From NCBI GenBank assembly GCA_026004615.1, contig BPJM01000002.1, forward strand, positions 1 through 64,000: DNA of 64,000 nucleotides, written 5' to 3'. Under the pieces are notes generated by a model. That model saw only the letters and a program-made list of their open reading frames with translations, was not told where the DNA came from and ran no database searches. Each line of letters begins with the position of its first letter. Position 1 is the stretch's first letter. Made by a program: the position numbers and the translations under genes. The stretch is from Planctomycetota bacterium (lineage in GTDB: Bacteria; Planctomycetota; J058; J103). Shown piece after piece: positions 1 to 64,000 of the stretch.

Positions 1-1393
1 GGGTGGATCGCCGAGGTCCTGAGGTCGCGCGGCACACCCCGCATGTCGGTATCGTCCGGCACGAAGACCAGCTCGTCCTCGCCGAACTCCGGGTGCTCGA
101 TCTCGATCGCGATCGTCTGCGTGTCGAAGGGGTAGTCGTGGAGCAGGAAGTTGCCGCGCAGGGTCGCGCGCACCCGGTAGCCCAACCAGGTCCAGCCGCC
201 GAACTGTTCGCGGCCCAGCCGTTCCCGGCTGGCGACCGTGCCATTGGCGAGTTCGAAGGCGAAATCCTCCTCGTCCTCGGCCAGCCGGCCGCGCCAGCGG
301 AACCAGAGATACATGTCGGCGTCGAACGTCCCGCGCTTGAGATCGAGCTCGGAGACCGCGAGGATGAACACGCCCACCCAGACCCGCACCGGCCGTTCGA
401 AGGCATCGATGGCGCGGAAGTACTCCAGTGCCCCGGCGTGCATGGCGATGGACAGCTCGGCGCCTGCGGCGCGGGCGTCGAGCTGGCCGGCCGCCGGGTG
501 GGCCTGCGCGAGCACGGCGCGCGCCGCCTGCTCCGATAGCCCCCGCGCCAGCTCGGCCGCGATGACCGCGGGCGTCGCCTCCGCCACCACCAGCAGCGCG
601 CGGAGTGCGACCGTCGGCACATCCTCGCGCTGCTCCGGGTAGGTGCCGGCGGGGATCGTCACGGCGCGCAGCGCCGGCGACTGCGCCATGCGCCTGCGCG
701 ACCGCCCGGGGATCGAGTGGCAGCAGTACCGCGCCGTTGCGCGCCGCCGCTTCGATCTGGGGCGCGGGCGTGGCGCGGACCTGGAGCCAGGCGTCGATCT
801 CGCCCGCCCCCAGCGCTCGTTCCGCCTCCTCCTGCGGCAGGTAGAGCAGCTGGCAGTTCGCCGCCTCGAGCCCGTGCGCGCGCAGCACCCCGAGCCCGGT
901 GAAACTGGAGCCGCTGCCGAGCGGGCCCACCGCGATCCGGCGGCCCCGCAGCTCGGCCACCTGGTGGATCCCCGCCTCCCGGCCGGACCAGCAGGTGGAC
1001 GCTCTCGAGGAACAGGGCGCCGATCGCCCGCACGTTGCGCACCGGCTCGGAAAACAGCTCTTCGCCCTTCCAGGCGGCCCGCAGCACGTCCTCCTGCACG
1101 ATGGCGGCCTGGACCTCGCCCCGGGCGAGGCGGCGCAGGTTGTCGACCGAGCCACCCGAGGGCTCGATGCGGACCCGCACCGCGCTGCCGCCCCGCGCCT
1201 GGATGATCCGCCCCAGCGCCTGTCCGACCCGGTGGTAGGTTCCCTCCGGCGCAGCGGTGGCGATGCGGAGCTCGTACTGCAGATCCTGGGTCTCGGCGCG
1301 CACCGCCGCCGGCGCGGTCGCGAGCGCGAGCAGCCACAGCAGCGGGAAGGCGGGGGGGCAGCCGCTGCCCCGCGCCGTGCGCCGCCCGCACAT
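1..1393 (-). CDS. TAXI solute-binding domain fused to pentameric ligand-gated ion channel (partial, frameshifted)
   Basis: The start is the ATG at 1393, with a GGGGAGG ribosome site eight bases upstream inside the end of the preceding gene. An N-terminal signal peptide (about residues 13-33, cleavage after AVRA) leads into a TAXI-type TRAP binding domain: GTYHRVG near the start, then LGSGSSFTGLG and VTIPAGTYPEQ. The frame then continues into the extracellular domain of a bacterial Cys-loop (pLGIC) channel, recognisable by RVWVGVFILAVSELD, the following GTFDADMYLWFRWRG and the pre-loop DYPFDTQT. The membrane domain should lie beyond base 1. Two frame changes, near 970 (GGAGGCGGGG) and near 695, must be bridged. 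TAXI proteins bind small carboxylates in the periplasm, so this looks like a channel with a built-in ligand-capture module. Both domain families are clear; the ligand and channel activity are not known. Confidence 0.8.
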
Positions 1394-1397
1394 GGGC

Positions 1398-1825
1398 TCA
1401 ATCCTCCCCGGCAGCGCTCCCGGCGGCCGCGCGCCGCCGCCGGCCCACCTCTTCGCGGAGGTACTCGATGTAGTCCTGCATCGAGGCGCCGGGCCCGAAG
1501 ATCTCGCCCACCCCGGCCGCCTTCAGCCGCGCGATGTCGGCCTTCGGGATGATGCCCCCGCCGATGACCAGCACGTGCCCGGCACCCTGCTGGCGGAGCA
1601 GCTCCAGGATGCGCGGGAACAGCGTCATGTGGGCTGCGGAGTGGATCGAGATGCCGATCGCGTCCACGTCCTCCTCGATCGCCGCCCGGACCACGGTCTC
1701 CGGCGTCTGGCGGATCCCGAGGTAGACGACCTCGAAGCCGGCATCGCGCAGCGAGCGCGCCACCACCCGCGCCCCCCGGTCGTGGCCGTCGAGGCCGCAC
1801 TTGGAGATCAGCACCCGGATCGGTC

Positions 1826-1829
<4 letters not shown>
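1398..1829 (-). CDS. Cobalamin-binding small subunit of acyl-CoA mutase
   Basis: The protein has 143 residues and starts at a GTG that overlaps the large-subunit stop (GTGA-like, 1826-1829). The B12-binding signature DGHDRG (the His is the lower axial cobalt ligand) lies near residue 16, followed by the usual SIHSAAH and GGGIIP segments of the Rossmann-like base-off cobalamin domain. The length matches separately encoded small subunits of isobutyryl-CoA or methylmalonyl-CoA mutases. It would form the catalytic complex with the product of the upstream gene. The C-terminus is Arg/Ala rich. The sequence is intact, unlike its partner gene. The ribosome site and start of the TAXI-channel gene lie in its last codons, so the three genes are probably co-transcribed. 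Confidence 0.92.
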
Positions 1830-3510
<1,681 letters not shown>

Positions 3511-3670
3511 CGCGGTGCCTCGTCCGGGGATCGCGCGGTGCGATTCTAATCCCGGCGCGGGATCCGTGCCAGCGGCGGCCGCCCGCCCGGCGCGGGGCAG
3601 GCCCGGCGCGCCCGGCCTGCCATCCCCGGCCTCGGTTTGCCCGCGGTGCTCCCGCCTGCCCCCAGGCTGG

Positions 3671-5012
3671 TCAGTCCGAGGGCGGTGCGCCCGCACCGCC
3701 GGGGCGGGCCGGAGGCCGGCTGCGGCGCCGCACCAGCGAGCGGAGGTCCTCGAACAGCACCGAGCGCAGGCTCAGGCTGCGCAAGTCGGAGGGCCGACCG
3801 GGCTGGCGGCGATCGTGAGGGTGACCGCCGTGCCCTCGCCCTCGCGGCTCGCGATCTCGATCCGGCCGCCGTGCGCGCGGATCACCCGTTCGGCATGTGC
3901 CAGCCCCAGCCCGCTGCCGAACGGCTTGGTGCTGAAGCCGAGCTCGAACACCCGGTCGCGCACCGCGCTCGGGATGCCGGGGCCGTCGTCGGTGATGCGC
4001 ACCCGTACCGTGTCCACGCCGGGGACCTCGGGCAACGCGTCGATCGCCTCGAGCTCGACGGTGATCCGCCCGCCGCCGCCGGGCCGCCGCGCGCATGCCT
4101 CCGCGGCGTTGGTCAGCACGTTCATCAGCACCTCGGCCAACAGCCGCGGGTCCCCGATCACCTCCGGCAGCGCGGGCGCAACTCGCCGCTCGACCGCGAT
4201 GCCGCCTGAGCCGCGGCGCCAGCGCGAGCAAGCATCCTTCCAGCAGCGCGGGCACCTCGATGACCTCGATCCGGGGCGGCTCCGGGCGGACGGCGACGCA
4301 GAAACTGGGTCAGGTCGTGGTCGAGCTGCTGGAGGTTGCCCTCGATCCGCGCCGCGCGCTCGCGCCATGCGGGCGGCGCCCCGGGCTGGCCGGAGCTCGC
4401 GGCGGTCCCGGCCGGCGCAGCGGCCTCGTGCCGCTCCAGCTCTGCCAGCAACGCCCGGTAGTCATCGCCCAGGACCGCCAGCATGTTCTTGAAGCGGTGG
4501 CCCTGGGCGTAGGTCTCCTCCTGGGCCGCCGCGCGGCCGATCTCGACCAGCAGTGCGGCGTACTCGGCGGTATTGCCCGGATCGAGCTCCAGCGCCCGCG
4601 CGAACGCCTGTTGCGCTCGCGTCCAGTCGCGCAGCGCCGCCGCGACCACCCCCAGGTTGTAGACCGCGAACAGAAAGTCGGGCTCGCACGCGACCGCGCG
4701 CTCCAGGTCGGACAGCGCGCCCTGCCGGTCGCCGGCGAGGAAGCGCGCGATACCGCGGTGGTAGTATGCGCGCTCCAGCTCGGGGGCGAGCGCCAGCGCC
4801 CGGTCGAAGGCGGCGATCGCCTCGGCGTACTCACCGGATTCCTCCAGCACGATCCCGCGCAGGTAGTGCGCGCCGGCGTCTGCGGGCGCGCGCGCCAACA
4901 GCGCGTCCAGCTCGGCGAGCGCCTGCGCGAACCGCCCCTCGCGGTAGTGCGCGAGGGCGGCGGCAAACCCGCTCGTGGCCGCGGTCGTCGTCTGCTCGTG
5001 CCCGGCCGCCAC
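3671..5012 (-). CDS. Cytoplasmic TPR histidine kinase (frameshifted)
   Basis: The gene probably starts at the GTG at 5012, with AGGAG about 14 bases upstream. Residues 15-155 form about four tetratricopeptide repeats (for example AHYLRGIVLEESGEYAEAI). A likely phosphoacceptor His follows at about residue 172 in GHRFKNML, then a dimerisation helix and a HATPase_c domain with N-box (MNVLTNAAEAC), G1 box (ITDDGPGIP) and G2 box (GSGLGLAHAERVI). No signal peptide or membrane segment is visible, so the kinase appears soluble and its TPRs may be the sensing or partner-docking part. Frame changes lie near 4285 and 4200 and perhaps near 3790, after which an alternative frame gives a sensible C-terminus ending at 3671. 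No cognate response regulator is adjacent. The gene diverges from mfd. Confidence 0.8.
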
Positions 5013-5182
5013 TGCCGTCCGAACCGCTCCTCGCGCGGGGGTGCACTCGGAGCCAGTGTACCCCGTGGCTGCCGGCGCCGTCAGCCGCAGTGCCAGCTTG
5101 CGGCTTCGGGCGGCGAGGCCTCGGCTCGCCCGCGCGCTATACTGAAGGATTCGGCGGCCCGTAGGGCGGAGGACCCGCACCG

Positions 5183-8100
5183 GTGCAGGCGTGGCTGCAG
5201 AGGTGGCGTGAGGACGCGCGCGTCGCCGCGCTGGTGCGGGCGCTGGAGCTGGCAGCGCCCGCGGGCGCGCCGGCGGAGGGCGCCCCTGTTCAGGCCGGCT
5301 CGGTCTGGGGCGCGGCGCAGGCGCTGCTGCTGGCGACGGTGCGCGCCGCGCTCGGCCGGCCGGTGCTGGCCGTGGTCGCCGGTCCCGAGGAGCAGCAGGA
5401 CCTGCTCGAGGACCTGGCGTGGTTCCTCGCGCCACCGCGGGCCGAACCGGAGCTGGATCCGCCAGACGCCGCGGCGGGCCAGCCGCTGCCGTCCGGACGG
5501 CCCGCCGCCCCGGCCGATCTGCTGTGCTTTCCGGCCTGCGAGGAGCCGGCCGGCGGCGCCTGCACGCCGGATCTGGAGGCCTGGGGGGCGCGGCTCGAGG
5601 TGCTGCGGGCGCTGGGGCAGCGCGCGGGCGCACAGCCCGGCGGGCCCCACGCCCCGGGCGGCCCGCCGCCGCTCGTCGTCGCCTCGCTGGCGGCGCTGGC
5701 GCAGCCGGTGCCGCCGCCGGCCGCGCTCGCCGCCGCGGAGCTGGTGCTCGAAGTCGGCTGCGAGCTGCCGCTGGAGCAGCTGCAGAGCCGGCTCGCCGCG
5801 GCCGGCTTCGAGCGGGTGCCGCTCGCCGAGGCCCCCGGGGAGTGGAGCCGGCGCGGGGGCATCGTGGACATCGTGCCGCTCGGCGCGCAGCCCTGCCGGA
5901 TCGAACTCTTCGGCGACGAGATCGACACCATCCGGAGCTACGACCTGGAGAGCCAGCGCTCGGTCGCCACCCACCGGCGGGTGGTGCTGCCGCTGTGGGC
6001 ACCGGCGGCCGTGGGCGCCCCTGCGGCGGGGCCGGCCAGCGGGCTGCTGGAGCACCTGCCGTCCCGGACCGTGGTGGTCCTGCTCGAGCCCGATCGGCTG
6101 CGCGCGCTGGCGGCGACCCTCGCCCGCGGCGGCAGCGCGCCGGCACTCTCGCCGGAGGGGGTGCTGGCGGAACTCGCGCGACGCGCGCAGCTCGAGCTGG
6201 CGGGGCTGCCGTTTCCGGCCGGCCCGCGGGTGGTGGACTTCGGCACGCGCTCGGTCGAGCGCGCCAGCGGCACCCGCATGGAGGAGGTGGTGGCGGGAGT
6301 GCGCGGGCTGCTGGCGGCTGGCAGCCGGATCACGGTCGTGGCGCCGCGGGCGGCGGAGCGGCGGCGGCTGCGCGAGCTGCTCGGGGCGATCGGCGGCGAG
6401 CTGGAGATCTGCGCGGGCAGCCTCAGCCGCGGGTTCGAGGACCCGGCGAGCGGCTGGGCGCTGTTGTCGGCGCGCGAGCTGTTCCGCCGTCCGGTGGCGC
6501 GGCGGCCGCGGGCGGCCGGCAGTGCGGCGGCACGCGCCGCCACCCGCCCGCTCGACGGCTTGCTCGATCTGCAGCCCGGTGACCTCGTGGTGCACCTCAC
6601 GCATGGCATCGGTCGCTTCCTCGGTCTGGAGCGGATCGAGGACCGCGACGGCAAGGCGCAGGACTATCTGAAGCTGCAGTACGCGGGCGACGTGGTGGTC
6701 TACGTGCCGAGCACCCGGATCGAGCTGGTGCAGCGCTACGTCGGGACCAAGGGCTTCAAACCCAGGCTGTCGCAGATCGGCACCGGCGGCTGGCAGCGCA
6801 AGAAGGAACGCGTGCGGCGGGCGGTGCTCGACATGGCGGCGGAGCTGCTGGAGATCCAGGCGCGGCGCGCGCTGGCCGGCGGCATGGCGCATCCGGTCGA
6901 TCCGGACTGGCAGGAGGCGTTCGAGGCGGCCTTTCCCTTCGCGGACACCCCGGACCAGGCCGCCGCCAGCGCCGCCATCCGGGCTGACCTCGCCTCGCCG
7001 CGACCCATGGACCGGCTGGTGTGCGGGGATGTCGGCTACGGCAAGACCGAGCTGGCGATGCGGGCCGCCTTCCAGGTCGCGGTCGCAGGCCGCCAGGTGG
7101 CGCTGCTGGTGCCGACGACGGTGCTGGCCGAGCAGCACCTGGCGACGTTCCGCAGCCGGCTGGCCGCGTTTCCGGTCCGGGTCGCCTGCCTGACCCGTTT
7201 CTGCACCGGGCGCGAGGAGCGCGCCATCCTGGAAGCGCTGCGCCAGGGCGAGATCGACATCCTGATCGGCACCCACCGGCTGCTGTCCGCGGATGTGCGC
7301 TTCCGGGATCTGGGGCTGGTCATCATCGACGAGGAGCAGCGCTTCGGGGTCGCGGACAAGGAGCGGCTCAAGCGGCTGCGCGCGACGGTCGACGTGCTGA
7401 CGCTGACGGCGACCCCCATCCCGCGCACGCTCCACATGGCGCTGCTGGGGATCAAGGACATCTCGGCGTTGGGCACCCCACCCTCGGGCCGGCTGCCGAT
7501 CCGGACCGTGATCGCGCGCGAGGATGCAGGGCTGGTGCGCGAGGCGATCCTGCGCGAGCTGGGCCGCGAGGGGCAGGTCTACTACGTGCACAACCGGGTG
7601 CAGACCATCGCGCGGCGGGCGGAGGAGCTCGCGCGGCTGGTGCCCGAGGCGCGCTTCGCGGTGGTGCACGGCCAGATGCCGGGCGAGCAGCTCGAGGAGC
7701 GCATGAGCGCGTTCGTGCGCGGCGAGGTGGACGTGCTGGTGACGACGACGATCATCGAGAGCGGGTTGGACATCCCGCGCGCCAACACGCTGATCGTCGA
7801 GCGGGCCGACCGGTTCGGACTGGCCGAGCTGCACCAGCTGCGGGGCCGGGTCGGCCGCTACACCCATCAGGCGTGGGCCTACCTGCTGCTGCCGCGCCAC
7901 CTGCCGCTGCGGGAGGTGGCGGCGCGCCGGCTCAAGGCGATCGAGGAGTTCAACGAGCTGGGCGCGGGCTTCCGGATCGCGATGCGCGACCTGGAACTGC
8001 GCGGTGCGGGCAACATCCTGGGCACCACGCAGTCGGGCCACATCGCGGCGGTGGGCTACGAGCTGTACTGCCGGCTGCTGGAGCAGGCGGTCGAGGAGCT

Positions 8101-8746
8101 GAAGCGGGCCGGCGTCGCGGGCGGTCCGGCGGCGGAGGGCGCGGACGCGCAGGCGGAGCGCGCCGCAGCCGCGGCGCGGCGGCGCCGGCAGCGGCTGGCG
8201 GAAGAACTCGCCGCGCGCGAGGCCGAGCCGGTGGAGATCGAGCTGGTGCTCGATGCCCACCTGCCCGCGAGCTACATCGCGGATCTGCGGCTCAAGCTCG
8301 AGGCCTATCGCCGGCTGGCCGCGGCGCGCACGTTCGAGCAGGTGCGCGCCGCGGCGGCGGAGCTGCGGGACCGCTACGGGCCGCTGCCCGAGCCGGCGCG
8401 TACCCTGGTGCGCGTGCACCTGCTGCGCGTGGCGTGCGAGCGGCTCGGGGTGCGGCGGGTGGCGGCCGAGGGCAAGGTGGCGGTGCTGGCGCTCCGGGGC
8501 GAGGACACGGCGCTGCGGGCACGGCTGGAGCGCTCGGGGGCGAGGGCGCTGTGGCCCGAGCCGGGGGTGTGCTATCTCTTGGTCTCCGAGCGGCCCGCGC
8601 CGCCGCCCGAGCAGGTGCTGGCGGTGCTGTTGCGGGAGCTGGGCGGGATCGGCGAGCAACAGCTCGGCTGCGAGCCGGCGCCTGCGGGCAGGCGCGCGCG
8701 CCGCGCCGCCGCGGGCAGCGCCTGCCTGGCGGCTGGTCCCGAATGA
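5183..8746 (+). CDS. mfd: Transcription-repair coupling factor Mfd
   Basis: This intact protein of 1187 residues has the length usual for Mfd. It starts at a GTG with GGAGGA ten bases upstream; a TATACT hexamer at 5138-5143 may be the -10, though no clear -35 is visible. The UvrB-homology region contains EWSRRGGIVDIVPLG. The RNA-polymerase interaction domain begins at GDLVVHLTHGIGRFLG. The RecG-like motor has Walker A GDVGYGKTE at about residues 614-622, DEEQ at about 716-719 and the later TTTIIESGLDIP and GRVGR motifs. The C-terminal D7 domain is present. Mfd removes stalled RNA polymerase from lesions and recruits UvrA for nucleotide excision repair. The C-terminus ends in an Arg/Ala-rich tail. 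Confidence 0.97.
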   Translation: MQAWLQRWREDARVAALVRALELAAPAGAPAEGAPVQAGSVWGAAQALLLATVRAALGRPVLAVVAGPEEQQDLLEDLAWFLAPPRAEPELDPPDAAAGQPLPSGRPAAPADLLCFPACEEPAGGACTPDLEAWGARLEVLRALGQRAGAQPGGPHAPGGPPPLVVASLAALAQPVPPPAALAAAELVLEVGCELPLEQLQSRLAAAGFERVPLAEAPGEWSRRGGIVDIVPLGAQPCRIELFGDEIDTIRSYDLESQRSVATHRRVVLPLWAPAAVGAPAAGPASGLLEHLPSRTVVVLLEPDRLRALAATLARGGSAPALSPEGVLAELARRAQLELAGLPFPAGPRVVDFGTRSVERASGTRMEEVVAGVRGLLAAGSRITVVAPRAAERRRLRELLGAIGGELEICAGSLSRGFEDPASGWALLSARELFRRPVARRPRAAGSAAARAATRPLDGLLDLQPGDLVVHLTHGIGRFLGLERIEDRDGKAQDYLKLQYAGDVVVYVPSTRIELVQRYVGTKGFKPRLSQIGTGGWQRKKERVRRAVLDMAAELLEIQARRALAGGMAHPVDPDWQEAFEAAFPFADTPDQAAASAAIRADLASPRPMDRLVCGDVGYGKTELAMRAAFQVAVAGRQVALLVPTTVLAEQHLATFRSRLAAFPVRVACLTRFCTGREERAILEALRQGEIDILIGTHRLLSADVRFRDLGLVIIDEEQRFGVADKERLKRLRATVDVLTLTATPIPRTLHMALLGIKDISALGTPPSGRLPIRTVIAREDAGLVREAILRELGREGQVYYVHNRVQTIARRAEELARLVPEARFAVVHGQMPGEQLEERMSAFVRGEVDVLVTTTIIESGLDIPRANTLIVERADRFGLAELHQLRGRVGRYTHQAWAYLLLPRHLPLREVAARRLKAIEEFNELGAGFRIAMRDLELRGAGNILGTTQSGHIAAVGYELYCRLLEQAVEELKRAGVAGGPAAEGADAQAERAAAAARRRRQRLAEELAAREAEPVEIELVLDAHLPASYIADLRLKLEAYRRLAAARTFEQVRAAAAELRDRYGPLPEPARTLVRVHLLRVACERLGVRRVAAEGKVAVLALRGEDTALRARLERSGARALWPEPGVCYLLVSERPAPPPEQVLAVLLRELGGIGEQQLGCEPAPAGRRARRAAAGSACLAAGPE

Positions 8747-8856
8747 CAAAGGCGCCCGTGCCCGCGGCGCCCGGGCCGGCCGCGGCGGGGACGGAGGCGA
8801 GCCGGCGGGGCCGCGCGCAGCTGCCGGCTCGCCTCGCAGCGAGGAGGGGCACCGCA

Positions 8857-9423
8857 ATGAGCGATGTCGGCCCCGGCGGCCCCCCGCGCTACGGGACCGA
8901 GGAGGACGCGCTGGCGCAGCTGCTCCGCGCGCGCGCGGCGGCGGCGCCGCGACCGCGGCTGTGGCCGGCGGTGCTGACGGCGGGCGCGATCGCGGTGTTG
9001 CTGGTGGGCTGGTTGTCTACGCGGCCGTTGCGCGACGCCATGGAGGGGCTCGCCGCCAGCGGGGAGGCGCCGAGGCCGGCCGCGTCCTCCTCGTCGGCCC
9101 CGTCGGCCGGGGCGGAGCCGGCACGCGCAGACGGCGCGGCGCGGGCGGCGTATGCGCGCGTGCGCGCGCGGCTCGCCCCGCTCTGGGAGCAGCGGCGGCA
9201 GGCGCTGCTGCCGCTCTTGCAGCCCGGGGGCCGCTTCACGCTCGGCGAGCGGCTGCGCTGTCTTTACGCCTGGGCGGAACTCCGCGCCGCCTGGCGGGCG
9301 GCACTCGCCGCCGAATCGCTCGCCCCCGAGCGGTATGCCGCGCTCGCTGCCGAGCACGCCGATCCGCTGCTGGAGCTGGTGCGCGCGCGGGCCGGGGGCG
9401 CCGGGACCCCCAACCGCGAATAG
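8857..9423 (+). CDS. Hypothetical single-pass membrane protein
   Basis: I do not recognise the family. The chosen ATG at 8857 has a strong GAGGAGGGG site eight bases upstream and gives 188 residues. An in-frame ATG at 8743 overlapping the mfd stop would add 38 low-complexity residues and has no ribosome site. A short cytoplasmic N-terminus is followed by one membrane helix (about residues 36-54, AVLTAGAIAVLLVGW). Next come a Ser/Ala/Pro-rich linker and a helical, Arg/Leu/Ala-rich domain, probably periplasmic, which contains LRCLYAWAELRAAWRAAL. It lies just downstream of mfd on the same strand and may be read with it. Confidence 0.6.
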   Translation: MSDVGPGGPPRYGTEEDALAQLLRARAAAAPRPRLWPAVLTAGAIAVLLVGWLSTRPLRDAMEGLAASGEAPRPAASSSSAPSAGAEPARADGAARAAYARVRARLAPLWEQRRQALLPLLQPGGRFTLGERLRCLYAWAELRAAWRAALAAESLAPERYAALAAEHADPLLELVRARAGGAGTPNRE

Positions 9424-9600
9424 CGCTTCCCACTTCATCCCACCATCTGGCCATAGAGCTGCTGCGGCCGCGCTGGGATCGGACCCGGGGACAGCACCCG
9501 AGGACCGCCGGCCGGGCGGGGACACCGCTTCCCGCCGGACCGGCCGGCAGCTGGCCGCAGCCCATAACACCCCCACCGGTCATGGATTGCCGCGGCGCGC

Positions 9601-9629
9601 TTGACGGCCGTCGGGCGGGGATGCTATCT
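9601..9629 (+). promoter_or_regulatory. Predicted sigma-70 promoter of the mraZ cluster
   Basis: TTGACG (9601-9606) is followed 17 bases later by CTATCT (9624-9629). The predicted start of transcription falls near 9635, directly before the MraZ boxes, which is the usual arrangement for autoregulated mraZ operons. Confidence 0.55.
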
Positions 9630-9643
9630 CAGGTGTGCCGAAG

Positions 9644-9658
9644 TGGGAGAAAGTGGGG
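9644..9658 (+). promoter_or_regulatory. MraZ-box operator (two TGGGN repeats)
   Basis: TGGGA at 9644-9648 and TGGGG at 9654-9658 are spaced exactly 10 bases apart, in phase on the helix. Known MraZ proteins bind tandem TGGGN direct repeats separated by five bases just upstream of their own gene. Only two copies are visible here, where other genomes often have three or four. Confidence 0.75.
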
Positions 9659-9667
9659 AAAGAGGCC

Positions 9668-10117
9668 GTGTACCGGTTCTTCGGCCAGTATCCGGCGATG
9701 CTGGACGCGAAGAACCGGGTCGTGATTCCGGCGCGGCTGCGCAGCGCCGTCGAGGAGCGCGACCGCGACCGGTTCATCCTCACCGTGATGCCGGACGGCT
9801 GCCTGGTGCTGTACACCCCGTCGGTCTGGGACCACATCGCGCAGGAGATCGAGGAGCGCGCGCGCACGGGGCTGGGCTGGAAGGAGGCGCGCAACCTGGA
9901 GCGCGAGCTGTTCGCCAACGCGCAGGAGCTGGTGCCCGACCGGCAGGGGCGGATCCTGTTGCCCGAGCCGCTCAAGCAGCGCGCCGGCATCGAGCGCGAG
10001 GTGGTGTTCGTCGGGGTGCGCAACCGGATCGAGCTCTGGGACGCGCAGCGCTGGGCGGCGGAGGCGGAGATCCGGGCGCGGCACTTCGAAGCACATGCGC
10101 ACGAGGTGTTGCGGTAG
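9668..10117 (+). CDS. mraZ: Transcriptional regulator MraZ
   Basis: MraZ is an AbrB/SpoVT-fold DNA-binding protein that controls the division and cell wall cluster it heads. Two tandem repeats with the DXXXR signature are visible: AMLDAKNRVVIPARLR near the N-terminus and ELVPDRQGRILLPEPLK in the second half. I choose the GTG at 9668 because it aligns with the usual MraZ N-terminus (short lead, then F-G-Q-Y). Upstream in-frame GTGs at 9635 and 9653 would translate the operator itself. The chosen start gives 149 residues, typical of the family. The ribosome site is weak (GGGGA at 9655-9659). Confidence 0.93.
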   Translation: MYRFFGQYPAMLDAKNRVVIPARLRSAVEERDRDRFILTVMPDGCLVLYTPSVWDHIAQEIEERARTGLGWKEARNLERELFANAQELVPDRQGRILLPEPLKQRAGIEREVVFVGVRNRIELWDAQRWAAEAEIRARHFEAHAHEVLR

Positions 10118-10162
10118 GCAGACCCCCGCCGCGCGCGGGGCCAGCAGGAGGGGGAGCGGGGC

Positions 10163-10591
10163 ATGGTGCACGGACAGGGGGCGGCGGCGGGCCCCGGCTA
10201 TGCGCTCCGCGCGTCGGTGCGCGCAGTGCGCGCGCTGCTCGACCGCGCCGGTTCGGCGAGCGAGGTCGCGCCGCAGGAGCTGCTCGCGCATCGCGAGGAC
10301 CTGCTGGTGATCCGCGAGCGCGCCCGCGCCCTCGGCGGGTGCGGCGGCCCGCTGGCCGAGGCCTTTGCGCTATCCGAGGAGGTGCTGGTACTGATCCAGC
10401 GGCTGGCGCTGGAGGAGCAGCGCGCGCTGCCCGCAGCGGCTCCGGGCGAGGCGCGCGCCCCGCGGCCAGCCGGCGCCGAGCGCGCTCGGCTGGTCCCGCT
10501 GAAGCGGCCACGGCCGGGCGCCGGCTGGCCGGCGCCCGCCCGGCTCGGTCTGGGCGCGGGGCGGGTCGCCGTGCTAGCCTTACCTCGCATC
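10163..10591 (+). CDS. Hypothetical protein reading without a stop into rsmH
   Basis: The ATG at 10163 has an excellent ribosome site (AGGAGGGGGAG about eight bases upstream), so translation here is likely. The first 90 residues look helical (VRAVRALLDRAG, ELLAHREDLLVIRERARAL, LSEEVLVLIQRLALEEQ). The rest is a Pro/Arg/Gly-rich linker. No stop occurs before the rsmH start, which lies 143 codons downstream in the same frame and lacks a ribosome site of its own. Either RsmH carries a 143-residue N-terminal extension here, or a base error has removed the stop of a separate small gene. I do not recognise the domain. Confidence 0.5.
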
Positions 10592-11543
10592 ATGAGCGAG
10601 CGCGCAACAGGCGGTCCCGTGGGACACATCCCGGTCCTGTGCGAGGGGGTGCTCGCCCTGCTCGGGCCGGTGCTGCGGCCGGGGGCGCGGGTGCTCGACG
10701 CGACGGTGGGAGGCGGCGGGCACGCCGAAGCGATCCTGCCGCGCATCCTGCCGGGGGGGCGCTACCTGGGTCTGGACCGCGATCCGCAGGCGCTCGTGCA
10801 TGCGCGTGCGCGGCTGCTGCCGCGCTGGGGCGAGGCGGTCCGGCTGGTGCATGCGCCCTTCGCCGCGCTGGCGGCCCTGGCAGCGCGCGAGCTCGGCGAG
10901 GGGGCGGATGCGGTGCTGTTCGACCTCGGGTTGAGCTCGCTGCAGCTGGATGATCCCGCGCGCGGTTTCAGCTTCCGGGCCTCGGGGCCGCTGGACATGC
11001 GCATGGACCCGAGCGCGCCGGGGCCGACCGCGGCCGAGCTGGTCAACCGCCTGCCGGAGCGGGAGCTGGCCGAGCTGATCCGGCGCTACGGCGAGGAGCG
11101 ACGCGCGCGCCGCGTCGCCGCCGCCATCGCGCGCGCGCGACAAAGGCGAGCCGCTCGCGCGCACCGACGAGCTTGCCGAGCTGATCGCGCGTGCGCTCGG
11201 CCCGCGCTACGAGCGCGGCCGTATCCACCCCGCCACCCGCACCTTCCAGGCGCTGCGGCTCGCGGTCAACGACGAGCTCGAGCAGCTGGAGCGCGCGCTC
11301 GCGGCGCTGCCCGAGGTACTGCTCCCCGGCGGGCGTGCTGCGATCATCGCGTTTCACTCGCTGGAGGACCGGCTCGTCAAGCGGGCCTTCCGCGAGGGCG
11401 CGCGCGCGGGCCGGCTGGAGCTGCTGGTGCGCAAGCCCGTGCGGCCCAGCGCCGAGGAGGTGGCGCGCAACCCGCGCGCGCGCAGCGCGCGGCTGCGCGC
11501 GGTGGCGCGCCCGGCCGAGACCGCGGGGCCAGCTGCCCCGTAA
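10592..11543 (+). CDS. rsmH: 16S rRNA m4C1402 methyltransferase RsmH (one frameshift)
   Basis: RsmH methylates N4 of C1402 in the P site of 16S rRNA with S-adenosylmethionine. The family start HIPVL is followed by the SAM motif [24 protein letters not shown] and [18 protein letters not shown] with GPLDMRMD, then [12 protein letters not shown] and [13 protein letters not shown] near the C-terminus. One frame change near 11140 (in a GCGCGCGCGAC stretch) must be bridged. The combined length of about 317 residues is normal. The usual position between mraZ and ftsL supports the call. No ribosome site precedes the ATG at 10592. Confidence 0.93.
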
Positions 11544-11617
11544 CGCCCCCGGCTCGGGGTGCCGACATCATCACCGGCGAGCGGCCGGCCGCTCGCCGGG
11601 GAGCGGATGGGGCGCGC

Positions 11618-11902
11618 ATGGAGCGGGCGATGCGGCTCGGGTGCTATGTCCTGGCGCTGCTGACCCTGGTCGTCATCGCGCTATTGAGCGTGCAGCAGCA
11701 GGTGCGCGCGGTGCGCGCCGGCTATCGGCTGGGGACCCTGGAGCACGAGCGGGCAGAGCTGCGCGAGCAGCTGCGGCGGCTGGAGGTGCAGGTCCTGCAG
11801 GAGAGCCGGATGGAGGTGCTGGAGGAGCGCGCGCGCCGGCTCGGCCTCGAGATCCCGGGGCGCGAGGATCCGGCGCGGCTGCTGGAGGAGCTGCTGCGAT
11901 GA
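11618..11902 (+). CDS. ftsL: Cell division protein FtsL-like
   Basis: This 94-residue protein has a short cytoplasmic start, one membrane helix (about residues 6-26, LGCYVLALLTLVVIALLSV) and then a periplasmic coiled coil (EHERAELREQLRRLEVQVLQ) ending in a region with RARRLGLEIPG. Size, topology and position between rsmH and ftsI are those of FtsL, which joins FtsB and FtsQ at the divisome and activates FtsWI. Sequence identity in this family is always low, so topology and context carry the call. Confidence 0.85.
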   Translation: MERAMRLGCYVLALLTLVVIALLSVQQQVRAVRAGYRLGTLEHERAELREQLRRLEVQVLQESRMEVLEERARRLGLEIPGREDPARLLEELLR

Positions 11903-11951
11903 GCGGCGCGCGCCGAGCGGGGGACCGCGGCCCTGGCCGCGGCCTCGCCCG

Positions 11952-13775
11952 ATGAACGGGCCGCCGGAGGCCTGGCGCCGGCGGGCGGTGCGGTGCGCGC
12001 AGGCCCTGTGGCTCGGGCTGTTGCTCGCCTTCGCCGCGCTGGGCTGGCGGCTGGTGCGGTTGCAGGTCGTGGAGGCCCGGCACTGGCGGGCGCTCGCGGT
12101 GCGCCAGCAGCAGCCGCTGCGCGCGGTGCCGGCGTATCGGGGGGACATCCGCACCGCGGACGGCGCGGTGCTGGCGCGCTCGGTGCGCGCGCCGAGCGCG
12201 TTCGCCGAGCCGCGCCACATGGGCCGGCGCGAGGGGCGCCGCACGCTGCCGCCCAGCCCCGAGGAGCTGCGCGCGCACGCCCGCACCATCGCCCAGGCGC
12301 TGGGCTGGGACAGCGCGCGCGAGCACGCGCTGTTCGAGCGGTTGAGCCACCCCGCCCGCCAGGGCTTCTGCTGGATCGAGCGGCGGCTCGATGAGCACGC
12401 CGCGGCGCGGCTGCGCGCCGCCGCCGTGCCCGGCGTCGGCTTCAAGCCCGAGTACCGCCGCAGCTATCCCTGCGGCCCACTCGCCGCGCACCTGATCGGC
12501 TTCACCCGCCTGGACGGGGAGGGAGAGCTCGTCGGTGCCACCGGCATCGAGGCCGCCTACGAGCAGGTGCTGGCGGGGGTGCCGGGGCTGCAGGAGGTGG
12601 TGCGGGACGCGCGCGGTGCGCGGGTGCTGCACGAGGGCAACCTGCTGGTGCCGCCCGAGGACGGCGCCACCGTGGTGCTGACCATCGACTCGCACCTGCA
12701 GCGCGTGGTCGAACGCGCGCTGGCGGAGGCGGCCGCGAGCTGGCGGCCCGCCGGCATCGCCGCGGTGGCGCTGCGGCCCGCAGACGGCCGGGTGCTGGCG
12801 CTCGCCTCCTGGCCGGGCTACGATCCCGCGGCGCTCGCCGGTCTGACGCCCGCGGCGCAGCGCAACCGGCCGCTCATGGACACCATGGAGCCGGGCTCCA
12901 TCCTCAAGCCGCTGATCGTGGCCGCCGCGTTGCGGGCGGGCGCGGTGCATCCCGGCCAGCGCTTCGACTGCACGAGCCCGCGCCGTTTCGGCGCGCGCAC
13001 GGTGCGCGACGTCCACCCCCAGGGCACGCTCGATCTGGCGGGCGTGCTGGTGCACTCCTCCAACGTCGGCATGGTCCAGGTCGCCATGGCGCTCGGGCCC
13101 GAGCGCCTGGTGGAGCTATTGGGCGCGGCGGGCTTCGGGCTGGAGCCCGCGATCGGCCTGCCGCTGGAGGAGCGGGGCAGCACCACCCCGCTCGCGGAGT
13201 GGAGCTACCACTCCACGGTCTCGGTGGCGCAGGGCTACGAGCTGGCGGTCACCCCGGTGCAGATGGCGAGCGCGTTCGCCGCGCTCGCCGCGGGCGGCAT
13301 CCGCTACCGGCCGCAGCTGGTCGAGCGGGTCATCGATCCCTCCGGGCGCGTCATCGCGCGCTTCGAGCCCGAGCCGCTGGGGCTGCTCGCCGACGCCCGC
13401 ACCTGCCAGCAGTTCCTGATCCCGGCGCTGGTGCGCGTGGTGGAGGAGGGCACCGGCCGGCGCGCGCGGCTGGAGCGCTGGACCGTGGCCGGCAAGACCG
13501 GCACCGCCAAGAAGGTGGCGCCGGGCGGCGGCTACAGCGCCGACCGCTACCGCGCCTCGTTCATCGCATTCGCGCCGGCCAGCCGTCCCGAGCTGCTGGT
13601 GGCGGTGACGGTGGACGAGCCCCAGAGCCCCGACGGCCGGGTACCCTACGGTGGCACCGTGGCGGCGCCGATCGTCAAGGACATCCTGCAGGAGGCGCTA
13701 TTGTACCTGCGCGTGCCGCCGGACCGCAGCCCGCCCGTGCCGGCCTCGGCGGGGCCCGCGGGCGGGCAAGGCTAG
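11952..13775 (+). CDS. ftsI: Peptidoglycan transpeptidase FtsI (class B PBP)
   Basis: This intact protein of 607 residues has a membrane anchor at about residues 18-38, a PBP dimerisation domain and a transpeptidase domain. The three active-site motifs are complete: SxxK as SILK at 316-319 with Ser316 as nucleophile, SxN as SSN at 369-371, and KTG at 515-517. It cross-links septal peptidoglycan. No PASTA domain is present, unlike the Gram-positive and sporulation homologues. The ATG at 11952 lies 50 bases after ftsL. Its TAG stop (13773-13775) overlaps the stop of the convergent anti-sigma gene (13772-13774), so the two transcripts must overlap. Confidence 0.95.
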   Translation: MNGPPEAWRRRAVRCAQALWLGLLLAFAALGWRLVRLQVVEARHWRALAVRQQQPLRAVPAYRGDIRTADGAVLARSVRAPSAFAEPRHMGRREGRRTLPPSPEELRAHARTIAQALGWDSAREHALFERLSHPARQGFCWIERRLDEHAAARLRAAAVPGVGFKPEYRRSYPCGPLAAHLIGFTRLDGEGELVGATGIEAAYEQVLAGVPGLQEVVRDARGARVLHEGNLLVPPEDGATVVLTIDSHLQRVVERALAEAAASWRPAGIAAVALRPADGRVLALASWPGYDPAALAGLTPAAQRNRPLMDTMEPGSILKPLIVAAALRAGAVHPGQRFDCTSPRRFGARTVRDVHPQGTLDLAGVLVHSSNVGMVQVAMALGPERLVELLGAAGFGLEPAIGLPLEERGSTTPLAEWSYHSTVSVAQGYELAVTPVQMASAFAALAAGGIRYRPQLVERVIDPSGRVIARFEPEPLGLLADARTCQQFLIPALVRVVEEGTGRRARLERWTVAGKTGTAKKVAPGGGYSADRYRASFIAFAPASRPELLVAVTVDEPQSPDGRVPYGGTVAAPIVKDILQEALLYLRVPPDRSPPVPASAGPAGGQG

Positions 13776-14359
13776 GAAGGACCGGTCGCAGCGCGCTGGC
13801 CCGGCTCGGGGGGGCTCGCCGCGGGGCCAGCGGGCTCGGGCCTCGGCGGCGGTGCGGGGCGCGCCTCGGCCGGCAGGGGCTGCAGCTCCGCCGGCGCTCG
13901 CAGCGGCGCCGCCGCGGCTGCCTCGGGACGGGGCTCGTCGGGCACCAGCACCGGGGCGGGCGAGAAGGTGCGCACCGCGATCAGGGCCCCGATGAGCACC
14001 AGCACCGCCGCGACCGCGCGGGCGAAGGGATGGCCGTAGGCGGTGCCGCGCCAGCGGTGCGCGCGCGGCAGGGCGCGGATCGCGGCGCGGCGCCGCCGGC
14101 GCGCCGCCACCGGCGCCTGCACGAACGCCGCCACCCCGTCCCACACCGCCGCCGGGGGCTCGAGCGCCGCCTCGGCCTGCAGCTCCCGCAGCCACCGCTC
14201 CAGCCGCACCGCCTCCAGCCGCCGCGCCGCGCAGGCCGGGCAGGCCGCCAGGTGGCGCGCCAGCGCACCCTCGGTGGCGGCATCGGTCTCGCCATCCAGC
14301 GACGCCGACAGCAAGGGCGCTGCCTGCTCACAGTCCAGTGGCGCACCCGGTTTGTCCAT
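13772..14359 (-). CDS. Zinc-finger anti-sigma factor
   Basis: This 195-residue protein has an N-terminal ZAS-type motif, RHLAACPACAAR (His-x3-Cys-x2-Cys, about residues 35-46), which normally binds zinc and holds the partner ECF sigma factor. One membrane helix follows at about residues 111-129 (AVAAVLVLIGALIAV), then a Pro/Ala/Glu-rich periplasmic tail without a recognisable domain. It is encoded 47 bases downstream of the sigma factor on the same strand, the standard pairing. The inducing signal is not apparent; the tail could be a site of regulated proteolysis, which is inference. Confidence 0.85.
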   Translation of the reverse strand: MDKPGAPLDCEQAAPLLSASLDGETDAATEGALARHLAACPACAARRLEAVRLERWLRELQAEAALEPPAAVWDGVAAFVQAPVAARRRRRAAIRALPRAHRWRGTAYGHPFARAVAAVLVLIGALIAVRTFSPAPVLVPDEPRPEAAAAAPLRAPAELQPLPAEARPAPPPRPEPAGPAASPPEPGQRAATGPS

Positions 14360-14406
14360 CGCCCTCGTCCCCCGCTCCCGCACCGCCTGCCACCGCGCCG
14401 CGCGCG

Positions 14407-15078
14407 CTATCCGAACTCCGCCCCCAGCCGCGCCCGCAGGTGCTCGCGGGCGCGGTAGACGCGGCACTTCACCCCGTCGAGCGTGGTGCCGAGCACCTCC
14501 GCTACCTCGGCGTAGCGCAGGCCCTCCAGCACCGCCAGCACGAACGCGGTCCGGGTCTCCTCCGGCAGCTCGGCCAGGGCCGCCTCCAGCGCCTGCTCGA
14601 GCTCGCGCCGCCGCAGCCGCTCTTCCGGCACCGCCGCCCGCGGCGCGCGCGCCGCCATGCGCGCGGCGTCTGCCTGCCGGCGCGTGCGCTCGCGCCGCAG
14701 GGTATCCAGCGCCGCGTTGCGCACGATGCTCAACAGCCAGGTGCGGAAGCGCGCCTCTCCTTGAAAGCCGCGCAGCCCGGCCCACGCCTGGCAGTACGCC
14801 TCCTGCACCACCTCTTCCGCCGCATCGGCGCTGCGCAGCAGCCGGAGCGCCAGCCGGTAGGCCGAGCCCACCGTCATCTCGTACAGCGCCCGGAAACTGA
14901 GCCGGTCGCCGAGTGCCGCCGCCCGCACCAGCACCGCCTCGGCGCTGCTCTGCGGCGGCCGCTGCCCGCTGGCTGCGGCGGGCAGGTCGGCGGGCCGATC
15001 CGCCGTCGCGCTCGGGGCCCAGCCCGGGCCCGCACCGCGGCGCACTCCCTCCTCGTGCCTGCGCTGCGCGCTCCCCAT
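14407..15078 (-). CDS. ECF RNA polymerase sigma factor (RpoE-like)
   Basis: This 223-residue protein has a 45-residue disordered N-terminus. Region 2 follows (FRALYEMTVGSAYRLALRLL and DAAEEVVQEAYCQAW, with RTWLLSIVRNAALDTLRR contacting the -10). Region 4 is at the C-terminus (LEALAELP-type helix, then LRYAEVAEVLGTTLDGVKCR and its recognition helix). Sigma regions 1 and 3 are absent, as expected of group 4 sigma factors. With its downstream anti-sigma it forms a classic membrane stress-response pair, here inserted inside the cell-wall cluster. Confidence 0.93.
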   Translation of the reverse strand: MGSAQRRHEEGVRRGAGPGWAPSATADRPADLPAAASGQRPPQSSAEAVLVRAAALGDRLSFRALYEMTVGSAYRLALRLLRSADAAEEVVQEAYCQAWAGLRGFQGEARFRTWLLSIVRNAALDTLRRERTRRQADAARMAARAPRAAVPEERLRRRELEQALEAALAELPEETRTAFVLAVLEGLRYAEVAEVLGTTLDGVKCRVYRAREHLRARLGAEFG

Positions 15079-15179
15079 CCTCAGACGCTCCGCCCCCGCG
15101 CCGGTGTCAGGCGGATGCTAGCCGCTGCCGCCGCTCGCGCAAGCACTGGCCTGCCAGGCGCATGCCAGCTCGCCGCGGC

Positions 15180-16340
15180 TCATGCCATCTCGATGCGCAG
15201 CGCGCTGGCAGCCCGCTCGAGCGCGGCCGCCACGGCATCCCGCTCGCGCCCGCAGGCCAGGATGCGCCCGACCCACTGGGCGGTGCTCGTGCGGGGCGCG
15301 AGCGGCTGCCCGATCGCGAGCGAACAGCGCACCTCCTCGACCCCGGCGACCGCCCGGGCCTGCTCCAGGCCCGCGACCGCGCGCACGGTCCCGCCTCCGG
15401 GGTGCAACAGCCATGCCCCGGCGTACAACCCGGCCGTGCGGGGCAGCGCGGGCTGCTCGCCCAGCTCGACGCGCAGCAGCGCCTCCCACGGATCGAAGCC
15501 GTAGGCGCGCCCGATCAGATCCATGAGGAAGCCCCCCGGCGGCCGCGCCGCGACCTCGCCCAGCACCGGGCCCCGGGGGGTGAGGAACAGCTCCAGGTGC
15601 GTCATCCCGTGCGCGATGCCGAGCGCGGCCAGCGCACGCCGGTTGAGATCCAGTGCCGCGCTGCGCGCCGTCTGCTGGAGCGCCGCCGGCACGATGCTCG
15701 CCCAGCCGGGCCGCAGGTACTCGGTGGGATTGACGAACAGCACCTGCCCGGCCGCCTGCAGCGTCTCGACGCTCATCTCGATGCCGTCGACGAAGGCCTC
15801 CGCCAGCCAACCGGGCTGGAGTGCGGCCGCCACCGCCGCCAGGTCGCGCGCGAGCACGGTGCCGCGGCCACCCGCACCGGCGCGCTGCTTGATCACCAGC
15901 GGCAGCCCCAGCCGCTCGACGAGCTCGGCCGCCGTGGTCGCGGGTCCGATCTCCACCGTGTCCGCGCACCGAACACCCGCCGCGCGGGCGCACTGCTTCA
16001 TGAGCAGCTTGTCGCGGCAGCGCCACGCCTGCTCCGGACCCAGGCCCGGCAGCCCCAGCGCCGCGCGGACCTCGGCGGCGGCGACGGCGGAGAACTCCGT
16101 CAGCGCGAGCACCGCCTCGACCCGCTCGCGCGCGCAGAGCTCCAGCGCGGCCGCCGCCACCTCCGCGGGCGGCCGCGCCCGCAGGTCGACCTCCGCCCAG
16201 CCCGCGAGTTTCGGCCTGCGGGCGCGCGCGGGTGCGCGGTCGGTCACCAGGAGCACCCGCAGCCCCAGCCGCTCGGCCGCCGCGAGCGCACCGCGCCGCG
16301 AGCCGACGAAGAGCACCGTCCGGCCCTGGTGCTGCAGCAC
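15180..16340 (-). CDS. ATP-grasp ligase of unknown substrate
   Basis: This intact protein has 386 residues. An N-terminal Rossmann-like pre-ATP-grasp domain starts LFVGSRRGALAAAERLGL. The ATP-grasp domain has LVIKQRAGAGGRGTVLARD (nucleotide-binding lysine and glycine loop), AEAFVDGIEMSVETL and the metal-binding end ELFLTPRGPVLGEVAARPPGG. The fold is that of carbamoyl-phosphate-synthase large-chain-like and L-amino-acid ligases, which join a carboxylate to an amine through an acyl phosphate. Its place between a sigma/anti-sigma pair and murE, diverging from murE, is suggestive of an envelope role but proves nothing. The C-terminal 100 residues are not recognisable. Substrate unknown. Confidence 0.8.
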   Translation of the reverse strand: MLQHQGRTVLFVGSRRGALAAAERLGLRVLLVTDRAPARARRPKLAGWAEVDLRARPPAEVAAAALELCARERVEAVLALTEFSAVAAAEVRAALGLPGLGPEQAWRCRDKLLMKQCARAAGVRCADTVEIGPATTAAELVERLGLPLVIKQRAGAGGRGTVLARDLAAVAAALQPGWLAEAFVDGIEMSVETLQAAGQVLFVNPTEYLRPGWASIVPAALQQTARSAALDLNRRALAALGIAHGMTHLELFLTPRGPVLGEVAARPPGGFLMDLIGRAYGFDPWEALLRVELGEQPALPRTAGLYAGAWLLHPGGGTVRAVAGLEQARAVAGVEEVRCSLAIGQPLAPRTSTAQWVGRILACGRERDAVAAALERAASALRIEMA

Positions 16341-16480
16341 GCCGCCTCGTGCCCCCTCCGCACCGCCGCCCGCAGGCCGTCCGGGCCACGGCGCCCCGCC
16401 TCAATGCCGGCGTCCCCGGCTGCCGATGACATCCGTTGCCGGCGGCAGTCCGTCAACTCCAGCCAGGAGGTGCGCTCGCC

Positions 16481-18077
16481 GTGCGACTGCAGGAACTGCT
16501 CCGCCGCGCCGCGCTGCCGCCCGCCGACCTGGACGCGGAGATCCGCGGGCTGGCGTGCGACAGCCGGCGGGTGGGGCCCGGGCACCTGTTCGTGGCGCTG
16601 CGGGGTCATGCCGCCGACGGCCACGACTTCATCCCGCAGGCCCGGGCGCGCGGCGCGGTGGCGATCGTCGCCGAGCGAGCCCTGGCGCCGGCGGTGGCGG
16701 GTGGGTTGCCGGTGGTGGTGGCGGCGGACGGGCGCCGCGCGCTGGCGGCGCTGGCGGATGCGTTCTACGGCGAGCCGAGCCGGCGGGTCCGGGTCATCGG
16801 GGTGACGGGGACCAAGGGCAAAAGCACCACCACCTGGCTCGTGCGCTCGATCGTGCGGGCGGCGGGCAAGGAGTGCGGGCTGTTGGGCTCGATCGCCTAC
16901 GAGGCGTTCGGGCAGAGCCGCCCCTCGGACACCACCACCCCGGATCCGATCGCTATCCAGGCTTTTCTGGCGGCGCTGGACCGGCCCGAGGGGGGCTGGG
17001 CGGCGATGGAGGTCTCCTCCCACGCCCTGGTGCAGGAGCGGGTGCACCGGGTGCGGTTCGCGGCCGCGGTCTTCACCAACCTGGCGCCGGAGCACCTGGA
17101 CTACCACGGCAGCATGGAGGCGTACCTGGAGGCGAAGGCGCGGCTGTTCGACGCGCTGGCGCCCGAGGCCGTCGCGGCCATCCACGCCGCTGGAGCATGG
17201 TGCGCCCGCCTGGAGCGCACCCGCGCCCGCCTGGTCCGCTTCGGCGTGCGGACGGCGCGGGCCAGCACCCCGGAGGTGTGGGCCGATCGGATCGAGCTGT
17301 CGGCTGCCGGCAGCCGCTTCCGGCTCGGGCTGCCCGGGGCACGGCCCCGCACGATCCGGCTGCGCCTGCTCGGCCGGCACAACGTGGAGAACGCGCTCGC
17401 CGCCGCTGCGGCGCTGCACGGCCTCGGCCTCGCTCCCGAGGCGATCGCGCACGGGCTCGAGGCCCTCGCCGCGGTGCCGGGGCGGCTGGAGCCGGTGGAG
17501 TGCGGCCAGCCGTTCCGGGTGCTCGTGGACTACGCACACACCGAGGAGGCGCTGGCGCGCACGCTCCAGGCGCTGCGGGCGCTGCTGCCAGCGGGGGCGC
17601 GGCTGCACTGCGTGTTCGGCTGCGGGGGCGATCGCGACCGGAGCAAGCGCCCGCGCATGGCGGCGGCCGCCGAACGGCACGCCGACCGCGTGGTGCTGAC
17701 CTCGGACAACCCGCGCACCGAGGATCCGCTCGCGATCATCGGCGAGGTGCGGCGCTGGCTTCGCCCGTCCGGCCGCGGCGGTGTGCATCGAGCCGGACCG
17801 GCGGGCGGCGATCGCGGCGGCGCTGGCCGGTGCCGCCCCGGGCGACATCGTGCTGATCGCCGGCAAGGGTCACGAGACGTACCAGATCGTGGGCGCGCAG
17901 CGCCTGCCGTTCGATGACCGCCAGGTCGCGCGCGAGGCGCTCGCCCAGGCGGGCTGGTGCGGTGAGCACGGCGGGCGGCCGCGCCGGCGGCGCGCGCGCC
18001 CGCAAGCGCGCCCCCGCACGGCGCCGGCCGAAAGCCCCTCTTCGTCCGCCCCGGTGGCGCCGCCGAGCGAACCATGA
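16481..18077 (+). CDS. murE: UDP-MurNAc-L-Ala-D-Glu:meso-DAP ligase MurE (one frameshift)
   Basis: The GTG at 16481 has AGGAGG ten bases upstream and gives the usual N-terminus. Visible features are [16 protein letters not shown] in domain 1, the Mur-ligase P-loop [62 protein letters not shown] and, decisive for substrate, DNPR in [15 protein letters not shown] is the meso-diaminopimelate recognition motif, so the peptidoglycan is of the DAP type. A frame change near 17765 must be bridged; the resumed frame has AAVCIEPDR and [11 protein letters not shown]. An extra basic, Pro-rich tail of about 45 residues ends at 18077, overlapping the murF start (ATGA). Confidence 0.95.
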
Positions 18078-19590
18078 GCGGGCCCTTGGCACTGCGGATC
18101 GAGGATCTGTTGCGCGCGCTGCCCGGCGGCGCCACCCTGAGCGCCTCGCTGTCGCCCGCACACATGCTTTTCGGGGGTCAGCACCGACAGCCGGACCGTG
18201 CGCCCCGGCGAGCTGTTCTTCGCGCTGCGCGGGCCGCGCTTCTGCGGCAACCGGTTCGTCGGCGAGGCGCTGGCGCGCGGCGCGGTGGCGGCGGTGGCGC
18301 GTGCGGGCGCGCCGCTCCAGGCGCCGCCTGGCGCGCCGCTGGTGCTGGTGGAGGAGCCGGTGCGCGCGCTGGGGGCGCTGGCCGCGGCCTGGCGCGATCG
18401 GCTGCGCGGAGCATGCGTGGTGGCGATCACCGGCTCGGTGGGCAAGACCACCACGCGCGAGCTGCTGCGCCAGCTGCTCGAGCGCGCGGCGCCCGGACGC
18501 GTCAGCAGCGCCGAGAAGTCGTTCAACAACGAGGTCGGGCTGCCGCTGACGATCCTCCGCGCCGGCGCGCACACCCGCTACCTGCTGGTGGAGATCGGCA
18601 CCAGCGGTCCGGGCGAGGTGCGGCGGCTGGGCCGGATCGCCCGCCCGGAGGTGGCGATCATCACGGCGGTCGCGCCCGCCCACCTGGAGGGGCTGGGCTC
18701 GCTCGAGGGGGGTGGCGCGCGAGAAGGGCTCGCTGCTCGAGACGCTCGCCCGCGGCGGCGTCGCGGTGCTCAACGCGGACGATCCGCGGGTGCGCGCCAT
18801 GCAGCGGCCGGGGCTGCCCGTGGTGAGCTACGGCACCGGGCCCGGGGCGGCGCTGCGCTTCGAGTACGAGCCGGCAGCGGGGCGGCTGCGGGTGTGGCCG
18901 CCCGGGGCCAGGGCGCCGCTCGCGGTGCGGCTCGGGTTGCCCGGGCGGCACAACGCGGCCAACGCCGCCGCCGCACTCGCCGCCTGCCATGCGCTGGGGC
19001 TCGAGCTGGAGCCGCTCGTGCCGGCGCTCGCCGCGGCGAAGCCGCCGCCGCAGCGGCTCCAGCGGCTCGCGCTCGGCGGGGTGGAGCTGCTCGACGACAG
19101 CTACAACGCCAATCCGGCCTCGGTGCAGGCGGCGCTCGAGGTGCTGTGCACCACGGCTGCTGCGGACGGCCAGGCCGTGGGCGGCCGCCGCATCGCGGTG
19201 CTCGGCGGCATGCACGAGCTCGGCGCGCAGAGCCGGGCCCTGCACGAGGCGGTCGGCGCCGCGGCGGCGGCGCTGGGGGTGGATCTGCTGCTCGGGGTCG
19301 GAGCGCTCGGGGCGGCGATCGTCCAGGGCGCCCGCGCGGCCGGCATGCCTGCCGAGCGGGCGCAGCACTGCGAGAGCCCCGAAGCCGCCGCCGCCTGGTT
19401 GCGGGCGGTGCTCGCGCCCGGCGACCGGGTGTTGCTCAAGGCCTCGCGTGCCGAGCGGCTGGAGCGCGTCGTTGCGCTGTTGCGCGCGAGCGGCCTGCAG
19501 CCGGCGCGAGCCACACCCGCCGAGCCGCGCACCCCAGCGGCGCCCGGGGGCGAGGCGGAGGGCAGCGCGAAAGCGTGTCCTGCCGCCTGA
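18074..19590 (+). CDS. murF: UDP-MurNAc-tripeptide D-Ala-D-Ala ligase MurF (two frameshifts)
   Basis: MurF adds D-Ala-D-Ala to complete the UDP-MurNAc-pentapeptide. The start overlaps the murE stop. Recognisable parts are GELFFALRG, the P-loop [89 protein letters not shown] and [11 protein letters not shown]. Frame changes near 18175 and 18715 must be bridged. mraY, murD, ftsW, murG and murC do not follow, so the dcw cluster ends here. The last 30 residues are a low-complexity Pro/Ala tail. Confidence 0.94.
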
Positions 19591-19608
19591 GGCGGCGGGC
19601 CGCACGCG

Positions 19609-19638
19609 TTGCACCGGCCCGCTCGCCTCTGGTATGGT
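19609..19638 (+). promoter_or_regulatory. Predicted promoter of the MNT/HEPN pair
   Basis: TTGCAC (19609-19614) is followed 18 bases later by TATGGT (19633-19638). The first in-frame ATG (19634) lies inside this -10, which favours the ATG at 19655 as the true start. Confidence 0.45.
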
Positions 19639-19654
19639 CGGCTGGTGGGCCAGC

Positions 19655-19999
19655 ATGCTGCGCAAGGTGGGACAGGCCGAGCTCACAGCGCTCGCACGGC
19701 GGGTCGTCCAGGCGCTCGCGGATCTGGAGCCGCAGGCGATCTGGCTGTTCGGCTCGTATGCCCGGGGCGAGGTCGACGAGTGGAGCGACCTCGACCTCGC
19801 GGTCGTGCTGCCGACCGAGCTGCCGTTTTCCGAGCGCGGGCGGCTGGTGCGCTCGCGGCTCGGCGGGCTCGGACTGGCGGTCGAATGCCTGGTCTACACG
19901 CCGGAAGAGTTCGCGCGGCTGGCGCGCGAGCCGCGCGGCGTGCTCCACAGCATCCTGACGGAGGGGGTGCGGCTGGATGCGATCGCCGCCGCGCGATGA
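19655..19999 (+). CDS. MNT-type minimal nucleotidyltransferase (MntA-like antitoxin)
   Basis: This protein has 114 residues from the ATG at 19655. The minimal nucleotidyltransferase signature is complete: GSYARGEV, then DEWSDLDLAVVL, giving the GSxxRG and DxD metal-binding motifs, with a third acidic strand (LAVECLVYTPEEF). MNT proteins paired with HEPN partners act as antitoxins, in the studied HepT/MntA cases by AMPylating the toxin. The stop lies 20 bases inside the next gene. A longer form from ATG 19634 is possible. Confidence 0.85.
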   Translation: MLRKVGQAELTALARRVVQALADLEPQAIWLFGSYARGEVDEWSDLDLAVVLPTELPFSERGRLVRSRLGGLGLAVECLVYTPEEFARLAREPRGVLHSILTEGVRLDAIAAAR

Positions 20000-20387
20000 G
20001 GCGGAGCGCTGGTTGCGGCAGGCGGAGGACGATCTCTGTTTTGCCGAGCTCGGTGCCAGCCACGGTTTCTTCGCCCAGAGCTGTTTTCTGGCGCAGCAGG
20101 CCGCCGAAAAGGCGGTCAAGGCGTTGCATTACCTCGGGGGCGCGCGCGTGGTCCTGGGCCACTCGGTCGGCCAGCTACTGCGGACCCTGCCGCCCGAGCT
20201 CGCCGCGCCGACCGAGGTGCTGCAGGCAGCCCATCTGCTCGACGAGTACTACGTCCCCACCCGCTATCCCAACGGCCTGCCGGCCGGAACGCCTGCGGAG
20301 CACTACCAGGACTGGCAGGCCGCCGACGCGCTCGAGCGCGCGCGCCGGGTCATCGCGTTCTGCCGCGCGCGCCTGGAGGCGAGCTGA
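19977..20387 (+). CDS. HEPN domain protein (probable toxin partner of MNT)
   Basis: This 136-residue protein overlaps the MNT gene by 23 bases, the usual coupling for such pairs. The family core is visible: LRQAEDDLCFAELGA, CFLAQQAAEKAVKALHYL and YYVPTRYPNGLP. An Rx4-6H motif, the RNase signature of active HEPN toxins, is present as Arg57-VVLG-His62. The Tyr of the HepT-type Rx4HxY motif is absent (HSV). It most resembles the COG2250 branch, whose toxicity is less well established than that of HepT. Confidence 0.82.
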   Translation: MRSPPRDEAERWLRQAEDDLCFAELGASHGFFAQSCFLAQQAAEKAVKALHYLGGARVVLGHSVGQLLRTLPPELAAPTEVLQAAHLLDEYYVPTRYPNGLPAGTPAEHYQDWQAADALERARRVIAFCRARLEAS

Positions 20388-20440
20388 GCGGTCCTGGCGG
20401 CGCCGTCCGGGGTGGGTTGCTACAGGGTTGGCGGCGCGGA

Positions 20441-20469
20441 TTGACGGCCAGCCGCTCTCGCGCTAGTTT
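20441..20469 (+). promoter_or_regulatory. Predicted sigma-70 promoter
   Basis: TTGACG (20441-20446), a 17-base spacer and TAGTTT (20464-20469) lie about 60 bases before the ATG of the TIGR03546-like gene, which has its own GAGGGGG ribosome site. Confidence 0.6.
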
Positions 20470-20529
20470 CGAGGGATCGCCGCCAGCCCGGGGCGGCGCG
20501 GTCGGGGGAGGCGAGGGGGCGCAGCCGCG

Positions 20530-21054
20530 ATGATCACCCTGCTCAAGATCGCGCGCGGGTTGTACCGCGCCATCGCCGGCAGCGGGCGGCCCTGGCATCT
20601 GGCGCTGGGGCTGTCGCTCGGCATCCTGCTCGCGCTGGTGCCGCTGGGGCTGACCGAGCCCATGGTGTGGCTGGTGGTGGGGCTACTGCTGGTCACGCGC
20701 GCCGGGTTCGGGATCGCGCTCAGCGCGTTCGCGCTGGGCAAGCTCGTGGTGGCGCTCACCGGCACCGGCTGGATCGAGAGCGTGGGCTTCGTGCTGCTCG
20801 AACGGAGCGAGGCGCTCCAGGGGTTGTGGCGCTGGGCGCTCAACCTGCCGGTGGTGGCGCTGTTCGGCCTGGACCGCTACCAGGCCATGGGGGGGCTGGT
20901 GCTGGCGGTGCTGCTGAGCGCGATCGCGTGGGTGCCGTTCATCCGATTCGTGTACTGGGTGCGCGCGCGGGAGCTGGAGCGGTACCGGCTGGTGCGCTGG
21001 CTCAGGAGCTTCTGGTTCGTGCGCGCGCTGGGGATGCTCTCCAGGGGGAGCTGA
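20530..21054 (+). CDS. TIGR03546-like (DUF2062-related) membrane protein
   Basis: This 174-residue protein has three or four hydrophobic segments (LALGLSLGILLALVPLGL, VWLVVGLLLVT, VLAVLLSAIAWVPFI). It matches the conserved small membrane proteins found next to TIGR03545-type genes in Proteobacteria, spirochaetes and planctomycetes. The function is unknown. The next gene starts two bases after its stop, so the two are certainly co-translated. I rely on recall of the pair, not on a database search. Confidence 0.7.
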   Translation: MITLLKIARGLYRAIAGSGRPWHLALGLSLGILLALVPLGLTEPMVWLVVGLLLVTRAGFGIALSAFALGKLVVALTGTGWIESVGFVLLERSEALQGLWRWALNLPVVALFGLDRYQAMGGLVLAVLLSAIAWVPFIRFVYWVRARELERYRLVRWLRSFWFVRALGMLSRGS

Positions 21055-21055
21055 G

Positions 21056-22696
21056 ATGGCACAGGGCGAGCAGGAGCGTCCGGAGCCCGAGCCCCGGCCC
21101 GGCGCAGCCGGCGTGCCGCCGGCGGACGCGGGCGGCGCGCCAAAGGTCCGGCCTCCGAAGAGGCCGCCGGGTCTGGTGCGCTGGTCCATGGTGGCGATCC
21201 TGATCGTGGCGCCGCTGCTCGTCCTGCTGGTGTTCAAGGACGCGCTGGCCGCACGCGCGGCGAAACAGGCAGTGCGGGCCTTGGGGCTGGAGCTCGAGCT
21301 CGAGCGCGCCGAGGTGGAGCCGTTCGGCGGCCGGGTGACGCTGCACGGGCTGGTGGCGCGCGATCCGGCGCGCGGTGGCGACGAGGTCTTCTCCGCGGCG
21401 CTGGCGAGCGCCGACCTCAGCCTGGGCGAGCTCTTGCGGGGCCGGCTGGTCATCGACGAGCTGCGGCTGAGCAAGCCGCGGGGCCGGGTGGTGCGCCAGC
21501 CCGACGGCTCGATCACGATCGGCGAACAGCCGCCCGCCGAGCCGCCGCCCGTGATCGAGGGGCCGGGCGGCGAACCCATGCCGCGGCCGGAGGGGATGAG
21601 CTGGGAGCAGTGGCGGCGCAAGGCCGAGGAGATCGCGCGGCGGCGCGACATGGTCGATGCGCTGCGCAAGGTGCTCGAGACCATCCGGGACAAGATCGCC
21701 GAGCGGCGCCAGCAGCGCGAGCAGGAGCGCCAGCGGCGCGAGGCCGGGCGGCGCCACCCCTCGGGCCGGGCGCCCTACGTGCGGGAGCGGCACCCCTTGC
21801 TCGTGGTACGGCGGGTGGTGTGCGACGGGGTGGAGCTGGAGATCCGCGACCGGGCGGCCGAGGGGGCCGAGCCCGTGCACCTGGTCGACGGGCGGCTGGT
21901 GCTGGAGAACCTCTCCACCAACCCGTTCGTCTACGAGCCGCCCGTGGGCTGGCTGCTCGAGGGCAAGCTGGGCGAGGCGGCGCAGGCGCTGTTGCGGCTG
22001 CAGGGCCGGGCGGAGGTGAGCTGGGAGCGGCTGCGCTCGGCGGCGGAGTTCGCGGCCGCCAACCTGCCGCTGGCGCTGCTCGATCCCTATCTGCGGGACA
22101 CGCTGCCGATCCGCTTCCAGGGCCGGAGCCGCCTGAGCGCGCTGGTGCCGATGTCCTTCGAGGACTTCGAGATCGACTGGCGGCCCGACCTCATGCTCCA
22201 GGACCTGGACGTGGCGCCGCGCGATCCCTCGCAGCAAAAGATCGCCGGGCTGCCGGCGGACAAGCTCGTGCAGGCGCTGCGGGAGGTCGAGGAGCTGCGG
22301 CTCGCCGACATCCGGGTCCACGGCCCGCTGCATGCGCCGCGGGTCGAGATCGGCGATACGCTCGAGCAGCTCGTCACGCAGGGGGCGCGGGCGTTCGTGG
22401 AGCGGCAGGCGCGCGAGCGTGCCGGCGAGGCAGCGGCGCGCATCGAGGCGGTCTTGTCCGGGCAGTCCGAGAAGCTCGCCGAGCGGCTCGGCGGCACCGA
22501 GGCGGCGCGGGGGCTGGTGGACACCGGTCGCGGACTGCTCGAGGGGGCGGCGGGAGCGCTGTTGCCCGCAGCAGGGCCGTCCGCGCCTGCGGCGCAGCCG
22601 GGCGCGCCCGCTGCCCAGCCGCCGACCGCGCCGGCCTCGGTGACCGACAAGGCGCGCGAGGCCTTCGAGGGACTGTTCGGCGGCCGGAAGAAGTAG
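21056..22696 (+). CDS. TIGR03545-like AsmA-type membrane-anchored protein
   Basis: The protein has 546 residues. A 40-residue Pro/Glu-rich start is followed by one membrane helix (about residues 43-61, MVAILIVAPLLVLLVF) and a long soluble part. The soluble part begins like an AsmA/TamB-type envelope protein: ALGLELELERAEVEPFGG, VTLHGLVARDP and ADLSLGELLRGRLVIDELRLS, where short amphipathic strands alternate. A charged coiled-coil insert (about residues 180-240) separates two beta-rich halves. The last 80 residues are Ala/Pro rich. AsmA-like proteins often bridge the periplasm for lipid movement; this is inference for the present gene. Confidence 0.7.
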   Translation: MAQGEQERPEPEPRPGAAGVPPADAGGAPKVRPPKRPPGLVRWSMVAILIVAPLLVLLVFKDALAARAAKQAVRALGLELELERAEVEPFGGRVTLHGLVARDPARGGDEVFSAALASADLSLGELLRGRLVIDELRLSKPRGRVVRQPDGSITIGEQPPAEPPPVIEGPGGEPMPRPEGMSWEQWRRKAEEIARRRDMVDALRKVLETIRDKIAERRQQREQERQRREAGRRHPSGRAPYVRERHPLLVVRRVVCDGVELEIRDRAAEGAEPVHLVDGRLVLENLSTNPFVYEPPVGWLLEGKLGEAAQALLRLQGRAEVSWERLRSAAEFAAANLPLALLDPYLRDTLPIRFQGRSRLSALVPMSFEDFEIDWRPDLMLQDLDVAPRDPSQQKIAGLPADKLVQALREVEELRLADIRVHGPLHAPRVEIGDTLEQLVTQGARAFVERQARERAGEAAARIEAVLSGQSEKLAERLGGTEAARGLVDTGRGLLEGAAGALLPAAGPSAPAAQPGAPAAQPPTAPASVTDKAREAFEGLFGGRKK

Positions 22697-22789
22697 CGGC
22701 TGTGCGGCAGCGCAGCGGCGCCGCCGCGGGCGTCGCTCGGCCCCCGCCGGGGCTAGATCTCACGGCGGCGGCGTGCCGGCGGCGCTCGC

Positions 22790-23585
22790 TCAGCCGGCGC
22801 CCGCACGCACCGCGTACAGCCGGCCCTTGTTGCGGTGGCGGGGGCGGGGCACGAGCCGGACGGCAAAGCCGTGCTGGTGCAGGTAGTCCGCCAGGGCCCG
22901 GCCCCGGGCGGCCGGATCGTCCGGCCGCGGGTCGTGGTACTCGGCCGCCAGGCGCGCGACGCGAGCGAGGGTTCGCTCGCTTGCCCCGTAGATCACCTCG
23001 TATTCGGCACCCTCGATGTCGAGCTTGAGCAGATCGCACCGCTCGATCTGGTGCTCGGCGAACAGCTCGTCGAGGCTGATCGCCTGCACCGGCTCGCAGG
23101 CGGCGCTCGCATCCGCTTCCGCCCGCTGGTACAGCGAGTGGGAGACCGAGCTGCGGGCGCGGTAGAGCACCAGCTGGCCCGAGGAGCCCGCGACCGCAGC
23201 CCGCACCGTGACCACATGGGGAAACACCGCGGTGTTGTGCTGCAGCTCGGCGTGGTTGTGCGGCTCGGGCTCGTAGGCGATCACGCTGCCGCGCTCGCAG
23301 CGCCGCCTGCGCCGTGAAGTAGCCCACGTTCGCTCCGAGATCGACGATACAGCCGACCTCGCCGCGGCCGAGCGCGTGCAGCCGGTACTCGTCGCGGGCG
23401 AAGATCCGCAAGAAGACGTGAAGGTCGGAAGTGCCGCCGCGGATGCGCAACACCGCGCCGCGCCCTCGCAGGCGGGCGAGCAGGATCTCGGCGGGCCGCT
23501 GCCGCTTGCGAAAGCGCACGATCTGCCAGGCGTTGTCGAACTGCCGGCGCAGCCGGAAATAGTCGGCCAGGTCTTCCAGCCGCAT
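22790..23585 (-). CDS. FkbM-family SAM methyltransferase (one frameshift)
   Basis: The start is the ATG at 23585, six bases after the glycosyltransferase stop. The FkbM signatures are CIVDLGANVGYFT (SAM-binding), VIAYEPEPHNHAEL and CDLLKLDIEGAEYEVI. A frame change near 23290 (between the first two motifs) must be bridged, giving about 264 residues. FkbM enzymes O-methylate sugars or other small molecules, and their position after two glycosyltransferases suggests a glycan substrate. The acceptor cannot be told from the sequence. Confidence 0.88.
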
Positions 23586-23591
23586 CGCAGC

Positions 23592-24413
23592 TCAGCTCGC
23601 GCCCACCGGCTGGAGGTGCTGGTCCAGTCCGCGCGCGCAGTAGGCCGGGATGTCGGGCCGGCGCGAGAGTGCCTGGTTGCGGGCGCGGATCTCGGGCGTG
23701 CGCGTGGGATCGGGCGGGTGGTGCTGGTGGAAGACGATCGCGCGGTGGCAGGCCGATTTGGGCTCCACCCCGATCATGCGCAGCCGCCGCCGCACATCCC
23801 CATCCGCGTTGCCCCAGCCGCGGTAGTCCTCGTCGTAGCCGTTGATCGCGAGTAGGTGCTCGCGCGCCACCGAGTAGTTGAGGCCGAGATTGTGCGGCCG
23901 GCGTTTCTTGCGGATCCAGATCTGCCAGCAGTTCTTCAGGTGCTTGAGCCAGAGCCGCCGCCGCCACCGCCGATCGAGAAAGCGCTCGTGCTCGCCGCGC
24001 GCGACCGCTGTGGGCTCGAGCCCCGCGGTCTGCTCGGCCGTCAGCCGCACGCAGCCGCCGATCAGCATCCGGCGCGGCTCGCGGTGGCGCTGGTGCATGG
24101 CCACGAGATCGGCGGCCGGAATCGAATCCGCGTCGGTGAAGAGGACATAGGGCGCCTGGGCGGCGGCGATCCCCTTGTTCAGGATCGCCGCGCGGCGGTG
24201 GCCCTGGTGCTCGTGCCAGACGTGGCGGACCGCAAACGGCGCGCGGGCGGCGAAGCTCGCCACCACCTCCGCGGTCCCGTCCGTGGAGCCGTCGTCGGCG
24301 ACGACGATCTCGAAGCCGCCGGCGGTCTGGCGCAGATAGCCCTCCAGGCAGTTGCGCAGAAACGCGGCCCGGTTGTAGGTGTTGACGATCACGCTCAGCC
24401 AGGGCGCCGCCAC
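23592..24413 (-). CDS. Family 2 glycosyltransferase
   Basis: The chosen GTG at 24413 has GGAGG eight bases upstream and gives 273 residues. The GT-A fold motifs are LSVIVNTYNRAAFL, FEIVVADDGSTDGTAEV, ILNKGIAAAQAPYVLFTDADS (the DXD-type metal and sugar-nucleotide site) and INGYDEDYRGWGNADGDV, the ED-like end of the catalytic domain. The WGN/D-D motif resembles galactosyl- or chondroitin-polymerase-like GT2 enzymes. No membrane segment is visible. It acts with the neighbouring GT39 and FkbM genes in an unidentified surface glycan pathway. Confidence 0.9.
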   Translation of the reverse strand: MAAPWLSVIVNTYNRAAFLRNCLEGYLRQTAGGFEIVVADDGSTDGTAEVVASFAARAPFAVRHVWHEHQGHRRAAILNKGIAAAQAPYVLFTDADSIPAADLVAMHQRHREPRRMLIGGCVRLTAEQTAGLEPTAVARGEHERFLDRRWRRRLWLKHLKNCWQIWIRKKRRPHNLGLNYSVAREHLLAINGYDEDYRGWGNADGDVRRRLRMIGVEPKSACHRAIVFHQHHPPDPTRTPEIRARNQALSRRPDIPAYCARGLDQHLQPVGAS

Positions 24414-24475
24414 CGCGTCCGCCTCCGCTCTCGCTCGCGCGGCCCGATGATACCGCTCCTGGCAAGCACCCGCCC

Positions 24476-26070
24476 TCAGCCGCCGGCCCCGGTGCCGGGC
24501 GCGCCCGTCCCGGCCGGCAGCGCGAGCGGGAGCCGAAGCCGATACAGCCGCCAGGGCTCGCGCTCGCTGAACAGCAGCCTCCCTCACGCCCAGCGGCTCC
24601 AGCGCATCGGGGCCGAAGAGCTCTTGCGCGAGCGCCGAGCTGGTGTTCGCCGGCGAGCAGATAGGCGCGCCGGCGCGCCGCTGGATCGCGCAGCTGCTGC
24701 CAGAAGGCGGCGGGGGGCGGGCGCAGCCGCGAGGTCCCGTGGTGGCGGCCGGCCAGCTCCTCCAGGAGCACCACGTCGGTCCGCCGGCAGGCGAACGAGA
24801 CCTCTTCGTAGACGCCCGAGCCGACGATCAGCCACGCCTCGGCCGGCACGGTGGCCGCCACCCGCTGCGCGAGCGCCCAGATGGGCTCGCCCTCCGGATG
24901 GCGCCAGCGCGCGATGCCGCCCGCATACAGCGGGGAGGCGAGCAGCCCCAGCGCGATCAGCCAGCGCGCGGCTCGGCCCACCCACGCCCGGCGTTCCGTC
25001 TCGGCGGCGATGGCCTCGGCGATCGCCAGCACCAGCAGCGGCAACGCCGGCAACAGATAATGCGCTCGCTTGCCCGGCACCGCGCTGAGGATGGCCAGCA
25101 TCGCGAGCCCGACCAGCAGGCTCGCGCTCAGCCCGCGCCGGCGCGCCTGGACGAAGACGACGGGCAGGAACAGGGTCAGCGGCAGCAGCGCCACCAGCAG
25201 AGGACCGGCGTAGTAGTAGACCGGCCGTGCATGGTGTTCGGCCCCGCTCACCAGGTCGCGCTGCAGCACCACCGAACGCAGATACTGCCCGCCGTCGTAC
25301 TGCCAGGCCGGCACCGCCCACAGGGCGAGCACCGCGAGGAAGACCACGGCGAACACCGTCCAGCCCAGCGCGCCGGGCGCGCCGCGGCGCAGCGGAGTGT
25401 GCGTGTGGCCGCGCGGCGCCAGCGCCGCGAACAGCAGCGGAAAGCCAAGCCCGTAGGGGCCCTTCGCCAGGGTGCCGAGCCCGCAGCCCAGCCCCCCGAG
25501 CGCCATCCAGCCGCAGCGCGCCAGCCGGCGGCGCCGGCCGCCGGCTGGCTCCGCCTCCGCCGCGGACACCGCTTGGCTCGCCATGGCGTATCCCAGGCCC
25601 AGGCAACCCGCCACCACGCCGAGCGTCAGCAGCATGTCCGGGCGCGCGATCCGCGCCATGCGGGCGAACAGCTGCGTGCCCAGCAGCCCCACCGCCCCGA
25701 GCAGCGCCGCCCGGCGGCCGCTCAACAGCCGCCCCAGCCCGTACAGCGCCAGCGCCGCCAGCACCGCCGCCAGTGCCGAGGGCAGCCGCGCCAGGCCGAA
25801 GGAGGGCTCGCCCGCGAGCCGGTAGAGCAGCGCGGCCGGGATGTGGAGCACGGGGGGCTTGTCGGGGTAGGGCTCGCCGAACAGGTGCGGCACCGCGAAG
25901 TGGCCGCTCTCGGCCATCTCGCGGGCGACCTCGGCGTGGCGCACCTCCCGCGCTCCGAGGTCCCAGGTCTGCCCCAGAAACGGCAGCGTGGCGAGCAGGC
26001 CCGCGGCCAGCACCAGCAGCAGATCGCGGCGCAGTTGCCCTTCTTCGCCCGGCGCAGCCATCCTCACCAT
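24476..26070 (-). CDS. GT39/ArnT-type polyprenyl-phosphate sugar transferase (frameshifts near C-terminus)
   Basis: This integral membrane protein has about 530 residues and many hydrophobic helices. The first periplasmic loop has the ArnT/PMT signature: LGAREVRHAEVAREM followed by GEPYPDKPPVLH. The catalytic acid usually Asp-Glu in this loop appears as Arg-Glu (AREVR). Further motifs are ARIARPDMLLTLG and TLAKGPYGLGFP. The enzyme would move a sugar from a polyprenyl phosphate to a lipid or protein on the outer face of the inner membrane. Frame changes near 24640 and 24590 precede a good C-terminus (EREPWRLYRLRLPLALPAG). The start may be 26070 or 26061. Confidence 0.85.
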
Positions 26071-26101
26071 CCCGTCTCGGGCCCGGCGGTGCCCGGGCCG
26101 C

Positions 26102-28951
26102 TCACTTGAGCGAGGCCCAGTCCGGCCCGCTCGCGATCTCGACCCGCAGCGGCACCGCCAGCGCGAGCGCGTTCTCCATCTCGTGGCGTACCAGCTCGCG
26201 CGCCGCCTCGAGCTCCGCCGGCGGCACCTCGAACAACAGCTCATCGTGCACCTGCAAGAGCATGCGCGCACTGCTCTCGCCGGCCTGGAGCCGCCGGTCG
26301 ATCCGCACCATCGCCACCTTGATCAGATCGGCGGCGCTGCCCTGGATGGGGGTGTTGACGGCGAGCCGCTCGCCCAGCGCGCGGTCCGTCTCGCGCTCGG
26401 ACTGCAGCTCCGGGATGGGCCGGCGGCGGCCGAACAGCGTCTCGGCGTAGCCCACCTCGCGGGCCCGCTGCCTGAGTCCTTCCAGAAAGGGCCGCACCCG
26501 CGGCAGCCGTTCGAAGTACCGCGCGATGTACTCCTCGGCGGCGCGCCGCTCCAGGCCGAGCTCGCGCCCGAGCCGCGCCGCGCCCATGCCGTAGATCAGC
26601 CCGAAGTTGATCGCCTTGGCCGCGTGGCGCTGCTCGCGGCTGACCTCGGCGAGCGGCACCCCGAACAGCTCCGCCGCGGTGCGGGCGTGGATGTCCTCGC
26701 CCCGCTGGAACGCCTCGATGAGCACCGGATCGCCGCTCATGTGCGCGAGCAGCCGCAGCTCGATCTGCGAGTAGTCCGCCCCCAGCAGCACCCAGCCCGG
26801 CTCCGGCACGAACGCCTGCCGGATGCGGCGGCCCTCCTCGGTCCGGACCGGGATGTTCTGCAGGTTGGGATCGGAGCTCGACAGCCGCCCGGTGGCCGCC
26901 ACCGCCTGGTGGAAGTCGGTGTGCACGCGGCCGGTCTCCGGGCGCACCAGCTTCGGTAGCGCCTCGATGTAGGTCGAGACCAGCTTCTGCAGCTGGCGGT
27001 GCTCCAGGATCAGGCCCGGCAGCGGGTGCGCCTCGCGCAGCGATTCCAGCACCCGCTGGTCGGTGCTGGGCCCGGTCTTGCCGCGCCGGCCCGCCTTGAG
27101 CCCGAGCTTGCCGAACAGGATGTGCGCGAGCTGCCGCGGCGAGTTGATCAGGAAGCGCTCGCCGGCCGCGGCGTAGATCCGCTCTTCGAGCGCGGCCAGC
27201 CGCTGGCGGAACTCGCGCGCGAGCTCGCCGAGGATCTCCACGTCGACCCGGATGCCGGTCTGCTCCATCCGGGCGAGCACACCGGCCAGCGGCAGCTCGA
27301 TCTCCGCATGCACGCGCGCCAGTCCCGTGCGCTCCAGCTCGGGCAGCAGCACCTCGGCCAGCCGCAGCGTGATGTCGGCGTCCTCGGCGGCATACCGCGT
27401 CGCCGCCTCGACCTCCACCTCGTCGAAGCGGCGCTGGTGCTTGCCGCGCCCGGCGACCTCGGCGTAGCGGATGGTGCGGTAGCCGAGGTACTCCCAGGCG
27501 AGCACGTCCAGCTTGTAGCGGCGGCGGTTGGGATCGAGCAGATAGGCCGCCAGCATGGTGTCGCAGGCGATCCCCCGCATCTCGATCCCGTGCCGCCGCA
27601 GGATGGTGATCTCGTACTTGGTGTGATGGCCGATCTTGGGCAACGCCGGGTCTTCCAGCAGCGGGCGCAGCGCGGCCAGCACCGCCGCGCGCCCGAGCTG
27701 GCGCGGGGCGCCGAGCCCGCGGTGCGCCACCGGCACGTAGACCCCGTGCCCGGCCCGCCACGCCAGCGCGAAGCCCACGATCTCGGCGCGCAGCGGATCG
27801 GTCGAGGTGGTCTCCAGATCGAAGCTCAGCCGGCCATGGGCGCGGATCTCGCGCAGGCAACGCCGCAGCGTCTGCTCCTCCAGCACGGTCGTATAGGCAC
27901 CGGCGGTGGCGGCGCTGCGGCTGGCGGCCTCCTCGGCGGCCGCCTCCGCGAACAGCTCCCGCAGCTTGTCCGGAAAGCTCGTGAAGTCCAGCTCCGCGCA
28001 CAGCGCCTCGAAGCGGGCGAAATCCGGCGGCTGCAGCCGCAGGCGCTCCAGATCGAGCTCGACCGGCGCGTCGGTGCGCAACCGCACCAGTTCGCGCGCC
28101 AAGAGCGCCTGCTCGCGGTGGGCGGCGAGGGCCTGCCGGCGCTTGAGGCCGGAGACGCGCTCCAGGTTGGCGAACAGCTGCTCCAGCCCTCCGAACTGGG
28201 CGATCAGCTTGCCGGCGGTCTTCTCGCCGATCCCCGGTACGCCGGGCACGTTGTCCGAGCTGTCGCCGACCAGCGCCTGCACGTCCGCCACCCGCTCCGG
28301 GCCGACCTGGTAGCGCGCGTGGACCTCCGCCAGCGTGATCGTGCGGTTGCGCATGGCGTCGAGCATGACGGTCCGCTCGTCGAGCAGCTGGTAGAGGTCC
28401 TTGTCCGCCGACAGGATCACCACCGGTACGCCGGCCTGTTCGGCCTTCTTGACCAGGGTGGCGATCACGTCGTCGGCCTCGTAGCCCTCGACCTCGAGCA
28501 CCGGGATGCGCAGCGCCTCCACGATCTGGCGGAACAGCGGGATCTGGGGCACGAGGTCCTCGGGCGGGGCCGCGCGGTTGGCCTTGTACTCCGCGTACAG
28601 CCCGTCGCGGAAGCTGCCTCCCTTGGGGTCGAACACCACCGCGAGGTGGCTCGGCCGCAGGTCGCGGATCACGTTGAGCAGCATGGCCGTGAAGGCGAAC
28701 AGCCCGTTGGTCGGAAAGCCCTTGCGGTTGCGCAGCTCGCGGATCGCGTGGTAGGCGCGGAACACGTAGTAGGTCCCGTCCAGCAGATACAGCGTGGGCC
28801 GCTCGCCCGCGCTGCCGCCCGCCTGCCCCCGCTCGGGTTGCCGGGCCGCGGCCGGGCGGTCCGAACGGCGAGACGAGACGGACGGCGGGCCCAGGGGCGG
28901 CGCCGTGCGGGCCGCCGGCGATCGGGGACTCGATCTCTGCTGCGCCTCCAT
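26102..28951 (-). CDS. polA: DNA polymerase I
   Basis: This intact protein has 949 residues. All three domains are present: a 5'-3' flap nuclease ([48 protein letters not shown]), a proofreading 3'-5' exonuclease with intact ExoI ([12 protein letters not shown]) and ExoIII-like [14 protein letters not shown], and the polymerase domain ([16 protein letters not shown] motif [12 protein letters not shown] motif [11 protein letters not shown] motif C). It fills gaps and processes Okazaki fragments. A 45-residue Ser/Arg/Pro-rich N-terminal extension precedes the nuclease domain. The ATG at 28951 has no ribosome site and sits eight bases after a TACACT hexamer. Confidence 0.97.
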
Positions 28952-28959
28952 CGGCACCC

Positions 28960-28965
28960 AGTGTA
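28960..28965 (-). promoter_or_regulatory. Possible -10 box of polA (leaderless)
   Basis: TACACT on the minus strand ends eight bases before the polA ATG, which has no ribosome site, so a near-leaderless mRNA is possible. No convincing -35 is visible. Confidence 0.35.
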
Positions 28966-29033
28966 GCCGATCCGCCGGCCGCCGGGGTACGGGCGGCGGC
29001 AGGCCGGTTAGACTGGGGTGGCTGGGCGGCGAG

Positions 29034-32000
29034 ATGGGCGGCAGCATGGCGCTGGAGGGATTCCACCCCGCGGTACGGGCCTGGTTCGCACGGCGGTTCG
29101 GCACGCCGACCGCCCCGCAGGCCGAGGGCTGGCCCGCGATCCGCGCCGGCCGCGACACGCTGATCGCGGCGCCCACCGGCTCGGGCAAGACGCTGGCCGC
29201 GTTGCTGGCGGCGATCGACGAGCTGGTGCAGCGCGGGCTCGAGGGCGAGCTCGCCGACCGCACGCACGTGGTCTACGTCTCGCCGCTCAAGGCCCTGAGC
29301 AACGATGTCGAGCGCAACCTTCGCGCCCCGTTCGCAGGCATCCGGCGGGAACTCAGGCGCGCGGGGCTCGAGCCGCCCCCGCTCCGCGTGCTGGTGCGCA
29401 CGGGGGATACCCCCGCGCACGTGCGGGCGGCGATGGTCCGCCGGCCGCCGCACATCTGCGTCACCACGCCCGAGACCCTCTATCTTTTGCTGGGCAGCGC
29501 GGGCGGACGGCGCATGCTCGCGGGCGTGCAGGTGGTGATCGTCGACGAGATCCACGCGCTCGCCGCCACGCGGCGCGGGGCGCACCTGGCGCTGTCGCTG
29601 GAGCGGCTCCAGGCGCTGGTGGCGCAGAGCGGCGGCGCCGGCCCGGTGCGCATCGGGCTCAGCGCCACCCAGCGGCCGATCGAGCAGGTGGCGCGCCTGC
29701 TGGTGGGCGCTGGCCGCGAGCTGCCGCGGATCGTCGATCTGGGACACCTGCGACGGCTCGATCTGGGGCTCGAGGTGCCGCCCTCGCCGCTGGAGGCGGT
29801 CATGGCGAGCGAGGTCTGGGACGAGGTCTACGACCGGCTGGCAGAGCTGATCCGCGCCCACCGCACGACCCTGGTCTTCGCCAACACCCGACGGCTGGTC
29901 GAGCGCGTCAGCCGGCATCTGGCGGAGCGGCTCGGCGCCGAGCAGGTCTGTGCGCACCACGGCAGCCTTGCCCGGGAGCAGCGACTTCAGGCCGAGCAGC
30001 GGCTCAAGGCGGGCGCGCTGCGCGCCATCGTGGCGACAGCCTCGCTCGAGCTCGGGATCGACGTCGGCGAGGTGGAGCTGGTCTGTCAGCTCGGCTCGCC
30101 GCGCGCGATCGGAACCTGGCTGCAGCGCGCCGGCCGCTCCGGTCACAGCCTCGGGCGCCTGCCCAAGGGGAGGCTGTTTCCGCTCAGCCGCGACGAGCTG
30201 GTGGAATGCGCGGCGCTGCTCGATGCGGTGCGCTGCGGCGAGCTGGAAGAGCTGCGGATCCCCGAGGCGCCGCTGGACATCCTGGCGCAGCAGATCGTCG
30301 CCGAGGTGGCGGCCGCCGGCGAATGGGACGAGGACGAGCTGTTCCGGCTGTGCCGCCGCGCCTGGCCCTACCGGGCGCTCGGACGGGCGGACTTCGAGGC
30401 GGTGGTGCACATGCTCGCCACCGGCTTCACCACGCGGCGCGGCCGCCGCGGGGCGCATGTGCACCGCGACGCGGTCCACGGCCGGCTGCGGCCGCGCCGG
30501 GGCGCGCGCCTGATCGCGCTCACCTGTGGCGGGGCGATCCCCGACAGCGCGAGCTACGACGTGGTGCTGGAACCCGACGGCACCGTGATCGGCACGCTGG
30601 ATGAGGACTTCGCGGTCGAGAGCGCGGTCGGGGATGTCTTCCAGCTCGGCAACGCCTCCTGGCGCGTGCTCAAGGTCGAGCGCGGCCGGGTGCGGGTCGA
30701 GGACGCACGCGGCGCGCCGCCCAACCTGCCGTTCTGGCTCGGCGAGGCGCCGGGCCGCAGCGCCGAGCTGTCGCGCGCCGTCGGCCGGCTGCGCGCCCGG
30801 CTCCAATCGTGGTTCGAGGCGGGTCCCGGCGGTGCCCGGCAGGCCTGCAGCTGGCTCCGCCAGGAGCTGGGACTGCCGGCGGCGGCGGCGCAGCAGCTCG
30901 TGGATTACCTCGAGGCCGCGCAGGCGGCGCTCGGGGTGCTGCCGAGCCAGCAGACGATCGTCGCCGAGCGGTTCTTCGACGAGGCGGGCGGGATGCAGCT
31001 CGTGATCCACGCGCCATTCGGCACGCGGCTCAACCGCGCCTGGGGACTGGCGCTGCGCAAGCGGTTCTGCCGCGCCTTCAACTTCGAGCTGCAGGCGGCG
31101 GCGACCGACGACGCCATGGTGCTCTCGCTCGGCCCGACCCACAGCTTTGCCCTGCCCGAGGTGTTCCGCTTGCTCCACTCGGCGACGGTGCGCGAACTGC
31201 TGGTGCAGGCGGTGCTCGATGCGCCGCTGTTCGCGGTCCGGTGGCGCTGGAACGCCGCGCGCGCGCTGGCGATCCAGCGCTGGCGCGGCGGCCGCAAGGT
31301 GCCGCCCCACCTGCTCCGCATGGAGGCCGAGGACCTGCTGGCACTGGTCTTTCCCGATCAGCTGGCGTGCCTGGAGAACATCGCCGGCGACCGCGAGATC
31401 CCCGACCACCCGCTGGTGCGGCAGACCATCCAGGACTGCCTGCGCGAGGCGATGGACATCGAGGGGCTGGAGCAGCTGCTGCGGCGACTGGAGGCGGGCG
31501 AGGTGCGGGCGGTGGCGCGCGAGCTGCGCGAGCCCTCCCCGCTCGCGGCCGAGGTGCTGGCGGCGCGGCCGTATGCCTATCTCGACGACGCACCGCTGGA
31601 GGAGCGCCGGGCGCGCGCGGTGCAGAGCCGGCGCTGGCTGTTGCCCGAGGTCGCCGCCGATCTGGGAGCGCTGGACCAGGCGGCGATCGAACGGGTGCGC
31701 CGCGAGGCGTGGCCGCTGGTGCGCGACGCCGAGGAGCTGCACGACGCGCTGGTGCTGCTGGGGGTGCTGACCGAGGCCGAGGGGCGCGCCGGCGAGCCGG
31801 AGCCCGGGCGCTGGGAGCGCTGGCTCGAGGAGTTGGCGGCGGCGCGCCGTGCCACGGTGGTGAGCGCCGCCCCGGACGGCGAGGGCGCGCCGGCGCCGGG
31901 TGCGGCACCGCTCCGGCTGTGGGTCGCCGCCGAGCGGCTGGCCGAGGTGCTGGCGGTGCATCCGCGCGCGCGGCTCGAGCCCATGATCGCGCCGGCACCG

Positions 32001-33479
32001 CCGGGTGGGGGCGCCGGCGGCGGCGCCGGGCAGCCGGAACAGGCCCTGTGCGAGCTGGTGCGCAGCCGGCTGGAGGTGAGCGGTCCGGTCTGTGCCGCGG
32101 AGCTGGCCGGCTCGCTCGGGGTGCCGGTGCAGGCGGTGGAGCGGGCGCTGGTGGCGCTGGAGGCGGAGGGCTTCTGCCTGCGGGGCCGCTTCCGGCCCGG
32201 CGCCAGCCAGACGGAGTGGTGCGAGCGGCGGCTGCTGGCGCGCATCCACCGCGCCACCCTCGAGCGGCTACACGCCGAGATCGAGCCGGTGCCCGCCGCG
32301 GCGTTCATGCGGTTTCTGTTCCTGTGGCAGCACCTCGGCGCCGCGCGGCGGCTGGCGGGACCCGAGGGGCTCGAGGCGGTGCTGGCGCAGCTGGAGGGCT
32401 GCGAGGTGCCGGCGGCGGCCTGGGAGGAGGAGGTGCTGCCGGCGCGGCTGCGCGAGTACGACCCGCTGTGGCTGGACGGGCTCTGTCTGTCGGGGCGGTT
32501 GCTCTGGGCGCGGCTGAGCGCGCCCGCGGAGACCGAGGCGGGGCGGGCCGGGCGCGCACGCGGGCCGACGAGCGTGCGCACCTGCCCGATGGCGCTGCTG
32601 CCGCGCCGCGCACTCGCGGCCTGGCGGATCCTGTGCGGCCCGATCCCGCCCGCAGGGGTGGCGCTGTCGGAAGAGGCACGCCGGGTGCTGGCCTACCTGC
32701 GCGCGGCCGGACCGAGCTTCTTCGCGGCGATCGCCGAGGCACTGGAGCTGCTGCCCAGCCGCCTGGAGGCGGTCCTGCGCGAGCTGGTCGCGGCCGGGCT
32801 GGTGGGCGCCGACGGCTTCGCCGGCTTGCGCGCGCTGCTGGTGTCCGCGCGCCAGCGGGCGCGGCCGGCCCGGCGGCGGCGCCGCCGCGAAGGTGCGCTG
32901 GCGAGCATGGACAGCGCCGGACGCTGGGCGGCGCACCCGCTGGGGGAAACCGGCGGGGACGGGCAGGCGGGGGCGAGTCCCGGCCGGCTCGCCTCGCTGG
33001 AGGTGGCGGCGCGGGCGCTGCTGCGGCGCTACGGGGTGGTGACGCGACGGCTGGTGGTGCGCGAGCGGTGGCAGGTGCGGTGGCGGGAACTGCTCGGGGT
33101 GTACCGGCGGCTGGAGGCGCGGGGCGAGATCCGCGGCGGCCGGTTCGTCGCGGCGATGGCGGGCGAGCAGTTCGCGCTGCCCGAGGCGGTGGGGCTGCTG
33201 CGCCGCGCGCGGCGGGCCGAGCCGGCCGGCGAGCTGCTCGCGATCAGCGCTGCCGACCCGCTGAATCTGACAGGGATCGTCACCCCGGGGGAACGGGTGC
33301 CGGCCATCGCCACCCACCGCATCCTGTACCGCGACGGCGAGCCGATCGCGCTGTGGGACGGACACAGCGTGCGGCCGCTGGTGCCCCTGGACGAGGCGAG
33401 CGCCCGCCTGGCGCACCGCGCGCTCGTGCAGGATCGTGCTCCCGCCGCGGCTCGCCGGCCCGCGGTCGCGGAGGGTTGA
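29034..33479 (+). CDS. lhr: Lhr-family large ATP-dependent helicase
   Basis: This intact protein of 1481 residues is the full-length (extended) form. The superfamily 2 core has Walker [14 protein letters not shown] (about residues 46-57), [17 protein letters not shown], the DEIH box at about 171-174, [25 protein letters not shown] and the ARRGRS-like motif VI ([10 protein letters not shown]). The Lhr winged-helix and core domains follow, and a long C-terminal region with HTH character ([20 protein letters not shown]) completes the protein. Lhr unwinds DNA and RNA:DNA hybrids in repair. It starts 82 bases from polA in the opposite direction; TAGACT at 29010-29015 may be its -10. It ends 13 bases from the convergent accC. 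Confidence 0.95.
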
Positions 33480-33492
33480 GGGGGCTTTTCGC

Positions 33493-34836
<1,344 letters not shown>

Positions 34837-34856
34837 CGGTGCTCGCGCCCCCGCGC

Positions 34857-35342
34857 TCAGGCCGCGAGCCGGATGCGGAACAGCGGCTGGCCGTACTCGA
34901 CCGCCTCGCCGTTGGCGACCAGGATCTCCTCGATGGTGCCGGCCACCTCCGCCCGGATCTCGTTCATCACCTTCATAGCCTCGATGATGCAGAGCACGGT
35001 GTCCTCCTTGACCTCATCGCCGACCGCCACGAAGGGCTCGGCCTCCGGGGAGGGTGCCCGATAGAAGGTGCCCACCATGGGCGAGGTGACGATGTGCTCG
35101 CCGGCTCCGGGCGAAGCGGCGGCGCGCGCCGGTGCCGCCCCCGGCGCGGGGGGCGGGGGCGCAGCGGCGAGCGGGGCCGTGGCGGGCAGCACCAGCGGCG
35201 AGCCCGCGCTGCCGCGGCGCAGCCGTATCTTCCGCCCCCGCTCCTCGATCGTCACCTCGCTGAGTTCGCTCTGCTGCATGACCTCCGCGATCGAGCGCAG
35301 CCACTGCAGACTGCCCTCGAGCAGGCTCGGTGTCTCGTCCAC
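34857..35342 (-). CDS. accB: Biotin carboxyl carrier protein AccB
   Basis: This 161-residue protein starts at the GTG at 35342 (GGGAGG eight bases upstream). The first 50 residues are the usual helical and basic domain, followed by an Ala/Pro/Gly-rich hinge (about 55-80). The biotinyl domain runs from [16 protein letters not shown] to the C-terminus. The biotinylated lysine is in EAMKVMNEI. Together with accC downstream it forms the usual accBC operon, with its own promoter. Confidence 0.97.
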
Positions 35343-35381
35343 CGCGTCATCCTCCCGGTGCGGGGCGCTCGGTGCCGGCGT

Positions 35382-35409
35382 ATCGTAATGCTCGTGGACC
35401 GGCTGTCAA
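35382..35409 (-). promoter_or_regulatory. Sigma-70 promoter of accBC
   Basis: On the minus strand TTGACA (35409-35404) is followed by a 16-base spacer and TACGAT (35387-35382). The predicted start lies near 35375, about 33 bases before the accB GTG. The -35 begins only a few bases after the stop of the sigma-54 activator gene. Confidence 0.75.
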
Positions 35410-35414
35410 CGGCC

Positions 35415-38348
<2,934 letters not shown>

Positions 38349-38391
38349 AACTGGTTTTTCTCGGCAGAGTTATATCGCTATCGCCGAGATT

Positions 38392-41300
38392 CTAACCGGT
38401 CCGAGGCGCCCCGTCAAAAGGCTGGGTTTCAGATACGTTGCCCGCGGCCTGTCGCCACCGGGCGTGCAGCCGGCGGAAGGTCTGCCGCAACGCCTGCCGG
38501 CTGGGCAGCTCCAGGTAGCGCTGGCGCAGCGGCGCCGGGACGCGATCGCTGAGCTGGCGCAGCGTCTCCATGCCGCGGATCGCCGCCTTGAGCGCGCGCT
38601 CGAGCGCACCAGCGGCCTCCTCGGCGAGCGCGAGCGCGTGCTCCACCCGCCACACCAGCTCCGGCCGGCGCCCCTCGCGCGCGTGCCGCCGCGCCTCTTC
38701 CAGCCGCAGCACGGCCTGCTCCAGCGCCCCGGCCTGTCCGGCCGCCGCGTGCGCGGCGAGCAGCCGCCCCTCGGCCAGCTTGAGCGGCGCCAGCAGCCGC
38801 GGCGGCAGCCGCCCCTCGCCCAGCCGCTCGCGCAGCTCCGCCAGCGCCATGCTCGCCAGGGCGGGCTCGCCGAGCCTCACCATGAGGTCGATCCGGTCGA
38901 TGGTGGCGCGCGCGTACTCCGGGTCGTTGCCGAGCTGGGCGTACAGCTGCTGCGCCTGGTCGAGCAACCGCTCCGCCTCGTCGTACCGGCTGCACTCGCC
39001 CAGCACCCGTGCCCGCAGCTTGAGCGCTTCGGCCTGCTCGCGCAGCGCGCCGAAACGCGCCGCCGCCTCGCCGGCCTCGAGCAACAGCCGCTCGGCGCGC
39101 TCCAGCTCACCGACCGTCAGCTGAAAGCGCCCCTGCACCAGCGCCACCAGCACGCATTCGCGCGTGGGATAGGGCTCGGGCACCGCGGTGCGCGCCGCGG
39201 CCGCGTGCCGCAGCCGCTCGACGATCCGCTCGGCGCGCTGGATCCGCTCGTGCGCTGCGTCGAGGTGGCCCAGCTCGATCTCGAAACGTGCCAGGCGCTG
39301 CAGCGCCGCCAGCACCCCGTCCGGGTCGCCGATGCGTTCGGCCAGCGCCAGGCTGCGCTCGAACAGCTCCAGCGCCCGCTCCAGCTCCCCCAGGCTCAGC
39401 CGCACACTGCCCAGGTGCGCGGCGCTCTCCGCCGCCCCGCGCACGTCTCCGGTCTGCCGGCTCAACTCCAGGGCACGCTCGAAACTCCACACCGCCCTGC
39501 CCAGCTGGCCCGCCTCGACGTAGGCGGCACCGAGGTTGTTGTGGGTGCGCGCGATCGCCTCGCGGTCGCCGAGCTGCTCGCGCAGCCGCAGGCTCTCCTC
39601 GAACCACTCGGCGGCGGCCGCCACATCGCCGCGGCACAGCAGCGCCACCCCGCCCACGTTCAACAACCCGGCGCGCTCCGCACTCGGCTCCTCGCCCGCC
39701 ATCTCGAGCCCGGCGTTGACCCACTTGAGCGCCTCCTCGAAGCGGCCCGTCTTGATGTAGACCGAGGCAGTGGCGCCGAGCAGCCGCGCCGCGGCGGGCG
39801 AGGGCAGCTCGAGCCCGAGCGCGCGGACTCCAGCCGCGAAGGTGGCCAGCGCGTCATCGTAGGCGCCGGCGGTCTCCTGGGTCTCGCCCAGGCGCAACAG
39901 CAGCCGCGCCCGGTCATCGTTCTGCAGCACACCGGCCGCCTCGCCCTCCGCCAGCGCCTCGCGGTACAGCTGCGCCGCGCCGGCGTGGTCGCCGATGCGC
40001 TCGCGGACCAGCCCCAGCGCCTCGAGCACGCCCAGCAGCGCCCGCGGCGCGGCGCCTGCCCGCCGGCCCTGGCGCAGCGCCTCCTCGTACAGCGCGATCG
40101 CGCGCTCGTTGGCGTACAGCCGCCGCGCCTGGTCCCCGGCAAGCGCACCATAATGGAAGGCGCGCCCGGGCTCGCCCGCCTCCCGGAAGTGCTCGGCGAG
40201 CAGCGCCGGGTCCACCGCTTCGGCGCCCCGGCGCGCGCGCTGCTCCAGCCACTCCCCCAGCCGCCGGTGCAGCGCGCGCCGTTCGGCCGGACCGATCCCG
40301 CGCACCACGACCTGCCGCAACAGCTCGTGTACGCAGCGGTAGCTGCGCTCGCGCCCGGCGCGTTCCTCGGCCACCACCAGGCCGCGGTGCACCAGCGCCG
40401 TCAGCGCCGCGCGCAGCGCACGCCCCGCCAGTGCCCCCAGCTCGGCCAGGTTGCGGGAGGACAACGGCAGGCGCGCCGCCGCCAGGATCTCCAGCACCTG
40501 CCGCTCGCCCGGCCCGAGCTGCTGCAGGCGCTCGCGCAACACCTCCGCGACGCTGAGCGGGACCAGCGGCGCGAGCGCCCCGCGCAGCACCAGCCGGCCG
40601 TCCTCGCGCCCGATCACCCCGCGCTCGAGCATGCTCTTGAGCGTCTCCTGGAGGAAATACGGGTTGCCGCCGGTCTGCTCGTGCAGCACCGCCACCAGCT
40701 CGCCGGGCACCTCCGTGCAGCCCAGCGCCGCACACACCAGGTCGCGGACCGCCGCCGGCTCCAGCGGGCCGAGCGGGATGAGCGCGAGGAGGTCGGCATC
40801 CAGCGCCGACAGCGCCCCGCCCGCTCGCCTGCCCGGCTCGCCTCCGGGCAGGGGCAAGGGCAGGCGGGCGCGGATGCTGGCCGCGAAGCGCAGGCGGTGG
40901 CCCCCGGCGAACGCCGCCACCCGAGCCAGGTGGCCGAGCAGCGCCAGGGTGCCGGCGTCCGCGCGGTGCAGCTCGTGGAGCACCAGCAGCAGGGGACGGC
41001 GCCAGGCGGCGGCGAGCAGGAAGGTGGCGATCGCGTCGAACAGCCGCGCCCGCTCCCGCTCCACGTCGACGCCGGGCGGTTCGGCCCTCGGCTCGGTGCC
41101 GGCGTGGGTGCAGGCCTCGCCGGCGGCATCCTCGCCGAGGAACCGGCCGAGCTGCGGCGCGCTGGGGCCGAGCAGCGCCTCCGCCTCCCTCTCGCCCAGG
41201 ATCTGCACCAGCGCCCGCAATAGCTCCGCGAACGGCGCGTAGGCGCGGGCACCCAGCTCGCAGCTCGCCTCCAGCACCGTGACGCCCCGCAGCTGGGCGT

Positions 41301-42543
41301 GGTGTTTCAGCTCGAGCAGCAGCCGCGTCTTGCCGACACCGAGATCGCCCGCCACCACGAGCACCGGCGGGCCGGGGGCTGGCACGGCCGGCGCGCCATC
41401 GGTGTGGCCGGCGGCGAGCTCCGCCGGCGCCGGCGCGCCCCCGACCGCATCCAGAGCCGTGACCTCCAGCGGCAGCAGGCTCGGCAGGCCCCGCTCCAGC
41501 CACGCGAGGGCGGCGGCGCGCTCGCGCTCGCGGCCGAGCAGACCCGCCACCGGCAGCGGGGCCGCCAGCGCCACGGCCCGGCCGATCCCCAGGCCGCCCG
41601 CGGCGCCGAGAGCAGGCCCCGGCCCGCCGCGAGAGCCCGCCCCGTCCCGATGCTCGCCTCCAGCGCGCAGCTCGGCGATCGCAGCCGCGACCGCCGGGCC
41701 CATCCCGCTGGCCGTGCGCAGCGCCGCCCGCACCTCCTCTGCGGTGCGCGGCCGCGCCGCCGGGTCCTTCTCCAGCAGGCGCAGCACCAGGCGATCGACC
41801 GCGTCGCTCAGCTCGGGGCGCAGCTCGCTCGGCGGCCGGGGATGGCTCTCCAGGTGCTGGCGCAGCACCTCGCGCGTGCTGCCGCGGAACGGAGGCACTC
41901 CGGTCAGCACCTCGTACAGCGTGACGCCGACGGCATACAGGTCGGAGCGCGGGCTCGCCTCGCCGCGCTCGATGACCTCGGGTGCGAGGTAGCGCGCGGT
42001 GCCCCGGGGCACGGCCTCGGGCGCACTGCGGGCGGTGCCGGCCAGTCCGAAGTCGATGAGCTTGAGGTGCGGCGCCCCGCCCGCCCCCCGCGCCACCAGG
42101 ACGTTGCCAGGCTTGATGTCGCGGTGCACTACCCCGCGCGCGTGTACGTACCCGAGCGCATCGAGCAGCTGCTCGAACAGCTCCCAGACCAACTCCGGCT
42201 CCGCGCCTCGCGTCGCCTGGTACAGGTCGAGTCCCGCCACGTACTCCGCGGTGAAGAACGGGACCCGGATGCCGGACGGCCCTTCCGTCCAGCCGAAGTC
42301 GAGCACCTCGGCCAGGTGAGGGTGGCGCAGCTCGCGCAGGGTCTGGAACTCGCGGCCCAGTGCAGCGATGGCCTCGGGCTGCAGGGTCGCATCCGGGTGG
42401 AAGCGCTTGAGCGCCAGGGTGCGTCCAGGCGGCAGCACGTCCTCGACCAGCAGCACCTCGCCCATCGCGCCACGGCCCAGCACTGCCCGCACGCGATAGC
42501 GCCCCGCGATGAGGGTGGCCGGCAGGGTCGAGCTCGCCTGCAT
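38392..42543 (-). CDS. Ser/Thr protein kinase fused to AAA ATPase and TPR region
   Basis: This intact protein has 1383 residues. A complete Hanks-type kinase occupies about residues 15-275: glycine loop GRGAMGEV, Lys46, HRDIKPGN at 140-147, DFG at 164-166 and APE. A linker leads to an AAA_16-like ATPase (Walker A GDLGVGKT at 399-406, probable Walker B LLLVLHELHRADAGTLALL). About ten TPR-like repeats fill the C-terminal 600 residues (for example ARTHNNLGAAYVEAGQLGRAV). No membrane helix is visible, so it is cytosolic. Similar kinase-ATPase-TPR giants are common in Myxococcota and related phyla and act as signalling scaffolds. The next gene downstream is a sigma-54 activator and the divergent gene encodes an FHA protein, its likely phospho-reader. 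Confidence 0.93.
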   Translation of the reverse strand: MQASSTLPATLIAGRYRVRAVLGRGAMGEVLLVEDVLPPGRTLALKRFHPDATLQPEAIAALGREFQTLRELRHPHLAEVLDFGWTEGPSGIRVPFFTAEYVAGLDLYQATRGAEPELVWELFEQLLDALGYVHARGVVHRDIKPGNVLVARGAGGAPHLKLIDFGLAGTARSAPEAVPRGTARYLAPEVIERGEASPRSDLYAVGVTLYEVLTGVPPFRGSTREVLRQHLESHPRPPSELRPELSDAVDRLVLRLLEKDPAARPRTAEEVRAALRTASGMGPAVAAAIAELRAGGEHRDGAGSRGGPGPALGAAGGLGIGRAVALAAPLPVAGLLGRERERAAALAWLERGLPSLLPLEVTALDAVGGAPAPAELAAGHTDGAPAVPAPGPPVLVVAGDLGVGKTRLLLELKHHAQLRGVTVLEASCELGARAYAPFAELLRALVQILGEREAEALLGPSAPQLGRFLGEDAAGEACTHAGTEPRAEPPGVDVERERARLFDAIATFLLAAAWRRPLLLVLHELHRADAGTLALLGHLARVAAFAGGHRLRFAASIRARLPLPLPGGEPGRRAGGALSALDADLLALIPLGPLEPAAVRDLVCAALGCTEVPGELVAVLHEQTGGNPYFLQETLKSMLERGVIGREDGRLVLRGALAPLVPLSVAEVLRERLQQLGPGERQVLEILAAARLPLSSRNLAELGALAGRALRAALTALVHRGLVVAEERAGRERSYRCVHELLRQVVVRGIGPAERRALHRRLGEWLEQRARRGAEAVDPALLAEHFREAGEPGRAFHYGALAGDQARRLYANERAIALYEEALRQGRRAGAAPRALLGVLEALGLVRERIGDHAGAAQLYREALAEGEAAGVLQNDDRARLLLRLGETQETAGAYDDALATFAAGVRALGLELPSPAAARLLGATASVYIKTGRFEEALKWVNAGLEMAGEEPSAERAGLLNVGGVALLCRGDVAAAAEWFEESLRLREQLGDREAIARTHNNLGAAYVEAGQLGRAVWSFERALELSRQTGDVRGAAESAAHLGSVRLSLGELERALELFERSLALAERIGDPDGVLAALQRLARFEIELGHLDAAHERIQRAERIVERLRHAAAARTAVPEPYPTRECVLVALVQGRFQLTVGELERAERLLLEAGEAAARFGALREQAEALKLRARVLGECSRYDEAERLLDQAQQLYAQLGNDPEYARATIDRIDLMVRLGEPALASMALAELRERLGEGRLPPRLLAPLKLAEGRLLAAHAAAGQAGALEQAVLRLEEARRHAREGRRPELVWRVEHALALAEEAAGALERALKAAIRGMETLRQLSDRVPAPLRQRYLELPSRQALRQTFRRLHARWRQAAGNVSETQPFDGAPRTG

Positions 42544-42611
42544 GCCCTACAGCTTGCCGCTCGCCCGCCCCTGCCGCAACCGGGCGGTGCCCGGCCGCGG
42601 GCCCCGGCCGG

Positions 42612-42636
42612 ACGGGTCCGATAACCTACAACCCGT
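42612..42636. repeat. Inverted repeat between the kinase and FHA genes
   Basis: ACGGGT (42612-42617) and ACCCGT (42631-42636) form perfect 6-base arms 13 bases apart in the 167-base gap between two divergent genes. This suits a dimeric operator, but arms this short can arise by chance. Confidence 0.3.
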
Positions 42637-42710
42637 GAGCGCGGGTCAGCTTGCGGCGAAGCGGCGCCGGTGCTATGGTCAGGGGTGACCCGGTGGCAGG
42701 TGCCTGCGCC

Positions 42711-43430
42711 ATGGAACTGCTGGTCGAGCACATCGGCGGGCCGCTGCGCGGGTACGTCAACCGCCTGCCCGCGCCGTGCAGCGCGATCGTCGGCAGCGGC
42801 AGCAACGTCCAGGTGCGCATCGAGGATCCGACGGTCGAGCCGCACCATCTGCAGATCACCGCGACCGAGGATGGCTTGGTCGTCGCGAACCTGAGCGCCA
42901 CCCATGGGAGCTTCATCGCCGGCCAGCCGATCGTCGGGCCGACACCGGTGCCCGACGGCGCGGTGATCCAGCTCGGCCAGGGCGTGGCGGTGCGGCTGAG
43001 CCGCGAGGGCCTGCCGGTACGGGGCGCGCCGCCCCGCCCACCGGGGGCGGGCCAGACCCTGGTCGCCTCCCCGGACGCGCTGCGCGCCGGGGCGCCCGGC
43101 GGCCCCGGCCCCGGGGCGACGGCCCCGGTGGGGGGTGGCGGTGGACCGTGGCCGCCCGCCGGCGGTCCCGCGGGCGGGACCATGATCCTCGGCGGCCCCG
43201 GGGGGGCGCCGCTGCCGGGTCCGGTTCCCGCCGCGCCCGTTCCCGCACCGCACCTGCCCGCGCCGGCGGGGGCGGCGTCTGGGCCGTCGCCCGCCGGGCC
43301 CGGCCCCATGCCGGCGTCCGCGGCGCCGGCTCCTGCTCAGGGCATCGGGCGATTCGCCCTCGTGGTGGCGCTGCTCGCCGCGGCGCTGCTCGGGCTGCTC
43401 GTCTTGGTGCTTTCCCTGATCGCCGGCTGA
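42711..43430 (+). CDS. FHA-domain protein with C-terminal membrane anchor
   Basis: This 239-residue protein starts at the ATG at 42711 (an in-frame ATG at 42675 is possible). The N-terminal 100 residues are an FHA phosphothreonine-binding domain: VGSGSNVQVRIEDPTVEPHH is the GR/SxxH-type core, with Ser in place of the usual Arg in GR, followed by LVVANLSATHGSFIAGQPI (the N-G turn). A Gly/Pro-rich linker of about 100 residues leads to a single C-terminal membrane helix (FALVVALLAAALLGLLVLVL), so it is probably tail-anchored with the FHA domain in the cytoplasm. Being divergent from the large Ser/Thr kinase, it is a likely recruiter of kinase substrates to the membrane. Confidence 0.85.
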   Translation: MELLVEHIGGPLRGYVNRLPAPCSAIVGSGSNVQVRIEDPTVEPHHLQITATEDGLVVANLSATHGSFIAGQPIVGPTPVPDGAVIQLGQGVAVRLSREGLPVRGAPPRPPGAGQTLVASPDALRAGAPGGPGPGATAPVGGGGGPWPPAGGPAGGTMILGGPGGAPLPGPVPAAPVPAPHLPAPAGAASGPSPAGPGPMPASAAPAPAQGIGRFALVVALLAAALLGLLVLVLSLIAG

Positions 43431-43458
43431 GCGGGGCGCCCCGCCGCGAGGAGCCGCG

Positions 43459-43488
43459 TTGACGCGCTCCCTTTGGGCCCGCTAAAAT
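43459..43488 (+). promoter_or_regulatory. Sigma-70 promoter of the arginine operon
   Basis: TTGACG (43459-43464), an 18-base spacer and TAAAAT (43483-43488) predict a start near 43495 and a 37-base leader before argG. I see no clear ARG box (paired AT-rich palindromes) overlapping it. Confidence 0.75.
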
Positions 43489-43531
43489 CGCCCGTTTCCA
43501 CGGCGAGCGAAACGGAGACAGGAGGCGGCGG

Positions 43532-44744
43532 GTGGGCGCAGATCAGGTGGTCCTCGCCTATTCCGGCGGGGCTGGACACCTCGTACTGCATCCTGGCGCT
43601 GCGCGAGCAGGGCTGGGAGGTCATCGCGGTCACGGTCGATACCGGCGGCTTTCGCCCGGGCGAGCTGGAGGCGATCGGCGCCCGGGCGCGCGCGCTCGGC
43701 GCGCGGGAGCACCTGGCGCTCGACCGGCGGGCCCAGGTCTACGATCGGTTCGTCTCCTGGATCATCCGGGGCAACGTGCTGCGCGGGGGCGTCTACCCGT
43801 TGTGCGTGGCGGCCGAACGGGTCGAGCAGGCGATCGCGGTCGCGGAGGTGGCGCGCGAGCGCGGCGCCCGCGCGGTGGCACACGGCTCGACCGGCGCCGG
43901 CAACGACCAGGTGCGGTTCGACGCGGCGTTCCGCACCCTGTTGCCCGGCACCGAGGTGCTGGCCCCCATCCGCGCCGCGCGCGTCTCGCGCCAGCAGGCG
44001 ACGGCGCGGCTGCGGGCGGCGGGCCTGCAGGTCGAGGAGCGCACCACCGAGCTGAGCGTCAACGTCTCGCTGTGGGGCACCACGATCGGCGGGCGGGAGC
44101 TGCACGATCCGTGGCGGTATCCCAAGGACGACGTCTGGCGGCTGGTGTGTGACCCGGCGCGTGCCGCCGAGCCGCGCGAGATCTTCTTGCGGTTCGAACA
44201 GGGATTGCCGGTGGCGCTGGACGATGCGCCGCTCGCGGGCATCGACCTGGTCGCGCGCCTGAACGAGCTCGCCGGGGCGCGCGGCGTCGGCCGCGGCGTC
44301 CATCTCGGGGACACGATCCTCGGGATCAAGGGTCGCATCGCGTTCGAGGCGCCGGCACCGCTGGTGCTGGTGCTGGCGCACCGCGAGCTGGAAAAGCTCG
44401 TGCTGACGAAGTGGCAGCAGTTCTGGAAGGACATGCTCGCCACCTTCTACGGCAACCTGCTGCACGAGGGGCTGTATTTCGACCCCGTGATGCGCGACAT
44501 CGAGGCGCTGCTCGCCAGCTCGCAGCAGCGGGTGACGGGCGAGGTGCGGGTGTGGCTCGGGGCAGGGCGCGCCGAGGTGCGGGGGGTGCGCTCGCCCTAC
44601 ACCCTGGTCGCACCCGAGATCGCGACCTATGGCGAGGGCAACGCATACTGGGACGGGGCGGATGCCGCCGGTTTCTGCAAGCTGTTCCCGCTGCAGGCGG
44701 CGATCGCGAGCTGGCGCGCACCGGGCGGGCAGGAGGAGCGGTAG
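43532..44744 (+). CDS. argG: Argininosuccinate synthase ArgG (one frameshift)
   Basis: The GTG at 43532 has AGGAGG six bases upstream. The N-type ATP-pyrophosphatase P-loop reads AYSGG, then LDTSYCILAL once one surplus G in the GGCGGGG run near 43571 is bridged. Other features are VTVDTGGFRPGELEAI, AHGSTGAGNDQVRFDAAF (citrulline and aspartate site), SVNVSLWGTTIGG and GIKGRIAFEAPA. It couples citrulline and aspartate with ATP to give argininosuccinate. It resembles the ArgG branch with the VSLWGTT block, which suits use with N-acyl-ornithine pathways, though that link is weak. It is the first gene of an eight-gene arginine operon. Confidence 0.95.
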
Positions 44745-45781
44745 TGCCACACGTCGAGGTGCACAAGATCGCCTCCTCCACCAACGGACTGCTCGGCTCG
44801 CACTCCCTGGAGATCATCGAGGGGGGGCCGGTGCATCCCGGCGATGTCGTGGTGGTCAAGGCGCTGGAGGAGAAGCGCGTCTATGACCAGCTCGAGCTGA
44901 TCACGGGCCGGCTGGCCCACATCTCGCGGGGCGACATCCTGGCGGGCACGCTGGGATCGCGCCGGGCGCTGCGCGGCTTCGTCGGCCACTGCCCCGGGCT
45001 GGTGCGCGCCGGGGATGTGCTGCACGTGCTCAACATGGGCGGGGTGATCGGGGTGGCGACCTCGGTCAACCGCGACTACGGCGACCCGCTGCGGGTCAAG
45101 GTGCTCGGGCTGGCGGTGCAGGACGGGGAGGTGTTGAACATCCGGCGCAACGCGATCCCGCCGGCCGAGCGGCTGGACTGCCCGGTGCCGCTCATCGTCA
45201 TCGCCGGGACCTGCATGGCCTCGGGCAAGACGCGCGCCGCCTGCGAGATCATCGCCCAGCTCAACCAGCGGGGCTTCCGCCTCGGGGCGCTGAAGCTGTC
45301 GGGCGTCGCCGCACTGCGCGACACCCTCAACATGCGGGACCACGGCGCGGTGCACGCGCTGAGCTTCCTCGATGCGGGCTACAACTCCACCGCCGGCTTC
45401 GAGGACCTCGCCCCCATGGCCAAGGGGCTGATCAACGCCATGGCGGCGCGTGGGGTCGAGGGGATCGTGGTCGAGATGGGCGACGGCATCATCGGCGGCT
45501 ACGGGGTGGCGTCGTTCTTCCGCGATCCGGAGATCCGGGAGGCGATCACCGTGCACGTCATGTGCGCCAACGACCTGGTCGCCGCCTGGGGGGCGCGCGA
45601 GGTGGCGGCGCGGCTCGGACGGCCGGTCGACATCATGAGCGGGCCGGCGACGGACAACATCGTCGGCGAGGGCTACATCGAGGAGGAGCTGGGCCTTCCC
45701 GCCGCCAACGCCCGGACCGCGGGCGAGCGGCTGGCCGACCAGGTGGCGGTGCGCGCCTTCGGGCGGGAGTCCAAGCTGTGA
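44744..45781 (+). CDS. P-loop NTPase of unknown function inside the arginine operon (DUF1611-like)
   Basis: This intact 345-residue protein starts at a GTG overlapping the argG stop and preceded by AGGAGGAG. Residues 1-145 form an N-terminal domain with a beta-rich look (IIEGGPVHPGDVVVVKAL, HVLNMGGVIGVATSV). Residues 147-345 form a P-loop domain with Walker A GTCMASGKT (155-163), then LNMRDHGAVHALSFLDAGYNS, VVEMGDGIIGGYGVASF and IMSGPATDNI. The pattern recalls DUF1611, one member of which (DgcN) is, to my knowledge, a D-glutamate N-acetyltransferase. The operon supplies every arginine step except glutamate N-acylation, so this gene is the natural candidate. Function is inference only. Confidence 0.75.
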   Translation: MPHVEVHKIASSTNGLLGSHSLEIIEGGPVHPGDVVVVKALEEKRVYDQLELITGRLAHISRGDILAGTLGSRRALRGFVGHCPGLVRAGDVLHVLNMGGVIGVATSVNRDYGDPLRVKVLGLAVQDGEVLNIRRNAIPPAERLDCPVPLIVIAGTCMASGKTRAACEIIAQLNQRGFRLGALKLSGVAALRDTLNMRDHGAVHALSFLDAGYNSTAGFEDLAPMAKGLINAMAARGVEGIVVEMGDGIIGGYGVASFFRDPEIREAITVHVMCANDLVAAWGAREVAARLGRPVDIMSGPATDNIVGEGYIEEELGLPAANARTAGERLADQVAVRAFGRESKL

Positions 45782-46762
45782 TCCGGGCGGCGGTGGTCGG
45801 CGCCAGCGGCTATGGCGGCGCGGAGTTGTTGCGGCTGCTGCTGCAGCACCCCCGAGGTCGAGCTGGTCCAGGCGACCTCGCGCGAGCCGGGGCGGCGGCT
45901 CGACCAGGTGCAGCCGGGCCTGCGCGGGCTGACCGAGCTGGTGCTGAGCCCGAGCGAGCCGGCGGCGCTGGATCCCGATCTCGATGCGGTCTTTCTGGCG
46001 CTGCCGCACGGCAGCTCGGGCGCGCTCGCCCCTGCCATCCGCGAGCGGTGTCCGCGGGCGCGGCTGTACGATCTCGCGCAGGATTTCCGTGTGGGCTGGG
46101 AGTCGGAAGGCTGGACCTACGGCCAGCCGGAGCTGTTCCGCGAAGCGGTGGCGGCGGCGCGCCAGGTCGCCTGTCCGGGCTGCTTCGCGACCGCGATCCT
46201 GCTCGCCACCGGCCCGGCGCTGCGGGCCGGCCTGTGCCCGCGGCACATCGTCGTGGACGCGAAGACTGGCAGCTCGGGCAGCGGCGCCAGCCCCAAGCCG
46301 CTGACGCATCACCCGCTGCGCGAGGCGACGGTGAAGGCCTACAAGGTGTTCGAGCACCAGCACGAAGCCGAGATCCAGGCGGCCTGGGGCCGGCTCGCCG
46401 GCCCGCGCCCGCTGCCGGCGCTGTCGTTCGTGCCGCAGTCGGTGCCGCTGGTGCGCGGCATCTACGCCTGCTGCTACCTGGTCTTCGAGGGCGAGTCGCC
46501 GGCCGGCCTGGAGGCGGCCTACCGCGAGACGTTCGCCGGCTCGCCCTTCGTGCGGGTGCTGGCGGAACCGCCCAACGTCGCCGAGGTGCGCGGGACCAAC
46601 AACGCCGATCTGTTCGTACGGGAGCACTGCGGGGTGACGCTGGTGATCGCCGCCATCGACAACCTGGTGCGAGGGGCGGCGGGCCAGGCCGTGCAGTGCA
46701 TGAACCTGGGCTTCGGGCTGCCGGAGGACTGCGGGCTGCGGCTGGCGGCGCTGCTGCCGTAG
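45778..46762 (+). CDS. argC: N-acyl-gamma-glutamyl-phosphate reductase ArgC (one frameshift)
   Basis: The GTG at 45778 overlaps the preceding stop. The N-terminus AVVGASGYGGAELLRLLLQHP is the NADP-binding start. One surplus C in the CACCCCC run near 45851 must be bridged. The catalytic Cys is in VACPGCFATAILLA. Other family blocks are DLAQDFRVG, GSSGSGASPK, THHPLREATVKAYK-like HQHEAEI and NNADLFVREH. It reduces N-acyl-glutamyl phosphate to the semialdehyde. The length of about 328 residues is normal. Confidence 0.95.
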
Positions 46763-46788
46763 CCGCCGGGCGAGGGGTGGGACCAGCG

Positions 46789-48000
46789 GTGCGCGACGCG
46801 GTGCAACAGCGGCTGATCGAGCAGACCGAGGCGGCCGAACTCGGGGTGTATGCCCGGCTCGAGCTGGTGCTGGAGCGCGGGCAGGGCTGCTGGGTGTTCG
46901 ACCGGCGGGGCCGGCGCTATCTCGATCTGTATGGCGGGCACGCGGTGGCGCTGACCGGCCACTGCCACCCGGAGGTGGTGGCGGCGATCCAGCGCCAGGC
47001 GCGGCGGCTGCTGTTTTACTCCAGCTCGGTCTACTGCCCGGTGCGAGCGGAAGCGAGCCGGCTGCTGGCGGAGCGCGGGCCCTGGCCGGGCGGCGGGCGG
47101 GTGTTTCACTGCTGCTCGGGCAGCGAGGCGAACGAGGTGGCGCTCAAGCTCGCGCGCAAGCTGACCGGCCGGCGCAGGGTGATCTCGTTCGAGGGCTCGT
47201 TCCACGGCCGCACGCTGGCTGCGCTGAGCGCGTGCGGGCTCGCGGGCTACCGCGCCACCGCCGGGCCGGTGCTGGTCCCCGATCACGAGCAGGTGCCGTT
47301 TGGCGACGCCGAGGCGCTGGAGGCCGCGCTCGACGAGCAGACCGCAGCGGTGCTGCTCGAGCCCATCCAGTCGCTGGCCGGGGTGCGGCTCGCCCCGGAG
47401 GGCTGGTACGCGCGCGTGGCCGCTGCCGCGCGGCGCGCCGGGGCCCTGCTGATCTTCGACGAGGTGCAGACCGGGCTCGGGCGCACCGGGAGCTTTCTGT
47501 TCTGCGAGGCGGTGGGGGTCAAGCCCGATCTGATCACCCTCGCCAAGGGGCTGGCGAGCGGGCTGCCGGCGGCGGCGGTGCTGGTGGCGCCCGAGCTGGC
47601 GGCCGAGGTCCGGCGCGGCGACCACGGCAGCACCTTCGGCGGCGGCCCGCTCGCGATGGCGGCGCTGGTGGCGACGCTCGAGGTCATCGCCCGCGAGGAC
47701 CTCGCCGGCAACGCCGCCCGCCAGGGCGAGCGGCTGCGGGCGGCGCTGGCCGGGCTGCCCGGGGTGGTGGCGGTGCGGGGGCGGGGGCTGCTGCTGGGGG
47801 TGGAGCTGGAGCGGCCGGCCAGCGAGGTGCAGGCGGGGCTGCTGGCGCGCGGGATCCTCTGCGGAACCGCCGCCGATCCGCGGGTGCTGCGCCTGTTGCC
47901 GCCGCTGGTGCTGGGAGAGGCCGAGGTCGAGCACTTCGTGCAGGCGCTGGAGGACCTGCTCGGCGCCACCGACGTCCTCCGGCCGGAAGGGCGGCCGTGA
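46789..48000 (+). CDS. argD: N-acyl-ornithine aminotransferase ArgD
   Basis: This intact 403-residue class-III PLP aminotransferase starts at the GTG at 46789. Visible features are YLDLYGGHAVALTGHCHPEV, CCSGSEANEVALKLARK, SFEGSFHGRT, LIFDEVQTGLGRTGSFLF (Asp binding the PLP nitrogen), LAKGLASGLPAAAVL (the Schiff-base lysine) and STFGGGPLAMAA. It converts N-acyl-glutamate semialdehyde to N-acyl-ornithine with glutamate as donor. Its TGA overlaps the GTG of the next gene. Confidence 0.95.
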   Translation: MRDAVQQRLIEQTEAAELGVYARLELVLERGQGCWVFDRRGRRYLDLYGGHAVALTGHCHPEVVAAIQRQARRLLFYSSSVYCPVRAEASRLLAERGPWPGGGRVFHCCSGSEANEVALKLARKLTGRRRVISFEGSFHGRTLAALSACGLAGYRATAGPVLVPDHEQVPFGDAEALEAALDEQTAAVLLEPIQSLAGVRLAPEGWYARVAAAARRAGALLIFDEVQTGLGRTGSFLFCEAVGVKPDLITLAKGLASGLPAAAVLVAPELAAEVRRGDHGSTFGGGPLAMAALVATLEVIAREDLAGNAARQGERLRAALAGLPGVVAVRGRGLLLGVELERPASEVQAGLLARGILCGTAADPRVLRLLPPLVLGEAEVEHFVQALEDLLGATDVLRPEGRP

Positions 48001-49056
48001 GCGCGCCGCGCCAGCTGTACACGCTCGCGGAGCTGTCGCGCGAGCGGCTGGCGAGGCTGCTCGCGCGCGCGGAGGCGCTGCGCTCCAGCCGCCGGCTGGA
48101 GCTGCTGCGCGGGCAGACCGTGATCCAGCTCTACTTCGCCCCTTCGCTGCGCACGCGCGTCAGCATGGAGCTGGCGGCGCGCCAGCTCGGCGCCGAGGTG
48201 GTCACGCTCGTGGAGGGCAGCGGCACCTGGAAGCTGGAGACGCGGGACGGGGTGCGCATGGACGGCGAGGCGGCCGAGCACCTCAAGGAGGCGGTGGGGG
48301 TGCTCGGCCGCTACGGGGATCTGCTGGCGGTCCGCGTCTTTCCCCAGCGGCGGAGCTGGGAGGAGGACAGCCGCGATCCGGTCTTCGCGGCGCTGTTGCG
48401 GCATGCGCCGGTACCGGTGCTCAACCTGGAGAGCGTGCTCTACCACCCCTGTCAGGCGCTGGCCGATCTGCTCGCGATCCTGCGGGCGGCTGGCGGCCGC
48501 GCGGATGAAGGCGCGGCGAGCGGACCGCTCGGCGGACTGGCGCCCGGCCGCATCGTGCTCTGCTGGGCCGATCATCCCCGGGCGCTGCCGGTGGCGGTGC
48601 CCAACTCCTTCGCGCTCGCGATCGCGCAGGCGGGCTGGGAGCTGGTGATCGCGCGCCCGGAGGGTTACGATCTGCCGCCCGCGGTCATGGAGCAGTGCCG
48701 CGCGCTCGCCGCCCTGGCCGGCGGCACGGTCGAGGTGACGGCCGACCGCGAGGCGGCGCTCGAGGGGGCGCGCTTCGTGTACGCCAAGTCGTGGGGCCGG
48801 CTCGACCGCTACGGGCGGGAGGCGGAGGAGATCGAGGAGCGGCGTGCCCGCGGCCTCGGGCGCTGGATCGTCGATGCAGACGCCATGGCGCGGACCGATC
48901 AGGCGTGGTTCATGCACTGCCTGCCGGTGCGGCGCGGGGGTGGTGGTGAGCGACGAGGTGCTGGACGGGCCGCGCTCGCTGGTGCTGGAGCAGGCGGAGA
49001 ATCGGCTGCACGTACAGAAGGCGGTGCTGCTCGAGCTGCTGGGGATCGGCGGTTGA
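47997..49056 (+). CDS. argF': N-acyl-ornithine carbamoyltransferase, argF' type (one frameshift)
   Basis: This is not ordinary OTC. The carbamoyl-phosphate loop reads PSLRTR, and then come [59 protein letters not shown] and YAKSWG. The end has HCLPVRR instead of the HCLPAHRG of OTC. These are hallmarks of the N-acetyl- and N-succinyl-ornithine carbamoyltransferases of Xanthomonas and Bacteroides. The specificity position (Glu92 in the former, Pro90 in the latter) aligns with Ala93 here. In published mutants Ala at this site favours succinyl-ornithine. One surplus G near 48939 must be bridged; the last frame ends [12 protein letters not shown] and GIGG. Confidence 0.88.
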
Positions 49057-49126
49057 GCGCGGTGCGGGCCGCCGTGCCGGTCGCAGGGGCGAGCAGCACC
49101 GGCGCGCAGATGGGGAACGGGCGACG

Positions 49127-50026
49127 ATGCTGGACGTGAGCATCCTGATCCAGGCGCTGCCATACATCCGCGCCTTCCGCGACCGGCTCTTCGTGATCAA
49201 GGTGGGGGGCGAGCTGCTGCGGGATGCAGAGCGGCTGGATGCGATCGCGGGCGATCTGACGCTCATCCACATGGTCGGCGTCCGGCTGGTCGTGGTGCAC
49301 GGCGGGGGGCCGCAGGCCAACGAGCTGTCGGAGAGTCTGGGCTTCGCACCGCAGCTGGTGGGCGGCCGGCGCGTGACCGATGAGCGCGCGCTCGAGGTCG
49401 CCAAGATGGTGTTCGCAGGCAAGATCAACACGGAGTTGCTGTCGGCGCTCGGCAAGCACGGCGGCCGCGCGGTGGGGCTGTCCGGCATCGACGCCGGCCT
49501 GATCCGCGCCCGCCGCCGCCCCCGCACCACCGTGGTCGAGGACGGCCGGCCCCACGAGATCGACTTCGGCTACGTGGGCGACATCGAGGCGATCGCACCC
49601 GAGCTGCTCCTGCAGCTCGTGGACAAGGGATTCATCCCGGTGGTCGCTTCGCTGGCCGCCGATGCCTCCGGCACCATCCTCAACATCAACGCCGACACCA
49701 TCGCCAGCGAGCTGGCGATCGCGCTCGCCGCCGAAAAGCTCATCATGCTGACCTCCGTCCCCGGGGTGTACCGCGACTATGCGACGCGCCGCGAACTGCT
49801 GAGCGTGCTGACCGTCAGTGAGGCCCAGCGCCTGATCGACGACGGCACCGCGGGCAAGGGCATGGCCCCCAAGCTGGCCGCCTGCGCGCGCGCGGTCGGC
49901 GGCGGGGTCGGCAAGGCGCACATCATCAACGGGCTGACGCGCCACTCGCTGCTCATGGAGATCTTCACCCAGAAGGGGATCGGCACCATGGTGGTTGCGG
50001 ATGCGGAGGCCGCGAGCGCCACGTGA
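49127..50026 (+). CDS. argB: N-acylglutamate kinase ArgB
   Basis: This intact 299-residue protein belongs to the amino acid kinase family. It has VIKVGGELL, LVVVHGGGPQANELSESLG, GGRRVTDERALEVAKMVFAGK, NINADTIASELAIAL (the Asp contacts the phosphate) and GKGMAPKLAACARAV. It phosphorylates N-acyl-glutamate at the gamma-carboxylate, the committed step. The N-terminus has the short helix (about residues 1-15) typical of arginine-inhibited hexameric kinases, so feedback control by arginine is possible. It overlaps argE by GTGA. Confidence 0.95.
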   Translation: MLDVSILIQALPYIRAFRDRLFVIKVGGELLRDAERLDAIAGDLTLIHMVGVRLVVVHGGGPQANELSESLGFAPQLVGGRRVTDERALEVAKMVFAGKINTELLSALGKHGGRAVGLSGIDAGLIRARRRPRTTVVEDGRPHEIDFGYVGDIEAIAPELLLQLVDKGFIPVVASLAADASGTILNINADTIASELAIALAAEKLIMLTSVPGVYRDYATRRELLSVLTVSEAQRLIDDGTAGKGMAPKLAACARAVGGGVGKAHIINGLTRHSLLMEIFTQKGIGTMVVADAEAASAT

Positions 50027-51141
50027 GCCGGCCTGCGCGGATCGATGCGGTCGAGCTGCTCGCTCGGCTGATCGCGGCCCGGAGCTACTCGCAGCACGAG
50101 GGGCCGGCGGCCGAGGTGCTCGAAGCGGCGCTGCGGGAAGCGGGGCTATCGCCGCGCCGCCTCGGCGACAACGTGATCTGCGAGCGCGGCAGCGGCCGTG
50201 CCGGCCTGTTGTTCAACTCGCACCTGGATACCGTGCCGGCGGCGCCGAGCTGGAGCCGTGATCCCTGGACGCCTGCGATCGAGGGGGAGCGGATGTACGG
50301 GCTGGGCGCGACCGACGCCAAGTCGTGCGTCGCCGCGATGGCGGCCGCCTTCGTCGCGGCGCCGGAGCCGGGCGCGCGCGGGCGCCTGGTGCTGGCGGCC
50401 ACGGCCAACGAGGAGGCGGGCGGCGCGAGCGGCCCGAGCGGACTCGAGCAGGTATTGCCCGAGCTGGGACCGCTGGCCGGGGCGGTGGTGGGCGAGCCGA
50501 CGCGGCTGCAGATCTGCCACGGCCAGCGGGGGCTGGTGCGCGCCGTGCTGCGCGCGCGCGGGCGCGCCGGGCACGCCTCGCGGCCCTGGGAGGGCGTGAA
50601 CGCGATCGAGCGCGCCGCCGAGGATGTGCTGGCGCTGCGTGCGCTGGCGGAGCACATCGCGGTGGCGGGTGCCGATCCCCTGCTGGGGCGGCCGACGGTG
50701 CAGGCGACCGTGATCCAGGGCGGCAGCGCTCCGAACGTGATCCCGGAGCGGTGCGAGGTGGTGCTCGATGTGCGCACCACGCGGACCTGGGACAACGACG
50801 CTGCGCTGGCGGCGCTTGCCCGCACCTGCGCTTCGGAGCTCGAGGTCCGCTCGCGCCGCTTCGTGCCGGTGGCGACCGACCCGCAGGCCGCGATCGTGCG
50901 CGCGGCCCGGCAGGCGCTGCCGCAGGCGCAGGTGATGGCGTTCGGGGGGGTCTCCGATCTGTATTTTCTGCACGCCGCACCCGGCGGCCCCGTGCCCGGG
51001 GTGCTGATCGGCCCCGGCGACGGACGGCAGTCGCACCAGCCGGACGAGTTCGTGCGCCTGCCCATGGTCGAGCAGGCGGTCGAGGCTTACATCCGGCTGG
51101 CGGAGGCATTCTGGCCGCTGGTGGCGCAGGAGCGCGGCTGA
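50023..51141 (+). CDS. argE: M20-family deacylase ArgE (N-acyl-citrulline/ornithine)
   Basis: This intact 372-residue di-zinc M20 hydrolase has all the metal and catalytic residues visible: HLDTVP, GLGATDAKSC, TANEEAGG (the general-base Glu), VVGEPTRL and the late QSHQPDEF. The dimerisation domain contains GRAGHASRPWEGVNAIERAA. With an N-acyl-ornithine carbamoyltransferase upstream, the substrate is probably N-acyl-citrulline rather than acetylornithine, by analogy with Xanthomonas. Whether it removes acetyl or succinyl cannot be decided from the sequence. Confidence 0.92.
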   Translation: MSRPARIDAVELLARLIAARSYSQHEGPAAEVLEAALREAGLSPRRLGDNVICERGSGRAGLLFNSHLDTVPAAPSWSRDPWTPAIEGERMYGLGATDAKSCVAAMAAAFVAAPEPGARGRLVLAATANEEAGGASGPSGLEQVLPELGPLAGAVVGEPTRLQICHGQRGLVRAVLRARGRAGHASRPWEGVNAIERAAEDVLALRALAEHIAVAGADPLLGRPTVQATVIQGGSAPNVIPERCEVVLDVRTTRTWDNDAALAALARTCASELEVRSRRFVPVATDPQAAIVRAARQALPQAQVMAFGGVSDLYFLHAAPGGPVPGVLIGPGDGRQSHQPDEFVRLPMVEQAVEAYIRLAEAFWPLVAQERG

Positions 51142-51203
51142 GCCGCGCGCGGCCGCGCGCGCACAGCGGCGGCGGTCATGGCCCTGGGGGCAGGCGAATA
51201 CCG

Positions 51204-52577
51204 ATGGGCATTCCGGGAAAGGACCCGGCGCTGAGCGCGATCCACGTCTCGATCGGGTTCGATCGGCGGCTGTGGCGCGAGGACCTGGAGGGCTCGCGCG
51301 CGCACGCGCGCATGCTCGCCGAGTGCGGCGTGCTGGAGCCCTCCGAGCTGGAGGCGATCCTCCGGGGCCTCGCGGAGATCGAGCAGGAGCTGGAGGCGGG
51401 GACGTTCCCCTTCCGCGAGGAGTACGAGGACATCCACCTGAACATCGAGCGGCGGCTGATCGAGCGGATCGGCCCCGTGGGCGGCAAGCTGCATACCGGC
51501 CGCTCGCGCAACGACCAGGTGGCGACCGACCTGCGGTTGTGGGTGAGGCGGCGGGCGGCGGAGCTGGACCAGCGCCTGCTCCAGCTCGGCACGGCGCTGC
51601 TCGCCCAGGCGCGGGCGGCGCTGGCGCGCGGCGACGTGCTGCCGCTGTATACCCACCTCCAGCGCGCGCAGCCGGTGCTGCTCGCCCACCACCTGCTCGC
51701 CCACCTGGAGGCGCTGGAGCGCGACCGGGGGCGGCTGCGGGACGCCGCGGCGCGGGCCGCGGAGTGCCCCTTGGGGGCGGGAGCGGGGGCGGGCAGCGGC
51801 TTCCCCATCGACCCGGCGCGGACGGCGGAGCTGCTCGGCTTCGCCCGGCCGTGCCGCAACTCGCTCGACGCGGTGGCGGCGCGCGACTTCGCCCTGGAGC
51901 TGCTGGCGGCGCTGTCGATCCTGATGGTCCACCTGAGCCGGCTCGCCGAGGAGCTGATCCTCTGGTCGTCGCAGGAGTTCGGCTTCGTCGTGCTGTCCGA
52001 GCGGGTGACCACGGGCAGCTCGATCATGCCCCAGAAGCGCAATCCCGACGGCGCCGAGCTGGTGCGGGCCAAGTGCGGGCGGGTGTTCGGGGCGCTGCAG
52101 GCGCTGCTGGTCGCGCTCAAGGGGCTGCCGCTGGCGTACAATAAGGATCTCCAGGAGGACAAGCCGGCGCTGTTCGACGCGGTCGAGACCGCCGAGCTGG
52201 CGCTCGCGGTGATGGCGGCGACGGTGCGCGAGGCGCGGTTCTGCTCCGAGCGCATGCGGGCGGCGGTCGAGGCCCGCGATGGATACGCCAATGCGACCGA
52301 GCTGGCCGACTACCTCGCCGCGCGCGGGATGCCGTTCCGCCAGGCGCACGCGGTGGTGCGCGAGCTGGTGGAGCGGGCGCGGGCGGAGGGCAAGCGCCTG
52401 GAGGAGCTGGGGGTGGAGCGCCTGCAGCAACTGCTCGGCCCGCGGGTCGGCCAGGATGTGCTCGAGGCGCTGAGCGTCGAGGCCGCGCTCGCGCGCCGTG
52501 CGGCACCCATGGGCACCGCGCCCGAGCGGGTGCGCGAGGCGCTGGCGGAGGCGGAGCGGCGCTGGGGCGTGGGCTGA
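51204..52577 (+). CDS. argH: Argininosuccinate lyase ArgH
   Basis: This intact 457-residue protein belongs to the fumarase/aspartase superfamily. It has EDIHLNIERRLIERIG, KLHTGRSRNDQVATDLRLW, the signature GSSIMPQKRNPD with the catalytic Ser loop, and a later LPLAYNKDLQEDKP. It cleaves argininosuccinate to arginine and fumarate, the last step. The chosen ATG at 51204 has only a weak ribosome site (GGGGGCAGG). It is the last gene of the operon. Confidence 0.96.
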   Translation: MGIPGKDPALSAIHVSIGFDRRLWREDLEGSRAHARMLAECGVLEPSELEAILRGLAEIEQELEAGTFPFREEYEDIHLNIERRLIERIGPVGGKLHTGRSRNDQVATDLRLWVRRRAAELDQRLLQLGTALLAQARAALARGDVLPLYTHLQRAQPVLLAHHLLAHLEALERDRGRLRDAAARAAECPLGAGAGAGSGFPIDPARTAELLGFARPCRNSLDAVAARDFALELLAALSILMVHLSRLAEELILWSSQEFGFVVLSERVTTGSSIMPQKRNPDGAELVRAKCGRVFGALQALLVALKGLPLAYNKDLQEDKPALFDAVETAELALAVMAATVREARFCSERMRAAVEARDGYANATELADYLAARGMPFRQAHAVVRELVERARAEGKRLEELGVERLQQLLGPRVGQDVLEALSVEAALARRAAPMGTAPERVREALAEAERRWGVG

Positions 52578-52662
52578 AGGACGCCCCGGCGAGCGCGGGC
52601 AGGCCGAGGGGCGGTGCGGCCCACGCCATCCGCGCCTGCTCGATTCCGCGGCCCGAACGACG

Positions 52663-55236
52663 ATGGGGCAACGGCACGAAGCGCTGAGGCTGCAGATCGA
52701 GATCGCCGCGCCGGCGGACCGGATCTGGCGGGCGATCGCCGAACCCGCGCGCGTGGCGCTCTGGCTCGGCGAGGGAGCGCGGCTGGAGCCGCACGCCGGC
52801 GGCGGTTTTGCGCTGCCGTTCGGCGCGCGCACGCTCGCCGGCACGGTGCGCGCAGCCGAGCCCGCACGGCGGCTGGTGCTGGGCTGGCCGGCGAGCGCGG
52901 GCGAGGCGGCGCTGGAGCTGGCGCTCGGCCCGGCGGCGGACACGGACGGCACCCTGGTCGAACTGCTCTGCGCGGCGGGCGCGCTCGCGCCCGCGGAGCA
53001 CCAGGAGTGCGAGGCGCGCTGGTGCTTCCGGCTGGAAGCCCTGCGGGCTGCGGTCGAGGGGGGCGGCTCGCTGTTCGCGGCCTGCGAGGCGCTCGGGGTC
53101 GCTGACGACGCGATCCACGCCGGGGAGGTCGCGGGCGCCGCGGAGATCGCCGCCCACCCGCGCGAGGTGCACCTGGTGCTGGCCGAGCTCGCCCGCACCG
53201 CGGGCGAGCCGGTGCTCTGCAGCGTCCCTGCCGTGCGGCTGGTCACGCTGCGGGTGCTGGCGGAGCCGCGCGCGGTGAGCCGGATCGAGTACCGCCTGCA
53301 GCGGCGGGGCGCGGCCAGTCGGGTGCTGGTGCGGCAGCGCGGATTCTCCGCGGGCGAGAGCTGGTGGAGCCCCGAGGAGCGCGCACGGCGGGTTCCGGCG
53401 CTGGCGCTCGCCCAGCGACAGGAAGAGGAGCGGCTCGCCGCGCGGCTGGAGTGGGTGCGGGAGCGGCTGGAGCCCGGGGCGCTGCGGCTGGTGCGGGAGG
53501 TGGCGGCGCCGCCCGAGGTGCTGGTGCGCGCGGTGACCGAGCCGGCAGGGCTACAGGCCTGGCTGCCCGGCTGGCACCAGGCCGCCTCCGCGCCCGGCGA
53601 GCGATTCTGCTGGCGCCCCTTCGCCCGCGAGCCGGCCGAGGAACCCGAAGCGGTGGCGGAGCCCGACTGGCCCGCGGTCGAGGGCCGGCTGTGCGAGCGG
53701 AGCGAGAGCGGGTTGACGCTCGAGGTCGAGCGCGAGCCCGGCGAACCGCCCGGTGCAGCGCCCGTGCTCCTCGAGCTCCGGCTCGAGCCGCGGCTGGGTG
53801 GCCGTTCCTGCCGTGCCGAGCTGCTGGGGACCGGCTGGGCGCTCGTGCCCGAGCGCGCTGCGCGGGCGCGCGCGGTGTGGCACGAGCGGGCCGAGGCGCT
53901 GTTCGCCGCTGCGGAGGGCCGCCTGCGGCTGGGGCTGGAGCTGCACGCGCCCGCCGCGCTGGTGCACCGTGCGCTGGCCGACCCGGAGGCGCAGGGCCGC
54001 TGGCTCGATCCGAGCGCCCGCCCGACGCCCGACGGGCGGGGCACCGTGCTGCGTCCCGCCGTTGGGGGCGGGGCGTGGGGCGCGCGGATCGACATCGAGC
54101 AGAGCAGCCCGCCGCACGTGCTGGTGTGGCGCTGGCCCTGGGGCGGCGGAGCGCCCGAGCGCGGCCAGCCGGTGCGCGCCCGCCTGCTGCTCCGGGAGCG
54201 GCGCGGGGGGCGGTGCCGGCTCGGTCTCGAGCTGGAGGGGCTGGGCGCCGCCGAGCCCGCGCAGCGACTGGCGCGTGTGGTGGCGGAGCGCGGTCGCTGG
54301 TCGTTCTGGCTCGCCTCGCTGCGCGCCTACTGCGAGTATGGGCAGGGGCTCGTCGACCATGCCCGCTTCGGGCACCCGCTGGGACCGGCAGGGCTGGCCA
54401 TGCGCGCGCATCTCGGGGTGCCGCCGGCGCGGGTCTACCGGGCGGTGCTCGAGCCCGAGCGGCCGCTGGTGGCGGTCGCCGGTGAGCCGGTGCGCGGCTT
54501 CGACGCATATCCCAGCGGCGACTGGGAGATCGGCGCTGCCTGGGGCCGGTTCCTGCGCCTGGTGCCCGGCGCGGTGCTGGAGTACACGATGGTGGCGCGC
54601 CGGCCCGGGGAGGCGGAGGGCCCGACGCTGGTGCGCTGGGAGCTGGTGGCCAGCGGCGCGGGTACGCAGCTCGCGCTCACCGAGCGCGGCTTCTGGTTCG
54701 ATCTGCCGTGGGAGCTGCGCCGGGTGCATCAGGCGCGCCGGTGGCGCTTCGTGCTGCTGGAGCTCAGGCTGCGCACCGAGGGGGGCGCGAGCCTGGTGTT
54801 CCCCGGGGTGCGCCCGGAGATCGCCGAAGGGGCGGTGCGGGCCGAGCGGCTGCTCGCGGCCCCTCCCGAGGCGGTCTGGCCGGCGCTGCTCGAGCCGGAA
54901 CGGCTCGCGCGCTGGCTGGGGACGGCGGTACGGCTGGAGGCGGTGCCCGGCGGCGCCTGGCAGCTCGAGGGCGCCGCGCCGCCGCTGCCGCCCTCGCTCG
55001 GCGGCCGGGTGGTGTGCGCCGAGCCGGCGCGCCGCCTGGTCATCGCCCATCCCTCGTCGGCGACGGGCGCCACCATGCTGCTGGTGCTCGCGCTCGCACC
55101 GGGGCCGGCCGGCGGCACGCAGCTGCGGCTGGTGCACCGGGGCTTCGCCCTGGAGGACCCGCGGGCGGCCGCCGAGCACGAGCGCTTCGCCGCGGGCTGG
55201 CCCGCGCTGCTCGAGCGGCTGGCCGCCGCGCTGTGA
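52663..55236 (+). CDS. Protein of about five tandem SRPBCC/AHSA1 domains
   Basis: This intact protein has 857 residues and no membrane segment or signal peptide. The typical opening of an AHSA1-type START-like domain (hydrophobic strand, AP-x5-W/V-RA, EP-x4-WL) recurs near residues 7 (IEIAAPADRIWRAIAEPA), 270 (VREVAAPPEVLVRAVTEPA), 425 (LELHAPAALVHRALADPE), 570 (HLGVPPARVYRAVLEPE) and 725 (AERLLAAPPEAVWPALLEPE). Strands such as EPARRLVLGWPAS and AEPARRLVIAHPSS also recur. Single-domain members bind hydrophobic ligands or activate Hsp90. A chain of five is unknown to me. It follows argH by 86 bases on the same strand, without an evident promoter. Confidence 0.8.
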   Translation: MGQRHEALRLQIEIAAPADRIWRAIAEPARVALWLGEGARLEPHAGGGFALPFGARTLAGTVRAAEPARRLVLGWPASAGEAALELALGPAADTDGTLVELLCAAGALAPAEHQECEARWCFRLEALRAAVEGGGSLFAACEALGVADDAIHAGEVAGAAEIAAHPREVHLVLAELARTAGEPVLCSVPAVRLVTLRVLAEPRAVSRIEYRLQRRGAASRVLVRQRGFSAGESWWSPEERARRVPALALAQRQEEERLAARLEWVRERLEPGALRLVREVAAPPEVLVRAVTEPAGLQAWLPGWHQAASAPGERFCWRPFAREPAEEPEAVAEPDWPAVEGRLCERSESGLTLEVEREPGEPPGAAPVLLELRLEPRLGGRSCRAELLGTGWALVPERAARARAVWHERAEALFAAAEGRLRLGLELHAPAALVHRALADPEAQGRWLDPSARPTPDGRGTVLRPAVGGGAWGARIDIEQSSPPHVLVWRWPWGGGAPERGQPVRARLLLRERRGGRCRLGLELEGLGAAEPAQRLARVVAERGRWSFWLASLRAYCEYGQGLVDHARFGHPLGPAGLAMRAHLGVPPARVYRAVLEPERPLVAVAGEPVRGFDAYPSGDWEIGAAWGRFLRLVPGAVLEYTMVARRPGEAEGPTLVRWELVASGAGTQLALTERGFWFDLPWELRRVHQARRWRFVLLELRLRTEGGASLVFPGVRPEIAEGAVRAERLLAAPPEAVWPALLEPERLARWLGTAVRLEAVPGGAWQLEGAAPPLPPSLGGRVVCAEPARRLVIAHPSSATGATMLLVLALAPGPAGGTQLRLVHRGFALEDPRAAAEHERFAAGWPALLERLAAAL

Positions 55237-55378
55237 GCCGGCGCGGGCGGGTGCGCAGCCGCCGCGCTCTGCGCGCTGGCAGCGCTCCGGGTCATGGGCC
55301 GGCGCTCTCAGCCGGCGCGGCGCCGTCGCACACCAGGGCGGCGAACTCCGCGCGGCGGTGGCAGCGCGGGGCGCGGGC

Positions 55379-56317
55379 TCACCGCGGGCAGGGGCTCTGC
55401 GGCTGTTCTTCGCGAGCTGCGGGACCGCCTTGCACCGGCGGTCGCTCGGCCTGTTCCATCTGCGCGAGCAGCCGGCGGCGGCGCCGCCGGTGGCGCACGA
55501 AGGCGGCGATCGCCAGCAGCGCCGCCAGCGCCAGCACCGCCTCCAGCCGCGCCAGCTCCACCCACCAGCGAAAGCCGGCGGCCAGCTGCTCGCGGAACAC
55601 CAGCTCGTAGCCGCGCGGGGGCGCGCCGAAGACCTCCTCGAAGGCGCGCGCAAAGGGCGCGCCCGCGGCGGCGCGCCCGAGCACCGCGCGCAGCCGCTCG
55701 GGGCCACCGCGCTCGGCGAGCCAGTCCACGAAGGCGAGCGCCACCTGGTAGGCGAGCTGCGCTTCGGGGGCGTGCGGCGGGAAGTCGCGCTCGAGCTCCT
55801 GGAGCGCGGGCAGCGTGCCGCCGCGCGCCATGCCGGCGAGCCGGTTGCGCACCAGCGGCTCGAGCCGCTCGCCGGCCGCCCACTGCGCGATCCCCTCCTC
55901 GAACCAGCGCGGCAGCTCCGGGCCCACCGCCCACAGCGCCGCATGCGCGAGCTCGTGCCCGAGCACCGTCGCCAGGCTGCCGCTGCCGGCGGGCTGCAGC
56001 CCCCGCAGGCGGATCACGAGCGCGGGCGCGCGCGGGATCGCCACCGCCTGGGCCCAGGCGGGCGGGCTCCGCCCGCCGGCGAGCGCGCGCACGGTCTCCT
56101 CGAAGTGGCGGTCGGTCGGCGCCAGGTGCACGTGCAGCGGTGAGGGCAGCTCCAGGCCCAGCCGCGCCTCGAGCTCGCCGCGCAGCCGCGCCACCAGCCC
56201 CGCGACCCAGCGTGCCAGCTCGGGATGCGTGCCCGGGTGGTGCACGAGGACGCCCTGCTCGGCAGCCACTGGCGCGGCAGGGGGATCGGGAGGCGGGCCG
56301 GCGAGCGCGGCCGGCAC
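55379..56317 (-). CDS. Membrane-anchored gluzincin metallopeptidase (peptidase MA-like)
   Basis: Residues below are counted from the GTG at 56317. The zinc motif HELAH lies at 121-125 with the third ligand Glu in RWFEEGIAQW (about 140-141), the layout of peptidase_MA-type gluzincins. A membrane helix lies near residues 262-281 (LEAVLALAALLAIAAFV), followed by an Arg-rich cytoplasmic tail. The protease domain is therefore periplasmic. The N-terminal secretion signal seems to extend upstream (WLAGALALVPAALAG), where no ATG is found, so the true start is uncertain and may be displaced by an error up to about 56400. It lies downstream of the actin-like gene on the same strand. Confidence 0.75.
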   Translation of the reverse strand: MPAALAGPPPDPPAAPVAAEQGVLVHHPGTHPELARWVAGLVARLRGELEARLGLELPSPLHVHLAPTDRHFEETVRALAGGRSPPAWAQAVAIPRAPALVIRLRGLQPAGSGSLATVLGHELAHAALWAVGPELPRWFEEGIAQWAAGERLEPLVRNRLAGMARGGTLPALQELERDFPPHAPEAQLAYQVALAFVDWLAERGGPERLRAVLGRAAAGAPFARAFEEVFGAPPRGYELVFREQLAAGFRWWVELARLEAVLALAALLAIAAFVRHRRRRRRLLAQMEQAERPPVQGGPAAREEQPQSPCPR

Positions 56318-56460
56318 GAGCGCCAGCGCGCCGGCGAGCCAACCCGCACCGCTCCGCAGCCTCCACCGCCAGCGCCCCGGCCGGAAAGGCGCGGTGCTCG
56401 CCGGGCGGCGGCCCGGCGAGCACCGCGGGAAGCCAGCCGATCGAGCGATGGCGGTCGCGC

Positions 56461-57540
56461 TCAGCTCTCGCTCATGGCGGCGACCAGGCAGCCCTTCGCC
56501 ACCGAGTGGAGCGGGTCCTCGGCCCGGCGCACGTTCTTGATCGGGATGGGGAAGTCGAGCTTGGCCAGCTCCTCGCGCACCACGTCGGTGAAGCCGCCGA
56601 TCAGCGAGGTGCCGCCCGCGAACACGATGTCCACCGGCTCGGGGAAGCTCGGCATGTCCTCACCCTGCTCGAAGCGCTGCTTGATGTTGGTCAGGGTGTA
56701 CTTGATCAGCTCGCGGTAGTAGATCTCGATCGCCTGCTGTTCGCGGTTGAGGGGCTTGCGCAGATCGACCCCCTTCTCCTTGATGGCCGTCGCCTTGGCG
56801 GCCTTGATGCCGAGCACCTTGCCGACGTTCTGGTCGACCCAGTCCCCGCCGCGCGAGGTGGCGAAGCTGAGCGCGGGGATGGTCTTGTACGACACGCAGA
56901 CGTTGAACATGCCGCCGCCGCACGAGATCCCGATGCCGGTGAAGTCGTCGTCGGCCAGCTCGGCGAACACCACGGCATGGCCTTCGATCAGCGGCTTGGG
57001 ATTGTAGCCCAGCTTGCGCAGCAGGTCCTCGAACAGCCCCTTGTGATAGGTCACGTTCATCGAGAAGTCGATGGGCTCGGCGGGGATCGAGAAGTAGACC
57101 ACCTCCCCCTCGACCTGCGGCTTGCCGAGCAGCTTCTCGATGAGCAGCTTCATGATCGGCAGCGCGTCGGCTTCCTTGGGCGAGATCATGCCGTGCGACA
57201 TCGGCCGGCGCGTCTCGCGGTTGAAGATGTTCGCCAGCTCGAAGGCCGGATCGCCCACCACGACCATGCGGTTGTTCAGGATGACGTACTGCACCCCGAG
57301 CTTGGTCAGCATGTTGCGCGTGAAGTCATCCTGATCGATGTCGATGAAGGCGTTGCGCTGCGCCTTGATATAGAGGTTTCCCTCCTTGTCCTGCACGGCG
57401 CTGATCAGGTTGGCGGTGCCGATGTCGAGCCCCTTGCCGAGCTCGAGCTGCGGCCCGCTGGGAGCGGTGACGGCAGGGGATGCCGCAGCTGCCGCCGACT
57501 TGCCGACCTCGATATCAGGCCGCTTCTTCTCACCGCTCAT
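56461..57540 (-). CDS. Divergent actin-family (MreB/ParM/MamK fold) ATPase
   Basis: This intact protein has 359 residues. After a 30-residue Ala/Pro-rich start comes the phosphate-1 loop GLDIGTAN (37-44), then VVVGDPAFELANIFNRET, MISPKEADALPIMKLLIEKL, FSIPAEPIDF, LIEGHAVVFAEL, a phosphate-2 segment ISCGGGMFNV (205-214) and the adenosine motif DIVFAGGTSLIGG (304-316). In actins the phosphate-2 loop carries Asp (V-D-I-G-G-G-T); here Ser occupies it, so ATP hydrolysis may be altered. It does not match MreB, ParM, FtsA or PilM closely; MamK-like or unclassified bacterial actin is the best label. The ATG overlaps the stop of the coiled-coil gene (ATGA), so the two are co-translated. Confidence 0.82.
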   Translation of the reverse strand: MSGEKKRPDIEVGKSAAAAASPAVTAPSGPQLELGKGLDIGTANLISAVQDKEGNLYIKAQRNAFIDIDQDDFTRNMLTKLGVQYVILNNRMVVVGDPAFELANIFNRETRRPMSHGMISPKEADALPIMKLLIEKLLGKPQVEGEVVYFSIPAEPIDFSMNVTYHKGLFEDLLRKLGYNPKPLIEGHAVVFAELADDDFTGIGISCGGGMFNVCVSYKTIPALSFATSRGGDWVDQNVGKVLGIKAAKATAIKEKGVDLRKPLNREQQAIEIYYRELIKYTLTNIKQRFEQGEDMPSFPEPVDIVFAGGTSLIGGFTDVVREELAKLDFPIPIKNVRRAEDPLHSVAKGCLVAAMSES

Positions 57541-58506
57541 GTAGAGCTTCCTCCCTTACGAAGCGACTTGAGCTTGTTGAGCGTGCTCTTGACGCCGCTG
57601 CCGGTGGTCTCCTTGACCTGCACCTTGGCGATGTTGCTCTCGACCGCCGCCGCCTGCTCGTGCTCGAAGATCTTGGCGAGCGAGATCTTGGCAGCCTCCA
57701 GATCGGCGGCGGTGACCTCCTCGCGACCGCGACCCCCCGGCCGCGGCCAGCGCGCTGGCGATGCTCTGCTGCAGGCGGTGGATCTCGGCCTTCACCGACT
57801 CGTCGCCACGCGCCCCGGCCACCTCCTGGACCAGGTCGCGCATCATGGCGCGCAGCTCTGCCGGATCGAGCCCGCCACCGCCCGCGGCGGGCGGCGGGGC
57901 CAGACGCGCCGCCTCGCGCGCCTGGCGCACCTCCTCTTCCAGCTGGGCGATGCGCTCGCGCAGCTTGGGCAGCTCCAGCTCCTCCAGCAGCCGCTTCTCG
58001 GTCTCCAGCCGCTTGTGCTGCGCCCGCGCCTCCTCCAGCTCGTGGCGGGCGCGCGCCAGCTCGGCCAGCTGCTGCTCGGCGGTGCTGGCGCGGCTCTGCA
58101 GCGCCAATACCTGGACCTGCGCTTCCTCCAGGCTGCGCTTGAGCCGATCGACCTCGCGCTGGGCCTCCTCGTGCTCGGCGAGCCGGGTGCGGAGCTGGCG
58201 CAGCTCGCTCTCGAGGCGATGGTTCTGCTCCAACAACTCGGCGCGTTCCGCCTCGACCTGCTGGGCCTGGCGCATGAGCTTGTTCAGCTCGTCGCGCGAC
58301 TTGCGGACCAGCTCCTCCTTGGCGGCCGCATCGACCCCGGCGCGGCTGATGGCCACTGCCACCGCCTGGCGGATCATCTGGTCGATGTCGTTGGAGCGGA
58401 GGACCTTGACCTTGCGGAAGCCCTTCTTCTCCAGCTCGCGCAGGCTGACCTTCGAGGTGCTCTTCTCGATGAGCTGGCGCACCTGCCGGAGCTCGCCGGG
58501 ATCCAT
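57537..58506 (-). CDS. Coiled-coil protein, partner of actin-like ATPase (one frameshift)
   Basis: The ATG at 58506 has AGGAG five bases upstream. Residues 1-75 are a compact helical domain (VRQLIEKSTSKVSLRELEKKG, NDIDQMIRQAVAVAI). Residues 75-215 form a long coiled coil rich in Glu, Arg and Leu. A Gly/Pro break is followed by LDPAELRAMMRDLVQEVAG. One surplus G in the GGGGGG run near 57737 must be bridged, after which EVTAADLEAAKISLAKIFEHE and a basic end (STLNKLKSLRKGG) complete about 322 residues. I know no such family. Coupling to the actin gene and a strong promoter suggest a filament organiser or membrane adaptor. Confidence 0.75.
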
Positions 58507-58576
58507 GGACGCTCCTGTACTGAGTTGGAGGGCAGGTCCGAACGCCCCGCGCACGCCGGCCCCCAGACCTCCGGCA

Positions 58577-58605
58577 AGTATACGCCCTGCCCGAAAACGC
58601 GTCAA
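58577..58605 (-). promoter_or_regulatory. Sigma-70 promoter of the coiled-coil/actin operon
   Basis: On the minus strand TTGACG (58605-58600), an exact 17-base spacer and TATACT (58582-58577) predict a start near 58570 and a leader of about 64 bases. It is one of the best promoters in the window. Confidence 0.8.
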
Positions 58606-58642
58606 CGCGCGCCGGGCGCCCTGCCTCGGGGAGGAAGGACCC

Positions 58643-59002
58643 CTAGCCCGGCGGCCAGCTCAGGTAACGGCCGCCCAGCAGGTGCAGGTGGAGGTGGTAG
58701 ACGGACTGGCCCGCCTGGCGGTTGCAGTTGAGCACGAGCCGGTAGCCGCTCTGCGCGAAGTCGTGATCCTCGGCGATATCCCGCGCCAGCAGCACCATGC
58801 GCCCCACCAGCGCCGCCTCCTCGGCCAGCAGGTCGTTGGTGGTGGCGATGTGGCCCTTGGGCACGATCAGCACGTGGTGCGGCGCCTGCGGGTTGACGTC
58901 GTGAAAGGCGAGCAACTCGTCCGTCTCGGCGACGATATCGGCCGGCACCTCGCGCTTGACGATCCGGCAGAACAGGCAGTCGGCCTTCGCGGGGCGATCC
59001 AT
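58643..59002 (-). CDS. HIT-family nucleotide hydrolase (HINT-like)
   Basis: This intact 119-residue protein has the zinc-type start CLFCRIVKREVPAD, FHDVNPQAPHHVLIVPK and the histidine triad HLHLHLLGG near residues 103-111. HINT enzymes hydrolyse adenosine phosphoramidates and aminoacyl-AMP. It lies 73 bases downstream of rpsU on the same strand, a pairing seen in many bacteria, and is probably transcribed with it. Confidence 0.95.
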   Translation of the reverse strand: MDRPAKADCLFCRIVKREVPADIVAETDELLAFHDVNPQAPHHVLIVPKGHIATTNDLLAEEAALVGRMVLLARDIAEDHDFAQSGYRLVLNCNRQAGQSVYHLHLHLLGGRYLSWPPG

Positions 59003-59075
59003 GAGGGGACTCCGGCGCCGCCTTCGTTGCGCGCCCAGGCGGCCGGGCGCAGCGCGCCGCCCGGGCGCCCGCTCG

Positions 59076-59369
59076 CTACAGCTCCTCGCCTTCCTGGCGC
59101 ACCACGTCCCTGGCCTTGCGCGCCGTCGCCTTGGCCCGCACCTTGGCGCGCGCCAGCGCCTTCTGCTTGGCCTTGCGCTTCGCCTTGAGCTGCTTGCGCA
59201 GGTTGCGCAGCCGCTCCTTTTCCTTGCGCCGCCGGCGCTCCGACGGCTTCTCGTAGTAGCTGTACTGGCGGAGGGCCTTCTTGATGCCCTCCTTGTCGCA
59301 GATGCGCTTGAAGCGCTTGAGTACCGCCTCCAGGGGCTCGTCGTCCCGGACCGTGATCTTGATCGTCAT
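59076..59369 (-). CDS. rpsU: 30S ribosomal protein S21 with extended basic tail
   Basis: This 97-residue protein begins TIKITVRDDEPLEAVLKRFKR. The S21 core continues DKEGIKKALRQYSYYEKPSERRRRK. Typical S21 has about 65-75 residues; here roughly 30 extra Lys/Arg/Ala residues follow, ending DVVRQEGEEL. S21 joins the 30S subunit near the anti-Shine-Dalgarno region and helps initiation. The tail could strengthen rRNA contact, which is inference. A clear promoter lies 57 bases upstream. Confidence 0.95.
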   Translation of the reverse strand: MTIKITVRDDEPLEAVLKRFKRICDKEGIKKALRQYSYYEKPSERRRRKEKERLRNLRKQLKAKRKAKQKALARAKVRAKATARKARDVVRQEGEEL

Positions 59370-59425
59370 ACGGGCTTCCCGTGTCTCCTGCGTTCTGCGC
59401 GCCGGCGGCGGCGCAAGGCCGGCAG

Positions 59426-59454
59426 ATTCTAGCTGGCCCTCCGCCCCGATGCAA
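59426..59454 (-). promoter_or_regulatory. Sigma-70 promoter of rpsU
   Basis: On the minus strand TTGCAT (59454-59449), a 17-base spacer and TAGAAT (59431-59426). It is back-to-back with the tRNA-Cys promoter. Confidence 0.75.
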
Positions 59455-59479
59455 GCAGGGGCTTTCCGCCCGGGCGCGC

Positions 59480-59510
59480 TTGACGGAGCAGCGCGCCCGG
59501 TGCATATAAT
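59480..59510 (+). promoter_or_regulatory. Promoter of tRNA-Cys
   Basis: TTGACG (59480-59485) precedes a perfect TATAAT (59505-59510) with a 19-base spacer, or CATATA (59503-59508) with 17. The tRNA begins 18 bases after the TATAAT. Confidence 0.75.
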
Positions 59511-59528
59511 AGCCCCCGTCGCACGCGG

Positions 59529-59601
59529 GGCGGCATAGCCAAGTGGCCAAGGCAAGGGTTTGCAAAACCCTCATTCCCCGGTTCGAATCCGGGTGCCGCC
59601 T
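59529..59601 (+). tRNA. tRNA-Cys(GCA)
   Basis: The acceptor arm GGCGGCA (59529-59535) pairs with TGCCGCC (59594-59600), with discriminator T at 59601. The anticodon loop TTGCAAA gives anticodon GCA for cysteine, and the T loop is GGTTCGAATCC. The 3' CCA is not encoded. U73 and the GCA anticodon are the main CysRS identity elements. Confidence 0.97.
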
Positions 59602-59655
59602 CTTCTGCCGGCCGCTGCGGCGCCCGCCGGCCCGCCGCGCCCGGGCTGCCCTGCC

Positions 59656-62442
59656 TCAGCCGGTGCTCTGCATGGCGGCGGCGACGCCGTTGATGCTGAG
59701 CAGGATGGCCTGCTCCAGCGCCTCGCGGCGTGCGCCCGGAGCGGCCGCGCGCCAGCGCGCGATCAGCTCGATCTGCATCAGGTTGAGCACGTCGGTGTAC
59801 GGATTGCGAAACGCGATGGTGCGCCGGATGGCGGGCTCGCGCGCGAGCAGCTCGCCGCTGCCCGTCAGCGCCAGGATCGCTTCCCGCGCCCGCGCGAAGT
59901 CCTCTGCGATGCGAGCCGCCAGCGGCTGCGCCTGCTCGCTCGCCAGTCGCCGGACGTAGCGCTCGGCGATCACCAGCCGCGCCCGCGCCATCTCGCGCTC
60001 CGCGCCCTCGATCACCGTGCGGAGCAGCGGCCAGCGCTCACAGCAGCGCGCCAGCGCCGCGCGCGCCTGTGCGTCCGCGAGCTCCGGCTCCAGGGCGGCC
60101 CCGGTGCCGTACCAGCCGGGCACCAGGTAGCGCACCTGGTTCCACGCGAACACCCACGGGATCGCGCGCACGCTCTGCAGATCGACCTCGTCCCCCTGGC
60201 CGCGGGCGACCGGCCGCGACGCGATGGGCAGCCGGCTGATGTGCTCGATGGGGGTGGTGCGGGTGTAAAACTCCCAGAACCGCTGGTGGGAGACGAGCTC
60301 CTGGTAGGCGCGCCGGCCGCGCTCGGCCAGCCGCTCCATCCGCCTCTCGCGCTCCCGCTCCTCGCTCGGCGACGCCGCGGCCTGCCGCGCCAGCAGCTGG
60401 CCCTCCAGCACCCCCGCCACCACCTGTTCCAGGTGGCGATGCGCCATCGCCGGCTGGGCGTAGCGGAACGAGATCACCTCTCCCTGCTCGGTCATGCGCA
60501 GGCGGCCGTTGTGCACCTCCGGCGGCAGCGCCAGGATCGCGCGGTGGCTGTGGCCGCCTCCGCGCCCCACCGTACCGCCGCGACCGTGAAACAGCCGCAG
60601 CTCCAAGCCGTGCTGCCGTGCCAGCCGTCCCAGCCGCCGCTGCGCCTGGTGCAGCGCCCAGTTCGCCATCCACAGGCCGCCGTCCTTGTTGCTGTCCGAA
60701 TAGCCGAGCATGACCTCCTGCAGCCCCCCGCGCGCCTGCAGGTAGCGCCGGTAGACCTCGAGCTCCAGCAACCCGGCCAGGCGCTGCTCGGCTGCCTGCA
60801 GGTCATCGATCGTCTCCAGCAGGGGCACGAAGTCGATCGGAGCCAGCACCCGCCCGCGCTCCAGCCGGATCAGCCCCGCCTCCTTCGCCAGCAGCATCGG
60901 CTCCAGCACCGTCGCTCGCGGCGTGGGTCATGCTGACGATCCAGGCGCCGACGGCGCGCGGATCGGCCGCGACTGCCTCGCGCACCACCGCCATGCACTC
61001 CATGGTGCGGCGGGCGAGCGGCGGCAGCTCGGCGTGGGGAGACAGCAGCGGCCGGGGATTGTCCAGCTCGGCCGCGAGCAGCCGCACCCGCTCGGGTTCC
61101 GGCAGCCGGGCATACTCGGGGTGCACGCCGGCGCGCGCGAACAGCGCCGCCACCGTGCCCTCGTGCACCGCGCTATGCTCGCGCACGTCCAGGGTCGCCA
61201 GGTGCAGCCCGAAGGTCTGCGCGCGCACGATCAGATCCGCCAGCCGGCCCGCGCGCGCCACCTCGGCGAGCCCGCTGGCCTGCAGGCACCGCGCCAGCTG
61301 CTGCAGGTCCGCGAGGTAGCGGGCCGCCACGTCCCCGCCGCCACCGCCGCCCTCGGCCCTGGGCGCCGGAGGGGCCGCCAGGAGCCGCTGCAGGCGCGCG
61401 ATCCACTGCGTCAGCCGCAGGCGGTAGGGCTCGTGCCGGTAACGGCGTTCCACCTCCGGGGCGAGCGGGTGCTCCGCTGCCTCCTCGGCGATCGCGCGCC
61501 AGAGCTCCGCCGGTACCGGCACCTGGCGCGCCGACACGCTCAGCTCGCGCCGCAGCGCGCGCAGCTCGCGCAGGTGCAGCCGCAGCGCTGCGCGGCGGTG
61601 AGCCCGCACCGTCCAGGCGGTGACTTCCGGCGTCACGTTGGGGTTGCCGTCGCGATCGCCGCCGATCCAGGAGCGGTAGCGCAAAAACGCCGGGATCTCG
61701 GGACGGACCCCGTAGTGGCGCTCCAGCGCCGCCTGCAGTTCGCGGTGGATGCGGGGCACCGTCTCCCAGATCGCCCCCTGCAGGAAATACAACCCCTGCT
61801 CGACCTCCTCGTGCACCGTCGGCCGTGCGGCCCGGATCTCATCGGTCGCCAAGAGCAGCGCCACCTGCCGCTCCAGCTCCGCCAGGAGTTTCCTGTCGCT
61901 CCCCGGGCGTCGGCTCGGGCCCTTCCAGCGCAGCCAGCAGCGCACCGATGCGCTGCTGCTGGAAGAGCACACTCGGCCGGCGCGCCTCGGTGGGGTGCGC
62001 GGTGAGGGTGGGTTGGATGTCGAGCCGCCGCACACATGCCAGCGCCTGTTCCAGGTCCAGGCCCGCGGCCCGTAGCTTCCCCACTGCAGCTGCGATCGAC
62101 TCCGGCCGTTCGCCCCCGGCAGCGCGGGCGCGCTCGCGGTTGATGCGGATGATCTCCTGCTGTTCCGCCTGATTGACCAGGTGGAACAGCGCGGTGTGAT
62201 GGCGCACCAGGCGCACGATCTGCTCGTCGTCGAGCGGCTCCAGACGGCGCGCCGCTGCCTCGAGATCGCCGCTCGCGCAGGCATCGTGCAGCTCGGCAGC
62301 GAGCCGGACCGTCGCCTCGCCCCAGCGCCGGCGGGCGGCCGCGCCGAGGGTGTCGAGCAGCAGCTGCACCCGCGCGGGCGAGGGGGCCGGCGAGCGGGCG
62401 GAGCTGCGCCTGCGACGGCTGGCTCATGGCAGGCTCGGCCAC
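59656..62442 (-). CDS. ppc: Phosphoenolpyruvate carboxylase (three frameshifts)
   Basis: The GTG at 62442 has GAGGAG eight bases upstream; frame changes near 62370, 61900 and 60920 restore a protein of about 928 residues, normal for the family. Catalytic motifs are intact: PTLTAHPTEARR (catalytic His), SWIGGDRDGNPNVT, GYSDSNKDGG, LFHGRGGTVGRGGG (phosphate and bicarbonate loop), FRNPYTDVLNLMQIEL and the C-terminal AMQSTG. The enzyme makes oxaloacetate from PEP and bicarbonate. It converges on tRNA-Cys. Confidence 0.95.
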
Positions 62443-62476
62443 GGTGTGTGCTCCTCGCGACAGGCTTGCCAGCGGC

Positions 62477-62495
62477 AGCGGGGAGGCTCCCCGCT
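62477..62495. repeat. Perfect 19-base inverted repeat upstream of ppc
   Basis: AGCGGGGAG and CTCCCCGCT flank a single G, in the 116-base gap between the divergent ppc and a hypothetical gene. With 9-base arms and a one-base centre it fits an operator better than a hairpin with a loop. The regulator is unknown. Confidence 0.5.
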
Positions 62496-62558
62496 TGCCC
62501 GCCTGGCGTCGGGGTGCTCGATGATGCCATCGGAGCAGCGGCGCGGGGAGGGACAGCC

Positions 62559-63172
62559 ATGGCACGCTCGCGACCGGCAGGCGCCAAAGGGAGCGGGGCG
62601 GGGCGGGGCGCGGGCGGGGCGGCCCGCGCGAGCGGGCGCGGATTGCGGGCCGCCGAGCGGCGCGCTCGAGCGGGCGGCGGCTCGTGGCCCGGCGCCGCAG
62701 CCCGGCCCCGACCACGAGCCGGCCGCGCCGCCCGAGCTCGTGGCGGGGGCCGTCCTCGCCGGACTGCGCGCGTTCCTCGCGGCGCTGCCCGCCGCGGTTC
62801 GCGGGCCGGTGGTGGCCGGGGTGCCGCAAGTGCTCGCCAGCCTGGCGGGGGCCGGGAACAGACGGCGGGGCCGGCGGCACCCTCGCGCCCGGCGAGGCCG
62901 CCGAGCATGCCGAGACCGCGCGCGAGCTATTGAGCCAGGACGAGCGCGTGCGGGCCGCGACCGCGGGCTGGGCGCCGGAGCGGCTGCAGGCGCTGTTGCG
63001 CTGCTTCTTCGAGGTGGTGCTCGCGCGCCTGCGGGCGCTGGAGGGGACCGATTTCGGCAGCGAGGAGGCGAAACGGCGCGCCATCGCCGGCGTCGTCAAG
63101 TCGGCCATCGCAGAGGTCGCGCGCGATCCGGCCGCGTGGATGCGGGTGCACTGCGGCGAGCCGCGGCGCTGA
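62559..63172 (+). CDS. Hypothetical protein (frameshifted)
   Basis: The ATG at 62559 has a good GGGAGGGA site six bases upstream. The N-terminus is low-complexity Gly/Ala/Arg. A frame change near 62690 leads to PELVAGAVLAGLRAFLAAL and GPVVAGVPQVLASLAGAG, and a second near 62860 to the C-terminal half, which looks like a folded helical domain (ETARELLSQDERV, ERLQALLRCFFEVVLARLRAL, RAIAGVVKSAIAEVARDP). I do not recognise it. Total about 204 residues. Confidence 0.55.
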
Positions 63173-63225
63173 GGGACGTGCCCTCGGAGGCCGCCCCCCG
63201 CCGCCGGCCGGGCGCAGCGCCGGCT

Positions 63226-63255
63226 TTGACACGCCGCGAACGAGCTGCATACAAT
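63226..63255 (+). promoter_or_regulatory. Strong sigma-70 promoter producing a probable leaderless mRNA
   Basis: A perfect TTGACA (63226-63231), an 18-base spacer and TACAAT (63250-63255). Transcription should begin at about 63262, one base before the ATG of the next gene. Confidence 0.8.
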
Positions 63256-63262
63256 CGCCCCC

Positions 63263-64000
63263 ATGACGAGCCGACGGCCGGGCGAACCCCAGCAACCCGC
63301 GGCCGAGGTGCGGCTGGGCGCCGACTGGGTCGCACACTGGTTGCCGCGCCTGCGCGGCGAGGAGGTGCTGGCGTACCTGGCGCTGGCGAGCCTGGTGCCG
63401 CGCGGCGCCGAGTGCGATCTCCAGGAGCTGGGGCGCAGGCTGGGGGGGCTTGCCCCGCCGGCGGTCGAGCGGGCGCTCGCAGCGCTCGAGCAGCACGGTC
63501 TGATCGAGCTGATCCGGCGGGGGGAACGCGCCCACGTCCACTTCCGCTGCCGCGCCGCCGACGGTGTCCACCACGCAGCACCGGTGCGTCCCTCCATCCG
63601 GGAGGCGCTCGCCGAGCATCGCCGCATGATGGAGGAGCTGCTCGGCATCGACGCGCAGGACGAGGATGAGGCGATCCGCGAGGAGGTCTTCCGCCGCTAC
63701 CCCGAACTGCGCGCCGACTACGAGCGCCGGGCGGACAGCGGCGACGGCCAGCGCGCGGGCTGGCGGCTGTGGCTGGAGCTGGCGCTGTACCTCATGAGCC
63801 GCTTCGAGGAGAGATTCGGCGACCTCAAGCGCGAGCACGCCGCGGCGTTCAAGGAGGTGTCGGCGCAGCTGTTGCGGCTCAAGCTCGAGATGGTGGATCA
63901 GATCACCCGCGAGGTGCTGGCGCACCGCGATGCGATCTTTCCCGTGCGCGGCCAGGGCTGGATCGCCGGTCTCGGCGAGCAGGCGTTCGTGGCCTTGCCG
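63263..64000 (+). CDS. Winged-helix (MarR/ArsR-like) DNA-binding protein, partial
   Basis: The frame is open from the ATG at 63263 to the window edge (246 residues so far). Residues 20-100 read as a winged helix: DWVAHWLPRLRGEEVLAYLA, LQELGRRLGGLAPPAVERAL (recognition helix) and HGLIELIRRGERAHVHF (wing). The rest is helical and charged (REALAEHRRMMEELLGI, YLMSRFEERFGDLKREH, LLRLKLEMVDQITREVL), perhaps a dimerisation region. No ribosome site precedes the ATG, and the promoter position implies a leaderless transcript. Family and ligand are not recognisable. Confidence 0.7.
   Translation, partial: MTSRRPGEPQQPAAEVRLGADWVAHWLPRLRGEEVLAYLALASLVPRGAECDLQELGRRLGGLAPPAVERALAALEQHGLIELIRRGERAHVHFRCRAADGVHHAAPVRPSIREALAEHRRMMEELLGIDAQDEDEAIREEVFRRYPELRADYERRADSGDGQRAGWRLWLELALYLMSRFEERFGDLKREHAAAFKEVSAQLLRLKLEMVDQITREVLAHRDAIFPVRGQGWIAGLGEQAFVALP

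Follow-up and report, generated by a model that had tools for sequence, protein, structure and literature searches.

A TAXI-type binding domain fused to a pentameric ligand-gated channel core in Planctomycetota

The window analyzed here, a 64,000-nt stretch of Planctomycetota DNA (G000:C2:1-64000), begins with a minus-strand gene (1393 to 3) that an earlier note, made from the sequence alone, had read as a TAXI periplasmic binding domain fused to the start of a pentameric ligand-gated channel (pLGIC). The structure and function of the N-terminal domains of prokaryotic pLGICs have been called unclear in the literature, with DeCLIC as the one solved example. The locus raises the question of whether a TAXI-topped channel exists and, if so, what it might sense.

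The fusion gene of the window

Window base 1 is also base 1 of the contig, and because the gene reaches this contig start, it is cut there. The window copy consists, from N to C terminus, of a signal peptide (an earlier claim supported by hydropathy), a TAXI binding domain and the N-terminal portion of a pLGIC extracellular domain (ECD). Two small frame corrections had also been claimed, and breaks were indeed found at ~980 (about 978-982) and ~690 (about 683-691). Mapped onto paralog residues, window positions 1330-980 correspond to 17-135, 978-697 to 136-230, and 683-12 to 234-458; since on this scale each piece begins within a few residues of where the previous one ends, both breaks lie inside the TAXI domain. 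Pieces 1, 2, and 3a (Table 1) scored 69.8, 40.9, and 45.2 bits, respectively, with the TAXI profile PF16868 (NMT1_3; cut-off 27 bits), and piece 1 matched the TAXI structure 1us4 in the PDB (E 7e-8). The junction between the two domains lies within a single frame, window:3-683(-), which contains no stop codon, so that the interruption between the domains named in the earlier note as evidence against its reading is absent. Residues 5-92 of the translated frame match the C-termini of TAXI proteins in the PDB, and a GABA-A receptor ECD is matched weakly by residues 134-206. The same frame is 46% identical to residues 244-454 of an intact paralog (L009), with 49% identity between piece 3b and the L009 ECD.

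Table 1. Coordinates of the fusion gene, its upstream neighbors and its intact paralogs (window positions unless a locus is given).
Feature	Coordinates	Strand	Content and evidence
Fusion gene piece 1	982..1393	-	ATG 1393 followed by a signal peptide-like segment and the beginning of the TAXI domain; motifs GTYHRVG, GGSVDNL, IVQEDV, LFLE
Fusion gene piece 2	691..978	-	Central part of the TAXI domain, in another frame (ELRGRRIAVGPLGSG)
Fusion gene piece 3a	408..683	-	C-terminal TAXI part (VTIPAGTYPEQ ... MHAGALEYF)
Fusion gene piece 3b	3..407	-	Frame shared with 3a; linker and N-terminal two-thirds of pLGIC ECD, Pro-loop HDYPFDTQ; ended by contig end
Shine-Dalgarno GGGGAGGA	1402..1409	-	Directly 5′ of mutase small-subunit TGA (1400-1398), 8 nt from fusion ATG 1393; sequence
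B12-binding small subunit, acyl-CoA mutase	1398..1829	-	Upstream neighbor; PF02310, 97.4 bits
Acyl-CoA mutase large subunit	1829..3530	-	At least four frame pieces; PF01642 pieces, PDB matches
Intact paralog L009	L009:3551-5491		646 aa; G000:C3
Intact paralog L010	L010:4346-6256		636 aa; G000:C4

Intact relatives and their domains

Two intact paralogs, L009 and L010, which are 38-39% identical to each other, occur on other contigs of the same genome (G000), and a fourth, full-length fusion gene (L012/L046; 646 aa) was found in the Planctomycetota MAG JACPWG01 (G089). With TIGR02122 (TRAP_TAXI; cut-off 84.35 bits), L009, L010, and L012 scored 228, 206, and 98 bits, respectively; no match to the type-I binding-protein profile Peripla_BP_6 was found in the fusions. 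The C-terminal halves matched LGIC subfamily profiles with E-values of 1e-10 to 1e-17 but with scores far below the strict cut-offs of those models, and Neur_chan_memb (PF02932; cut-off 28.1 bits) scored 43.7 bits in L010, 26.6 in L009, and 19.0 in L012. The C-terminal half aligned with GLIC residue by residue from the Pro-loop through M4 (E about 1e-12), and the Pro-loop YPFD was present in all copies, including that of the window. AF2 models of L009 and L010 (pLDDT 87 and 90) both showed a two-lobe TAXI fold, a β-sandwich and four long helices (519-542, 548-571, 581-609, and 612-645 in L009); the models are monomers with a pTM of 0.71, so the relative placement of the domains is uncertain. 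Foldseek searches of the PDB returned the glutamate-bound TAXI proteins 1us4/8u79 (TMt 0.86-0.89) and GLIC (TMt 0.75-0.80), and L010 matched GABA-A receptors as well. M1-M4 were also recognized by hydropathy in L009 and L010, so that the four membrane helices of a pLGIC core, which the earlier note had proposed to look for, are seen in both intact paralogs. The window copy ends before M1-M4, and its membrane domain was sought elsewhere in the G000 assembly and not found.

These observations bear on whether the gene is an artefact, either a chimeric assembly or, in the window copy, a decayed pseudogene. Such a reading could draw on the two frame breaks and the contig end in the window copy and on the heavily frame-broken mutase beside it. 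However, other contigs carry two intact copies, an independent MAG carries a further one, and a mutase on contig C1 is likewise split by frame breaks into three pieces (a copy on C12 is whole), which makes sequence error a common cause in this assembly. Because mutases are frame-broken too, indel errors are common in G000, and it does not follow from its two breaks that the window gene is a pseudogene. For the architecture the chimera reading is already refuted, and the artefact explanation as a whole is hardly credible. The fusion read in the earlier note is thus confirmed by the profiles, by the junction in one open frame and by the intact paralogs, and the TAXI-pLGIC architecture is established by several independent genes.

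The architecture is rare. Among 392 Planctomycetota genomes, four fusion genes were found in two genomes (G000 and G089), with no further examples in the two classes to which these genomes belong. G000 is 78% complete, so absences from it are weak. Among the best 80 of 123 pLGIC relatives across bacteria and archaea, L046 was the single TAXI fusion and four were type-I PBP fusions, and a plasmid search returned no record covering 80% of the fusion protein. A single origin of the fusion was not rejected by the TAXI tree (p-AU 0.42) and was weakly rejected by the channel tree (p-AU 0.04), the latter because L012 groups with L047, the nearest unfused channel; no TAXI gene was present within 2.3 kb before L047. 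Four other Planctomycetota proteins (L019, L015, L021, and L025) each carry a tandem TAXI pair in a single open frame, without a channel.

Binding residues, pore and genomic neighbors

In VcGluP, S75 and G156 grip the α-carboxyl of L-glutamate, and Y45, Q93, and E125 hold its amino group; affinity falls 213-fold in Y45A and 990-fold in Q93A (PMC11574862). By alignment, the equivalents of all five residues are kept in all three G000 copies (Y59 and Q107 of L009 correspond to Y45 and Q93), and the Tyr45/Gln93 pair is not universal in the TAXI family. Y200 and M201, which belong to the second lobe, are not conserved in the fusions, so glutamate stays a candidate ligand only. An α-amino acid is therefore our best guess for the ligand of the three G000 copies, with glutamate perhaps as the leading candidate. 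The earlier note had suggested a short-chain acyl ligand, a proposal whose sole basis was the neighboring mutase; because the residues that hold the α-carboxyl and amino groups are kept in three copies, an α-amino acid is the likelier of the two. In the G089 copy, the positions equivalent to Y45, S75, Q93, E125, and G156 are occupied by A, P, P, Q, and C, respectively, and this loss of all four head-group residues indicates that amino-acid binding is not constant across the architecture.

Our preferred reading, which we consider fairly probable, is that the fusion is a pLGIC that senses amino acids and has a type-II clamshell as its gating or modulating domain. The pentamer would bear five clamshells on top, each closed by an α-amino acid, of which L-glutamate or something closely related is the most likely; the movement would pass through a short linker (about 8-15 residues) to the β-sandwich and so bias the pore. 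The architecture, the predicted folds and the conserved ligand-gripping residues are observed, whereas pentamer formation, conduction, clamshell gating and the identity of the ligand are inferred. A point against this reading is that the two fusion-bearing genomes are both metagenome assemblies or comparable to them in quality. The more specific proposal of bacterial glutamate-gated Cys-loop channels with type-II venus-flytrap gating and paralogs of different ion selectivity in one cell is considerably more doubtful. An alternative of which we are similarly doubtful is that the TAXI domain serves in ligand delivery, concentrating a ligand that, once freed, opens the channel at the classical inter-subunit site. 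This scheme was already proposed for PBP-I and Cache fusions by Tasneem et al. 2004 (PMC549065), and it would suit the G089 copy, which keeps its channel though the TAXI head-group residues are lost.

The pores of the copies are not alike. In the GLIC register, the aligned residues include -2′E, 6′W, and 9′F in L009; 0′R, 2′G, and 9′L in L010; and -2′E, 0′K, and 9′L in the G089 copy. The G000 genome carries at least three diverged copies; the two whose pores are visible, L009 and L010, probably have unlike selectivities or assemble together into mixed pentamers. The copies may also differ in conduction. A GlyR-like ARLGLGI stretch in L010 was considered as a sign of anion selectivity and dropped, since 0′Arg is common in unfused bacterial pLGICs. 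The bulky 6′Trp and 9′Phe of L009 could mean a non-conducting pore or a shifted register. If the former, the pLGIC half might anchor and oligomerize the TAXI domain as a sensor or scaffold that signals to partners such as neighboring kinases, and regulatory genes do lie beside two copies: an FHA-Ser/Thr kinase gene divergent from L009 and an OmpR-HisKA (response regulator-histidine kinase) pair divergent from the G089 copy. However, L010 and L012 have an ordinary 9′Leu with small residues at 2′, there is conservation of both M1-M4 and the Pro-loop, and the neighbors differ between copies; we regard this explanation as improbable.

The position of the Shine-Dalgarno sequence directly before the stop codon of the mutase subunit makes co-translation with that subunit plausible for the window copy. 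The N-terminal piece of the mutase matched 2-hydroxyisobutyryl-CoA mutase (4r3u) with an E-value of 1e-20, compared with 4e-10 for human MCM, and has Gln at the Arg position of the MCM motif KEFMVRNTY; the enzyme is probably not a methylmalonyl-CoA mutase. No mutase occurs beside the other three fusions, and we rejected it as a conserved association in view of the kinase, the aldolase and phosphofructokinase (PFK), and the two-component pair found there; the functional coupling suggested earlier is unsupported by these unrelated neighbors. At the C4 locus (L010:2977-7296), a DeoC/LacD-type aldolase gene precedes the fusion gene by ~20 bp, and the PFK gene is oriented toward it from the other side.

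As TAXI domains normally serve TRAP transporters, and a TAXI-transporter fusion is known (PMC12344293), the TAXI domain might instead hand its ligand to a transporter, with the channel half as a membrane tether. Two TRAP systems do lie ~10-17 kb from the C3 copy. Against this, the two G000 TRAP permeases (DctM) adjoin their own DctP-like binding-protein genes (assigned by sequence reading, not by profile), PF16868 was found in G000 in the three fusions only, and no TRAP permease adjoins any fusion, all of which makes tethered uptake very unlikely.

Comparison with known systems

Fusions of pLGICs with PBP-I and with Cache/MCP-N domains were described by Tasneem et al. 2004, who found PBP-II solely as separate, operon-neighboring genes (PMC549065). 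The PBP-I-fused channels resemble the TAXI fusions in having an N-terminal periplasmic binding domain on a full pLGIC core, but the domain has the type-I fold (Peripla_BP_6) instead of the type-II TAXI fold, and in the channel tree they form their own clade (99-100% support) with the TAXI fusions outside it. Its members L064, L086, L096, and L125, from Magnetococcales and Ca. Magnetocorallium (Nitrospirota), make one clade across two phyla. Also among the best 80 of 123 relatives, an 883-aa frame of the Synechococcaceae MAG JAAUUJ01 (L051:5782-8430) encodes a pLGIC followed by a C-terminal SBP_bac_5 domain and is possibly another, reversed binding-protein-channel fusion. A MAG contig titled Klebsiella pneumoniae (L081; CAMAWH010000055.1) carries a pLGIC that clusters with channels from delta-proteobacterial and Planctomycetota MAGs, and its title looks like that of a mislabelled bin.

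GLIC of Gloeobacter shares the ECD, the Pro-loop YPFD, and M1-M4 with the fusions but is proton-gated and has no N-terminal domain. DeCLIC, the sole pLGIC with a characterized N-terminal domain in the literature consulted on these channels, devotes about half its mass to that domain, as the fusions do; there, however, it consists of two calcium-sensitive jelly-roll lobes (NTD1/NTD2) and not of a TAXI fold (PMC12664993, PMC9897478). VcGluP and TtGluBP have the TAXI fold (TMt 0.84-0.89) and the equivalents of Y45, S75, Q93, and E125 in common with the fusions, but they are soluble TRAP partners and not fused to a channel, and their Y200/M201 are absent from the fusions. The TAXI-GltS fusions of Lachnospiraceae, reported in 2025 (PMC12344293), likewise place an N-terminal TAXI domain on a membrane protein; their membrane half is a sodium/glutamate symporter, whereas the C-terminal half of the fusions described here matches GLIC. 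No description of a TAXI-pLGIC fusion was found in a literature search that covered a minority of subscription journals and preprints and no architecture listings of protein databases, and the architecture may have been recorded somewhere unnoticed.

The type-II (TAXI) fusion appears to be new, pLGICs with type-I PBP, Cache/MCP-N, and jelly-roll domains being already known. In ionotropic glutamate receptors, the pore is inserted into the clamshell, the channel is a tetramer and the pore fold is unrelated. These receptors have in common with the fusions a type-II glutamate-binding clamshell within the channel protein (PMC549065), whereas in the fusions the clamshell precedes a Cys-loop-type core. 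Since ligand-bound structures and known binding residues are available for the TAXI family, the ligand and its coupling are accessible to point mutants, and the combination is directly testable as a ligand-gated channel. The fusion unites, in one chain, a clamshell of the ionotropic glutamate receptor kind and the pore of a Cys-loop receptor.
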